Source: Prototheca cutis (Eukaryota > Chlorophyta > Trebouxiophyceae > Chlorellales > Chlorellaceae). From it: a stretch of 64,000 nucleotides of DNA. The DNA lies in NCBI GenBank assembly GCA_002897115.2, contig BCIH01000001.1:1779999-1843998 (forward strand), written 5' to 3'. Below the pieces are notes generated by a model that was not told where the DNA came from, made no database searches, and saw only the letters and a program-made list of their open reading frames with translations. The translations under genes were made by a program, and so were the position numbers. Position 1 is the stretch's first letter. Every line of letters begins with the position of its first letter. This document shows positions 1-64,000 of this stretch, one piece after another.

Positions 1-249
1 GCCTCGTTGGGCCAATTGCTGGAAGGGGGGGGGGGCAGCGGGGGCAGGGNGCCCCATCACCCGTCCCCCCCGCACCACCATCCACTCTGGACTTGCAGAC
101 CGATACCACCCACCCCGGCGGAACCCTGCAGGAAGGGCCACCGATCGGGCTCTGTCGCTGGCTCGCGCAACCCGGTGGTCGAGCCCGAGCCAGTTGACCT
201 ATTGGCCTTGTACCCGCACAAGCTGCAACCCGCACCGCCACTGACCGGC

Positions 250-2219
250 ATGCGGTACTACGAGCCACTCGGGGAGCTGGGGCGTGGGGCGTTTGGCCTG
301 GTCATCGCGGCTCGCGATCGCCGCACCGGCGGCACCGTGGCCATCAAGCTCCTGCCGCGCCGCCAGGCCCTTAGCAAGGTCTACCTCATGCGCGAGGTCA
401 TGCATCACGGCTCGTTCTGGCACCCGCACGTCGTGGCCCTGCGCGAGGTGTTCCTCACGCCCCACTCCCTGGCCATCGTTGTAGAGTTTGCTGCAGGAGG
501 CGACCTGTTCCGGTACATCCAGGGAGTCGCCCCCGGCGGCCGTCTGCACGAAGACGACGCTCGTCGGCTGTTTCAACAACTCGTCATCGGTGTGCAGTAC
601 TGCCACGGCAGGGTAAGAGGGGGTGTGCGTGCATCCACCCGGGTAGTGCCATGTGGTAGATTGCATGTCTTCGGGCTGGGTTGGACGAGCCGGTGCTGTA
701 AAGCAGGCCGCCGTGGAGAGGGGGAAAGGCCATGACGGCAGGAGCGCTCGGCCCCCGTTCCCCNCCNCCCCCCCCCCCCAACACACGCACCTGGGATTCA
801 TGACATCATCCACAGGGTGTTGCCAACCGGGACTTGAAGCTTGAAAACCTGCTCCTGAGCTGCCCGTTGGGGATCCCAAGCCGGCCAGCACAGCTCAAGA
901 TTGCCGACTTTGGCTATTCCAAGGTGAGTGGCCAGGCGGGTCATGTTGCAGCATTCTGTGGGAACACGGTTGAGTCTGCCATTGCCTTGCATGTCATGCC
1001 GTTTTGTTCCTGGGAAGATTTCACGTCCTTCATCACTATGGCAAGAGCCGACCCCACCGCACCCTAGCCAAGGACCTGTCCCTCCCCTCCCATGCCCGCA
1101 GCACGAGCAGAATTCTGCGGCAAAGACCAGTGTAGGCACGCCCATCTACATGGCGCCAGAGGTCATATTTGGCGGCTGCCAATACAATGCCAAGGTGCGT
1201 CATCAGAGAGGGTGTGTGTGTGTGTGTGTGTGTGTTGGCCGGGAATCGCTGCAGGCAAGCGCCGTATGTGCTGCAAGCTGTGCTTGCCCGGGACAAGGGG
1301 CCTTTGTTCTAGAGCACTGCATGCCCGGCCCCTGCTGCATTGTGTTCATGCAAATCACATGCCTTGTCTCATCCCACTATCATCGTCACCAATAACTCAA
1401 CAGGCGGCTGACGTTTGGTCCATGGGTGTGATCCTCTACATCCTGCTGTTTGGACGGTATCCCTTTGCACCGACGCCAGCAGAGCCCAGCACCAAGCGTG
1501 CCCGGCTCAGCACCGAGGACCTCCCGCAGCATGCCTATGCCAAGCGCCTCATCGCAGGCCAGGTCGGTTCATGCGTCTGGTGTTTGTTGGGGAGGGCTCG
1601 TGCAGGTCAACGGGTTGGAGTGGAGCAACTTCAGTCTCCCGGACCCCTTTTGCTGCATATGTCCTTGTGCTTGTTTTAGGGTGCCCGGCACTCGAGCAGC
1701 CAACCGTGTCCGACTCGACATTCGCCTGCCAGCCAACACTCACCCCGCCAACACATGCAGTATGACATCCCCGCGGACACGCCCGTGTCAGAGTCGGCGT
1801 GCCACTTGTTGAGCCGGCTGTTGGTGCCGCAACCGGACCAGAGGGCGGAACTCCCGGAGATCACGGAGCATCCCTGGTTCCTGCACCAGCTGCCAGAGGG
1901 CGCACTGGCCATGAACGCATTCTACCTGCGTGAAGCACCCGACGTAAGTGCCCTCTTGCCCAACATCGAGGCCATGGTCAATCTGGCCTGTGAAACAGCG
2001 ACGCTGGGCGAGTCCGAGCTTGCCTGCGACTTTGACGCGGCCAGGAGCGCCAGCATCCAGACGGCTGCCGCCCGCCGCATCCAAGCCGCAGAGGTGATGG
2101 GCCGGAGGCGCAGCCTGGACAGTCAGGAGAGGCAGACGACCTCCTCAGGCAACTCACACCAGACACAGCTGCCAGACGCGGAGCACGTCCCCCTGCCGCA
2201 ACCGTGCAGGACGGCCTAG
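250..2219 (+). CDS. SnRK2-like Ser/Thr protein kinase (5 exons)
   Basis: Plant-type Ser/Thr kinase of the SnRK2/CaMK group, expected to phosphorylate cytosolic or nuclear targets in stress or nutrient signalling (family knowledge). Phase-consistent exons are 250-612, 816-923, 1111-1194, 1404-1562 and 1761-2219, giving 390 residues. Visible motifs: Gly loop GRGAFG at residues 11-16, VAIK lysine about 33, catalytic loop ANRDLKLEN with Asp about 127, ADFGYSK about 151-157, then GTPIYMAPEV and DVWSMGVILYILL. The ADFGYSK sequence is typical of SnRK2. The HRD histidine is replaced by Asn, while the catalytic Asp is kept. The C-terminal third after the kinase core is polar and lacks an obvious SnRK2 acidic patch. 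ATG at 250 directly precedes the kinase core, but the frame stays open upstream and an acceptor lies near 98, so an earlier exon outside the window is possible. A GT microsatellite sits in intron 3. Confidence 0.85.
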
Positions 2220-2529
2220 CATTTGCCCCAAAGGCGGGCAACGGGAGACCGCCCGGCCCATTCGGCTGGATTAGATGCTCGGCCTCCTGCGCCACACGCC
2301 TTTGGAGTTGATCATTTGTGCGAGCTCACTGTGCTTGCAGCACTTGGCTTGTCGCAGCGGGACATTCCAATACCGTTGGGACTGGCATGACCGTCGCATA
2401 TGACGCCCGCTGAGTGCCCCTTGGAGGACCCTTGATGACATTACACAGTCCCTGCATAGTTGCACTTTTGAATGATGCGATTGCGTGGTTCTGTTTTTTT
2501 TTTGGTCGATGCAAGGGGAATGGCCATTT

Positions 2530-2550
2530 GGGGGGGGGGGGGGGGGGGGG
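2530..2550. repeat. Poly-G homopolymer (21 bases)
   Basis: Uninterrupted G run in non-coding sequence. One of several long C/G homopolymers in the window, which may be inflated by sequencing or assembly. Confidence 0.9.
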
Positions 2551-2704
2551 TCTGGCTCCAATCAAACTCCAGGGGGTGGGCACCCTCACAATGAATTCAG
2601 GCCGCAGGGCCCGAACTCATGATGCCCCTGCCCACTTGACCGACGGGGATTTCAGGGACCTAGTCCATCCAGGGACTTGGCCCAGACCCCTACAGGGGCG
2701 CCCC

Positions 2705-2759
2705 ACGGGCACTCACGCGGTAGTTCTGCACCTAAACTACCGCGTGGGTCTTAGCCCGT
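2705..2759. repeat. Imperfect inverted repeat / hairpin
   Basis: A perfect 12-bp stem (2714-2725 pairing with 2735-2746) around a 9-base loop, flanked by a further 6-bp pair (2705-2710 with 2754-2759). It lies about 490 bases past the kinase stop codon. It could be a fragment of a small inverted-repeat element or a structured RNA; the sequence alone does not decide. Confidence 0.6.
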
Positions 2760-3557
2760 CATGGGACCACGATGGTAGCACCACCTGAACATGGACAGCA
2801 CTTTTGTGGCCCTTGAGAGTTGGCAGCCCCAGGTCTAGGTCCTGGGTGGCTCACCCGCTTCCACGCGGCAACTCCGCGCCAAGTCAGACCGGCCGAGCGT
2901 GCATCCACATGGACCATGCAGTCATGCGGTGCGACAACGGAGACCCAAACAAACGGTGGCCCGTGCACTGCCCACTGTGGACCTTGAAGCTGGCTCCCAG
3001 ACTGAGCTGCCAACAAGCCATTGACTGCTCATTGCTTCCATTGATTTTGACTAGGCACCACTTAATATGGATATGTAGGGCTTGGTTGGGAGGCCGTCTA
3101 GTGGGATACACCTCCCTGAAAGCGCTTGTTCAGACCTGGTGTGGCCTACGCTCCCAGTCGCCCACTGACACACCTCCGCCGTCACGGCCAAGGCCTTGCG
3201 GCGGCCTGCCGGGAAACCTNAGNAACTGCACATNTACAGCNCCAANTTGTGNANNACATCATATAAAAAGGTCTATCATATTTATTTCTGTAGCTAACAA
3301 GCGCTGCGCGGGCCTGCACGCGCCGTCTAGTGGGCGCGACCTCCTCCACGGCTGCGCCCCCCCACGCGAACTTCCAAGAGTGATTGCCCCCAAGTATGCC
3401 CCGTTGTGATGGAGAGATACTGTTCATGCGCTGTTGTAGGGGTGTCGAATAAGCATTTTGTGGGGAGGGGCAAGGGGGTGCGGCACGGGAAGGCCGGAAG
3501 GGCTGAAACGGGAATTCATCGCGAGGCTGCCATCGCCGAACTCCAGGAGGGACCAGG

Positions 3558-5912
3558 ATGTCATCACGGAAGCTATCACTAAATAACCAGGGGAGGACGC
3601 GCTGCAGCGCACAGGCTGTTCTGGGTCCCGTGCATCCCGTCTTCGTAAATTGTATTGTTGTGGGCCAGCCTGTAGGATTGCAGACTATTAAGGAGAGGGC
3701 AGCGGCTGGATTCTGGGTTCTGGGACCTCCCTGGGCAGCGCGCGAGTCGAGCTCCGGCCTGTTTGGGGGGCCTGCGTGGTATGGCCACGTCCATCGCCGT
3801 TCGACAGCATGCAGGACCTGTGTCGAGGCGCGCCTACAGCGTCGTAGCATGGTGCGGTTGGGGGTTGTGCTGAGGCAGGGGATCCGTCATCCCGCACGCT
3901 CGGGCGGGTGGGGCCTTGGCCAGCCGGGGTCTGTTCAGCCTGTACAAGTTGCGATCAAGACTTTTTGTTTCACAACTTCCTCCCACGCGCGCAGGGGTCG
4001 GAACCTGGAGTCCCAGTGCGGGGTAGCTAGCGGCAGGCCCCTGGTCCTGGTCCCTGAGGAGGTGCCCGGCCTGGGCCCGCTGCGCAACCTCGCCGCCGGC
4101 AAGTCGCACTCCGCGGCGGTGCAAAAAGATGGCGAGGTGCTGACCTGGGGGGACGGCGCCGCGGCAAAGCTGGGCCACGGCACAACCGAGGCCTGCACCA
4201 CGCCCCACCGCGTCGAGTCCCTGGTCGGCCGCGCCACGGTGACTGCCGTGGCCCTGGGCCGCCGGCATTCTCTCTTTCTGGACGAGGAGGGTGGCGCCTG
4301 GACCGCAGGCGAGTCCCGGGCGGGCCAAGGAAGCCTGGGCTTAGAGGCTTTTGCCGCTCGCGAGGCCGAGCGCCTTCGAAAGCCGCGCCCCACGGGGCCG
4401 GGCTCTGTGCCCAGTGGCAGCCTTGCCGCGCGTTTGAATGGTTTGTTTGGTGGCGCTGGTGGTGGCGGTGCAGTGGCTGGCTCGTCCGCGATGTCTGGCT
4501 CCCAGCGCGGCGGTGGCGCAAACCCGAGCACGGTGAGCGCTTCGGCAGGCGGGGCCTCGTCGGCGATGTGGGTTGACCGGCGGCGGACCGTGGAGGCCAC
4601 GTTTGCGGCGGAGCCGTCTGCCGCAGCTAACGGCTGGCACACGACGCACCTGATGCCGATGGTGGACCACGCGGGGCGCGTGGGCGAGCTAGCCGCGGCT
4701 GCGGCCATGTACGACCCCGGACTGGAGGCACGGTTGGGGGCGCAGAGCGCAGCGGTCGGGCTGGAGACCGCGTCGCGGCTGGGCCTGACCACGGCCGGGT
4801 ACCCGCTGTCGACGACGGGCCACCCATTCCGGCTCCCGGCGTCGGCCTTCGGTGGCGCCGGGGCGCGGAGCGCGGCTGCCGCACGCCACCGCACCCATGT
4901 CTTGGCAGCCGACGGCCGGGTCTGGACACTGGGCGGCGACTGGTCGGCGGCCGACGGTGTGGCCGCCGTCGATGCCGTGCTCGCGCGCGGGTGGCTGCCC
5001 CTGGCCGCCCCCGCTCCTTCAGACGTTGCTGCGGCCATTGCCGCCTCGGGCGGCGCTGTGAAGCTCGCCGCTGGCGGGGGGTTTGTCGCCGCATTGACGG
5101 CGGGGGGAGGCGTCGTCATCTGGGGCGCGCCCGCCGCACTTGGCGCTCCAGTCTTGAACCAGGCTGCCGCTGCTGTGAGCGGGAGTACAGCCGCTGGAGG
5201 TGGTCTTGATGGGGCCGCGACAGTCATGCCACCTTCCTCCTCGTCGCATGCATATGACACGGGTCCGTGGACAGTGCCAGGCGTGACGACGGTGCTGCCG
5301 GGCGCACGCGCGTGGCGGGCGGGGGGCCACGCAGCACTGGCGGTGCTGGGCCTGCCTCCCATCGTTGACATCGTGGCGGGCGCCGCGCACTTGCTGCTGT
5401 CGGACGGGCGCCGTGTGTGGGCGCTGGGCGCGACCCCGGCGCCGCAAGGCCAAGGCAACGCGGTCGCCGCGGCGCTGTCGGCCGAGGAGTTTGGCCTGAC
5501 GCCCAACGCCGGGGACGATCTCGCGGCGTTATGGCTTTTGCCACGGCTGGTGCACGACCTGGGCCCAGACCGCGCGCTGCGGCAGCTGGCGGCCGGTGGC
5601 GGGGCTTCGGCCGCGCTCGACGACGATGGGCGTCTAACTCTGTGGGGCAGCGTGCTCAGCGCGGCGGCCGCCGATGCACTCGCCCGGGCCGCCGCAGCCG
5701 CCGCTGAGACGGGGCCTCTTGGGGCTGCACTGAACAGCCAAGGAGGATCCACTGCTGCCGCCGCACCCTCGAGTGGTGGCCTGGTGCAGGCCTGGGGCAT
5801 GGAAGACTGGGTGGGCCTCTCCTGTGCGACTCCGGCACTCGTTCCGGGTCTTGGTCGCGTCCGTTCCATCACACTGGGAACCCAGCACGCCCTGGTCGAG
5901 GTTGAAGATTGA
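3558..5912 (+). CDS. RCC1-repeat (regulator of chromosome condensation-like) protein
   Basis: Beta-propeller protein of the RCC1 superfamily, which includes Ran exchange factors, UVR8-like photoreceptors and many scaffold proteins. Recognisable blades include LAAGKSHSAAVQKDGEVLTWG near 4090-4150, then VTAVALGRRHSLFLDEEGG, HVLAADGRVWTLGG, VKLAAGGGFVAALTAGGGVVIWG, and a C-terminal QAWG...RVRSITLGTQHALVEVED ending at the stop. Between blades are long Ala/Gly/Ser-rich inserts, so the propeller is interrupted. The specific function cannot be told. The open frame begins at ATG 3558, but the first ~145 codons do not look like RCC1 sequence and an acceptor-like cgcgcag lies at about 3993. The true start may therefore be in an upstream exon. 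Confidence 0.7.
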   Translation: MSSRKLSLNNQGRTRCSAQAVLGPVHPVFVNCIVVGQPVGLQTIKERAAAGFWVLGPPWAARESSSGLFGGPAWYGHVHRRSTACRTCVEARLQRRSMVRLGVVLRQGIRHPARSGGWGLGQPGSVQPVQVAIKTFCFTTSSHARRGRNLESQCGVASGRPLVLVPEEVPGLGPLRNLAAGKSHSAAVQKDGEVLTWGDGAAAKLGHGTTEACTTPHRVESLVGRATVTAVALGRRHSLFLDEEGGAWTAGESRAGQGSLGLEAFAAREAERLRKPRPTGPGSVPSGSLAARLNGLFGGAGGGGAVAGSSAMSGSQRGGGANPSTVSASAGGASSAMWVDRRRTVEATFAAEPSAAANGWHTTHLMPMVDHAGRVGELAAAAAMYDPGLEARLGAQSAAVGLETASRLGLTTAGYPLSTTGHPFRLPASAFGGAGARSAAAARHRTHVLAADGRVWTLGGDWSAADGVAAVDAVLARGWLPLAAPAPSDVAAAIAASGGAVKLAAGGGFVAALTAGGGVVIWGAPAALGAPVLNQAAAAVSGSTAAGGGLDGAATVMPPSSSSHAYDTGPWTVPGVTTVLPGARAWRAGGHAALAVLGLPPIVDIVAGAAHLLLSDGRRVWALGATPAPQGQGNAVAAALSAEEFGLTPNAGDDLAALWLLPRLVHDLGPDRALRQLAAGGGASAALDDDGRLTLWGSVLSAAAADALARAAAAAAETGPLGAALNSQGGSTAAAAPSSGGLVQAWGMEDWVGLSCATPALVPGLGRVRSITLGTQHALVEVED

Positions 5913-6362
5913 GCATGCATGTGTGCAGAATGGGATGCGAGCTGATGCAACCTTGCGCACGATTCTTGTGCATCATTCGGCTGGGCCCCATGCCCCGCGA
6001 CCTTGCACTGCCTTTGGTTGGCCGTCCAAGCAACATCCCCGTGGATTTTCAGGCGTCCACACCACAGTTTTGTACTTGTTGCCTCCTGGGCCCCATGGCC
6101 TGAGCTCCCGCTTGTACCATCCGCGTCGCCTTAGGCCGCCCCCTTGAACTTGATATGCTCGCGGTTGCACCCTGACGATCCAAAAACTGCGTCGGCATGC
6201 ATTCCGAGCTGCGTGGCGGTATTCTTCGCAGTTGTCTGTATCTGTACACTGTTTTCGAGCATGGCACGCTGCAGAAGCATGCAACTGTGACGTGCGCAGA
6301 CGCCATCGTCATGCCAAGGGGCCTGTCGGGTGCCGGAGGGTGACAGGGCCGGCAAGCCCACC
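5913..6362. other. Intergenic; nothing recognised
   Basis: Between the RCC1-family stop and the snurportin start. No convincing coding frame or repeat; presumably 3' and 5' untranslated regions and promoter. Confidence 0.5.
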
Positions 6363-8091
6363 ATGACCGCGCAGCCTGCGGTCACCATGACGAGCCGCAG
6401 GAATCCCAAGGCCCTCCAGATCTCATTTCAGGCCAAGCACAGGGAGTTGGCGCTGAAGAAGCAGGCAGCGGCCCGGGAACTGGGTCTGCTGGCACGCCGC
6501 CTGGCCGTGGTCTCCGACAGCTCCCCATCAGCCAGCGTGCGTGTGGGGCGCGGATGGGCAGCACGGCCAGGACATGCATGTTGGAGGAGATGACCGAGTC
6601 ACTGATCGTGACCATGTGACAACCCTCGACGCAGGGCGCACAGGAGACTGAGCCCAGCACCACCACCAGCGGCTGGAGCGAGCGAGCCAGTGGCGCAGAC
6701 GAGGTAAGCACCGCCGAGTCTGGCCGTGGCGTGGGCCGGCCGTCGCGCCGGTCCACACACGATGAGTATGCCGCCGCCTTTATGCACCCAGAGTGGATGC
6801 TGGAGGCACCCGCCGACCTCGCAACAGCCTGGTGAGCCCGGTTTGGTGGGGGGGGTTGGCGGTTGGGATGCGAAGAATGTTTGAAATGTATTTCCCATTG
6901 CATGGCGGTACTGCCATTTGCTTTTGTACCCCAGATGTGGGGGTCCTCTGTACGGTGCACGCAGGTACGTCACTCCCCGGCCGGAAGGCCAGCGGTGTTT
7001 GGCGATCGCGGCCCACGGCAGCACCTCGCTGCGGCTGAGGAACGGCATGCTCCACTCCCGCTTCAGCTCCCCCCTTCCCGGTGGCAGCCCCGGCACACGG
7101 CAGGGCGAGGACTGCTTCTGTGTGCTGGACTGCATCCTGGAGCCTGCTGGGCACTGGCTGTGGGTGGTGGACTTGTTGGCCTGGGGTGGACACAGCCTGC
7201 AGGACTGTGGCTTTGAGTTTCGGCTGTTCTGGGCGGCTTCAAAACTGGCCGAGGAGGTGGACCAGCACAGCATAGAGGACGGTGGCTCAGTACCCCGGTT
7301 CGCGGCGCTGCCGTGGCGGCCGGCCGACCCGGCGGGTCTCCGCGGTGCATATGCCGACGCCGCGCCCTTTGCCCGCGATGGGCTGCTGTTCATGCATCGT
7401 GAAGCACACTACGCCCCGGGCCAGTCGCCGCTCAGTCTGGTGTGGAAGGACGCGGGGTGCAGCCGGTTTCCCATCGACACAGACGCGCAAGGTGAGTGGC
7501 TGCTGGGCATCATGTCGTCCGCGGGTGTGTGATGATGTCAGGGGTGTGGTGTGGACATTCCTGATGCTGTGTGCGCATGAAAGCAATGAGTTGTACCGGC
7601 GCAGTAGCGATGGATGCATCCACGCAAACAGACTGCGATCAATCCCACTTGTATACACACATACGTGTTCACGTGCAGGGCAACCCCTGGTGGAACAGAG
7701 ACTGGTGTTGGAATACCGCATGGATGGCACCGTGGCAACGGGTGACCCCGAGCCCTGTGTGCTGGGCGTCATGCCTCAGGGGTTTGGCTCCTCCGATGGC
7801 ACTGCGGCGGCTGCATCACCGCCGCAGAGCACCGACGGCACGGGTCGGCCGCAGCCTTCGCGGTCCTCCCGACGAGCAATCGTCCCTGGTGCACTGCTGC
7901 GCTTTGCGCTGGGACCAGGCGGGTTTGTGCTGCACGGAGGCAGACCCGTTGGCGCCGACCTGCGGTATCTGGGACCCGTGTCGGCTCGCCGAGGACGACC
8001 CGACCCGCTCAGCAAGATCCTGTTCCAGCACATGGCTCGTACCGTACCTCTGGGTCTGCCCACATTGTTGCAGGCGGCAGGGGAGGGGTGA
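6363..8091 (+). CDS. SNUPN: Snurportin-1 (m3G-cap snRNA import adaptor)
   Basis: Adaptor that binds the trimethylguanosine cap of spliceosomal U snRNPs in the cytoplasm and brings them to importin-beta for nuclear import. Exons 6363-6536, 6635-6831, 6965-7491 and 7679-8091 join in phase to 436 residues. The N-terminus is Lys/Arg-rich and helical (NPKALQISFQAKHRELALKK), as expected of an importin-beta-binding domain. The cap-binding domain begins near HPEWMLEAPADLATAW (about residue 108). It continues with RCLAIAAHGSTS, LPGG, DCILEPAGHWLWVVDLLAWGGH, FEFRLFWAASKLAEE and DGLLFMHREAHYAPGQSPLSLVWK, all matching snurportin in order. The human protein is about 360 residues; the extra length comes mainly from a Ser-rich linker and the tail. 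ATG 6363 is the first Met preceding the basic N-terminus. Confidence 0.9.
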
Positions 8092-9404
8092 GAAGGTGTG
8101 CGATGTGCCCCGCCTGCAGCCGGCGTCCCCCGCCAGCCGCCATGTCATCGATGGTCGATATGTAGCCTCTCATTTCTCAAGTCCCAAGCATCGCTTGAGC
8201 TGTCAGTCTGTTTTTAAGATTCTGAAGAGAGTGGTGGTGGTGTACATGCAGAAAGCAAGGGGTTGGAGGTTGGGCCACCAAAGGGGGGGGTGCCCCGAAG
8301 ATCGCTTGAAACGAAATGCCAGGAACGGGCAGGGCCCGTTGCGGGTAGCTGGGCAGTGACTGGCCCAGACGATTACCTCCCATGATCACACGAACGTGTA
8401 GATATGAAATTTGAGCCCTATGAGGGCGCGGTGCTCCTGGAACTGGAATTTGCAGCTGCCAACCGCTTGTCGACGTTCAGAGCCTGGCACACTGCCTGGT
8501 CTGACAGTCTGGTGTTGCCGCGACCTGGAGACGAGATCTGCCTGCTGTTCTTTGTGTCACAAGCCATACAATGTTGTATCGACCTCATTGACGAGCTGAT
8601 GGGATTCTCCCGAGCTGGGGAGCACCCCAGCTGAGGGCCTCGTCACTGTCGGAAGCGAGGCCGGGAAGTACGTTCCGATCTGGCTTCCTGTGTCCTTCGG
8701 GGTTCCTGAGATGCACCGAGTTACGTGTAGCATAGAGATATGAACAATAGGTACTCTCTTTTCCTCCGCAGGCATGGTGAGCTGGGAGTCGGAGGGGCCT
8801 ACCCTGTGTCCCCCCCTGTTGACTCCTAGGCATGCACGGCCTCGGCCATCCCAGTCCGCCCCCAGCGGCCAGGAGGCTGTCAGGCCTGCGTCGCGGGCCG
8901 ATGGTGTGCTTTCATGCAGCCATGGTTCCTGGGAACTGTCCAAAGGCAAATCCCAGCCCCACGCAGCGGCCGGGATGGAGAACCAACAGGGAGCTGCGAT
9001 TCCGCCGGGTGGCGCCACGGCAAGCCTGGCGCGGCCGAGCTGGCCTCTGCTCTCTGCCCGCCATTCACCCAATCAGGACGGCAATCCGGGATCACAGGGC
9101 CGCTCCAGTGCCGTGCTGCGCCCCGAACAAGCTCCGCCGGCCGCCCCTGGTGCTGCTCGGGTGACGGTGCTCAATACAGACGCTCCAGCGGAACTGGACT
9201 TGGCACCATCGTCGCGCTCCGTCCTTTCCTCCTCGACGCTGAATCTGATCCAGAGGCCGAGGCGGCCAGTGCCTTCTACTCCTTTCTTCGTACCCATCTC
9301 TGCCGACGTCGGGGTGTGCTGGATGCGCGGTTTGGGGGTATCAGCAAGGGGTTTGCCCGGGGGAAAGGGGGTAGGGACACTGGGTATTTCTTGCCTGCCA
9401 GTGC
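8092..9404. other. Intergenic / unresolved 5' exons of the next gene
   Basis: Two open stretches stand out: 8404-8634, a 76-codon frame with no recognisable match, and 8774-9340. Part of the second reads IVALRPFLLDAESDPEAEA in one frame, looks coding, and may be a 5' exon of the low-complexity gene that follows. The splice pattern could not be settled. Confidence 0.35.
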
Positions 9405-12400
9405 GTGTTTGGCTGCTTGCATGGGTCATCATTTTTCTCCGGTAATGCCAGTGCCATCACAGACAGAGATACCTCTCCCTTGGCGCCCCAAACGGTGCAG
9501 GGAGCTGGCGGATCGAGCCCCAGGCCGATCACGCAGCCGTCATCGGTGGAGCTTCGACTGAGCGGCGAGGAGGCGACGGCCTCGCAGAGCCTGACCAGCG
9601 TCCCACCCACCGAGGCCAGAGGCCCGCGGACCGGGCCCCGGATGGCGGGCGAAGTGCCTGCGTCGACGCAAGTCGCCACGCAGTTGTCTCGACCAGCCGG
9701 CCTGCTCACACAGACGGGTGAGTGTGCGACACCTCAGCAAGGTTCCCATGGGCGCCAGATGAAGGTGATTGGACCCAGAGCCAATGATGGTGCCGAACTT
9801 ACGGCGACGGCCCTGCCGGCGACGCAACAGGCCGAGGAGACGATGGAGATGGACTTTGACGGGTCTGACACGATCCCAGCGATGCAGCAGTTGCAGATCG
9901 TGGAGCCAACGCAGACTCAGCCTATGATTGGTGGATTCTTGTCTGACAGGAGGCAGGACACTGAGGCGGCGGATCGCCTTGAACCGACAGAGTATGCTCC
10001 GTCTGCAGAGCAGCCCGTGGAGGTTGACAATGTGACGGTGCCCGGCAGGCGTTCCCTTGCCGGTGCGGCTGCGCAGGGCGAGCCCACCACGCCCAGTAGG
10101 CAGGGAGTGGGAGGGCGTCAGGGCGCTGCAATTGGAAGGGACGAAGACGGCCTGGGCATGGCTGCCAGCTCACCGCCTGGCCCCACATCGACGGTGGTGG
10201 TGGATGTGTCTTCGCCGACGATGCTGGAAGTTCCCTCGCCCCCGGGGCTGGCAGTGTCGGGCGAGGAGGTCAACAATGCCGGGGACAATGACGGCGAGCC
10301 GTGGTCCAGTCAGCGCACCGAGCTGGCGAGCCCCGGCGCCAGCTGGGGCGGCGGTTCCAGGGAACCGGTTGAGGACGAAGCGCCTGTGGAGATTGAAGCT
10401 GTGCAGGCAGTGCCGCCGACGGCCGTGCGACCGGCCTCGGCCTCGACATCTGTGGTGGAGATTCTTGACTCTGCACCGCCGTCGCCTGTTGTCGTACGAT
10501 CCGGAAGTCTGGCGGGAGATAGGGATGGCACACAGGCGGGGCCAGACTTGACGGTCGTGGACTCACCCGCCCGCCACACTGCCGCTGCCGCTGCTGCGGA
10601 GCGGTCGGCGGGCGAGAGTGAATCGCCGGCGAGTGGCCGTGCGCGTGTCAGCGACGCTGCACCGCCGGTTGCCGCCATGAAACGGGAAGCTCCATCGCCG
10701 CCAAAGGGACGACGACCTGGGCCAGCCGAGGCAGCGATTATCACCGGGAAATCGCGACGCGCAGCTGCCCAGCCAGGGCAGTGGGAGACGGCAGGACCGC
10801 GTCCTACGGCACCTGGCTCTGCTGCCTCAGCACCACCGGCACCACCGGCCAGTTTTGCGCCACCGCCAGCTGTCCAATCTACCGCCGCCACTGGCCCAGG
10901 TTCACGGCCCAGGGTGCAGACGCTTGAGCCCAGGGTCAAACAGCTGATGGACGAGCTGGGCAAGCTGGCTTCAGCAGGCAACTGGCCCGACCCGCTGGCA
11001 GTTGAAGCGCCACAGGGTGCCGAGCCGGAGCAGTCGCCGGTGCCGGCGTGGTTGGCATTGACCCTGACGTGTCGTGGGGCGCCGGCGACAGCGCAGGCCT
11101 CCACCCCGCTGCCGTTGTCGGTACGAGCGGGTGTCCGCCTCGCGACGGCTGCCGCCGGCCGTGGCGGCACGGCATCCCTTCACCCCAGCCTCATGCGTCT
11201 GGTCGTCTGGTCGCTGGAAGGTCTGGTTCTCGCCGCCGCACGCCGAGGGGGCGGATCGAGCAACAAGGCTGCTGCGACTGGTGCCGCAAGGCGCGGCCGG
11301 AATATGGATGCCACTGGTACCCTGAACGGCGCGCGAGCACTGTCGGTCACTGGCCTGCCTATTCCGCCTCCTCCAGCCCACCTCGTGCAGGACCCGCCCT
11401 CGCTGATGGTGTACATCCCGCCCACACTCGACACGCTCCAAGAGGATCTGACCACGCTTTTAGCCAAGACAGCCGGTCTGCCCCGTGGCGTCGCCTCTGC
11501 GCCGCCAGATGGCGTGGCGGGCGATGGCGCAGCGGTGCCAGATGGCGGGACAGAGGGTCTGAGTACAGGGTCAGGTGGCAATGCACCGCGGGGACCGCCA
11601 ACCCAGGAAGCCGCACCATGTATCGACACACGACAGGACGCTGCGGCCCCGGGTCTCGGCACGGCCGCGGCACTGCCGCCGCCACGGAGCGCTTCCTCGA
11701 CGCCGGCTTCGTCGCAAGTGAGCGGCGGAAAGAAGCAGCCTGGCGGGGCCAAGTCCGCGCCACAGCAGTCCCAGCAGCAGCAAGAACAGAGCCGGTTTGG
11801 CCGCGGTTCAACTGGGTCCGAAGGGCCTGTTGCTGCCAAGGCGACGGGCCCAGCAGCAGCAGCAGCAGCAGCCCAGGGCACGCTCGCTGCCTCTCCCGCT
11901 GCCTCCCTCGGTGACCGGCCAGGCGAGCCCGCACGCGGTGGGGAGAGCACAATCATGTCTCCCAACATGAAGGCCGCTGCAACCGCGATGATGGGCATGG
12001 CAGAGCGGGGCAGTTCTGGTGGCACAGCAGCAAGCATACGGCCGACCCGGCCATCGTCTGAGGGCCAAATTGGACCCAATGGCAGGTCAAACAGTGCACC
12101 AATCGGCAGCCAATCAGAGGTTGGCAGACATCTGAAGAGAAAGGCCTCAGAGCAGCAACGATCGGACGCAGACAGCGACGACGACGATTTCCAGAACACG
12201 TGGGCGGCGGAAGGCGTGGCGCCTGGGCCAACGCTGAAGCGGCCGCACTGGCGGCCCGCCAATCGCGATGAGGCTGGTGCAGCCGCAGGACCAAGCCGGG
12301 CCCGGCAGCCGCTCCCACCTGGACGGCCGCCGCCGCCGAGCAAGGTCTTCCGCAAGATGGTGGGGCTGCATCGCAGCACACGGGCGCGAGTCGAACGTGG

Positions 12401-12527
12401 AGAAGCCGCGGCCATGCTAGAGTTGCTGGCGCCAACGTGGGTGGGGTACAACCACCGCAAGCTCGACTTTGAAGCTCGGTACGAGGCGCGACTGCGAATT
12501 GCCGCTGCGGCGGAGGGCCAGCCGTGA
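9405..12527 (+). CDS. Large low-complexity protein of unknown function
   Basis: About 1000 codons, rich in Ala, Pro, Gly, Ser and Thr, uninterrupted to the stop at 12527. I do not recognise a family. More ordered parts are around 11170-11500 (SLMRLVVWSLEGLVLAAARRGG, then PSLMVYIPPTLDTLQEDLTTLL) and the last ~130 residues. Those last residues have an acidic stretch (DADSDDDDFQNTWA) followed by a basic/hydrophobic tail (KVFRKMVGLHRSTRARVERGEA, LLAPTWVGYNHRKLDFEARYEARLRI) that looks like a folded helical module. The acidic and basic patches fit a nuclear regulatory protein, but that is inference. The first codon at 9405 is not ATG and an acceptor-like site lies just downstream (about 9453-9461), so the 5' end must come from an exon upstream. 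Confidence 0.5.
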   Translation: MFGCLHGSSFFSGNASAITDRDTSPLAPQTVQGAGGSSPRPITQPSSVELRLSGEEATASQSLTSVPPTEARGPRTGPRMAGEVPASTQVATQLSRPAGLLTQTGECATPQQGSHGRQMKVIGPRANDGAELTATALPATQQAEETMEMDFDGSDTIPAMQQLQIVEPTQTQPMIGGFLSDRRQDTEAADRLEPTEYAPSAEQPVEVDNVTVPGRRSLAGAAAQGEPTTPSRQGVGGRQGAAIGRDEDGLGMAASSPPGPTSTVVVDVSSPTMLEVPSPPGLAVSGEEVNNAGDNDGEPWSSQRTELASPGASWGGGSREPVEDEAPVEIEAVQAVPPTAVRPASASTSVVEILDSAPPSPVVVRSGSLAGDRDGTQAGPDLTVVDSPARHTAAAAAAERSAGESESPASGRARVSDAAPPVAAMKREAPSPPKGRRPGPAEAAIITGKSRRAAAQPGQWETAGPRPTAPGSAASAPPAPPASFAPPPAVQSTAATGPGSRPRVQTLEPRVKQLMDELGKLASAGNWPDPLAVEAPQGAEPEQSPVPAWLALTLTCRGAPATAQASTPLPLSVRAGVRLATAAAGRGGTASLHPSLMRLVVWSLEGLVLAAARRGGGSSNKAAATGAARRGRNMDATGTLNGARALSVTGLPIPPPPAHLVQDPPSLMVYIPPTLDTLQEDLTTLLAKTAGLPRGVASAPPDGVAGDGAAVPDGGTEGLSTGSGGNAPRGPPTQEAAPCIDTRQDAAAPGLGTAAALPPPRSASSTPASSQVSGGKKQPGGAKSAPQQSQQQQEQSRFGRGSTGSEGPVAAKATGPAAAAAAAQGTLAASPAASLGDRPGEPARGGESTIMSPNMKAAATAMMGMAERGSSGGTAASIRPTRPSSEGQIGPNGRSNSAPIGSQSEVGRHLKRKASEQQRSDADSDDDDFQNTWAAEGVAPGPTLKRPHWRPANRDEAGAAAGPSRARQPLPPGRPPPPSKVFRKMVGLHRSTRARVERGEAAAMLELLAPTWVGYNHRKLDFEARYEARLRIAAAAEGQP

Positions 12528-13162
12528 GAGGACACTTGTTATCCGGTGGCTCGTCGTCACGCCCATTGCCATCACGCATCTGGTGCACATCCTCCTCGCC
12601 GCAACGCGGGCTTTTTGTGAGGGTCCCTTTCTTTACCTGAACGCCGTTGCCATGGCCAGTGGGGTCTTGCAACCTGTGCACATGGAAATGATGCTCATTC
12701 TCAACTTCTGACAATCCCAGCATGGCAAGATTCAAAAACGCCGGATCATGACAAGCTCCAACTGGCCCAGGCTGGGTGCTTAGAACCGAAAAAACGCTGT
12801 GAATGCCCCGTTCGCATACACCATTGTTGTTGGCGCGAGTCGACCAACCACCAGAGTCATGAATAGCATGCAGATTAAGAACTGGGTTGTCAGTTGAGCG
12901 AAAAGTCACGGGGGGAGCCGGGTTCACAGAATCTCGACGGCGCAGCAAGGAGATCAGCTGCGTGTGTTTGTGTGCAAAAGAGGGTTTCTATCAAGGGCAA
13001 GACAGGGGTGCTGCATGGGAATGCACCAGATGGCCAGCTGTAAATAACGAGTCTCCTGGTCAACATGGCCTAAAGCCTCGCTTTCTATTTTCATTCCCAA
13101 CACAGTGCAACTGGCTTGCGGCGTCGGGGCACCGTCTGGCTGCGATGAAGGTCACCGTGGAT
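12528..13162. other. Intergenic between convergent genes; nothing recognised
   Basis: 3' flanks of the low-complexity gene (+) and the ABCD4-like gene (-). No credible coding frame, RNA gene or repeat seen. Confidence 0.5.
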
Positions 13163-16100
13163 TCATTTCCTTGACCCCACCGTGGAATGGGGCGATTGGA
13201 GCTCCTGCACCTGCCAGCTGCCTTGTCCATCCAGCGTGAGAAGTGCATCGTGCACGGATCTCAGCGCCGGCGTGTCTTGTCCCACACTCAGGTAGGCGAC
13301 TCCTGCAGCGGCCAGCGCAGAGTGCAGCGCCACGGCGGCCTCCGGGCTCAGGGCGGCAGTGGGTTCGTCCATGATGGCGAGGTCGGGCGCCGACAACAGC
13401 AGGCGAGCAAAACCCAGACGCTGCTGCTCGCCGGGAGACAGACCGACGGGCGCGGGGCCGTCCAGTCCGCCCGCACGGGCAAGCAGGTGCGCCAGGCCTG
13501 CCGTGCTCAGAGCGGCGGCTGCAGCAGCACCATTTGGCCGCGGGCCGACCGCAGGATAGACAAGGGCATGCCACAGTCGCGACCCCGGTGCGGTCACGGC
13601 ACGTTGCGGCAGCCAGGCCACGCGTGCGCCGGGGTCAAACGCCACAGTGCCCCGGGCTACAGGGGCCAGGTCCGCTAGTGCCACCAGCAGCGTCGATTTG
13701 CCTGCGCCGTTGGGGCCGGCCACGAGTACCCGACATCCGCGTGTAAGGCAGAGGTTCAAGTTCCGCACTGCCCACCGCCCGTCCCCGGTCGGCACACACA
13801 GGTCCTGGATGTCTAGCAGGGTTGGAGGTGATGCAACTGGCCGAGGAACTGAAGGCGCAGTGACTTGGATGGGCTCGGTGCCAAAGCCAGTGCCGGGTAT
13901 CCCGGTCCTCCTTTCCAACCCAAGCACTGCACTGAGCTCGGCCCAACTTGCATCAGTCAGGAGCGTGGCAGGGTAGCACCTCGTCCCTGTGAGGGCGCAT
14001 ATGTGAGGTGAAAGCCGTCATCCGAGGGGAGATTTCGTGTGCTACCCTTGGGTCACATGTGCGCCTGCCGCCCAATGAGAGCGCAATTGCCATACACGTT
14101 CAGCGCAGTAGGATGCCATCCCCCGCAAACCCTCTAGACTTCCCAGCATAACCATACCCCTACCGAGTGTCGGGTGGCAGAGCAAGGGGCAGGCGATGCC
14201 CGGCAGGACGGCATAGCCCAGCAGCTTCCTCGCAGCTTCCACCTCCGTCCACACCCCCCGATGCCTCACCCCGTGGAGCGACCCGCCTGTGGCGGGGTCC
14301 ACGGCATCAGCCCAGCAGCCCCGGGCTCGGAGCATGGCACACACGCCGTGTGACCAGGAGAGCAGTCGGGCCAGTGCCGCGTCCAGCTCGGAGTCCGCAT
14401 GAGCTTGGCTGCCCAGCGGCTGCACTGTGAAACATGCCAGCAGTGGCCGGCGTGTCGGCGCATCCACAAAAACGGCCAGAGCTGATGCATGCAGGTTTGA
14501 ACCGGGGGAAAGCAGGTGCACCGACAGCTCTGGTGTGGAAGGCTCAGGCTCGCCTGGCTGTCTGGTGGTTTGCTCTGCCAGTGGGGCATAGGGCGCTGGG
14601 GGATACAGGGTCTTGGGATGAAGCACGACATCCCTGTCCTCCCCCGTCGAGTTTGGTCTTTCGACGGTTTGACCCCGGCCTTGCATCTGGACGTCAATGC
14701 TGGCACTCGCACCGGTAACGCCAAGCTCCTCCATGAGCTCGCCCACACGGGCCAGCAACCCTGCCATTGTTTATGACGAGCTGACATCGATTGGATCTAT
14801 GTTTTGGCAAACATTTTCAAGAGACGAGAGCCTTGGAGCATCATGTGCCAGTGCCATTCTACCCCACGGTCGGTCAGTGCCTCCCAGGCCCTGCCCACAC
14901 CCAGCCTCAAACAACTTTTGACCTTTCCAAGCCAATCCAGTGGCCCACCCACCCGTCACCTACCTGGAAAGCGTGAATATTGCGCCAGCTTGTCCACGAG
15001 CTCAGTAAAGCTGTAGACAAGTGCCATGACGGAAAACGCGGCATTGGACACGAATTGTGCTGTCGCGCCGCCGCTTGCCGCGGGCCCAGCGCCTGAGAAA
15101 ACCACCACGGCGACGGCGGTGTAGGTCAGCAGCGCACCACCATAGTCAATGCCCTTGACCGCCAGCTGCTGCGCAGCTTCCCGCGGCACCACGGCAGCCT
15201 GGCAGCGCAGCGCCGTCCGTGCCGAGGCCGCCAGTGCGGCCGCTTCAGCCTCGTAACAGGCCTGCCCATGCCCGGGGGTGCCCCGCCCCGCCAGCGCGAC
15301 GTCGGCGGATCGCGCCCGCAGCCGCGCATGCGCCGTGCGCAGCAGGCCTTCTGCGCTCTCTTGAGTGTACACTGCCCGTGCCAGCGGGACTGTCACCGCC
15401 CTGCGGGGATGCAGGTTGAACGAGGCAGATGTTTGAAAGAAATTCCCCCAAATACCCAAAAATCCTCCCTTCTTCCCTCAGATGGTCGTGCCAATAGAGA
15501 AAAAAGAAAAGTGGAATCCACAAGAAAACCCCTTCCGAAACCAGGTACCATTGGATGACCACGGCGCAGATGACGAATCCCACGACTACAAGCAGCCCTC
15601 GCCAGCCCAGGTACCGCGCGGTCTTCGCGGAGAAGAGCGCCATGCGAAAGGGCACGCTGACTGCGACCCTGGCAACGCCCGCGGCGTCATCGGTCAGCGT
15701 CCGTACATCCTGCGCGGTTCGCTGATCTGGGTTGTCTGCCTGCAGCGCCCGGAACCGGCCGTTTGTACAATAGGCAGCCTGCAGGCGGGCCGTGAGCCGG
15801 TGGCGCCAGGCCAGGGCCAGCTGCCGCTCCAACCACGTTCCCAGCGAGGAAAGCGTGGCGCAGGCCGCATACAGTAGCGAGGACCAGAGGGTGACGCGCA
15901 GAAACGCGCTGCGCCGGCCATCCACGAGAATGCTGTAGTACTGGCCCGCCACCGTGCCCACTGCCGAATGAGAAGGCACAGAGAGAGGGATAGTTCTTTT
16001 GCATGGCTGGAAGGAATCAGGGATGGAACAGGCCAGACTGTAGCACGACATGATCAGGCCCTGCCGTCAGTCCCTGCCATCGATCCTAACGCCCACCCTG

Positions 16101-16467
16101 TGCAACGATGAGAGCCTCAGCGATGGACAAGACGCCCAGGAGAAGAACCTTCCAGGGTCTCAAGACCCCAGCCACCAGCAGCAGGCGGCGCCACAGGTGT
16201 AGCCCTTGGGTTGCACAAACGGGGCCGAGCTTGGCTTCTCCTCCATTTTGAAGGACTTTCATGCACATCTCCTGTGTGGGTGCACCGGTGATGTAACCAC
16301 ACCGTCGGTGCTTGTCCACCACAAGGACCCCAACCAGCACCAGATCTGATTCCCCACCCGGACTTTCCCCCCCAGGCACAATTGAGTGCAAATTTCCACA
16401 AGAGGTCCCCCGCGCTGCCCACCTCATTCTTGGGCAGAAGAGGAGACAAGAGTCCATCCGATGCCAT
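13163..16467 (-). CDS. ABCD4-like half ABC transporter with an inserted MMADHC (cblD)-like domain
   Basis: Predicted fusion of two vitamin B12 trafficking proteins. Membrane domain exons span 16467 to 14964: MASDGLLSPLLPKNE start, LRPWKVLLLGVLSIAEALIV, GQYYSILVDGRRSAFLRV, NPDQRTAQDV, FTELVDKLAQYSRF. Exon 14760-14098 begins with the linker helix LLARVGELMEELGVTG expected in ABCD4. It then runs into an MMADHC-like region: SWSHGVCAMLRARGCWADAVDPATGG, LLGYAVLPGIACPLLCHPTLGRGMVMLGSLEG. Exon 13986-13163 is the nucleotide-binding domain: Walker A GPNGAGKST, signature LSPGEQQRLGFARLL, Walker B LAIMDEPTAAL. Both junctions around the insert (14964/14760 and 14098/13986) are GT-AG and phase 1 on both sides, so one polypeptide is predicted. 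The switch His is replaced by Gln (YLSVGQD). ABCD4 exports cobalamin from lysosomes; MMADHC directs cytosolic cobalamin to its enzymes. Upstream exon borders (15540-16467) are approximate. Two separate genes are the alternative. Confidence 0.8.
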
Positions 16468-17476
16468 CACAGAATAGACTCGGCAATGGATGAGGGTTAA
16501 ATCAGAGACAGAAGGTCTCTCGGTGCACCTGAGGCGCGGTGAGCTCTAGCCGTGCGACCCAGCGACCCACATGACAATTGAAAAGCGGGGCAGAGTCGTG
16601 AAGTCTACATGATCACACGGATCCATTTTAAATCATTGATGTGCAAATGCAGCTCTTGAATGGCACAGCATTCTCAGGGACACCTGGATTGGGGGGTGTG
16701 TCGGGCGGGCCCCTCTCATGCGGTGGATCGGATCACACGTCGAGCGTCAGCAGGCTCTGTACAGTACCGGCAGAAAAATGAACCCCTTTTTGAGATTCGT
16801 CAGAAGACTCTCACCTGCACAGCAAGGGCATGTTTTTCAAACAAGATGCCTGTTGGACTGCATTCCCTGGCCGCGTCGCTCAGGTGATTGGGCTGGGTTC
16901 CTTCTTGGCAGCAGGACAGGTCGTGCCCAACCCACGCCCCTATCGCAGGGAGCAGACGCCTGAGGTGGTGTGCCACGGGCTGCTGCGCTGCACCAACGCA
17001 GAGTGCCCCCCCCGAACGGCGAGCATCGTCTCTGGAACAGAGACTTGATGGCGTGTCTGAACACGAGGCACATCGTGCAGAGCCTGCGGAAGACCGGCAG
17101 GCGGCCTCAGCACTTCCAGCGCCCAGCGCCGCAGTGCTGATGAACATCCATCCATCCATCATGGGGGGTTATAGCCTTCCAACTGGGGTCCGGAACCCCC
17201 GGGGCTCCTTCCCTCCCTGGAAAGGAAAAAAGCAGCCCCGGAGGTGGTCCATCATTGAGGTGGTCCACCTTCCTATTGCCCTGCAGAGTGAAAATTTTCG
17301 GCCATCAGTGATGCCCAGCAACCCCCGGAGTGATCTGATGCTGTGCTGGCTGAGCTGGTTGCATTATTTTGCCCTGCATGGTACAACATGGCAGCGGACT
17401 CTGGCGTGGCCTTTCGAATCACTTGTGCAGAACAAGCAATTTCGCGGAGATAGATATAAAGAGATAGGGCCTGAGG
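16468..17476. other. Intergenic, divergent promoter region; nothing recognised
   Basis: Lies between the divergently transcribed ABCD4-like gene and the UBE2J2-type gene. Several short open frames exist on both strands, none with a recognisable motif. Confidence 0.45.
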
Positions 17477-18849
17477 ATGTCGCTGCCAAAGTCGTGCGTC
17501 GTCCGACTGCAGAAGGAGTACAAGTCCTTGACACGGGTACGGCCTTGGGGCCAGGTTGTTCACACCAGATACCCGTGATCGTTCCATGTCTCATATGTCA
17601 TGCACGTTGATGTCTTGTTTTAGGACCCGGTGCCATGCGTCGAGGCGCATCCGTCGCCCAACAACCTGCTGGTGAGGCCTGGAGCATGGGTAGAGGGTTC
17701 TATGCGGGGTCCTGGCATATCCCGCAGACTACACTGCAGGAAGCGATGCGCGTGCCGAGCAACTCTCACTGTGACTGAATTTCAGAAGCCTTTCCCAACG
17801 ACGGCACGTTGCTCCCCTTGCGCAGGAGTGGCATTTTGTGCTGGAAGGTCGCGATGAGTTCAGTGGTGGGGTCTACCATGGCAAGGTGACGTTCCCTGCT
17901 GCCTATCCCTTCAAGCCACCTTCCATCATCATGCTGACTCCAAACGGCAGGTGAGGAGGTGGTTATTGTGTGGCAGGGGCCATGCTTATGCCTATTGGCT
18001 CTTCCATGATTTCCACACACGCCACTGCCCACTGCCATGCACTGCAGGTTTGCCACCAACACGAAGATCTGCATGAGCATGGTGAGGCTGTAGTGGTTGG
18101 AAAGGACAGGCAGATGCGACGGCAACAATGCCGTGCAAGGCTGGGCTTGGAAAAGCTGTTTTGGCATGGCTGAGAGTCGGTGTAAGCTCTTTCTTTCTGC
18201 GGCATGATGATCCTGCGCCGTCCATTTCGAGTCAATCTCACCACCGCCGGCGAATCACAGCATGCCACTGAGGAGGACCCCCCCTTTTGCATACTGCCTG
18301 CAGACGGACTTTCACCCCGAGAGTTGGAACCCCATGTGGTCCGTGGGCACCATCCTGAACGGACTGCTGTCTTTCATGTACGACACCGCCAACAGCACGG
18401 GCGTGGTAACGAGCACGCCGCAAGAAAAAGCGATGTTTGCCGCCCAATCGCTGGCCTTTAATGTGCGCAACCCCATGTTCCGGAGGCTCTTCCCGGACTG
18501 GGTAACGCGGCACGAGGAGGCCTTGCGGCGGGGCCCAGAACCGGCCGTACTGGCCGCAGGGAACGGCGCTGAAATGGGGACTGGCCCTGTGAATGTCGGG
18601 CCGCAGCCGGGGCACGGTGCTCATGGCACGCCGACGCCGCGGCCGGGCACGCAACCGGCGCCCGGTGTGAGTGAAGGGCCCGCTGCCACCGCTAGAGGAC
18701 CACAGGGTGGCACGCAACAACCGGTGCCGGCCCGGAGGCCACGGCCGCTGGCGTTCTATTCAGCGGCGGCGATGGTGGGTGTCATGGGTGTTGCCCTGGC
18801 ATACCTCTGGTGGCAGCAAGCACTGCAGCAACAGTCGGGAAAGCAATGA
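17477..18849 (+). CDS. UBE2J2: Tail-anchored ubiquitin-conjugating enzyme E2, UBE2J2/UBC6 type
   Basis: E2 enzyme of ER-associated degradation; it accepts ubiquitin from E1 on a Cys and passes it to substrates with ER E3 ligases. Exons 17477-17536, 17624-17671, 17826-17950, 18048-18081 and 18304-18849 join in phase to 270 residues. The core reads RLQKEYKSLTR, DPVPCVEAHPSPNNLLEWHFVLEG, GGVYHGKVTFPAAYPFKPPSI, then NTKICMSMTDFHPESWNPMW. Active Cys is about residue 86, in the UBC6-type context that lacks the usual HPN motif. A long Pro/Gly-rich linker leads to one hydrophobic segment near the C-terminus (LAFYSAAAMVGVMGVALAYLWW), the expected tail anchor facing the enzyme to the cytosol. ATG 17477 starts the family-typical helix MSLPKSCVVRLQKEY. 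Confidence 0.93.
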
Positions 18850-19413
18850 TGCAGGACTGGAGGGATTCTTTGTCCCTGTGATCGCGCTGTTATTCATAAG
18901 AGGGGTTGGGCTGGGGATTGGTCACCGCCACCGCGATGCGGGCGCAGGACGAGAGAGGGGACCTTGTCTTTGGCCACACTCCCGCTCCAAAGTGCTCACT
19001 GGGTGTCATTTATGTTCTACTACATCAGGATTACCACAGTTGGTATCGATGCGGTGGGTGATTGCGCGCCAATGGATGCCGGGATCGGCACAGGCGGTCA
19101 ATAGGGAACCGGCACCCAGCGATATTTCCCCGGCGCCGATGGCGGGAACAAGGTGCACTTGAAACCCGATCGACGGGCATGGCTTGCTTGGTCGGGCACA
19201 CATTGCAGTGTTTGTATTTTATGCCACATGGGTATTGCATAGACATCGACAGTTGTGGCCCTTGACGCGATCTGTCGCGGTCCAGGAGGGGTGTGATCAC
19301 CAGCGCCGTTCGGGGAGCACCCACGGGCAGCGGGCGGTTCTGGCAGGACCAGGCAGCGGCGCCGCTTGCCCACAAGGAGGACTGACCTGGGCGTGTGGCC
19401 AGCGCTGCTCGAC
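18850..19413. other. Intergenic; nothing recognised
   Basis: Contains the 3' flank of the E2 gene and the CCT3 promoter region. No coding or repeat signal supported. Confidence 0.5.
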
Positions 19414-21952
19414 ATGATGCAGGCTCCGGTCACGGTGCTGCAGACCAACACCCGTCGGGACACCGGCAAGAAGGCGCAGTATGGAAACATCCTGGCAGCC
19501 AAGGTGCGTGTGGAAAGGCTGATCCCGGTTGGGTGCTTATTTTACGAGGAGGGCACGTGCATCATGCCCAAACCGAAGCTGTTGGGCGCATGCAAGGCGG
19601 CTTTTTGCTTTTGGGGGGGTAGTGGTGGTGTGTGTGTGGGGGGGGCCCAACGGCGGCGTTGCCCGCTGGTATATGCACTCCCCATCTCTGGGCCATGAGA
19701 AGGAGGGTGGCACAGCGGCAGCAGTACTTGCTTCCTGCAATGCTGAAAGTGTTTCGACTGGATCCATGCAGCAAGCGACGAGCTTGCACCCACTGCTGAC
19801 CGAGAACCTTGCACCTACCGACAATCACACATGTAGGCGGTGGCGGACATTGTGCGGACGACGCTGGGACCTCGGGCAATGCTGAAGATGCTGCTGGATG
19901 CCAACGGCAGCATCGTGCTGACGAACGACGGCAACGCCATTCTGCGTGAGGTTGACGTTGGCCACCCGGCGGCCAAGTCCATCATCGAGCTCAGTCGGAC
20001 ACAGGACGAAGCCGTCGGCGATGGCACGACCTCTGTCATCATCCTAGCAGGCGAGATGCTGGCAGGTGCAGAGCCGCTGCTGGCCCGGGGCCTGCACCCG
20101 ACGCTGATCATCTCCGCCTACCTCAAGGCCCTGGAAGACGGGCTGGAACTGGCGCGGGAGTGCTCGTTCTCCGTCGACGTCAACGACCGCAAGGCCATGC
20201 TTCGCATCATCAACTCGTGCATCGGAACAAAGTTCACCCACCGCCTGGGCGATCTCGTCGCGGTGCGTGACTGAAGATATGTATTTGGGGCCCTGATCCC
20301 AGCAATGATGATGATGACGACGACGACGACGAATAATCCTGTGATGACAACTATCTAGACCCACATGGTCATCGCCAACTGGCCCACTCCATGCCTGCTG
20401 ATCACAGTTCCAATTTCAATCACCAGCCGCGCTTTGGCCCAAACAATCATATTCGCAGTGCCTGGCGCTGGATGCGGTGCAGACGATTGCCATGCCCGTG
20501 GAGGGAGGCCAGCCGGAGATTGACGTGAAGAAGTGGGCCAAGGTAAGCTCTCGGAGCTGTTTATTTGGGGCTTTTCTTCCTTCTCAATGAAAGATTGTTG
20601 TTGGGCCCTCTTTTATCGCTCACCGCCTCTCTTCACACACACACGCACGCACACGTGCATGCACGCACGCACAAATATGCCCATCCCCAAACACCCTCAC
20701 GCACACACACTCTCGCACCTCTTTATATACGAAGGTGGAGAAGATCCCTGGTGGTGCCCTGGAGGACTCGGAGGTGCTGCGGGGCGTGATGTTCGAAAAG
20801 GATGTCGTCGTGCCCGGGCGTATGCGCCGGCGCATCGTCAACCCCCGCATCCTGCTCCTGGACTGCCCGCTCGAGTACAAAAAGGGCGAAAACCAGACCA
20901 ACGTGGAGCTTGCCCGTGAGGAAGACTGGTACGTGACGTATTGGCTGGATGGATTCCCCCCAGGAACACTGGGGTTCCTGGAAACCCCCTTGCGTATGGC
21001 AGGATGGTGTGATAGTAGACTGTCGAAACAGATCCGTCAACCCTCTCTCCCAACAACCTCCTGCAGGGCGGCACTGCTGAAGCTGGAGGAGGATTGGGTG
21101 GCATCGACGTGCGAGCAGATTGCGGCGCTCAAGCCTGACCTCGTGGTTACGGAGAAAGGTTTGTCCGACTTGGCCGCGCACTACCTGATGAAGTCTGGCA
21201 TCTCGGCCATCCGACGGCTGCGCAAGACGGACAACAACCGCATCGCTCGTGCAACGGGCGCGACGATCGTGTCGCGGCCCGAGGAGGCCACGGAGCGCGA
21301 CATCGGCACGGGGGCAGGACTGTTTGAGGTGAAGAAAATCGGCGACGAGTTTTGGACGTACATCGTCGACTGCACCGAGCCCAAGGCCTGCAGCATCGTG
21401 CTGCGCGGCGCGTCTCGCGATGTACTGAACGAGGTGGAGCGCAACCTGGCAGACGCGATGGGCGTCGCGCGCAACGTGCTGCTCGACCCTCGGCTCGTCC
21501 CCGGCGGCGGCGCGGTGGAGATGGCGGTGTCCCACGGCCTCGCTGCACGGTCGACCGCGGGCGGCATCCGCGGCGAGCAGCAGGCAGCGTACCGCGCCGT
21601 TGGGACGGCGATGGAGGTGATCCCCCGGACGCTGACGGCCAACTGCGGGGCCAACGTGATCCGCACACTGAGCGCACTGCGTGCCGCGCACGCCGAGGGC
21701 CGCCACGACGCCGGCATCGATGGCGACAGCGGCAATGTGGCCGACATGCGTGAGCGTGGCGTGTGGGAGCCCCTGGAAGTCAAGGCCCAGACGTACAAGA
21801 CCGCCGTCGAAGCCGCGACCCTGCTCCTCCGCATCGACGACATCGTCAGCGGGCTCAAGAAGCGCGACCGCGGTGCCGGCGGCGCAGGGGGCGCCAAGCC
21901 GCAGGTCGATACAGGAGACAACGTCGATTCCGAGCATATGCTCGCGGAATGA
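19414..21952 (+). CDS. CCT3: T-complex chaperonin CCT subunit gamma
   Basis: One of eight subunits of the cytosolic CCT/TRiC double-ring chaperonin that folds actin, tubulin and many WD proteins using ATP. Exons 19414-19503, 19837-20262, 20459-20542, 20735-20928 and 21067-21952 join in phase to 559 residues, the usual length. Diagnostic gamma-subunit sequence: MQAPVTVLQTNTRRDTGKKAQ at the start, RTTLGPRAMLKMLLD, ATP-site motif DEAVGDGTTSVIILAGEM, VEKIPGGALEDSEVLRGVMFEKDV, MRRRIVNPRILLLDCPLEYKKGE, IRRLRKTDNNRIARATGA, VPGGGAVEMAVSH and a C-terminal LLRIDDIVSGLKKRD. Two adjacent ATGs (19414, 19417) are both possible starts. Intron 4 is CA-rich. Human CCT3 has the same domain order. Confidence 0.97.
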
Positions 21953-21995
21953 ATGAATGAATGCTTGATGGATGGTTCTGTTGCTGCTTCACACC

Positions 21996-21997
<2 letters not shown>

Positions 21998-22061
<64 letters not shown>

Positions 22062-22741
22062 NNNNNNNNNNNNNNNNNNNNNNNNNNNNNNNNNNNNNNN
22101 NNNNNNNNNNNNNNNNNNNNNNNNNNNNNNNNNNNNNNNNNNNNNNNNNNNNNNNNNNNNNNNNNNNNNNNNNNNNNNNNNNNNNNNNNNNNNNNNNNNN
22201 NNNNNNNNNNNNNNNNNNNNNNNNNNNNNNNNNNNNNNNNNNNNNNNNNNNNNNNNNNNNNNNNNNNNNNNNNNNNNNNNNNNNNNNNNNNNNNNNNNNN
22301 NNNNNNNNNNNNNNNNNNNNNNNNNNNNNNNNNNNNNNNNNNNNNNNNNNNNNNNNNNNNNNNNNNNNNNNNNNNNNNNNNNNNNNNNNNNNNNNNNNNN
22401 NNNNNNNNNNNNNNNNNNNNNNNNNNNNNNNNNNNNNNNNNNNNNNNNNNNNNNNNNNNNNNNNNNNNNNNNNNNNNNNNNNNNNNNNNNNNNNNNNNNN
22501 NNNNNNNNNNNNNNNNNNNNNNNNNNNNNNNNNNNNNNNNNNNNNNNNNNNNNNNNNNNNNNNNNNNNNNNNNNNNNNNNNNNNNNNNNNNNNNNNNNNN
22601 NNNNNNNNNNNNNNNNNNNNNNNNNNNNNNNNNNNNNNNNNNNNNNNNNNNNNNNNNNNNNNNNNNNNNNNNNNNNNNNNNNNNNNNNNNNNNNNNNNNN
22701 NNNNNNNNNNNNNNNNNNNNNNNCCCCCCCCCCCCCCCCCC
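21998..22741. other. Assembly gap flanked by poly-C
   Basis: C run 21998-22061, unknown bases 22062-22723, C run 22724-22741. The gap removes the 3' part of the prohibitin gene on the minus strand. The flanking C runs probably mark where reads failed. Confidence 0.95.
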
Positions 22742-22819
22742 GGCCCAACCCCCATCCAACCACAATCGCCAAACAAACAAAAAAAGCAAGCCACAATCCA
22801 GCAAACAGCTAGTGCGTAC

Positions 22820-23798
22820 GATGAACTTGGCCTTCTCGGCGTCCTGCTGCGCGACCTGCTTGGCCTCCACGGCAGCAGTGTACTCGCGGGAGAAGGTGAG
22901 GTTGGTGATGGACACGTCGGCCAGCACGATGTTGAAGTAGCGGGCACGTTCGGTCAGCAGGTCGCGGATGTTGGCGCTGACCACCTCACGCATGGTCAGC
23001 AGCTGCGAGGCGTTGTACTGCGCGATCACCGACTTGAGCGTCTCCTGGATGATGCTGGGCAGCACGCGCTCGGCATAGTCGGTGCCAAGCGTCCGGTAAA
23101 TCTCGGGCAGCTTTGCGATGCTCGGACGGGTCAGCACACGCAGGCCAATGTTGACCTGCACGTTGTGAGGGTTTTTGTTAGGAAGGGGGGTCTATGAATA
23201 CATGCTGCTCAATGTGCATGCATGTGCATGTGGGCATCAGAGCGGCCGTCCCACCCCTCTTGTGTGGACCGATCCGTACACCCACATGCTACTCGGCAGC
23301 AGCAGCAGCCACACACATGCAAGCTGGTGTCCAGGACCACATGGGTACCTTCTACAGCATAATCTCGCAACCCCACCCCGCACTACCACCCACCATCTGC
23401 AGGTCCCTAGAGCCGGAGGTGGAGGTGATGACGTTGGGCCTGGCGCGGACGTCGAAGATGATGGGCCGCTCGAACCAGGGGACAATGAAGTGCGTACCCT
23501 CAGCATACACCTTGTCCTTAATACCGCCAATGCGGTCGAACACGATGGCCCTGCGGGGGTGGGTCATGGAAGTCTCGGGACACTGAGCACGCCGGGACCC
23601 GAAGGCCATGCATCCCGCTCGCGATACAGATCCCGGCGCGGGCCAAAGACCACAAGGTATGGCTCACCTGTGACCACCCTCCACGTTGAATATGCTCTGC
23701 AGACCGGCGTAGGTCACAGCGCCACCCACGGCCAGGAGCTGGAGCAGGCGGGCAGGGCCCGGCCCGCTGGGCACCTTGATGTTGCGCACGTTCTCCAT
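22820..23798 (-). CDS. PHB2: Prohibitin-2-type protein, C-terminal part lost in gap
   Basis: Subunit of the mitochondrial inner-membrane prohibitin ring, which scaffolds the membrane and controls m-AAA protease. Exons 23798-23668, 23550-23394 and 23155-22820 join in phase to 208 codons. The N-terminus has a short basic stretch and hydrophobic segment ([16 protein letters not shown]), the usual membrane anchor. It is followed by [76 protein letters not shown] and [24 protein letters not shown]. These match the type II (PHB2) branch rather than PHB1, notably [21 protein letters not shown] donor at 22819 shows that further exons follow. About 80 C-terminal residues (coiled coil) should lie in or beyond the gap. 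Confidence 0.92.
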
Positions 23799-24301
23799 CC
23801 GCGCGGCAAACAAAGTCGCAGATCAATGTGGAGAAAATCCCGTCCCACGGTGTGCAATGCATGCATGACCCCAATGGAGAACTCCCGCGAGGATGGTGAC
23901 TCGTCCCAAGGCGGAGGCGCATTCTTCGTTCGTCATCATCCGTGACGTACGGGCACCATCCATGATTAGGCCTCTCGCGTTCTGGCACGCGAGGATCAGA
24001 CAGCCAAGCTTTGCCACTCTGAAAACTGCATTATTGAGTCATTTCGTTTTTGTGAGCTTGTGCACGGGGCTTGCCAGCACGATTGCCCAAGCTGAATAGG
24101 GACAAGCGACCCAGCACCAGCGCGTGCCAAGCACCAGCTTCCAGAGGAAAACCACGCAACGCCTAGAACCGCTCGCACCCCCAACCCCTACATCTCATCC
24201 CCTGAGTACTCCTTGACTGCAAGGAGCAGGGGCATCTGCGCTTCGTTCGAGCTGCTGAGCGTCAAACGGAGCTCCTCCTGGTGACTGGGCAGCGCGTTAT
24301 C
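23799..24301. other. Intergenic, divergent promoter region
   Basis: Between the prohibitin start (-) and the small membrane protein (+). Nothing else recognised. Confidence 0.5.
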
Positions 24302-24611
24302 ATGGCCCTTGGAGACACGGTGTTCAAGGCTGCCAGCACTGTGCTGGGCCTGGGGACCCTGGCTGCTGGAGCGTGGTTCCTTGCAATGTCGGCAAACACC
24401 ATCATGCGGGCACAGGTGCGCATGGCTAGCGGGGGCCCAGTGTTGTATCGGGTGGCATTGACCGGCACGATGTCACTCTCTGCTCTGGTTCGACAGTCAG
24501 TCTGAAGGGCTGGCGCCGCGGGATAAGTGCGTGCATGCTGACACTTTTCCATGCGTGCAGAGCCCCGAGGAGCAAGGAAAACCGTTGGACAGGAGTGCTG
24601 CTCAGGAGTGA
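24302..24611 (+). CDS. Small single-span membrane protein, 54 residues, unknown function
   Basis: Two exons, 24302-24415 and 24561-24611, with canonical GT-AG ends and matching phase 0, encode 54 residues. The first begins MALGDTVFKAASTVLG and has one hydrophobic segment of about 18 residues (VLGLGTLAAGAWFLAMSA). The second adds a polar tail (SPEEQGKPLDRSAAQE). The architecture (short amphipathic N-terminus, one membrane span, charged tail) resembles small accessory subunits of mitochondrial respiratory complexes, but no family is recognised and that comparison is inference. It lies head-to-head with the prohibitin gene. Confidence 0.55.
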
Positions 24612-25084
24612 AAGGCATGAACATGGGTGCTAGAGGAACGGGGTTGGTGCCACACCCTAAGACCTGGCGTTTCTTTCATCGGCCCATTTGTGTGTGTTGG
24701 GATGAGAATATTCACCGCCGGCACTCGAAACGATATTGCCAGTGACAGGAGTGTCTTAGGGTGATCTCGACACATGCTGGCTTGCTCTGATGGCCCCCAA
24801 CAAATCCGGACCAGTGCCACCGGTGTCACCGTCCCTGATCCCCAATCGCCTCCGCCCCTATCAAGTTTAATGCTGACGTCTGCACACTACCCGTGCTCTG
24901 GAAAGGAGTCATGGTCACACGCAGCTTGCAGTCAATTGGGGTCAGAAAGAAGGAACACAACAAAAAAGGCAACAAGCCATTGGCTTGGTTTGAATGGCTG
25001 CACCGACGCCCTGCAGCTTCGCTACCGGCACGCTCATCCAGAGCATGTGGCAGGCACAGAGATCAAGGCCCTGGGCCGAGCCGT
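24612..25084. other. Intergenic; nothing recognised
   Basis: Convergent 3' flanks of the small membrane protein (+) and secreted paralogue A (-). No supported feature. Confidence 0.5.
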
Positions 25085-25589
25085 TTAGAAGCCAAAGCTC
25101 GCGGGGGGGTCGATTTGGGTGATGTTGGCCGGGTAGGAGAACTCCTTGTCCAGATACGCGGTGAGTAAGATGTACTGGCCAATCTCTGTGATGCCCGAGC
25201 GGTCGTTAATGCAGAGGGTGGCTTTGAAGGGGTTTGAGTTGCCACGATTCTTCATAGTCCGGCTGTAGTACATCAGATCCTGCTCGGTGTAAAAGTCTAG
25301 CTGGTAGCTGGTGGCGTTGTACTCTGGGTCGGTGAAGTCAAAATAAAAGCAGTTCATGCCCCCGTCGTCCGCCTCAGGAAATCCAACCAGGTAGAACGTT
25401 CCCGCAGGGGCCCTCAAGGAAGGGGCAACGGCATCTCCCTGCACGGCATGGGGAGCTTGTGAGAGTATCAGCAGGGACACGTTCACAGGAATGGCGTGCC
25501 AGCAACCCCTGACTCCCCTAACTCGCCCCGCCTACCAAGGTTGCCAGGAGCAACGCGCCCAGTACCAGCGCGCAGATGCCCTTAAACAT
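25085..25589 (-). CDS. Small secreted protein, paralogue A of a divergent pair
   Basis: Exons 25589-25536 and 25438-25085 encode 135 residues. Exon 1 is essentially the signal peptide (MFKGICALVLGALLLATL); the intron falls in phase 0 at its end. The mature part contains PAGTFYLVGFPEADDGG, CFYFDF, YQLDFYTEQDLMYYSR and two N-glycosylation sequons (NATS, NITQ). No known family is recognised. A second gene about 1.2 kb away on the opposite strand (26767-27321) has the same architecture and the same core pattern (P-[AS]-G-T-[FY]-Y near the start, then F-Y-x-x-Q-D-L-M-Y). This makes the two a local duplication. Likely destination is the secretory pathway or cell exterior. ATG 25589 is chosen because it opens the signal peptide. 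Confidence 0.72.
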
Positions 25590-26766
25590 GGAGGCTCCGC
25601 GCGGCACTCACTTATGACCGAACCACTCTAAGAAATTTGTGGAATGGGTTGCAAACCGTTTAAGAGCCATGAGAGTGTTTGCACACAACAAGGTGGTCGA
25701 ACACGGTGTAGAGCCCGAAAAGCCGGCTGCAGCCTCTCTCACCTCCCCCAAACTCGTTCAAGCAGCTTGGCAAGGTGCAGTTATCCCTTTTACGCCGCAG
25801 TGTGCGGTGCTTGGTCAATTGTGGTCTGTTGCGCTCGCACCAGAGATCATGCGATACCACCGTTGGGGTGCTGAGAGGGGGCCGGCCAGCCGGGCCCCGG
25901 GCCCGGACCGGGGCCCGACGGGTCTGGATTCGGATCCCGAGTGGACATCCCAATGCATACATCCCTGCATCCCAGTCTACTGCAATTTAAATTCAAGTGC
26001 GGTTTATTAGTACTGGGTTGACGGGGTGCGCCCACTGGAGTGGTTGGGTGGAAGGCAACCATGACACCACGTTGGACAAACAGGCGGCCTTGTGCCCGCC
26101 TCGATCACCGTTTCGTCGCACGACGCATGGGAGCGTCCGCCAATTGTAATTTCAGCATCCACGTTGAAATTGGAACGTATCGTCGAGTTCTGTCTCGCGG
26201 AGGCCTCACCGCATGGAGCGAGTGCAAGGTCCATGAGAGTCAGGACTTGAGCGCACAGCCATTGGCTTCCTGCCTCAAAGGGCCGCCAGAAACCTCACCT
26301 TCCCCCCACCGGAGCTCTAAATCAAGCGAGTCATTGCACTGTTCCCAAACCTGGTGCATCCACTGACGATGTGCCAAGGGACTGGAAAGTGCTCATGCTT
26401 GCAGGAAACGAAATGCGACTCTGCACCTGCAGCACCACAAATGCCTTGCGCGTCCGGAGCCGGACCCGGGTTCATCCCGTGTTTCCAGGCAGGCTGGCGC
26501 TATGGGGCCCTCCCCGCAGTGGATAGAAATCGCGTACGCTGCACCAAAAGTTCACACGGGTTCTGTTTTCTAGGTACGCTCATGAAGAGATGCTGCATGT
26601 TCGGAGAGAGGCAGGGCGCTTTCCGTGCGTGCATGCTGGGACCTGGGTGCCGAATGGCAGTGTCGTGTCCCTTCGAACCCACGCCTGGGAGCCGTACAAT
26701 TTCCACCACTTCTTTGATTGCAGGACCCAAGTCATGGTACTTGCGAGTACCAGTGTCCGCGACAGG
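25590..26766. other. Shared upstream region of the secreted-protein pair
   Basis: About 1.2 kb between two divergently transcribed paralogues. It contains GC-rich tracts (25870-25920) and several short frames without recognisable products. A shared promoter is plausible but not shown by any motif. Confidence 0.4.
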
Positions 26767-27321
26767 ATGAGGAGGATCAGCGCTGGCTCGTTCGTGCTGG
26801 TGGCCATGGCCTGCTCCGTCCTGGTGCGGCCCCGGTGTCAGATGACAAGACCTGACTGAATTCAGGCCGAACATGTGATCTTTAAATTCTGTGACTGAAC
26901 CCATTCGACGCCTCCCCTTTTCTCGCAGGCCGCTGGCAACCTGGAGGACTATGGAGCCGACCGCCGTGGCCTGGCTGTCACTGCCAATACCACGCTGCCC
27001 TCTGGCACCTATTACGTGCTAACTTTTCCAGACTATGACACCCGCTGCCTCTTCTTCAACATCTCCCTGCCCGGTTACGACTCCGACCTGCTGCGGCTGA
27101 ACTTTTACAACAGCCAAGACCTGATGTACCATGAGGACCGGCTCACCGTGGCCGCACATGCCGTCCGCGTAAACGATACCAAGTGCCTGCCCATGTACCA
27201 AGGACTGTTCGGCCAACTCGAGTACATCAAAGTGTCGCCCCGGATCAGGGGCCTGTCACGAGCCAAGAGCTCCACGGGCAACCTCACCCGCACCACGGCG
27301 CCCGCCTGGACGCTGGAGTGA
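26767..27321 (+). CDS. Small secreted protein, paralogue B of a divergent pair
   Basis: Exons 26767-26823 and 26929-27321 encode 149 residues. Exon 1 is a signal peptide of 19 residues (MRRISAGSFVLVAMACSVL), and the intron again falls at its end in phase 0, exactly as in paralogue A. The mature part reads LPSGTYYVLTFPDYDTRC, LFFNISLPGYDSDLLRLNFY and NSQDLMYHEDRL, with sequons NTT and NIS. The core aligns with paralogue A through the FY-x2-QDLMY motif. The last ~40 residues are basic and Ser/Thr-rich and differ from A. A further frame at 27460-27661 (CNIFGWGF...CYYSSG, Cys-containing) follows but could not be linked by a clear splice. Function unknown. Confidence 0.7.
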
Positions 27322-28110
27322 GCAGAGAGCCCTTGGGCGACTCCATGTCCTGCCCACCACGTGAAAGCTCCCACCCCTCTGCCTGCACAATTGTATGCAT
27401 GGCATCTGCATTGCTCCCTCTGTTTATTTCATTCTTTTGTCTCCTGAAACACGTTGCTCATTCATGCCTGAGAAGTGCAACATCTTTGGATGGGGCTTCA
27501 CGGCGGTCAACGATCTGCGTCATCGTCGCTCCCTTGCCTTCCCCTGTTCCAAGGGCATGGTGCACCTAGCAGGCGCCGAGCGAGCTGTCCGATGCTACTA
27601 CTCCTCCGGCCCCACTGACTCATGCATCCCGGACGAGCCTCACTATTTCTACACAGATTGAAAGCATAGCAGGTCAGGGACTGCCCGAGAGTGCAGTGGA
27701 CACTGGCAGATATTGCCTGGTGGTTGGCTGGGATGGCAATGACATGCCGGTATGCATCTGCAAGGCGTCGATTCAAACGTACATGTCCAGGCATGTATGC
27801 TTGCCATCCATCACCAGGAGCAGACCTGCAGGCCAAAGATGTTGATGGGAGTGCCTCTGTGCATCCTCAGCAATCACATGGGGACACACACGCCGTCAGG
27901 GCTCCTCCGTCCCGGTGCACTTGATGCGCCTGCAGGGTTTGTGGCTTTTCGAATGGTGGATGTGCGGCTCGCAAGTGTAACCAGGATCATGGCCTGCAAT
28001 CCAGGGCCAAACAATGCCACCACTCCCTCCCTAGGGCCAAGCACGATCACCGTTCCGTCCCCCACTCCAAACCCCGGGAAAGCCCACACAACGCATGCAT
28101 GCATTCCGTT
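27322..28110. other. Intergenic between convergent genes
   Basis: Includes an unassigned open frame ending at 27661 that might be a 3' exon of an alternative transcript of paralogue B. Otherwise nothing recognised. Confidence 0.4.
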
Positions 28111-30495
28111 TCACCTTGTGGGGCCGGACATGGTGACCCACTCTTCTGCGGAGCTGGGGTGGATGCCGATGGTGGCATCAAACTGGGTCTTGGTGGCCCC
28201 ACACTTGATGGCGATGGCCAGCCCCTGCATGATCTCACCGGCCTCGGGGCCGACCATGTGGGCGCCGACCACCTTGTCCGAGCCCACGTGCACCAGCAGC
28301 TTCATCAGCGTGCGCTCCTCGCTGCCGCTCAGCGTGTTGCGCATGGGCCTGAAGCGGGAGACGTATACGTCCAACTCTCCGGCAAACAGCTCCGCGGCCT
28401 CGGTCTCGTGCGGCCCCACCGCCGCCAGTGGAGGCTGGCAAAACACGGCCGTCGGCACGGCCTCGTAGTCAGGGGCCACGGGGTCGCCGCCACCAAACAG
28501 CGTCGCCGCCAGGGCCTTGCCCTCCGCAATCGCCACGGGCGTCAGACACATGCGGTCGGTGGCATCCCCAATGGACCAAATGGACGGCACCCGCGTCTGA
28601 CCGTACGTGTCCACGCGGATGGCATTCGTCTTGGGGTCAAGTTCCACGCCCGCGTCCTCCAGGCCCAGCCCACGCGTGTGCGGGTGCCGCCCCGTCGCCA
28701 TCATCACCTTGCCACAGGCGATTGTTTGGCTCGCGCCGCTGGCATCGGTGTAGTGCAGCAGGAACGAGCCGTCGCCCAGCTTCTCAATGCGCTGGGGGTG
28801 GCACTCGGGGTGCAGCGAGATGCCGCGCCGCGCCATGTTCTCCGCCACCATCGCCCGACACTCCCCGTCAAAACTGTTAACAAAGCAGGTGTGTGGGATG
28901 GTTGTGCGCGCCCAGGCAGTGGGCATCAAGGCGCCGCCTAGTGGACCCATGACAAAAAAGGGCACACCCCCCCACCCCAGAAACCGTATACTACTCACTG
29001 GCGCAGGGGGAGCGGGGCACGGTACATGAGGTGCACGTCGGCCCCCAGGCCAGCAAAGATTCCGGCAAACTCCACCGCAATGTACCCAGCGCCCAGCACA
29101 ACGATGGGCTTGTCGGGGTAATCGTCCAGCACCAGGGCATCGTCTGACGTCATGGCATACTCCTGCAGGCATGGTTGGGATTGTTGAAACGAGCCACTAG
29201 TACTGCTGCTGCTGCTGTCGTTGTTGTATGGTCATGCCGGCGGGTCCTCAGGTGAAACACCCCCCTCCTGCGTTCTCCCTCCATGCATCCTCATCATGGA
29301 AAGCGTACCGCGCCAGGGATGGAGAGCTTGACAGCATAAGCCCCAGTGGCCACCAGGATGTTCTTGGTCTTGAGCCGCCGCACCGAACCGTCGGCCGCCC
29401 GGACCTCGACGGTGTGAGGGTCCAGCACCACGCCGCGACCCTCTGCATCCAGTCCGACGGTTTGGGGTACGCGAGGCATAGGGAAGACACTCGTTTGGTC
29501 GCAACTTGAACGAAGGGTTCTGAGACCAGTGGACAAAAGCCCTGGCTCAGCCACGGAAAACACAAGTTTGGCCCACCGAAGATGCATCCACTCACCCAGC
29601 TGCTCAACTCCGGCGTTCTTCAGGATTGTGCCGTACACACTGTTCAGGCGCTCAATCTCCTTGTTCTGTGGCATGGGGAGAGGAGGAATGTCGTGGGGTG
29701 CAGTCCAGAGGTGCTACGATTAGAGGCAGCCCGGCCGTCCAGTCCCCCTTTCCACGAGAGCTCTCTCCCGCTCTGCCCCCAGCCATCCTCTTCCCAAAGT
29801 TGCTGCAACGCGAGTGCACGATCAACCACCAAGCTAGTCGCACCTTTCGGGCGATGAGTTTCTTGATGTCCACGGGTGGGCGAGCCTCGGCCCAGCCAAA
29901 TCCCTCCGCGGCACGATAGCCCTCTGAAAACTCCGAGCTGCAGCGCGTGGCAGAGGGATGGCGTCGTATGGAATGCCGAGGTGGCCTTGCAAACGCACTG
30001 GTGAACCTTCCTTAGGTCAAGCAGCCTGGGCAAAGCAGTCGTCTCACCCATCCCTGCTCAGTCACCAGTCACGACCCCAACGCACGCATAGACAAGAAGC
30101 TTCTTGGGGACGCAACCGCGAATGACGCAGGTGCCGCCAGCACCGCCAATCTCCTCACTGGGCACGAATCCAAAAGGCAGCTCCACGATGGCCACCTGTA
30201 TGTAGGGAGGAGGCAAGGGGGAAGGGGCTGAGGCCGTGGCAGGGTGTCAGGCCGGATGGACTGGGACGGCTTCCAGGCAATCCCAATCCAAACCAGATGC
30301 GCAACAGGATGCGGCCCCGTCTGGCCTCTCCCCTGCCATGCTAGGCGTCTATACTGCATACATGCCACATCCAATGCCATCGCGCACCTTTTTCCCGTAT
30401 TTGGAGGCGCAGACGCGGGAGGCACGCACGCCCCCAGAGCCGGCGCCAATGGTCACCAGGTCGTACTCATAATCCTCGGCGATCTCGTTCGCCAT
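28111..30495 (-). CDS. GR: Glutathione reductase (NADPH)
   Basis: FAD enzyme that reduces glutathione disulfide with NADPH, keeping the glutathione pool reduced. At least seven exons. The start is [22 protein letters not shown] (FAD dinucleotide fold). The redox-active disulfide [18 protein letters not shown] lies at about 30130-30075. Next come a helical segment with [20 protein letters not shown], then [13 protein letters not shown]. The NADPH fold is [19 protein letters not shown] with following HLMYR. Further motifs are [45 protein letters not shown] and the C-terminal [14 protein letters not shown], which carries the catalytic His of the partner subunit. The start at 30495 has no obvious organelle targeting sequence and the protein ends shortly after the active-site region, so a cytosolic form is likely. 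The last exon is 28873-28111. Confidence 0.95.
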
Positions 30496-31000
30496 GTCGG
30501 TCGACGATGCGTCAGATGGGTTTAACACCGCAATCAGATGCTGCAGCATGGAGTAGCGCGCAGCTCTTTGCAGTCGATGTCTCGCAGCACGGTATTTTTG
30601 TGTGTGACGCGGGGTGCGGTGTCGGCACTGGCGGTGATCCTTCTGCTCATCACTTGCGCATGTTTGCACGCTGCAGGTCACAATTCTGTCGCCCTGGCGC
30701 AAGTGCACCCTGGTCACGATGTACACAGACCAGCCTGTCCCTATGTAAAATTGCCAGTGATTCAGGCGTGCAAGTCACAATTGGCGCGTGCAGGGACGAC
30801 CGTGCAGTGGCTTCATCCGTGCGGGTTTATCGTAACAGCGTGGCAACCTCTGTGTGCGTGCCATGGTGGCATTGCACTGCAGCCCCAATCCAGCTGAGCA
30901 CTCCAAATGTGCAGCTCCAACACCTATGGATCATCCAGAGCTACCCTTTGGCCCATGCAAAGCGATGGGGCAGGGCAGTCTCTGCATGACGTCCCCTGGA
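30496..31000. other. Intergenic; nothing recognised
   Basis: 5' flank of the glutathione reductase gene and 3' flank of the 160-residue protein gene, both on the minus strand. No supported feature. Confidence 0.5.
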
Positions 31001-31801
31001 TCAAAACAGCTGGCCTGTGGAGGTGGCGCCCACGCCCAGTGGCAGGCTGTGAAACCTCAGCACCCGCTGCAAGAGCTCTGGGTCCACGCCCGCCTCCGCC
31101 GCCAGAGCCGTCACCTGATTCGGTGACCTGCCGCGACAGGCCTCCATCAGCACTGCCAGCGGCCGGCTGGCCAGCCGGCCCCGGTTCAACTCCTCCCGCT
31201 CCTCGGGCTTGAGTCGCGGCCGGGACACACTCGCCATTGCACCTGTGCCAGGCAGCTGCAGTGTAAAGCAGAGGATGTGGGTGTGCACAGGGGGGTAGCG
31301 AGTGGACGTTGGGGTTCCCAGGTCGTTGCCTGGAACGACATCATGGGCTAGGTATGCCACCAAAAGCGCCACTACACCTCGCCAAGGTCATATTCTGCAA
31401 TGCTGGCTCCAGCGCATCAACATCACCCCACATTCATTTCCCAGGGCCTGTATGTACCTTGGAAATGATGGTGGAACGCTGCTGGATCATCCGGCCCAGC
31501 TGCAGCGCCTGCGCCCCGACTTGCTTGGTCTGTTCCACTCGCTCGGGCGGCGGTGGCATCGCTGCCAGCCATGCCTCCCTCGCCACTTCTGCAAGTCCAA
31601 GGCATGAACGGGTGATGCAGACAGTCTCTTCAGTAACTCGGTGCGGCTCACCAGGACAGGGCATGTCAGTCCATGACTGCTCCAAACTGAGTCTCCTCTC
31701 ACACCTTCCCTGCTGACGGCGCTCTGCGCCTCTGCCGAGAGCGCACTTTCTGCAGCACGACCTGGTGATTGTCTCCCGAATCGGCTAAGCCTTGCGCCCA
31801 T
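31001..31801 (-). CDS. Unrecognised 160-residue protein with possible N-myristoylation site
   Basis: Exons 31801-31705, 31588-31458 and 31255-31001 join in phase to 160 residues. The N-terminus MGARLSRFGRQ carries Gly2 and Ser6 in a basic context, the pattern of N-myristoylation substrates. A plain start followed by an arginine-rich mitochondrial presequence is the alternative. The middle is helical and charged (VEQTKQVGAQALQLGRMIQQRSTIISK), and the C-terminal half reads LKPEEREELNRGRLASRPLAVLMEACRG, TALAAEAGVDPELLQRVLRF. I do not recognise a family, but the regular helical pattern and clean splicing suggest a real, conserved protein. It is head-to-head with the uS5 gene, with 368 bases between the start codons. 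Confidence 0.6.
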
Positions 31802-32169
31802 GTTTGGGGACGAGGGTGTCACCCCTCTGCGGTCGATATGCAAGGGTTGCCGACTGGGTGGTCGCCAGCACGTCCGCCCCTCCTAGGGCCCTATCTACCG
31901 CTTCTTTGGCGCATGCGTCGTTCGTTCCATATTCATTTTTAAGACATGGTTATCGGGATCCGGGTAAGCGATGGCCAAATCCTCATGTCGCGTGCATGGC
32001 TGTTACGAACTGATCGCCCCTGGATGCGAACGCATTCGGCCTGGCCCATCTGCATGGGGACGTAAAGCTTGCCCGATTGCATTGTCTCCCGTATATTTAC
32101 GCATCATCATCCACTCCAATCAGACGTGGCATTGTTGGAGATGAAGGTCCAGGTCTTTGCGAGGGCATC
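31802..32169. promoter_or_regulatory. Short bidirectional promoter interval
   Basis: Only 368 bases separate the start codons of the 160-residue protein (-) and organellar uS5 (+), so both promoters and 5' untranslated regions must lie here. No specific box is recognised. Confidence 0.5.
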
Positions 32170-33517
32170 ATGAACGCCATGGCGCATGCATCGCAGCTGC
32201 GGTGCGCCACCTTCAAGGCCCGGTGCTGGGAGGCCCCTCCCAGCACCATCGTCGTGCATCCATTTACGGGCACGGCTCCACTTGCGCGTTCGTTTTCAAG
32301 CAATCATCATCTTGAGAAGCGGCAGACGCGGCATTGCCCCGTGGAGACCTATGCCAGGGTGCGGATCCCCTTGGAGGACCTGGACTCCGACAGTGAGGAC
32401 GAGGACGACGACGAGGAGGAGGAGGAGGAGGACCTCGAAGGGCCTCTCCGACTGGAACCTGGCTTTGAGAACAAGATTGTTCAAGTTCGGCGCGTGACCA
32501 AGGTCGTTAAAGGCGGCAAGCAGCTCAAATTTAGAGTGGTGGTGAGTACCAGTGGTGGCGGTGGGGGGCAAACGTTTAGGGACTTGGTGATCTCATTCCT
32601 CATCCAGTGGCCGCTTCATTGTGAAAAATCATGACTGTGCTTGAAGCCAATGCATGCATTGCCAGTGGGACACTTGCTGGTGGAGGGGCCAAGGCTTACG
32701 GCACTGACTCCTGCGCCGCCTCCCATTCCTGGGACTGCCGCACCGGGGGTTGCTGTACGACCCAGTGCGTCTCCAAACACCCCTCGACCGCCACCTGCAC
32801 CTCCGATCCACAGATCGTGCTGGGAAATAGTGCTGGCACAGTGGGCACTGCCAGCGCCTCTGCCCGTGAGATTTCAGAGGCTGTGAAGAAGGCCACGCGC
32901 AAGGCCCAGCGGCACCTAGTCGACGTCACGCTCACTAAGAAGACCGGGTCCCTGCCCCACCCATACGAGTCCAAACACTGCGGCGCACGGGTGAGTTGTT
33001 TCCTAGGTGTAGTACGGGCTGCGCGGTGCAGTGTGCGGGGGTATGTGCTCGGTGTTTTCTTTCTTTCCAACCACTGGCATTGCTTGGTCCCTGTTCCCTG
33101 CGAGCATGCGCATGGTCACGAATGCAGTCTTGGGCATGGTCCCGAGCGCGGCCACGAGGGCCTCTCCGCTCATGCTCATGTCCCTCCAACATCCCCCAGC
33201 ACACCCCCCCAACAACCGATTCCACCACCATCAAACAAGTGTAGGTGCGGCTGCTGCCGGCGTCCGAGGGTACGGGTTTGATTGCAGGCGGTGCGGTCAG
33301 GACCGTGCTGGAGCTTGCCGGCGTACGGAATGCCTTTGGCAAGCAGGTCGGCTGCAACAATGCACTGAACAATGCCAAGGCCGCCGTGGCAGGGCTGGCT
33401 GCCATGCGGGACGTGCACGAGATTGCCGAGTTGCGCGGCGTATCAGTGGACAAGGTGTTGGGCCGGCAACCCCACACCAAGACCCCCGTGGAAGAGCCCT
33501 CGGCTGCCCCCTCATGA
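32170..33517 (+). CDS. RPS5: Organellar ribosomal protein uS5 (bacterial-type S5), probably plastid
   Basis: Small-subunit ribosomal protein S5, which contributes to decoding accuracy. Exons 32170-32541, 32814-32990 and 33245-33517 join in phase to 273 residues. About 90 residues of N-terminal extension (hydroxylated and basic, with LARSFSS) look like an organelle targeting sequence. They are followed by a very acidic stretch ([22 protein letters not shown]). The S5 domain then starts: [89 protein letters not shown]. The last parts resemble plastid/bacterial S5 more than plant mitochondrial S5. The LARSFSS motif would fit a mitochondrial presequence, so targeting is not settled. Confidence 0.88.
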
Positions 33518-33831
33518 TGAACAGCGCACACTTTCTTTCTCATGTCACAACGATGATCGCACAGCATGTCTGCAATGGCACGCACGCAAGAGAGTCGACT
33601 CCCCATGGTGGCAAGGCCGCAGGCAGGCGGGGAGGGTCTTGGATCTTGGGATCCAGATGCCGCATAGACTGTACTCCAGGGCGAAGCAGCTCTCCCAGGG
33701 CTGTCATTGTCATCCCACACAGCCAGGGAAGAAAGAAATAACAGGGATATCTGGCGCCCAGCGGACCAGCAAGACTAGCTGCTGCACAGGAGACGGTCTG
33801 ACTGGGCATGCAATCCCAGGGATAAATTCCC
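33518..33831. other. Intergenic between convergent genes; nothing recognised
   Basis: 3' flanks of uS5 (+) and V-ATPase subunit G (-). Confidence 0.5.
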
Positions 33832-34596
33832 TCACGCCACGGTGGTCACGTACTTGACCAAGAGGCCCAGCACCTCCTTCTTCTTCGCAGCCACCGCCTC
33901 CTGCACCGCCTTGACCGAAGCATCGCACTCCTCAGCCATGCGCTTGGCAGCCTCGCCGGCAGAGGAAGTGTCCTGCGATGGTGCATTTGGGTGGTGGGCA
34001 GTCGGCCTCGGCAAGGGGCGAACTCTGGCTATTCATTGGTCCAAAAGATGTGCCCAGGAAACACAAGGGCGGGAGACGGGAAGGAGAGCAGCATGTGTAC
34101 ATCCAGCGGGTTTCCCCAACAGCAGGCATGGCGTGGACATAAGCAGGCCCCCCCCAAAAAAACTCATGCATCCATTCCTGCAACCCAGTGCTTGACGCAC
34201 CTCGTTCTGCTTCCTCTTAAACTCTTCCTCGCGTTGCTGCTTGTAGGTCTGAATATCACGCTCGGCCTCGTCTTTGGCCTGCTTCAGCCGGTCCGTGCGG
34301 GCTGTGGAAGGGTGCAACGGGTGTCAAGGGTCGTCTCTTTGCCGGGCAAGGGAGGAGTGCCGGCGCACCTAAAAGCAGGCAGTCTGCTTGGGCCAAAATG
34401 CAATCACGTGCACTCAGTACCAGGTGCAACAGCAAACCACAACCCGCTGCTCAGGTCGCATTGCGCTGAGGCCAGGGTCCATTCCCTCCACGCCTTCGCT
34501 GGCCCCACCTTTCCGAGCCTTGGTCACCAGGGCTTGGGCGTCCTTCTCCGCGGCCAGGAGCCGCTGGATTCCATCCTGACCCGCTGGAACCTCCAT
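33832..34596 (-). CDS. VHA-G: V-type proton ATPase subunit G
   Basis: Peripheral-stalk subunit of the vacuolar proton pump, a long helix paired with subunit E. Exons 34596-34509, 34301-34201 and 33972-33832 join in phase to 109 residues, the normal size for this family. The N-terminal motif GQDGIQRLLAAEKDAQALVTKARK, followed by ARTDRLKQAKDEAERDIQTYKQQREEEFKRKQNE, is diagnostic. The C-terminal helix ends EVLGLLVKYVTTVA. It is head-to-head with RPL3 across 414 bases. Confidence 0.95.
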
Positions 34597-35010
34597 TTGC
34601 TAGAAATGAACAGCGTTTATAAAACCCTAACAACGGTGCAAGGTCCCGCACGCAACGGGCCGGACGCTCGGGGTCCGCTACTCTGCTCCGGGGTTGGGGA
34701 CTTGACTAGGGCTGGTCCACAAGTGAGCAACAGAGGACGTTTTGTCGCCGAATTCCCTCCAACACGTACCAACAATTGCGGTAACAAATCGATGCTTTGA
34801 GTGGGAGACCCTATCTGTGACTCTGGTGCGTACGGGAATCGGGGAGTTGCGCAAAGAGGATCGCCCAAAGGAGGATCCCGATGGGGTTCCCATTTCGCCC
34901 GAGCGACAACCCGGGACAAATTTCCCGCCAGAACGGGGCCAGGCCACCAGCCGCCCGGTTTTGCTGGGCTCGCACCTCTGACCTCTCCCTCTTTCAACTC
35001 GCCATTCACC
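34597..35010. promoter_or_regulatory. Bidirectional promoter interval between V-ATPase G and RPL3
   Basis: 414 bases between divergent start codons. A pyrimidine-rich stretch (about 34970-35000, ctctgacctctccctctttc) precedes the RPL3 ATG, as is common for ribosomal protein genes. No TATA-like box is evident near the RPL3 start. Confidence 0.5.
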
Positions 35011-36451
35011 ATGTCGCACCGGAAGGTGAGATTGGACGCAAGAGGAGGGAAGGGCTGAATGGGCTGCAGCGCATGCTTGGTGGCTCGGTATGGCGCCTGG
35101 TGGCGTGCCACCACTGGTGCCGCTTGCTTTGCGTGGCTAGAGCGCCGCTTGTGCGATGTTGCATTGGTTAATTAGATGCGTTGGTTGCTGCCTGCGCGTT
35201 GCTCGTCAACGGCACGGAAAGGCGCTTCCAGGGGTGTTTGCACACTCCTCGCTGCGGAGCGCGCCCCCCGAACGCCCTACCCCCTTGCCGCCCCACCCCT
35301 CGCAGTTCGAGCACCCTCGCCACGGGCACCTGGGCTTCCTGCCCAAGAAGCGCTGCAAGCGCGGAAAGGGCAAGGTCAAGTCGTTCCCCCGCGACGATGC
35401 CAACAAGAAGCCGCACCTGACGGCCTTCATGGGCTACAAGGCCGGCATGACCCACATCGTGCGCGATGTTGAGAAGCCCGGCTCCAAGCTGCACAAGAAG
35501 GAGTCTGCCGAGGCCGTGACGATCATCGAGACCCCGCCCATGGTCGTGGTGGGCGTCGTCGGGTACGTCAAGACCCCCACCGGCCTGCGCACCCTCAACG
35601 CGGTCTGGGCCGAGCACCTGTCCGAGGAGGTTCGCCGCCGCTTCTACAAGAACTGGTCCGCCTCCAAGAAGAAGGCGTTCACCAAGTACGCGCGCAAGTA
35701 CGCTGACGGCAAGAAGGAGATCGAGGCCGAGCTGGCGCAGCTGAAGAAGCACGCGACCGTGATCCGCGTGATTGCGCACACCCAGGTGCGCAAGGTCGCC
35801 GTCGGCCAGAAGAAGGCGCATGTGATGGAGATCCAGGTCAACGGCGGCGACGTCGCGGCCAAGGTCGACTTTGCCGTCTCCCTGTTTGAGCGCGAGGTTC
35901 CTGTCTCGTCGGTGTTCAGCCAGAGCGAGATGATTGACACCATCGCCATCACCAAGGGCCGTGGCACCGAGGGCGTGGTCACACGCTGGGGCGTGTCCCG
36001 CCTGCCGCGCAAGACGCACCGCGGTCTGCGCAAGGTTGCCTGCATCGGCGCCTGGCACCCGGCCCGCGTGGGCTGGACCGTCGCCCGTGCTGGTGCGCTC
36101 GGCTTCAACCACCGCACGGAGATGAACAAGAAAGTGTACCGCGTGGGTGTCAAGGGTGAGGAGTCGCACCTGGCGACCACCGAGCACGACGTCACGCACA
36201 AGGACATCACCCCGCTGGGTGGCTTCCCCCACTACGGCGTCGTCGACGAGGACTACCTCATGATCAAGGGTGCCGTCCCCGGCACGCGCAAGCGCGTCAT
36301 CACCCTGCGCAAGACCCTGTTCCCCCAGACCAAGCGCTCCGCGCTGGAGCAGGTCACCCTCAAGTTCATCGACACCTCCTCCAAGTTTGGCGCCGGCCGC
36401 TTCCAGACCGCCGAGGAGAAGGCCCGCATCATGGGCCGCATCAAGGCCTGA
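35011..36451 (+). CDS. RPL3: Cytosolic 60S ribosomal protein L3 (uL3)
   Basis: Core protein of the large subunit close to the peptidyl transferase centre. The first exon is only 15 bases (35011-35025, MSHRK); exon 2 is 35306-36451, giving 386 residues. The joined start [20 protein letters not shown] is the universal L3 N-terminus and fixes the splice. Other landmarks: [91 protein letters not shown] and [20 protein letters not shown]. Codon use is strongly biased to C/G in the third position, as expected for a highly expressed gene. A TGTAA signal follows 65 bases after the stop. Confidence 0.98.
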
Positions 36452-36515
36452 ACTGGTTCTCGTGTTGCTGCATGGGCAGCGGCATCGCATGCCGCCGTGC
36501 TGGGACCGTCGATGG

Positions 36516-36520
36516 TGTAA
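36516..36520 (+). promoter_or_regulatory. TGTAA polyadenylation signal of RPL3
   Basis: The chlorophyte poly(A) signal TGTAA occurs 65 bases after the RPL3 stop codon, the usual spacing. This also supports a green-algal origin. Confidence 0.6.
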
Positions 36521-37130
36521 CAATGGCGATGTTTTTTAAATGCCTAGCAAGATGGGGGTCGGCGGTGGATGGTGGGTGTTGTGTGCAGCGAGCACATGCC
36601 TTGGTAGGCAAGCACTCTCAAGGTTGGGCGGGAACAGGGTGCAGCCATGTTATTTCTAGGCATCCAGAGAGGGGTAGCAGGAAAAGGGAGGATTAAGAAT
36701 TGATACGAAAACGCCGATCCAAGAATGGCTGCGGCCAGTCAAGCCAGCGTGTTGTGGGTCCCCGCTGCCCTGCCCACACAGTGTGCGCCCGGGGTGGGCC
36801 CACCCCCCCGTACGTGCGCAATGCGGCACCACCCCAAAAGCTTGCGTTGAACACCCCTCGCTATTTTCGGGGCCATGCAACACATCCTTTCACGGCCACT
36901 TTATTCGAAAGTCATGAGGAGTTGATTGATTTGAATAGAACATCGATCAGGCGTGCTCTGGTGGCCAGGCAAGGATGCTGCGGTCGGCGTCCTCTGGCCA
37001 GCTCCCGAGCGCCTTTCGGTCTCGACAGACGTCTAGCCAAAGCCTGGAAGGTGTGCGCGGGGTCGCGAGTGCTGAGTGTATTGCCATTCGTTGTTCATGG
37101 CTCCCTGTTTGTAAGCTTGCATGGGCCCCC
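36521..37130. other. Intergenic; nothing recognised
   Basis: Between the RPL3 3' end and the eIF2B-alpha start. In the eIF2B-alpha frame the sequence is open back to 36975, but that part shows no conservation. Confidence 0.45.
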
Positions 37131-38603
37131 ATGCCATCTGCAGTGTCCTCCATCCATGCGGACTCGGTGGTGCGGGAGTTTCATGAGGCCCTGGCCCGCT
37201 CCAGCGACATGGCAGTGGCCGTGGCGGCCATCCAGGCCCTGACCTCGGTCATCAGGTCCAGCTCTGCCACCACGGTGATGGGTCTGGAGAAGGAACTCAA
37301 GGACGCGGCCAACGCGCTGCAGCGCTGCAACCCCACTGCCATCTCCCTCAAGGCCGGCTGCGAACTGTTCCTGCGATACACAACCCGGACATCCGCCCTG
37401 GAAATGGACAATTTTGACGTTGCCAAGAAGCGCCTCATCGAACGGGGACGCCACTTTGCAGGTTTGACTGTCGACGGTCGGTTTGTGTGCGCGTGGGGTG
37501 GGATGGGGTGGGACAGGCATGTCCACAAAGGTGCTGGTGTGTCTGCCGGGCACTCGGAGCTCCATGAGTAACTTGATCCCTGCTACAACGATCAAGTCCG
37601 GGAGATTGCATGCATGCATGTGTTTTTGGCATAACGGACCAGACACGCCCTAGCCGCTGGTCAAAAAAAAAAAACTTGCACAGAGACGTCCAAGCGGGCA
37701 AGAGCCGCCATCGCCCAGCAGGGTCAAGGGTTTATCCGATCAGGCTTTACCGTGTTGTGTCACGGGCATTCCCGCGTGGCACTCGCCGTCCTGAAAAAAG
37801 CTGCTCAAGCGGTGCGTCCTTTCGGGTTTGGCGCCGGGGAGGGGGATTGCTCAGCATACTCAAGTGCACGGTGCGGGTGCCGTCACTGCCTGCACCCCGC
37901 GCTGCTGCCGCCGGTTTTCCAGCGCAACATCTGCTCGCATCGTGGCCAAAGCAGGGCCAGCGCTCCTCTCCTGCAACACTCTGCAGGGCACGCAGTTTAG
38001 TGTGATTGTGACCGAGGGGCGGCCCGACGAGACGGGCCTCAAGACGGCGCGGGCTCTGCGTGAACTCAATATCCCTGTGTCGGTCGTATTGGACAGCGGC
38101 GTCGGCTATGCCATGGACAGGTGCTGTGACCGGTGGGGCAGCAGGGAATATGAATATCTGTTGCTGCTGTTGTTGTCGGCTGGGCCCACGGGAAATACGC
38201 ACGTGGGAACCGGCCCTCCAACGCACGCTCCCGGCAAAAACTCAAAAACAAACGCGGCAGGGTGGACATGGTGCTGGTGGGCGCGGAGGCAGTGGTGGAG
38301 AATGGCGGCGTGATTAACAAGTTGGGCACGTATCAGATTGCCGTGGTGGCGCAGGCGCTGTCGGTGCCCATGTATGTCGCCGCCGAGTCTTACAAGTTTG
38401 CGAGGCTGTACCCGCTGAGTCAGAGCGACTTGCCCTTGGAGCGCAAGCAGCTGGATTTCGGGCCGCTGCTGCCGCCCAATGTCGATGTCGACAACCCCTC
38501 CCGGGACTATACACCCCCAGGCTACATCACGCTCCTCTTCACAGACCTGGGCGTGCTCACGCCTGCCGCCATCTCCGACGAACTCATCCAGCTCTACAGC
38601 TGA
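37131..38603 (+). CDS. EIF2B1: Translation initiation factor eIF2B subunit alpha
   Basis: Regulatory subunit of eIF2B, the GDP/GTP exchange factor for eIF2; the alpha subunit senses phosphorylated eIF2. Exons 37131-37461, 37684-37811, 37987-38120 and 38261-38603 join in phase to 311 residues, normal for the family. Landmarks: VVREFHEALARSSDMAVAVAAI, LTSVIRSSSATTVMGLEKEL, SLKAGCELFLRYTTR, FIRSGFTVLCHGHSRVAL, FSVIVTEGRPDETGLKTA, DMVLVGAEAVVENGGVINKLG, VPMYVAAESYKFARLYPLSQ, and the C-terminal DYTPPGYITLLFTDLGVLTP ... SDELIQLYS. The start at 37131 is the ATG nearest the conserved N-terminal helix; upstream in-frame ATGs exist (36975). Confidence 0.95.
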
Positions 38604-38845
38604 GCTGAGATGGAAGCTGTTGGCGTGCATGCTGGGCTGTGCACGTCCGTTGTGTGTTTCGGCGCAGGAGCGTTCACCTCGTCAGCGAGCCGTGCGGTTC
38701 CAACTGCCCAAACACATTCACACTCGTTCGAGCTACCCCCGCCGCTTCGTTGTTGTAAGACTCGATTCACGTCGTGCGGACCCGTCATTGCGGTCTTGTG
38801 CTTACATCGTTTGGAAATGGCGCGCCGAGATCGCGCAGAGGACGA

Positions 38846-38902
<57 letters not shown>

Positions 38903-39013
38903 GAAAAAGGGGGTGGGCAGCAAGGTGAGGATGATGTTTGCTTCGGTGCGGCACTGCCCCAGCACCCCTCCCCCCAAATCCACATAACGGCATGATCACC
39001 CCCAAGCGCCATC
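38604..39013. other. Convergent 3' region with GT microsatellite
   Basis: Lies between the eIF2B-alpha and CCT4 stop codons. Contains a ~54-base GT repeat (38848-38901). A TGTAA occurs at 38754-38758, about 150 bases after the eIF2B-alpha stop. An inverted copy (ttaca, 38802-38806) lies past the CCT4 stop on the other strand. Confidence 0.6.
38848..38901. repeat. (GT)n microsatellite, about 27 units
   Basis: Uninterrupted alternating GT from 38848 to about 38901. Alternating purine-pyrimidine of this length can adopt Z-DNA. Confidence 0.95.
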
Positions 39014-40837
39014 CTATCGGACGGGGACGATGTCGTCGATCTTGAGGATCATGCGCGTGCACTCGGCGGCGAGGGACAGGGCAGAGGAAGACACAAGCAG
39101 GGGCTGGACGACCTTCTCTTCCAGCATGTCTGTGACGGTTCCCTTGCGGACGTTGATGCCGGCGTGGGCATTGCCCGCGGCGTGGAGCCTGCGGAGCTCG
39201 GTCACGACTTCGATGGGGTGGAGGCCCGCGTTTTCGGCGAGCGTGGCGGGCACGATTTCCAGCGCCTCGGCGAATGCGCGGACGCAGACGCCCTCCATGC
39301 CCGGCCGCGTCTGGGCCCACTGCCCGAGCCGCACGCTGAGCTCCGTCTCGGGCGCGCCGCCGCCGGCGATGAGGAAGCGCTTCTGCACCAGGCAGCGCAC
39401 TACGCACAGCGCGTCGTGCAGACTGCGCTCGGCCTCCTCCAGCATCAGGGCGTTGGACGCGCGGAGGAGCACAGTGGCAGTCGCCCCCGGGTTGGCGACC
39501 CCCGTGACTTTGACTACTCGGCCCGAGCCGACCGAGACCTCCTCCACCAGCTCGGCATGGCCGAGCTTGTCGGGGCGGAGCCCATCTGGGTGCGCGATCG
39601 GCGTGAGGCCCAGGGTCTTGGAAATAAACTCGATGTCCTCGCGCTCAATGTCCTTGACCACCATGATCTTGGCCTTGGCCAAGTAGTGCAGGGACAGGTC
39701 GGTGACCGCGTCGCGGAGAATGGATTTCTGAATGAGCAGGACGTTGGCCCCCGACGCCCGGATCTTCTTCACCAGCTGCAGGATGTAGTTGCGCTCCTCC
39801 TTCAGGATACGGTCCATCTGCGCGTAATCCGAGATCACGACGCTGTTCTCCAGGTCGGATTTTGGTGGGGACACCTGGAATTGGACCAGCGCGATTTTCG
39901 CGCCTTGGACGCGAGTCGGCCCGCCTGCGGCCTTGGCGGCGCGCTGGTCGAGCACCAGCCCGTCGACGGCCTCCGAGTCGTCGATGGTGCCGCCCACCTT
40001 GGACACGATGCGCACGTCACGCAGGTCGGTGGCTTCGGGGCGCGCCGGGTCGGTGATCTTCAGGATGCAGTCCGCCGCCATGGGCGACAGCAGGCGTGAG
40101 TACTGGTGCACCACCTTGGAGGACAGCGACGTGCTCGCCGCGCGGATGAGGGCCTCGCGGTCCCCCGCGGCCACGGGCACCGCTACGGCCTCCAAAAACT
40201 CCAGCGCCTTGGCGGCCGCGGCATTGAAAGCGTCGGACACGGTTGTCGGGTGGATGCCCCGCTCCAGCAGCTCCGACGCCTTTTTCAACAGCGAGCCGCA
40301 GAGCACGGTGACGGAGGTCGTGCCGTCGCCGGCAACGGCATCCTGTGATTTGGCCAGCTCGACCAGCATCTTGGCTGCAGGCTGCTCCACCGTCATCTTG
40401 TTCAGAATGGTCGCGCCGTCGTTGGTGATGATCACGTGCCCGTCCGCTTGCGCCACCTGGTGGGCGGTGTTGGTCAGTGTGTGGGGGGGAGTGGCTGCGC
40501 TGCCGACAATACCAGCAGCCCAGGGGAGCGCCCCACATCCAGATGCGAGCCTGCCCTAGCCGCACAATCCCCAACCCGCGTACCATCTTGTCTGCGCCGC
40601 GGGGACCCAGGCTGGTGCGGATGGCGTCCGCCACCGCCTTGGCGGCCTCCATATTCATCAGACGCACGTCCTTCTTGTTGGCGTTCTCCCTGCGGAATCA
40701 TAGCGCCAGACCAGACCATCGTGATGCGGGCGAAGCGCACAAATTCGCTGAATCAGCCAATCTCTTGATCCCATGCCCATGTAGTACCTGAGAAATTCGC
40801 CCTTGGGCGCTGCGGGCGCGGCGGTCACACCCGCCAT
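39014..40837 (-). CDS. CCT4: T-complex chaperonin CCT subunit delta
   Basis: Second CCT/TRiC subunit in the window. Exons 40837-40788, 40689-40584 and 40456-39014 join in phase to 532 residues, the family length. Diagnostic sequence: [20 protein letters not shown] then [27 protein letters not shown] motif [127 protein letters not shown] and the C-terminal [13 protein letters not shown]. These identify the delta subunit. ATG 40837 ([15 protein letters not shown]) is preferred; an in-frame ATG at 40861 would add eight residues. Most of the protein is in one large exon. Confidence 0.97.
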
Positions 40838-41249
40838 CGAGTTGATCACCTCACGACCCACCAGGTCAGGGTCGAGTGGGTCCCAGTCAAAGCCAGATAA
40901 ATGTGTGTGTTGACATAAACGCTCGAGCTGTACTGATCAGGACAGGCCCCATCCCAGGCCAATGTTGAATGCTCGGTCCACTCCCCCCATCCGAGCCGGC
41001 ATGGTCCCACCTGGCTGCTGGCTTGTTAGGAATGTGGTGCCAGCCGAGGGTGCCCAGGAAAAAGGGCCGACGGTCCGCGCGCCCTGCCGGCCTGTTCCAT
41101 GTTGTGAATAAATTAACAGTGTATTTGGGGAGCTTGAAGACGCGACACGCATGCCGACACCCCGTTAAACGCCATGTTCGAACGGAGCGCCTGGCGAGCG
41201 AGCGCTGCGGCGCTGACCCTTGCAGCTTGAATGGTCTGAGGTCGCGACC
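40838..41249. other. Divergent promoter region of CCT4 and PI4K-beta
   Basis: 412 bases between start codons on opposite strands. No specific element recognised. Confidence 0.5.
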
Positions 41250-44200
41250 ATGGGTGAGACCCGGGCTCGCACACCGCTGCGAATGCCAAGCTTTACCAAA
41301 GCCCTGCCCCGTCTCGGGGGCGGGCTGACGCCCAAGCCCGCGACGAGTTCGACAGAGTCTGGGAAATCGGACCTCCTCATGCGCTTCTTCGAGAGCGAGT
41401 GGTTCGACACATGGATAGCCCTGACGTGAGCGGAGTGCTTGTGACTTGGGGCAGAAAGATGGCCCATGCACGGAGCTGGCTGAGCACGGCCGAAGTCTCG
41501 GGCTGTTTTGGCAGTCAGGCGAAGAGTGCCTGTCTGGGTGGCCGCAGCCATGGGCCAGGGTGAGGGCGGACGAGGCATGGCATGCCCATCCACAGGAGCC
41601 TGCGCACGCCCACACTGCATGCAGGTACCTGTACAAGACCACCTCCCCCGGCGTGCAAGACTACCTGTGCAACCGACTGTACACGCTGCCCGAGAAGGAA
41701 GTGGAGCACTACCTATCCCAGTTCACGCAACTGTGCATGATCCGGCCAAACAGCTCGCTGGAACGAGTGCTCATCGACCTCTGCTCCCGCTCGCTGCGCA
41801 TTGCAGTCAAGGTATGCCCTGAGCACCTGGTGTTGGTGCATGTAGAGGGGTGCAGCTGCGTGTGTGTCCTGGGGGGGAAAGGGGATGCCCGGTGGGAGAG
41901 CCCCGCCCGAGCGACCAAGCAAGATGACATCAGTACAGCTGCCGCAGTACTCTGGTAACAACGATCCAACTGGCATTCACGTTTCTCCCCTATGTTCCAC
42001 CCTTGCGCAGGCTTATTGGCTGCTGCTGGCCATCTCCCAGGACAACCCTGGTGACTTGCACGTGGTCACCCTGCGTGACCGTTGTGAGCAGGCGGCTCTG
42101 GAGGGCACGTGGGACTTGCCGTTCAAGGACTCCAAGTTGCCTCCTTTGCGTGTGCTGGAGCTGGACCCCGCCGATGGTAGTGGGCCCGGAACGGCAGCCT
42201 CCGATGCTGCCGTCCCGGGGAGAAGCCCGCCGCGGAGCCCTCGACGGACGCCGTCCATTCCGTCTTCGGTTCCCAGTGGGGCGGCGGAGGGAACAGCCAA
42301 TGGTTGGGATTCTCCGGCTGGGCTTCGGTGTGTGACACCACGCATGCCCAGCGGCGCAGGGCGGCCGATGTCGCCTGACCTCGTGTCGCCGCGGCCCGTG
42401 TCCCCCGACGGCTTTGGCAGCGGCATGTTCTCCTCGGTGTTCATGGACACGGGTGTGGAGGGGCTGCTGGGATTCGGAGCGGCGCCCGAACGGGGAGAGG
42501 TCGATGGCGCTGCGGGTGGTCAGAACGGCCGAGGAGCGGAGACTGGTGGTGCTGTGGCGACGGGGGCGCCAAGGGGTCGACTGCGCATCGCCGTCGCGCC
42601 CGGGAGGGCAGGACGGTTGCCGTCTCCGGCCCCAGGTCCAAGCTGCAAAGTTTCAGTCGCCAGCGGTGGGAGTGGGGCGACGAGCGCCGCCCACCAGGCA
42701 GTCGGCGGGAGTCAGCCAGCGGCACAGAGCCGGCCTGGCTCGAGGCAGTTGGAAGCGAATTCAGAACAGCCTTCTGGGCCCGCGTCCGGGTCCTGCCCCA
42801 CGCTCCCCGACCTCTGCCTCAACAACCGGGGAGGTGTCAGCTGGAGCGACCGTGGCGCGTCGGGCGTTGCAGACGAGGGCATCACCGGGTCGAGCAGCGG
42901 GGTCTTGTCGCCCGGTGCGGCCGCGGGGTCGAGCAGCGGGCTGATGCTGAGCCCTGCCAACTCCCCCCGGCGACGACAAACAACGTTTGGCGCGACGCTG
43001 GATTTCATCGAGGCGCTGTGCACAGCGAGCTCGGGGCTGACAGCCTTCCCGCCCGAGGATCGGGAGTGGGCGCTGCGTCGCGTGCTGGGCTCCATCAACT
43101 CACAAATAGAAAGCGCATCGAGGCGGGGGGTCGCCGTCTGGTTCCCTGTGGGGACGCGCAACCGCCGCGTCGTGCGTCTCGTGGCCCGCGAGTCTGTGCT
43201 GCTCAACTCGCGCGAAAAAGCACCGTTTACACTGTACGTCGAAGTCCTCGACGAGGAAGCCGCCGTCGAGGAGCTCGAACACCAGCGCCGCGGAACGGCC
43301 GATGGTGCTGGTGATGGGGATGATGACAACCAACCGCAGCTCCTCGTCGACGGCGTCGAGGACGGCGACGAGCGGCTGGCGCAGCCAGACAACGACGACT
43401 CAGACGGTGACGAAGGCGACGACGGCGCCGCGTTGCTTCCGACGCCGTCGCGGCCACCGCCGCTGCAGCGCATGTGCTCCAACGCCTCCCGCGCCACGGC
43501 TTCCGGCACAGAGGACGACACGTGCGAGGACGGTGCCAGCGACAGCGGCGGGTCGAGCTCGGCCGCGGCGCTGGTGGCCGTGCGCGCCAGCAGCGGCAAC
43601 TACCTCACCATGCCGCGACCCATCATGCGGGGGGCCAGCCTCGTCGCGACCCCGGGCACGCCACAGTCCCCGGCGTCGAGCACCCACGATTCCCCGGCGC
43701 GGGGCGGCACAGCCGCCAGCGTTCAACCGAGTCCTCCGTCCAGCGAACCGTCGCTGGCGGCAGCCATGGCCCCCGGGCCGCGGGGCGTCGGCGCAGGCAC
43801 CTGGATTGGGCACGCCCCCCCGGGCGCGCGGTCGCCGTCTGCGGCGGCGGTCGCTGCCGGGGGGGTCGGAAGCGGCAACAACTCCACGCGGTCCTCGCCG
43901 GTCGCGGCGCGAAGGAGTGCCGTGGGCGACCGTGGTGTCCTGGGGCCAGAGCCGTCGGCGCCATTCGCGACCCGCCGGACGCTGCACAATGGTCCGTTGG
44001 CACCGTCCACGGCAGTGCCAACCGTCATGCCGCTGCCCCGCGGTTCCACGCCGGCGGCTGAGCTGGCGTGGGGCCTGGACTCGGCACTGGCGGGACTTCG
44101 GGGCGAAGCCCCGCTTGTCCGCCTGGCACTGGTCGTACTGGACGATGAGCCTGCCGGGGACGAAAGCGGCGCGACTGGCAGGGAGGGCAGCACGCCCAGC

Positions 44201-46233
44201 GCGCACAGCAGCGACGCCGGCGGTGACGACGAGGGGGAGGCCGACGACGGGGGGAGGGAAAATCAACGCAGCCGCCAGACGCCGCAGCCGTCGGCAGTGT
44301 CGGCATCGGGGGCCAGCGGCGGCGTGCCGGGGCCCCTGCAGTGCTTCCGGCCGGCCTTTGCGCCGGCGGTGCACCCGGAGCCTGGTGCGGTACGGCCCGT
44401 GCCAGCTGGCGATGCGTCCTCACGCCCGCAGCAGCAGCAGCCATCGTCGTCGTCGGGCGACTGGTTCCGTCGGCTTGGCATCGGCGGCAGCGGATCTTTG
44501 TCGCCGTCAAGCAAGCTGGAACGGCGGTCGGAGCCCACGGCAGGCAGCGGTGCCGAGCAGGCCACGACGACCTCTTGCGGCCGAAACTCATGGAGTTGCC
44601 GACTGGGGTTCTGCAAAGCCTGCGCCGCGGCGGCGGCTGCGGCGGCCACCGCCGCGCGCACTGCGGACGAGCACGGTGGTCAGGGTTCGTTTGGCAGACT
44701 CAGCATGCCAGGGGGTCTTGTGCCTCACGGGAACAGCGCCGGGGGTACCGACGCAGGCGTAGTGCGAGCAGGGCCGCGGGTGAAGGTGCAGCTCACCGTG
44801 CAGGGCGGCGTGGACCTGAGCATCCGGCGCACGCCGCCGCGGCACGCTCGCGTGCCCAGTCACGAGGCCCTGCTGCGTGTGGCTCGCAAGCACCGCCTGC
44901 CACCGCCCGACGATGTGCCACAAACAGGGGCGGTGCCCAGCAGGGGCGCTTCGGAGACGGGCGTCTTGGGCTCGGGGTCCGTGCCGAGCGGACTCGCCTC
45001 GGTCCCCGAATCGCGGCAGCTCCCCCGGCGGGCCGGCGGAGCAGCGATGATGATGCCGTCCCAGAACGACCAGGGGTCATCAATGGATGCGGGGCCTGCC
45101 GAACAATTGCCGCCCCGTGCGCCGCCGCCGCCAGCAGCACCGGACCAGGTGCCCGGCGGCTCGAGGCGGCAGGTGTACGGCGAGCCGTGGGCCGAGCGGC
45201 GCGAGCGGCTGCGGGCGGCCTCGCCGCATGGCGCGCGCCCCGGCTGGGATCTTGCCTGTGTGGTGGTCAAGGCCGGGGACGATTGCCGGCAGGAGCTGAT
45301 GGCCATGCAGCTTATAGATGCGTTTGCGGCCATCTGGGCCGAGGCCGGGCTGCCCCTGGCACTGCGGCGATACCAGGTCCTTGTCACAGGCAACCGCACC
45401 GCGCTGATCGAACTGGTCTCTAACGCGCCGAGTCTGCATGCGGTCAAGGGCGCGCTGGGCCCGGGGGTCAGCCTGCGCCAGCACTTTTTGGAGCGCTACG
45501 GCGAGGGCACGCCCGCGCTGGTGGCTGCGCAGAGGAAGTTTGTCGAGAGCATGGCCGCCTACTCCCTCGTGTCCTACCTCCTCCAAATCAAAGACAGGTG
45601 TGGAGGGTTTTAGGGGGCGGGGTTCGACAACTGTTACGGCGGTCGCGAGTCCCGCTGCGCTTGTGCTGGGTCCAAATCCCAAAACTCTTGACTCGATCAC
45701 ACACCCCAACACGTCCATGGTTCAAACACAAACCCTGGCAGCAATGCAACCTAAGCACCGGCACAACAACACACCGTCACAGGCACAACGGCAACATTCT
45801 GCTGGACGATGAGGGCCATGTGGTGCACATCGACTTTGGGTTCATGCTGACAAACTCGCCTGGCGGCGTGAATTTCGAGTCGGTGCCCTTCAAGTTGACC
45901 CGGGAGCTGCTGGAGGTCATGGACACGGGGCCCTCGGGCGCGCCCAGCGAGCTGTTTGACTACTTCAAGGTCCTGATGATTCAGGGGTTCCTGGCCGCGC
46001 GCCGGCACGCCGACCGCATACTCCTCCTGGTGGAGGTCATGTCGGGGTCGGCCTGCCCCTGTTTCAAGGGCCGCGGACACCACGCCGTCGCGGGGCTGCG
46101 CAAGAGGTTTGCCCTGGCGCTGCCAGAGCCGGCGCTGGTGGAGATGGTCCTGGGCCTCATCAGCGACTCGCTCGACGCCTGGCGCACGCGGCAGTACGAC
46201 TACTACCAACGCATCCTCAATGGCGTCCTCTGA
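41250..46233 (+). CDS. PI4KB: Phosphatidylinositol 4-kinase beta (type III) with very long insert
   Basis: Lipid kinase making PtdIns4P at Golgi and trans-Golgi membranes. Exons 41250-41425, 41625-41811, 42011-45597 and 45783-46233 join in phase to 1466 residues. The N-terminal helical domain (LLMRFFESEWFDTWIALTYL, PGVQDYLCNRLYTL) is the lipid-kinase-unique region. The catalytic domain starts near residue 1180 (PWAERRERLRAASP). It contains KAGDDCRQELMAMQLIDAF (about 1210), FVESMAAYSLVSYLLQIKDR, the catalytic loop HNGNILLDDEGHVVHIDFGF, LTNSPGGVNFESVPFKLTRE, FDYFKVLMIQGFLAARRHA and the diagnostic C-terminus DAWRTRQYDYYQRILNGVL. Between them lie about 1000 residues rich in Ser, Gly, Ala, Pro and acidic residues, far longer than in animals or plants, all in one exon with no stop. 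ATG 41250 is the first good start before the conserved helix. Confidence 0.94.
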
Positions 46234-46898
46234 TCAAGCAATGGTGGAAAGGACTAGTGTGGCCAAGCACCTGATGCCAACCGGAACGCTGTGCCTGCTC
46301 CTTCACCCTTGTGGCGCTCCCCCACCCCCACACACCCAGCCAAACTGCCGATGCGATGTGCAATGCTGATAAAACATGTGGGCATTTGATTGCGCTATTG
46401 CTGTCCTGCGATAGGATTCCCGTGAAAGTACATGGCCTCTGGCCCCTCTGCTCCGTGGTTGCGCTGCTGCTCCCCTCGATGCTCTCTACGGGGCAACGTG
46501 CGGACGCCATGGGCCTTTATCTCTGCTGCCTCTATTTACATGCTTTCTTTTTCCCTCAAAGCAGTGCTGACAACATGCCTAACAAAAACATACGCGAGCG
46601 ATGGCTTTTGTACCTTGTGGCTCCTCTGCCCCCGTTAAGGAGAAAAAGTTCCGCTCAATGATTGGGTTCCTTGGGGGCAGCCGATTTGACCCGGGGATGC
46701 TTTTTGGGACCTGGCGGGCCTGTGCTGGACTGCACCTGCGCGGGGATCGATCCGCGCGATAGGATCCACCCGGAGAATAGTGGATAAAAGCGCTCCCAGG
46801 CCCACCCACAACATCCAGCGATTTTTGTAGCATTGCCCACCGCGCATCCAAGAGCTTGGCATCTCTTCACCTTCGGGTTCTCCAGCCGATCAAGCACA
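46234..46898. other. Intergenic; nothing recognised
   Basis: 3' flank of PI4K-beta and promoter of the cyclophilin gene. Short AT-richer patches (46540-46600) but no supported gene. Confidence 0.5.
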
Positions 46899-47905
46899 AT
46901 GTCCCGTCCGGTAAGTTGCGCGCCCGGCTCTCTCAAAGAATGTTGCATAGTTCCGATGGACAATGTGCGTGACATGATGATGATTTATCGCCCACGCGCA
47001 GGTTGTGTTCTTTGACGTCAGCGCGGGCAGCACCCCGCTGGGGCGCATCGAGATGGAGGTACGGTGCTGGGCTGATGCTGCATGGAAGCCAGGCACATGG
47101 CGTTGCTCACAATCGATGTCGGTTGATAACAATGCGGGATGCAGAGCGCTCTGTGCACTACATTGAGATGGGCACGGTTGAGTTGAACATCAGCGCTGCC
47201 TCCATCCCTGGCCCCAACAAGGCCCGGCTGTCAAGCAGCACTGCCAAACAATTTCCACTGCATCCACCCTGTCCAGCTGCGCGCTGATGTGGTGCCCAAG
47301 ACCGCCGAGAACTTCCGTGCCCTGTGCACTGGTGCGTGAGCATTGGTTGATGGCGCGGTTCTGGTGGGGGATGGCTTTCAGGCAAGATGACGGCTGGCCT
47401 CGGGAAGAGGATCTTTGGAAGCATGCGCCTTTAATCCCACAGCCAGGCCCCTATCTTTGCGGCGACCTCACAGCACTTCTCATCCGCAACCCTCCTTTGA
47501 TTTCCTGCAGGCGAGAAGGGCGTTGGCAAGTCTGGCAAGCCCCTGCACTTCAAGGGCTGCGCGTTCCACCGCGTGATCCCCGGCTTCATGTGTCAGGGCG
47601 GCGACTTCACCGCCGGCAATGGCACGGGTGGCGAGTCCATCTATGGCGCCAAGTTTGCCGACGAGAACTTCCAGCTCAAGCACTCCGGGCCTGGCATCCT
47701 GTCCATGGCCAACGCGGGGCCCAACACCAACGGTTCCCAGTTCTTCCTGTGCACTGTCCCCACCGCCTGGCTGGACGGCAAGCACGTCGTGTTTGGCAGC
47801 GTGATCAAGGGCATGGACGTGGTGAAGAAGGTCGAGTCCTATGGCTCCCCCAGCGGCAAGACCCGCGACGTCATCCGCATCACCGACTGCGGACAGCTGT
47901 CCTGA
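46899..47905 (+). CDS. CYP: Cyclophilin A-type peptidyl-prolyl isomerase
   Basis: Cytosolic cyclophilin that catalyses cis-trans isomerisation of prolyl bonds and binds cyclosporin A. Exon 1 is just 12 bases (46899-46910, MSRP), followed by 47002-47058, 47277-47331 and 47511-47905, in phase, 172 residues. Core: [38 protein letters not shown], the plant-type insertion [10 protein letters not shown], catalytic Arg and Phe in [49 protein letters not shown], and [10 protein letters not shown] with the cyclosporin-binding Trp. The C-terminus [11 protein letters not shown] is typical. TGTAA occurs 35 bases after the stop. Confidence 0.96.
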
Positions 47906-47939
47906 ACGTGCAGTGCCCGGAATGTTACCCACTCCTCCA

Positions 47940-47944
47940 TGTAA
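47940..47944 (+). promoter_or_regulatory. TGTAA polyadenylation signal of the cyclophilin gene
   Basis: TGTAA 35 bases after the cyclophilin stop codon. Confidence 0.55.
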
Positions 47945-47967
47945 CACGCGAGCAAGGAATAGGGCAC

Positions 47968-48009
47968 GGCCAGGCAAGCGAGGGGTGTGGCCAGGCAAGC
48001 GAGGGGTGT
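47968..48009. repeat. 21-bp direct repeat, two perfect tandem copies
   Basis: Two identical adjacent 21-base units (47968-47988 and 47989-48009, ggccaggcaagcgaggggtg plus t), in the 3' interval between the convergent cyclophilin and TRAP-beta genes. Confidence 0.9.
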
Positions 48010-48118
48010 CTCCTCTCTGGGACAATTTGCCTCCACCTGCACGAAGGGGATGACCGGGGCCCATAGTGCATGCCTGCGAGTACCCAGCACACGCGCCACT
48101 TGGCACCGCGACAGCTCC

Positions 48119-49693
48119 TCACTTCCTCTTGGAATCCTCGGCTTGGAGCTCGGCGAGGGCACGAGCGCGGCGCTTGGTCTTGCTGCTCTCTGCGATGGGA
48201 AGAAAGCAGGAATAAGGAGGGTGTTGGGTTGGTGAGACAGGCATCCCGGCCGCCGGGCCGGAGCAGGCTTCCAGTCGGTCTGGCCTGCTCTGTCCAGCGC
48301 GGATCATTGCATGCCACAGGCAGGACCCCCCAGTGCCCTACCACGAAATGCCTTCCCCCGCAGTCACGGCGACGCACCCTGGAAGGAGTGGTACGAGTCA
48401 GAGCCCCACTTGGCAACAAACACAGCAGTGACGACGTAGAGCAGCCACTTCCAGCCCGTGACAGTGGTGATGTTCCCGCCGGTGAGCGTGGAACCCTGAT
48501 GGGTCAGCGGGAGGGGTGAGTGGTGTATGCGTTTGCATTGCTTCTGAGGGCCATGCAGGCAGGCAGGCATCAGTGGCCCAGCTTCCCCTGTCATGCTGCA
48601 GTGCACATGGCACACTGCCAGTACAGGCATGCCGGCAAAGTGCATGTGCCTTGCGTCCCCCCCACACACACCAGCTCGAGCGCCTTGAACTTCCAGTCGT
48701 CAGTCAGTGTGAAGGTCTCGACCGCCATCCACTGGGTGCCGGTGGTCTGCATGCCGGCAGGAGCTCTTGCGGTTGTGAACAACCAACGCAACTGTACAGT
48801 GATTGAGTAGCCATTGCGCATGCAGACAGAGAGCTAAAGATGCGGATGCCACCGTCAAGGTCTCACAGACCCCACTCCACATACACCCCAATAGCGCACA
48901 AGAAAAACTGAATCCCCTCCCAAAACAACCCATTAAAAAATGGCCTCAATATTCATTCACCTTGATGCTGTCCTCATCCTCCTCCTCGGACTGGTAGGTC
49001 ACACGGATGGGGCCCTGCTGGTGCAAGCCGGGAGCCAGGGGGGTGATGCTGTACGTGAGCTGCTCCACCGTGCCTGCGGGGATGGACTCAAACTTGGCCG
49101 ACAGGTCACCTGACACTGCAAACTGCTGGGCTGGCCACTGCTGCTCGGCCACAGCCACATTCAGCGCGGAGCTGCGGTGTCAGGGGAGGCGTGTGGGAAG
49201 GGCACATGATCTCTGGTGTACACTGTCAGGCAAACAGGATACCCCTGGTGCCAATGTACCGGCTACAGCCCACAACACGGTGGTCCGGTGGGTAGTCCCA
49301 CCAACCGTGTGAGCCCCACCAAGGCAGCATGCAGGCCCATGGGGGTTCCTGCCGCAATCGCAGCCCCGCGCAAACACTTACGTAGTGCCGGCATTGTACA
49401 CTTCGATTGTGACCTTGGAGGTCTTGCCGACCACCGGCCGCTTGTCGGCGACCACTCGGCGCACGATCAGGAACGCCCTGTCGGTGAGCTCCTCGATATC
49501 CTCCTCATCGACCTCGACCCCCTCATCCTGGGCCCTGAAACATGAAAAATGGCAGCGGATGCGTGACCAAGCTCATCGGCTCAACGCGGAGATCCTGAGG
49601 CCCCGGCCCGAGCCCACCCCTCCTTTACCTGACAGGGTTCGCGACGGCTGCGAATGCAATCAGCGCCAGCAGCGCAAGGGCGGAGAGCCTCAT
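48119..49693 (-). CDS. SSR2: Translocon-associated protein subunit beta (TRAP-beta / SSR2)
   Basis: ER membrane subunit of the TRAP complex, which sits beside Sec61 and helps translocation of nascent chains. Six exons: 49693-49629, 49534-49382, 49171-48961, 48746-48672, 48495-48378 and 48189-48119. They join in phase to 230 residues. Signal peptide MRLSALALLALIAFAAVA; luminal domain with AFLIVRRVVADKRPVVGK, VTIEVYNAGTTSALNV, WPAQQFAVSGDLSAKFESIP and APGLHQQGPIRVTYQSEEED. A hydrophobic segment WLLYVVTAVFVAKWG spans the membrane, and the cytosolic tail is basic (KTKRRARALAELQAEDSKRK). A stop at 48364 follows if the donor at 48377 is not used. The spliced tail matches the Lys-rich TRAP-beta C-terminus better and keeps frame. 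Confidence 0.87.
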
Positions 49694-50664
49694 CGTGCCT
49701 AGAAATAATTCTTTGACATGCACAGCACAGCGGAGGGTTGGCGCCAGAGCCCTTCATGAGCCCACGGTTCAGCGCTGGCCGACCGCTTGATCTGCGGCTG
49801 CTCGCGAGGGGGCCCACATTCTTGACAAATGGTCTTAGGGGCTTTCCTACGCCCACCAACCTCGCCCGCTGCACGACAATTTTTATCCCAAAGCACTGAC
49901 GCAGTCTGCGGGGGGCACCTCTGGGAAGGAGGTGGCCGTGCCTGCACGCAGTCAGTCGTCCAAAACACTCGCGGAGCGCCGTATCCAAGGTCGGGCACTT
50001 TGAACAGCGTGGATAGGCCTTTGCAACGCCCGTTCCTGTCAGAAACATGAATACTGAAAGATTTTAGGAGATCAGGAATGGAAGAGAGGATATTCTATTT
50101 GCGACTGAAGTTGTTTCAAGAGCACCCCCTACAGGCCTTTAAGCATGACCGTTAAAAGGTGACTTGTAGGAGCCCGGCTCTGCCTTGTTTGGAGCCTTCT
50201 GTACAACCCCGACCATCTGGGATATTCCTCGTGGTTTCACTCTGCATGGTTATTACATTGGTGTATTGACAATCCAAATCAGGGCGCGTTTGATCAGGGA
50301 GTTGTACAGGCAGTTCAGTCTGCCCGTGAACTTGAGCTGCCAAGAAGCCGTCGACCAAGTGGTACCCCTGAGATTTTGCCCGGATTGTTGCGCTCTTCTT
50401 GGGATTGACATCCAGGCAAGGCTCGTGCATCATCGACCTGATGCTGATATTGCTGTGGGATCGCCGGAAACAGCGACACTACCGCTTCTGATGAGCCGCC
50501 AACGCAGAGCAGACTATCTGGTAGAGTTCAGATGCCATTGCCTTGAAAGTCGGCAGAACTGCATGCATGCTTGCCATGGTATGACAGGCCCCCCGCGTGG
50601 GTCCAGGCCAAGCCATCGACGATGGACGCTGTTAGCCAGATGGCCGTGGCATGCATGTGCGCAG
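49694..50664. other. Intergenic / upstream part of the Fanzor-like locus
   Basis: An open frame runs from 50185 into the Fanzor-like C-terminus, but 50185-50660 has no recognisable nuclease sequence. The stretch 50030-50420 is visibly richer in A/T than the neighbouring genes. Confidence 0.4.
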
Positions 50665-51075
50665 GGCGACAAGGAAAGCACCGTTGGCCAGTGCCCCCAC
50701 GTGAGATCGCAGTCGCTGCTGCACCGCCTCCCTTATGTGATGGCGGGGCTTGTGCGGGTGCAGGGNGAGCACACACATGCACACGCGTGCGCAGCCATGC
50801 ACGGCCGGTTTCCAGGGGCTGTGGGTCACGCCTACGCCAAGCGCGCCACGTCGCAGGTTTGCTCGGCGTGCAGTAAACCCTTGCGCCTGGGCGACTGCCC
50901 CACCTCCAAGAACAAGCACCTTGTCCGGCAGTGTCAGAACGAGGCCTGCGGCGTCGTGCACAACCGCGACAAGAACGCGGCGCGAAACATGTGCTATGTG
51001 GCACTGGGCCTGATCTTCAACGGCGTCCGGCTGGAGCCTTTTGACAAGCAGCTCCCGCCCCCGGCCCGTGCCTGA
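50665..51075 (+). CDS. Fanzor/TnpB-like (OrfB) nuclease, C-terminal part only
   Basis: The last ~80 residues match the end of TnpB/Fanzor proteins, RNA-guided nucleases of transposons that also occur in green algae. The zinc ribbon ATSQVCSACSKPLRLG has a C-x2-C pair, followed by LVRQCQNEACGVVHNRDKNAARNM. That segment supplies the second pair (C-x4-C) and the RuvC III motif N-R-D-x-N-A-A-x-N with its catalytic Asp. Upstream, GDKESTVGQCPHVRSQSLLHRL resembles the segment preceding the ribbon, in the same frame. Between them lies a CA/CG-rich stretch with an N (50757-50800) that is likely an intron or damage. The N-terminal wedge, RuvC I and RuvC II were not found, so this is either a multi-exon gene whose 5' exons I cannot see or a decayed copy. 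A domesticated zinc-ribbon protein is another possibility. Confidence 0.65.
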   Translation, partial: GDKESTVGQCPHVRSQSLLHRLPYVMAGLVRVQXEHTHAHACAAMHGRFPGAVGHAYAKRATSQVCSACSKPLRLGDCPTSKNKHLVRQCQNEACGVVHNRDKNAARNMCYVALGLIFNGVRLEPFDKQLPPPARA

Positions 51076-51691
51076 GTTCAGCCTGAACACTGCCCCCCCA
51101 AAAAAAATTGTCCAGCTCCTGATGTCTGCTGGCCCCAAAGGAGGCTTTCGCTTCTCCCTCGATGCTTGAACAGGCATCAATGACCCCCACCCTGCACGCA
51201 CGTTTGTTGCAGAGAAGGAATTGCTCCATGGCGCCATCAATGTTGTGTTTATTGCTTGCATGTTGTCTTGTGTTTAGCCTGCATGATCGATGGTTTAGAA
51301 ATTGGCGGCGCTGCTGCTCGCGGCTCCAACCCAATGCTCGGGCGGCCCCTGCCCACACGCTCTGGCCGGCAGACCAACTGTTGGAAATGTACAATGTTCA
51401 ACAACGATGCAGATTCCCTCTTGAAATCCTGGTTCACTCATTTCAATGCTTGTCCACAGTCATCAGGGTTCAATAGAAAGAGAACATGTGTTTTCACGCG
51501 ATTTGGTCCAGGGACGACTGGAGACATCCGTCTGCTGCGGGGCCTTGCGTCTAGGGAGCCACCACCCATTGCGGCTCCTGGCACCTAGGGAGCCACCACC
51601 CACTACGGCTCCTGGTGCCTAGGGAGTGACCACCCACTACGGCTCCTGGTGCCTAGGCAGCAGCAATGGCCACCTGCCACAGCGCCACCCT
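51076..51691. other. 3' flank of the Fanzor-like locus, with tandem repeats
   Basis: No gene supported. Contains the 34-bp tandem repeat (51555-51656). If the element is a transposon, its right end and guide RNA would be expected around 51050-51250. Confidence 0.4.
51555..51656. repeat. 34-bp tandem repeat, three copies
   Basis: Units 51555-51588, 51589-51622 and 51623-51656. Consensus begins ggagccaccacccactacgg and ends ctcctggtgcctag; copies differ at four or fewer positions. Each unit contains short inverted parts (ggagcc / ggctcc) that could form a hairpin. Confidence 0.95.
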
Positions 51692-53104
51692 CTACACAGT
51701 GACTGTCTGACGCTCCCCAGTGGCTGCCTCGGCCAGTGCTGGCACGGTTGAGCCGTCATAGTCGAGGAACCTGTCCGCGATGAGGATGTCGGTGGGAGTG
51801 GTGACCTTGATGTTCGTGTAGGAGCTGGGGGTCACCCGCACCGGCTCGCCCAGCGCCTCCACAATGGACACATCGTCAGTGACTTCAAGCCCCCGCTCAT
51901 GCACGAGCTGGAATCCGCGGCGAAGCAACTCGGGCGCGATGACCTGCGGCGTCTGCACCTCCCATAGCGCGTCCCGCTGCAGCGTGCGCACGACACCAAG
52001 TTCACCGTCTACTTCCTTGATCGTGGCCTTGGCCTGGACGCCGAGCACCGCCGCGCCGACGGCTGCGGCATCCTGCAGGCACCGCCGGATGTAGTCAGCC
52101 CGCACCAGCGGTCGTGCCGAGTCGTGAATGGCAACGAGCGTGCTGGTGGAGGATATCACCTAATATCGGATGGGCAGCGAGGATGTGGTTTTCAACGGCG
52201 GATGGGCTTCGGGTGTGTGTTCTGTTTGTCCCGTCATTGTCGTGATGACAGACATTACACACGGCCCCGCCACACCTGGAATCCATTGAACACCGAGTCT
52301 TGGCGCTCTTTGCCGGGACGAGCAAACACGAGCGAGGCGTCAGCCTGCGCCTGACCGTATGCCTCCTCAAAAATGTGCCTGGAGCCATAGGGTGACGGGG
52401 TGCCCGGTGAAATCACGCAAGCCATACGAACCGTGCCTGGACCTGTAATGTACATTGCTCTGTCACCTTGAGCAACAAGGCAACATCGCAACCAACATCC
52501 AGTCGGTCAAACAGTCGGCAACTGTCCCAGTCCATCCACGCACCGCCAGGAATCGTCGCAGACAACCACGACCTCTCCCACTTCGGGCATGCTCAGGAAC
52601 GTCCGCAAGGAGTAGGTGCAGATGGGTTCACCACGGATCTTGAGATACTGCTTGGGGATCTGTGCACCCATGCGCTTGCCCGAGCCGCCAGACAGCAGCA
52701 CCACGGTGACTGATTTGAGCGCGACGGTGGGCCCAGACGCGCCTGTTGGGTTCTCCTGCCATGTGTAAACGTACAGCATTATTGAATCATTTAAACCACA
52801 AATCGACAATGCTGCTTCCGGGCTCAAGCAAGCTTCATAGCCGCAGCCCCAGCAGGGCCCCCAGGGAGGCCTTGGGAGACGCAGCCACCCACCCTACTGA
52901 GCGCACCGCTCGAATGACGATGTTGGCCTTCCGTGCCAGGCATGGACTCGTCCATGCCCACCTCGCATTCTTCACATCTCGATGCTGGACGTCACTGCCT
53001 TGTCGCCTTGAAATGGAGACAAACGGGCGGCGTGCTGGTGGGCACGAGCTCCACCGGACTGGCACCGCCGTCGCCCGGCACTGCAAGGCCGATGCGAGCT
53101 GCAT
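51692..53104 (-). CDS. ispD: 2-C-methyl-D-erythritol 4-phosphate cytidylyltransferase (IspD), plastid
   Basis: Third enzyme of the MEP isoprenoid pathway: transfers CMP from CTP to methylerythritol phosphate in the plastid. Exons 53104-52898, 52755-52544, 52378-52276 and 52159-51692 join in phase to 329 residues. Exon 1 ([20 protein letters not shown]...) is rich in Ala, Ser and Arg with almost no acid residues, as expected of a transit peptide. The enzyme begins [37 protein letters not shown] (nucleotide-binding G-rich loop and Lys), then [82 protein letters not shown] and the C-terminal [17 protein letters not shown]. An in-frame ATG at 53137 would lengthen the transit peptide. Confidence 0.95.
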
Positions 53105-53512
53105 CGCGTGATCTTGCTGAGTCGGTTGGATCATCAATATGTCGCAATCTCAAAATAAATTTCGTTTCAGCAGACGGGCCGGTGGGTACTGGAGTGAACG
53201 TCGCAATTGGTTGATCGATCCGACGAGGCTTCCTGGGGTAGCCTGGTTTGAAAAGTCTGGGGAGATGGCCCACAATCAATTGTGCCTGAGCAATGTACAC
53301 GGCTTCCACCTGCAGGTCGAGCGAACTGGTGTGTATCGTGCATACCACAACAAGCAGCAATCCATGTGCTGTGCAGTCTCAAACATTGAGATGGCGCATC
53401 GCTGTGGGCCAGAACAGTGAACCTGTGCCCGGGCACGCATGTGCTTGTTGAGGAAGGCCCCTCACACCCTGCGCTCCAGAATGAAACGGATCTTGGGGTT
53501 TGTCCCGTCCTG
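53105..53512. other. Intergenic; nothing recognised
   Basis: 5' flank of ispD and 3' flank of the following minus-strand gene. No supported feature. Confidence 0.5.
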
Positions 53513-55036
53513 CTACCGTTCCGTCGTCTCAGACAGCGCGGCGGCGGCTTCCAGTGCGAGCGCCAGCTTCCCCGCTCGGGTGGTGTGCAGACCCAGTTCT
53601 TGGAGCGCCTTGCGAAGCTGCAGCAATGGTGCAGAGTTGGTTTGGTTCATTGGATGGGAAACATGATCTCGGAAATTGACCAGCATCACACGAGGACTCC
53701 ACCTCACTGCATCCACCAACGCCTCCTCAGGTGTCGCTGGCCCCCTCTCCCTCCCTCCTCCCCCACACAGAGACACGCACAGGCGGGCCCCCAAACTCAC
53801 ATTGCTTTGTTCTGGTCCTTGTCCAGATGCCGGAGGGCTGAGGCCAAACTCCTCCAGCACCCCCTTTGCGATGCGAGTGACATCCCAGGCCTGCCAGCTG
53901 GCCGTGGAACCTCTTGCCCGTTCAGGGCTCCGAGACACACTGGGTGCCACCTGTGCGTGGGTGCTCACTAGACCTTTGGTGGTAGAAGTGACACGCATTG
54001 CGCCTTCTGTGGCCCAAACAACCGAGGCGCCAAAATCCCCTGCGGGAACCACATAATGTGTGGAGAGCATGGCATGCATGCATGCATATGCGCACACATT
54101 TCTCCGAGCTTCTTGCCTGCTGTGCGAGCATCGCTAGTGCAGCTTCCCTGAGGGCCGCACGCTCCACCTCGCGCCGCCCCGCCTCCACCAGGCCCCGCCG
54201 CTTTGAAACCTCCTGGTCTGCACGGTACGCCACTCGCTCTGCCCTGCCAGGACGGCCCAGTTCCTCCTGCTCCAAGGGAAGGCCAGAAGTGGGGGGGGCG
54301 CCACACTTGGATCCGGTGGCATTGGCTGTTGGACAGGCCAACACGATAGCGACAATCGCACACCCGCTCCTCACCCACGTGCCTGGAAGGCAGCAAGGAC
54401 GCTCTGTGCACCTTCCTTGGAGGCAGCTGCCATGGTGGCAATGTCTTTTTTCCTCAGGCACGGATGCCGAACAGCAGGGGCTGGCTGGAGACTGGCGCCG
54501 TCTGCCAAGTCGGCCGTGGTGCGACTGGACGACACAGATCTCTTCTCATTCACGGAGCCCTGACTGTCCTTTTCCGCATCCTTACTTGCATAAAACTGCA
54601 GGGCTGCCGTCACATGGCGCTGCACGGCATCCAGCTTGACTTGAAACGCGCTGCAGGCATCCCTCACTGCCGCCATAGCTGCTTCGGCATCGTCCGTCGA
54701 GCCTTCACCCAACCTCTCATCAGTTTTCCCACAGGGCTGCGGCTCAGAACCGTCAAGGAAATTCATATCTTGATGCTCCTCAACTCCCAGGCTGCTGCTG
54801 CCAGTCCCCGGCCACCGTTCCAGAGACACCACTGCTGCCTCTGCCGCCATTTCATGCTGCACCAGGCTCAGCCGCTGCTTCCTGGCGGCAATTTTGGATG
54901 CCCAGTCCGCCTTGAAAGCCTCGCAAAGAATCTTGAAAGACTGGTACGCATCATCATCGTTGTCCTGGTCCTTAGAAAGGGTGCTGCGGGCCGGCATCAG
55001 CGTTTGATGGCCTCCCTGCACAGCCGCGCAGAACAA
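53513..55036 (-). CDS. Unrecognised helical, coiled-coil-like protein
   Basis: Several exons read as one protein of unknown family. Exon 1 (55036 to about 54375) is helical and charged (YQSFKILCEAFKADWASKIA, AEAAMAAVRDACSAFQVKLD, VTAALQFYASKDAEK). Exon 2, ending at 54098, has strong coiled-coil character (EQEELGRPGRAERVAYRADQ, EVERAALREAALAMLAQQARS). Exon 3 (54039-53801) carries DFGASVVWATEGAMRVTST and WQAWDVTRIAKGVLEEFGL. Exon 4 (53617-53513) ends LALALEAAAALSETTER. The 2-3 junction is GT-AG and phase 1 on both sides with an intron of only 58 bases. The 1-2 junction is not resolved. Intron 3 (183 bases) is itself open, so it could be retained. The start is uncertain. The architecture fits a cytoskeletal or scaffold subunit, which is inference only. 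Confidence 0.45.
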
Positions 55037-55512
55037 GAGACAAAGTCAAGTTGCGTGAGTCTTCCCAGTTCTAACTGAGCATGTTTCATGAATCAAGCTT
55101 CATTTTGCGGATGAATTTCTCGTGGGATGTCATGCTCAAGGGAGGGATTCCTCCCAAGCGGTGCGTTGACCGCCATGGTCAGGCAATCCTCAGAAAAGAA
55201 AATGTGCCCCCCCCCGAAGGGTGCGATCCGATCCAGGGCGCGGCAAATCGGTTGCACCCAAACACGATCGCCCAACGCCACGCTGAAATGCAGCCCCGCA
55301 ACCCTGGTCTTTCAATTGCGGTGCATTTCGGACATCGATTGTGGTACAATGAGCCTGCTTGGGACCGGCGCATTCCAGAATGCGGGGCGTTTCAGACATG
55401 TGAGTCGGGGAACCTGAGGAGGACTGGCGGTCAGGGTTGTGGCTTTGACGTCGCGCATGCCCTCCATTGCAGGAAGCCAAGGCTCACGTATGCACACAAA
55501 TAAACCGCTAAC
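55037..55512. other. Divergent promoter region; nothing recognised
   Basis: Between the helical protein gene (-) and the zinc-knuckle gene (+). Open frames here show no known motif. Confidence 0.45.
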
Positions 55513-56364
55513 ATGGAAAAAAATGCTTATGCGCTGCAGCAACCGGCCCAACGGGGAAACGACGCCGCGGCGGTCTGCCAGAGGTGCCTTCAGAAGGGTC
55601 ACTGGACCTATCAGTGCAAGAACCCACCCGCCTACAACCAGCGACCAACGCGGTCACAGCAGCTGAAGGACCCAAAGCTGCGACAGAGGTTCCTGGACGC
55701 CTCTGAACTGCCCCCTGAGCTCCGGAAGGACAAGGAGGTGGTGAAGCAGGCAAAAGCTTCGCGTAAGCGCCGCCGGTCCTCTTCAAGCAGCAGTGAGAGC
55801 GGGAGTGAGAGCTCCAGCGACAGTAGAAGCTCATCCTCCTCGGATCCCAGCGGCAGCAGCAGTGACAGCGGCAGCAGCGCCAGCAGCTCTGGAACGTCGT
55901 CCTCTTCATCAGGCACAAGCAGCGGCAGCAGCAGTCGCAGCTCTTCCAGCAGCGGCACGTCTTCAGGCACTTCCAGCAGCAGTACCAGGTCATCAACATC
56001 CTCTGGCAGTGACAGCGACACCAGCAGTGGCACCAGCAGTGGCACCAGCTCCAGCGGCGGTGGCAGTGGCAGCAACGCCGTTTCGTCGTCGAGTGGGAGC
56101 GGAACCAGCTCTGGATCATCAAGCAGCAGCGACGGCAGTGCAACATCATCGAGCTCTGCATCGGAGGACCACCGGGCCAAGCGATCCGAGCGGAAGCATG
56201 GCAGCCATCGTGACAAGTCTGGCTCACCTGTTCATCACAGGAGGAGGGCACGGCGCGACTCTGGCTCGCCCCTCAGATCATGGGACAAGGAGACGGAGCT
56301 GTATTTCCGGCGGAGCCCACGTGGGTCCCACCGAGACTCGCACAGCCCCAGGCGGGAACGGTGA
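55513..56364 (+). CDS. ZCCHC10-like zinc-knuckle protein with long Ser-rich domain
   Basis: Single-exon gene of 283 residues. The N-terminus has a CCHC zinc knuckle, CQRCLQKGHWTYQC (residues about 22-35), followed by KNPPAYNQRPTRSQQLKDPK. This is the arrangement of the ZCCHC10 family, thought to bind RNA. After a basic stretch (KASRKRRR) come about 120 residues that are almost only Ser with Gly, Thr and Asp. The C-terminus is Arg/Ser/His-rich (HRAKRSERKHGSHRDKSGSP, SPRGSHRDSHSPRRER), like SR-type splicing proteins. A nuclear RNA-processing role is likely but inferred. The ATG at 55513 opens the protein just before the knuckle. TGTAA is 65 bases past the stop. Confidence 0.85.
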   Translation: MEKNAYALQQPAQRGNDAAAVCQRCLQKGHWTYQCKNPPAYNQRPTRSQQLKDPKLRQRFLDASELPPELRKDKEVVKQAKASRKRRRSSSSSSESGSESSSDSRSSSSSDPSGSSSDSGSSASSSGTSSSSSGTSSGSSSRSSSSSGTSSGTSSSSTRSSTSSGSDSDTSSGTSSGTSSSGGGSGSNAVSSSSGSGTSSGSSSSSDGSATSSSSASEDHRAKRSERKHGSHRDKSGSPVHHRRRARRDSGSPLRSWDKETELYFRRSPRGSHRDSHSPRRER

Positions 56365-56428
56365 GGGAGATGGAGCAGTGTCGCAGTTGAGATGTGAAAA
56401 ACCACATATTACTGACGCATGGTGGTGT

Positions 56429-56433
56429 TGTAA
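56429..56433 (+). promoter_or_regulatory. TGTAA polyadenylation signal of the zinc-knuckle gene
   Basis: TGTAA located 65 bases after the stop codon at 56364. Confidence 0.5.
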
Positions 56434-57303
56434 CCATGCATTGGATTGTTTCGAGAGGCAGCGAGACGTTTGGCCCCCTAGTGTGAGAGGCTGCGTTGGG
56501 CACGGGGTGAGTGTTCTTACGAAGCAATGGCGACCCTAGGACGACCCGAGTGCGTCGGCGCCACGCAAATTGTATAGATCTCTGCATTGCATGCCTACAG
56601 TGCTACTGTTCCAAATTGATCGATTGCCTCTTGGAAAGTTTGCGAGCCTGACGGTTGCCGTCAATGGTCCAACATCGTTCCTGCGACACAGGGGCCGTCC
56701 GTCCGTCCGCCCAATCCGCCGTACGCTCCGAGACTAGTGTGGATCGTGGAATGGCGAGCCAAGAATCTCGTGTACGACGGATTCGCGGCAGCCTGCACGC
56801 CTCAAATTCATGCGCATCGGGCAACAATGAGGCGTGTATTGTTCCTCGGCGAGGCTCCACTCGGGGTTCACGACGTCCTAGGTGTTCCCCATACTGCCTC
56901 GACCAAAGAATGATGGACTGTTTTGGCGCGTCCATAGGCACTAAGAAAACAATGCTGAACTCGACGAGCATGTGCAATAAACAACCGGGGACAACCCGCT
57001 GTATTTCCAAAGACTTGATTGTGGATTGACGTGTTGCTGCGTAGTCCTGTCGCATCCGTCCGCGTCCTGCCAGGTATCTTCATGAGGCCGGCGGGCCTGC
57101 CGTGTGGGGACCCGCCAGAAGCCGGAGCTGGTGCGGCCTGGATCCTGGGACCTACGAGTATGAATTGTGCTTGCTGCCGTGTTCATGTGTACAATTTCGC
57201 AGTTTTTCACATTGCGACATTTGTCCCTGCATTACCACGTAGGCACCTCGGCTGCTCGATACTCCCAGGCGCTCCCACGCCTCGTCACGAGCATGCTCTG
57301 AGC
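56434..57303. other. Intergenic; nothing recognised
   Basis: No coding frame with recognisable motifs. Presumed promoter of the Cys-rich gene toward its right end. Confidence 0.45.
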
Positions 57304-59257
57304 ATGGGCTGCTGCGACGTCTGCGAAATACCTCTCGGCACCTACGATCGCCTTTCATATGCCCCAGATATGGAGGTTTGTGGGTCGAGATGCGCACCCT
57401 ATCCCCTGGAGGCTGCCTATGCCCGACGAGGCATGCAGGGCCAGGCTCGCTCCGGGAACCCCAACACACAAGCCTGCCAGGCCCGCCCGAGTGATGGGGC
57501 CCCGCCTAGGGCGCCCGTCTACAAGGGCTGTCATCACTGCGTCACCTGCATGGTGACCAAGCAGCGTCAGCGAGGGCAATGTCCCACGGGGTGAGTCTCG
57601 GGGCGAGCGGTGTGGTGCTGGGGGCACAGAGCCCGGCACCCCCCGTCCGGGGGGGGACGTCGAGAGATGCCGTGGGAGGGGGGGCTGGGGCTGGGGTTCT
57701 CCGGCCGACGCCCGCAGGCCAGCTGCTCGATATCGCAACACATCAACCCACCGAATGCCTGGACCTATGTAGGTTTCATTGCCAGGATGGGTGGCCGGGC
57801 GGCCTTCCCTCTCCGACGGTCTACTTTGAGATGCGGGCGAGGCAACTTTCCGTCCTTTACCGCTCCTGCCATGTGTACGTCACGCATGATGTCCGATGCT
57901 AGCCAACCGGAATTCCGACATGTCTCTGGGTTGATTCCTGTGCATTCATCATTGTTCGTATGTTTCACGAGTGTCCTTGACCTTTGGGATCCTTTTTTGC
58001 AGGGCAAGCTCCTGGCGACGGATGGATGCTGTGCCGCCACCCTCCATGCTGGCTGCTCGCAGAGGCCGGTCCCAGCTGGAGGTCCTCATCCCAGCCTCCT
58101 ACACCAACATCTCTGCGGTGAGCAGAATGGAGATTGTCCTTGGTTTTGAGCGGTAATTTTTTTTTGCGTGTGTGTTGCTGTGCTGTCGTGGGGATGGGGA
58201 CTTGAACCGCTGACCATGTCCAACACTCCCAACCCCCTCCCCACACACACAGCATGATGCCACAGTTCGGTTTCTGGGCTTGCACGTGACGCCGCTGCCA
58301 CAGCCCACAGCTCGTGCGGGCAAGGGCCGGATGCTGACGGTTCCGCGGACTGACGAGGCGTTCAAGCGTTCACGGACATCTCCGCAGTCGGCGACCGCCC
58401 CCGTCCCTACGCCCACTGCACCGCTGCATTACCAAGCCGAGGCGGCGTTTTATTACAAGCAGCAGCAAGAGCAAGCGGCCAATGCGTGGACCACGATCGG
58501 CCGTGGCATGGGTCCCGGCGGCTATGCAGTGGCAGAAGTCCCGAGACCCGCGACGGCAGCAGTCGCCGCAGCTGTCCCCGCGTGGCACGCCCCTGCCGCG
58601 GCTCGCCCCACGCGTGTGACTGTCCCTGCTCCACCCCATCATCAAACCCTGCCCTGTGTCACTGCTACGGCTGCAGCTGACAGCTGGCTGTCGCTGAGCT
58701 CGACGTCACTGGGTCTCAGCATCAGTGGCAGTGGGCTGTCGGGGACAAGCGCCGGAAGCTTTAGCATGACTCTGGGCAGTGCCGGCACCCCCGACCCCGC
58801 ACCACTGAGTGCCGATGGCACGGCCTGCCTGAGCCTGGGTGCCTCGGGCAGCATTCCCAGCACCCTCAGCTCTATCATTGAAGCCGATGCCATGACGGGC
58901 ATGCCTGCACCCACACACAGCATGAACCCAGAGGCATGGACGATGCCCGGTCCAGCGCACGCGGGCGTCGCCACCGCGCCTCTTCGTCCGGCCACACATT
59001 CCCCGCAAAGCCATACCTGGATGGTGCACCCGGCACCAGGGACCGTCATGGCGCTGCACGCGCCCGCGCCATGGGCCGATGCCGACCGTGCCCAATACTA
59101 TGCCAGGCAACTCGCGATCAAGACGGAGCAAGCCTACGCCTGCCAGCGTGCCGCCCCCGCGCTGCAGGAAAGTGAGACGCATGAACCGGGCACATGGTCG
59201 CTGCTGGTCAGTCTGGCAGGCAGGCTCACCACGCGCCGAGTCGGCGTGCACGCTTGA
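57304..59257 (+). CDS. Unrecognised protein with Cys-rich N-terminus and low-complexity body
   Basis: Exons 57304-57590, 58003-58117 and 58253-59257 join in phase to 468 residues. The N-terminal exon has clustered cysteines (MGCCDVCEIPLG, VCGSRC, KGCHHCVTCMVTKQRQRGQC), spaced like a zinc-binding module though not one I can name. Exon 2 reads SQLEVLIPASYTNISA, joined to HDATVRFLGLHVTPLP, which looks like a short folded part. The long last exon is Ala/Pro/Ser/Thr-rich with a Ser-Gly run (LSLSSTSLGLSISGSGLSG) and ends in a more ordered stretch (ADRAQYYARQLAIKTEQAYA). Phases agree at both junctions, but the 412-base first intron could hide another exon and the start is uncertain. ATG 58022 in exon 2 is an alternative start. 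A DNA- or RNA-binding regulator is possible; no function is assigned. Confidence 0.5.
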
Positions 59258-59551
59258 GGGGAGTGCCTCTGTTGGCCGGTTGTGGGCCCAAGAACTGCCA
59301 CAGGCGAGGGCCTGCGGTTTCTTAAGACTTCTTTTGGTGGGCACGGCAACGTCCGTGTCCCAGTGAATGCTTCTGACCTCGCCTCCCGCGATGCATGGCG
59401 TTGAATTGTGAGAAAGAAAGAGCGATCCCTACTCCCTCGGTTGTTTCCCGTTTGACCCATGCTCGGTACATCTGTGCGCATCAAACCAATCACACATATT
59501 TTCTTGTCTTCGGATGGATGACTGTCATTGTCCAGTGATATCACACGTCTG

Positions 59552-59568
59552 CCCCCCCCCCCCCCCCT

Positions 59569-59617
<49 letters not shown>
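59552..59617. repeat. Poly-C homopolymer tract (66 bases, one interruption)
   Basis: 16 C, then ta, then 48 C. Length is doubtful because of sequencing limits. Confidence 0.9.
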
Positions 59618-59619
<2 letters not shown>

Positions 59620-60216
59620 GTCTAAAGCATCTGCCTGAGCCATTGCTCTGCTGAGATCTTTGTGGATGATGCGAGGTCAAAAGAAAGGATGAATTTACTA
59701 CGGATACAGCTGCCCAATCGTGGGGGCAAGCAAGCATAACGAAACAGACGGCAGTCAGCTCACTCCAAAAAACAGTTGCTTGGAGAGGCAAAGCTGCAAC
59801 ACACGAAATCAAGCTGATACGGCCCGCCACCGGGAGAATGCAAGGAAACAATGCTTGCCATGCAGAATTTGATGTGGCGGTGATGGGCACGGGAATTGAG
59901 AACGCCGGGCGTATGAGAGCTCCACCACCACTACCACTCCTCGTGGTGAAATCCAGCGCTGCGGCCATCACACGCGCACTAGGGCTCCCATGCTCAGGCA
60001 GCGCTAGACGTCGGGTTCGGGGCAGCCCTGTTGAGAAAAGCTCAGGGCGCGTCCTTTGCGATGCCCATTTGCGCTGCCATTTGCTGCCATGCCGGACCCG
60101 ACGACGGGAGCGACTGGGGGCGGGCTCTGGCGAAGCCGGTGGCCCCTCTGCGCGGAGAGGGGGCGTCGTTGGGCAAGGGACGGGTCTGAGGCAAGAGAGA
60201 GAGGAGAGAAGAAGTT

Positions 60217-60236
60217 GGGGGGGGGGGGGGGGGGGG
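60217..60236. repeat. Poly-G homopolymer (20 bases)
   Basis: Uninterrupted G run in the 3' flank of the antiporter gene. Confidence 0.9.
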
Positions 60237-60333
60237 ATCAGTAGAAACGATCAAGCTATACGGCATGCTGGCCCAGGAATAGATCCCCCCCCCTTTTAAA
60301 AAAAAAAAGCCGCCCGCCCAATACCAAGCGGAC

Positions 60334-62755
60334 CTGGGGTATGCCGGCCATCTCGAGCTCGGACGCTGGTAGGGCCAGCCAGCTGGCGCCCGTGCCCAGT
60401 CGCACAGACAGCTGGATCAGGAACGGCGTGAGCAGGAGCGACAGTGCGGTCACTCCCATTAACAACAGGTACAGCTGGCTCGGCAGCAGTTCCTGGCTGT
60501 GCGCAAGGGACAGCAGGACAAACACGAACTCTCCAACTTGGGCCAGGGCCAGTCCCACACCCCCCGCCACTTCCAAGCCGTGCCCAAACAGGAGTACGAC
60601 GGCGCCAAAGACGACCGCCTTGGCCGCGACGAGCAGCGCGGTGCCCGCAGCGAGGACGGGGAGGTGGTGCAGCAGGAAGGCCGGGGCGAGCACCATGCCC
60701 GTCGACGACGCAAACAGCGCAAGGAAAAACTGGGTCAGGGGTTCCACGCAGCCGTGCACCGCATCGCCCGCACCCGCCGCGCTGACCGCAGCCCCGGCAA
60801 CAAATGCGCCCAGCTCCGCGCTGATGCCCAGACGCGTGGTTATGAGCGAAACGCAGCAGCACAGCCCCACGGAGGCCAGGCTCTTCAGCTCAGCCGACCC
60901 GCGGCGCGACAGCAGCGCCAGCGGTGCGGGCAGCAGCCACCGCGCCGCCAGCACGGCGGTCACGGCCGTGCCGGCCAGCCGCACCGCCAGCTGCCACAGC
61001 ACACTCGCCAGCGTCGCCCACGCCAGTCCCGTCGTAGCGGGGGGCAGGGGAGCAGGCACACCGTCGCCCAGAGCCGCCGCTGCCATGGCGGTGCCATTGG
61101 CAAGGGGGGAAGTGGCATTGCCAAGCCCTGCCGCAGTTGCGGCAGCCAGCAACAGCCGGTGCTTTGCTCCTCCTGTCGTCGTTGCTCCGCCGTCGTCAGC
61201 ACCCAACGCCGCTGCGAGCCCCGCTGCGGTGCTGTCCACAGCGACACCGACTGCAGCGCCCGCTCCGGCGAGGGTCATGAGCGGAAGCAAAGCAAAAAGC
61301 AGGCCAACCGCACAATCTTGCATGACGAGCGTGCCGATGACGATTTGGCCGCTGGCCGAGTGCTGGCAGCGCCGGTCCGCCAGGCACTTGACGACGATGG
61401 AAGTGGAGCTCATGGCGGCCAGGGCGCCAACAAACGCTCCCGTGGGCGCGGGCGCGCCGATGGCCGCGGCGCCCCCAGCGCCCAGGGCCGACATCGCGGC
61501 AATCTGCACCGCGCCGCCCAGCAGCGCCACGGCCCGCACCGCGCGGAGTTTGGCCAGACTAAACTCCAGACCCAGACTGAACAATAAGAGCTGCACGCCT
61601 AGCTGCGCCAGGGACTGGACCTGGACGGGCTCCGACACCCAGTTTAGGCCGCCGGGGCCGACGGCCGAGCCCGCAATGAAATAACCGTTTATCACGGGCT
61701 GGCCCACGGCTTCCATTGCACCGCCGGCCAGGGCGCTGGCGGCAATCAGCACAGTCAAGTCCTTGACGAGCCGAGGGTCGAGCTGGATGCCCATGGAACC
61801 CTCCTCTCCGGCCTTGGACAGCACGTATTCATTGTCCTTGGAATCGATGATCCGGTCGACGTCCGCCTCCGCGCCCGCGGCCAGCCCGGCAACGGCCCCA
61901 GCCGCCACGTCCTCAGAGCCTCCAGCACCGCTGCCGCCGCCAGCTGCGCCGCCGCCGGAACCCGACCCAGCGGATTTACTAGATCCTGCACCGTCTGCAC
62001 CTGCGGTGGTGTTGGTGCCAGCTCCGGCCGAGCCGTCTGCCGTGGCATTGCCGTGCCGGTCCTTTCTCCCCGAGATGATAATCACCGTCTCCTCGGTGGC
62101 CTGAAGGGTTGGGGTGGAGCTTCTGGCATCTTGTCATACTGTTTGTAAGAGAGTAGTTGCAAGCAAGTGAGCCGCTGGGTGTGCAGCATGTCATGTGCCT
62201 GGGGCTCGCCTGTCAACCCACAAGGGGCAGAATATAACCCCCCCCACACACACACGCGCGCGCGCGCGCGCACGCGCACACGCACCTCCCCAGTCTGGGC
62301 GGTCTTGTTGTAAGCACTGCCCTGCTCGGCGCTCTTCTCCTCCTCGTGCTTGAATTCCTCCTTCAGCGCCTCATCCAGGATCTATACGTGGGTGCCGGTG
62401 GTTGAGTTCGGTTCATTTCCTGTGTCGGTATGCAATGCTGCGCAAATGGGGTACCCCCCACAACAGACTGCCCTGCTGCGGCAAAGCAGCAACAGACAGG
62501 AGATATATCACCCAGGGCTCGGGATCAACGCACATGCGCAATGGTTTCTTTGGGCTTGGTCTCCTGCTTGGCGTCCGTGCCATTGAGAAGCAGTCCCGTC
62601 TCTGTGGCGTTGCCCGTGCGGTTGGCAAGAAGGGGCTCCGCCTGGAGCAGGTTGCGGTACGACAGCGCCGGCGTGGCTATGCCAAACTGCACGCCAAGAC
62701 TGACAAGGAGTAGGAAGGAAAGGCAGTGCCATCCGGCATTCCTTGGGGGCCACAT
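60334..62755 (-). CDS. KEA: KEA-type potassium/proton antiporter (CPA2 family), 3' exon not found
   Basis: Cation/proton exchanger of the KEA4/5/6 (endomembrane) group, controlling pH and potassium in the secretory system. Exons 62755-62534, 62381-62286 and 62100-60334 join in phase to 695 residues. Signal peptide (HCLSFLLLVSLGVQFGIATP) and luminal sequons (NRTGNATETG), then a family-typical helix ILDEALKEEFKHEEEKSAEQ. An unusual Gly/Ser/Ala-rich linker follows. The transport domain is SKDNEYVLSKAGEEGSMGIQ, LDPRLVKDLTVLIAASALAG, GQPVINGYFIAGSAVGPGGL, VQSLAQLGVQLLLFSLGLEF, AMSSTSIVVKCLAD, GTLVMQDCAVGLLFALLPLM (ion-binding QD motif), RLGISAELGAFVAGAAVS and LALAQVGEFVFVLLSLAHSQ. About 12 hydrophobic segments. 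A donor at 60333 implies a short terminal exon. No C-terminal KTN domain is visible, as in KEA4-6. Confidence 0.9.
62247..62284. repeat. CA/CG alternating microsatellite in intron 2 of the antiporter gene
   Basis: About 38 bases of (ca)n(cg)n(ca)n ending at the splice donor of exon 2. Such alternating sequence favours Z-DNA, and on the transcribed strand it places a GC repeat immediately after the donor site. Confidence 0.85.
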
Positions 62756-63283
62756 CAGGCCCACGACGACCGTCAGGCTCCTCGCTTGGAGTCCTTCACC
62801 AGGTCCTCCAAGCTAACCCTCGTCAGGCCCCATGTTCAGAACTGGCGCGTTCCTGCATCAAAAATCTGTTTTACAGAGTTTTCTCCAAGGGACCAGGCTT
62901 GTTCTACGTTGCGTATGCCCTCGACGGTGTGGATCATGTGGCATCCCCCCGATCTTTGCCGGAAAACCTGAGGTTCCGGCCACTGGGCCTGCTGGAAGGT
63001 CCGGTGCTCACAAAGCGGAATGCGCGCAATGACGCACCAAAACAATCTGCTTCAATGCCTCCGTCGTGGAACTGTCTGCATGTGATAAAATGATCCACAC
63101 ATGCCACCTGTGACTCGTGAGTGTTTCCCCACATGGTTCACATGGCAGGTCTCATGATCATGTGATGGGGGTGTCAAAAGGCTACAGGGGGTTTGCATAG
63201 GGTACAGGACGGAAGGTGCCAGTCTACGCTGTTGCACATGCCATGCTGTGCAGAGTTCATTCCAGCGCAATGAGAGGCAGCGG
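62756..63283. other. Intergenic; nothing recognised
   Basis: 5' flank of the antiporter gene and 3' flank of the RAD6-type gene, both on the minus strand. Confidence 0.5.
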
Positions 63284-63941
63284 TCAGTCCCCTGGCGCCT
63301 TGGAATCCTTCCCGTCATCTCGCCAGCTGTCCTCGACGACCATCAGCACTCGCCGGTTGTACTCTTTCCTGCGCCATGAGGTGAGGGAGGTCAACCTAGA
63401 AATCCATGTCATGCAGGCTACTTTTTGAGCCTTACTGCGAAATGTCCACCCAACGTGGGCTCACCGGTTCTCGGTGAACAACTTGGCCGCTTCGGAATTT
63501 GCCGGAGAGTTTGGGTTGGGATCTGACAATAGCGACTGCAAAGGGCAGGGGGTGTCGGCGTGGGTGCAATGTGCTGACACATGTGCGCCAGACCACGACA
63601 GGAGTGGGTGTGCGAGCTCCATCACAGAAGAAGGAGGGCTGGTTCCCAGCGCCCAAGCTCACCTGTATGGACGTCAGCACCGCAGACACGTCGTAGATGG
63701 GACTCCACTGGTTTTGTAGAATGTCCAAGCATATGCTTCCGTCCGCATATACTGCAGAGAAGGAAAGGCTCACTGAAGTCAGGTGCCTCGATCGTGGTGC
63801 ACGTCATCCCATGGGGGGCTTCCCAGCAGCACCCCAGCAGCGAAACCTACTGTTAGGGTGGAACATGGGGGTCTTGAATCGTACGATGGGGGCCTTGTTG
63901 GGGTACTCCTCGGAGAAGGCCATTGTGAGGCAGAAGACACC
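63284..63941 (-). CDS. UBC2: RAD6/UBC2-type ubiquitin-conjugating enzyme E2, 5' end missing
   Basis: E2 of the RAD6/UBE2A-B group, which monoubiquitinates histone H2B and PCNA in transcription and DNA damage tolerance. Exons read, from 5' to 3' on the minus strand: 63941-63851 ([29 protein letters not shown]), 63751-63663, 63535-63465 and 63368-63284. The second exon carries the active Cys in [20 protein letters not shown], then [10 protein letters not shown]. The third reads [24 protein letters not shown]. The last reads [20 protein letters not shown], ending SKAPGD. All junctions are GT-AG and in phase. Sequence upstream of the first exon shown runs into a 36-base poly-G tract (63945-63980), so about 60 N-terminal residues are missing, either beyond the window or lost. 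Confidence 0.92.
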
Positions 63942-63944
63942 GGT

Positions 63945-63980
<36 letters not shown>
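63945..63980. repeat. Poly-G homopolymer (36 bases) at the window edge
   Basis: Falls within or beside the 5' part of the RAD6-type gene, whose frame cannot be followed through it. Likely an assembly artefact. Confidence 0.9.
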
Positions 63981-63981
<1 letters not shown>

Positions 63982-64000
63982 CAAAAATCCCCATGCACTC

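Follow-up and report, generated by a model that had tools for sequence, protein, structure and literature searches.

The window, i.e. the whole stretch of 64,000 nucleotides of Prototheca cutis DNA that we analysed, carries on its minus strand, from 16467 to 13163, a single predicted gene of six exons that runs from ATG to stop and whose spliced model encodes 829 residues. Its five introns are all GT-AG, measure 136-203 nt and have phases 0, 1, 2, 1 and 1. Exon 1 (16423..16467) holds the ATG and the N-terminus MASDGLLSPLLPKNE in an open frame that ends at a GT donor in phase 0; the PLLP motif near this N-terminus is also present in a relative, P0001 of Auxenochlorella protothecoides. The first membrane helix lies in exon 2 (16097..16271), where the alignment with the cobalamin exporter ABCD4 starts, at query residue 58. 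Exon 3 (15549..15960) encodes the part of the membrane domain with ADNPDQR, within the PF06472 span of residues 57-247 (in the search of the organism's own genome, this family was matched over exon 3 at C1:1795552-1795962), and exon 4 (14964..15400) encodes the remainder. Exon 5 (14164..14760) joins the linker helix LLARVGELMEEL and most of a domain related to MMADHC in one open frame, while exon 6 (13163..13986) joins, also in one open frame, the last strand of this domain (TRCYPATLLTDASWAEL), the ABC ATPase domain and the stop codon. The MMADHC-related domain comprises residues 431-555 in exon 5 (14164..14539, placed by hand from the exon table) and 556-578 in exon 6 (13919..13986, placed by hand from the alignment with P0001 and with an MMADHC exon at C10). 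Cys547 (codon at 14189..14191) is the equivalent of human Cys-262, and the Ala just before it occupies the place of human Cys-261. The ATPase domain covers residues 611-815 (13208..13822; limits set by us). On these grounds, the DNA almost certainly encodes one fusion gene of an ABCD4-type half-transporter and MMADHC, and the original prediction of a single gene joining the two holds both in the window and in relatives.

Near this gene, minus-strand frames at 21992-23191 and 39017-40555 resemble by eye a prohibitin and a CCT chaperonin subunit, and a plus-strand frame at 18211-18849 resembles, also by eye, a UBE2J-like ubiquitin-conjugating enzyme. A dispersed repeat of ~300 bp with an ATGG-type tail occupies window positions 17090-17420 (about 2850-3250 in L001). 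With 40 of 326 candidates scored, it has at least 40 matches including itself, the others being 85-92% identical.

The splice sites initially proposed were mostly correct. As predicted, the donor of the membrane-domain exon is at 14964 and in phase 1, and the nucleotide-binding domain (NBD) is encoded at 13986-13163. Translation from 16467 proceeds in one open frame once the five GT-AG introns are removed. For the exon that had been drawn from 14760 to 14098, the start with LLARVGELMEELG and the MMADHC-like region (CAMLRARGCWADAVDPATGG) stand, but the donor does not. We rejected 14098 because P0001 runs on across the junction equivalent to 14164/13986: it reads HPRLGSKVFPATLLTDAPWAEL where the window, with the end of exon 5 placed at 14164, has HPTLG/TRCYPATLLTDASWAEL, and its HPRLG-SKVFPATLLTDAPWAEL matches HPTLG-TRCYPATLLTDASWAEL across the corrected junction. 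The donor at 14098, used in our first model (851 aa), adds 22 residues that lack a counterpart in P0001. The corrected donor is CTCG/GTAGGGGT, also in phase 1. Hence, the end of the MMADHC region falls in the exon carrying the ATPase, and the peptide GRGMVMLGSLEG, previously quoted as MMADHC-like coding sequence, is intron sequence because exon 5 ends at 14164 and not at 14098.

Two adjacent genes, or an intron, might have been read as one protein, and several observations are compatible with such an artefact. The gene model is a prediction from genome sequence, the linker that joins the membrane part to the MMADHC part shows low conservation (13-30% identity with six relatives), and the Chlorella vulgaris model P0032 lacks part of the domain. 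However, exon 5 encodes the linker helix together with most of the MMADHC region, and exon 6 encodes its last strand together with the NBD. Both joins are therefore inside single exons and the fusion can be read without trusting any splice site at them. Predicted proteins from several sources have the same domain order, and in P0034, by alignment, a single open frame takes in the last membrane helix, the linker and the initial part of the MMADHC region. We consider an artefact highly improbable.

The spliced protein matches PF06472 with 102.7 bits and PF00005 with 68.9 bits in a Pfam scan, i.e. it has an ABC_membrane_2 domain followed by one ABC ATPase, as in a half-transporter. Comparison with the PDB used the first, uncorrected 851-aa model, in whose numbering human ABCD4 (24ve) aligns with residues 58-369 (103.7 bits) and 629-840 (79.6 bits). 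The former alignment takes in NPDQR and the linker helix, up to ABCD4 residue 351. The membrane domain resembles ABCD4 more than it does other ABCD proteins, scoring only 38.5 and 16.3 bits with the two halves of the ABCD1-type chain 9wfg. When scores are summed, this plant-type ABCD1 chain reaches 186.5 bits, with more aligned stretches, against 185.5 for ABCD4. The genome has other PF06472 matches, none of which we retained as ABCD4: C11 fits ABCD1 better, the best solved match of C4 (L014) is Rv1819c, and C6 has two PF06472 matches in one 1268-aa frame and looks like a full transporter. Among the three genes compared with solved structures (the window gene, C11 and C4), the best candidate for ABCD4 is therefore the one in the window.

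The ATPase motifs are intact, with Walker A GPNGAGKS, signature LSPGEQQR and Walker B IMDEPT with its glutamate. The H-loop switch histidine, in contrast, is replaced by Gln (SVGQ, residue 792). This holds for seven of the eight genes that bear an NBD (the window, P0001, P0002, P0003, P0030, P0031 and P0033), and only the pedinophyte P0036 has His; P0032, which also has Gln, was counted with P0031, to which it is identical outside 59 residues. As a consequence, normal ATP turnover is not assured.

The corrected MMADHC-related domain, taken alone, scores 30.2 bits with PF10229 (cut-off 27). The same profile gives 25.6 bits in the whole 829-aa protein, just below the cut-off, and 20 bits when the frame of exon 5 is followed beyond its donor, so that the match proposed between the insert and the MMADHC family passes the cut-off for the isolated domain and stays below it in the two other settings. 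All seven members of alignment A7 match PF10229 (E ≤ 0.1). A profile of eight fused domains scores 70.7 bits with the genome's separate MMADHC exon, compared with 7.9 for the highest-scoring of its 1000 shuffled versions, and the likeness to MMADHC is thus more than chance. The domain has the nitroreductase-like fold of CblD. In human MMADHC, according to an excerpt of PMC12272874, Cys-261 forms a Co-S bond and Cys-262 breaks it while methionine synthase is loaded; PDB 6x8z is, by its title, a C262S protein with thiolato-cobalamin. The equivalent of Cys-261, the Co-S ligand, is absent from all eight complete fused domains, which have A, S, I, V or L instead, while the place of Cys-262, the vicinal releasing thiol, is Cys in every one of them, a placement also seen in the HMMER alignment to solved MMADHC. 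Given the absence of the Cys-261 equivalent, the cobalt ligand, we did not class the fused domain as a working CblD; the same absence speaks against the protein being simply a "CblD on a transporter".

This loss would fit a docking scaffold, in which the fused domain binds no cobalt and uses the protein-binding face of MMADHC to recruit MMACHC to the transporter, MMACHC itself taking the cobalamin. MMADHC has no known enzyme activity and uses its nitroreductase fold for protein binding, as stated in an excerpt of PMC11311337, and a human MMACHC/MMADHC/B12 structure has been solved (9mrs, PDB title). Yet a cysteine fixed at the Cys-262 place beside so variable a neighbour is odd for a pure scaffold, and MMACHC was not demonstrated in the genome, where two family searches for it were as blank as in the 14 control genomes and so say nothing about its absence. 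A scaffold is thus possible, if somewhat doubtful.

We then asked how far the arrangement extends; each search of relatives scored only the 8000 candidates that had the most words in common with the query. Residues 350-640 of the uncorrected model retrieved one protein at E ≤ 10, P0001. The window together with P0001 retrieved 29 proteins at E ≤ 1e-10. Three of them, P0001, P0002 and P0003, are annotated with all three domains, and the other 26 with neither PF06472 nor PF10229. With residues 60-690 of P0003 as query, 11 proteins were found at E ≤ 1e-5: by precomputed Pfam, seven have all three domains and four lack PF10229. The search for other proteins with both domains, proposed earlier as a check, thus gave seven relatives with PF06472, PF10229 and the ATPase. 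Our own Pfam scans agree, with PF10229 scores of 29.6-46.9 bits: 29.6 in P0001, 46.7 in P0002 (from contigs), 44.9 in P0003 (Micractinium tetrahymenae), 46.9 in P0030 (M. conductrix), 42.8 in P0031 (C. vulgaris), 30.3 in P0033 (a EukProt entry) and 45.3 in P0036 (Pedinophyceae sp. YPF-701). Among the other four, P0032, whose fused domain is 59 residues short at its end, scores 18.8 bits; its difference from P0031 may be alternative splicing or a difference in annotation. P0034 and P0035 end in the middle of the MMADHC domain and P0037 is interrupted, and these three have no PF10229 match at E ≤ 0.01; in P0034 and P0035 the insert was therefore recognised by alignment. P0002 and P0037 have exact common blocks of 37 and 80 residues, at whose ends P0037 diverges. 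This is the pattern expected of a spliced and an unspliced copy, and P0002 would then be the transcript. In this word-limited search with P0003, none of the 11 proteins is of ABCD4 type and at the same time clearly devoid of the insert.

Auxenochlorella and Micractinium belong to the Chlorellales and, like the pedinophyte, to the core chlorophytes. In the predicted proteins, the inserted MMADHC-derived domain follows the last membrane helix and precedes the ATPase domain, an arrangement common to other core chlorophytes. From the architecture of ABC transporters, it follows that the insert should lie on the ATPase, i.e. cytosolic, side. The full-length model of P0003 has 57-87 pLDDT in ten-residue blocks of its MMADHC part (residues 501-680), and the placement of the domains cannot be read from it because the membrane part is low and the mean pLDDT is 59.5, with a pTM of 0.33. 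The best 50 of 1314 Foldseek matches of this model are all ABC transporters, with ABCD4 at rank 4, and the best 60 of 223 phmmer matches of P0003 in the PDB are ABC proteins only.

The window is identical to P0001 and P0036, respectively, at 65 and 33% in the membrane domain, 55 and 40% in the MMADHC domain, 62 and 44% in the NBD, and 30 and 25% in the linker. These values bear on the idea that the domain is regulatory or a relict, which would sense B12 or stabilise the transporter with no hand-over, the transporter itself being perhaps slow or moving another substrate. The prevalence of the H-loop Gln and the Chlorella model that skips part of the domain are in its favour, but over the long divergence from P0036 the MMADHC domain has been kept about as well as the membrane domain and the NBD, and we think this role quite unlikely.

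The genome (19.9 Mb in 23 contigs were searched) carries METH, METE, methylmalonyl-CoA mutase and CblB. Whether a separate MMADHC gene is absent had been proposed as a check. One exists, with a canonical exon at C10:103419-103673 whose GCCK, like the human protein, has both cysteines; the fusion therefore does not replace the stand-alone protein. In the search of the own genome for MMADHC, C10 (3.2e-12) and the window (9.2e-11) are followed by chance-level values of 0.147 and 0.279. A copy of the ~300-bp repeat also lies, by eye, beside the C10 gene. Eight matches to the LMBR1 family fall in three regions (C11, C1 and C2) and may represent LMBD1, the partner of ABCD4, or other LMBR1 proteins. 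No match or candidate for the light-harvesting family PF00504 was found in the whole genome, the same search being positive in one of the 14 controls. As the relatives of the fusion gene are green algae, this would suit a colourless trebouxiophyte such as Prototheca.

A cytosolic insert of this kind may couple export and hand-over of cobalamin in one protein. The transporter would move cobalamin out of a vacuole or lysosome-like compartment, and the tethered domain, at the exit, would receive it or its carrier protein and pass it to MMACHC or to the stand-alone MMADHC. With the Cys-262 position as the only one of the pair that remains, the fused domain would probably bind cobalamin either weakly or by this one thiol. 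The two-cysteine release onto methionine synthase would not be possible on it, and the loading of enzymes would be left to the stand-alone MMADHC with its CC motif. We regard the chances that the tethered domain is such a receiver or hand-over station as about evenly balanced. The missing Cys-261 equivalent, the H-loop Gln, the whole-protein PF10229 score just under the cut-off, the low score of P0032, the lack of an MMADHC match in P0034 and P0035, which are truncated, and in P0037, which is interrupted, and the marginally higher summed score of ABCD1 all count against it. MMACHC was not found either, in searches that were equally blank in the controls. A more specific version, in which one core-chlorophyte polypeptide combines lysosomal or vacuolar export with first cytosolic capture by the lone thiol at the Cys-262 place, and free CblD or CblC removes the cobalamin by thiol exchange, is tentative and in our view rather doubtful. 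If true, it would be a split two-cysteine relay with no need for free cytosolic cobalamin.

A B12 pump and its receiving helper made as one protein would mean that export and hand-over may occur in one machine. A natural fusion of ABCD4 and CblD would be evolutionary evidence that exporter and chaperone serve the same hand-over, would offer a single protein for structural work on this step, and would allow the parts played by Cys-261 and Cys-262 to be told apart. The architecture is already recorded, as in public databases some members bear the name ABCD4 and seven carry a PF10229 annotation. We found no description of the fusion in the excerpts available from open-licence PMC literature, and the excerpted part of PMC11439496, which surveyed CblD and CblJ across plants and algae in 2024, does not mention it.

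Among known systems, the transporter Rv1819c (PDB 6tqe) is of the same kind, but the window gene scores 76.7 bits on it and 185.5 on ABCD4. Rv1819c is not known to have an MMADHC part. Like the window gene, ABCD4 (cblJ, the lysosomal cobalamin exporter; PDB 6jbj, 24ve) has ABC_membrane_2 and then the ABC ATPase. It differs in what lies between them: the aligned stretches of 24ve end at 351 and restart at 383, whereas the window gene has ~240 residues between the linker helix and the NBD, holding the MMADHC-related domain, and has Gln in place of the H-loop His. MMADHC (cblD; PDB 5cv0, 6x8z, 9mrs, 5a4r) is in the window an internal domain of a transporter, without Cys-261 and with Cys-262, unlike the separate MMADHC of the same genome, which has both. 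Both families were known before; what is new is their combination, which is conserved and in which the active site is changed.
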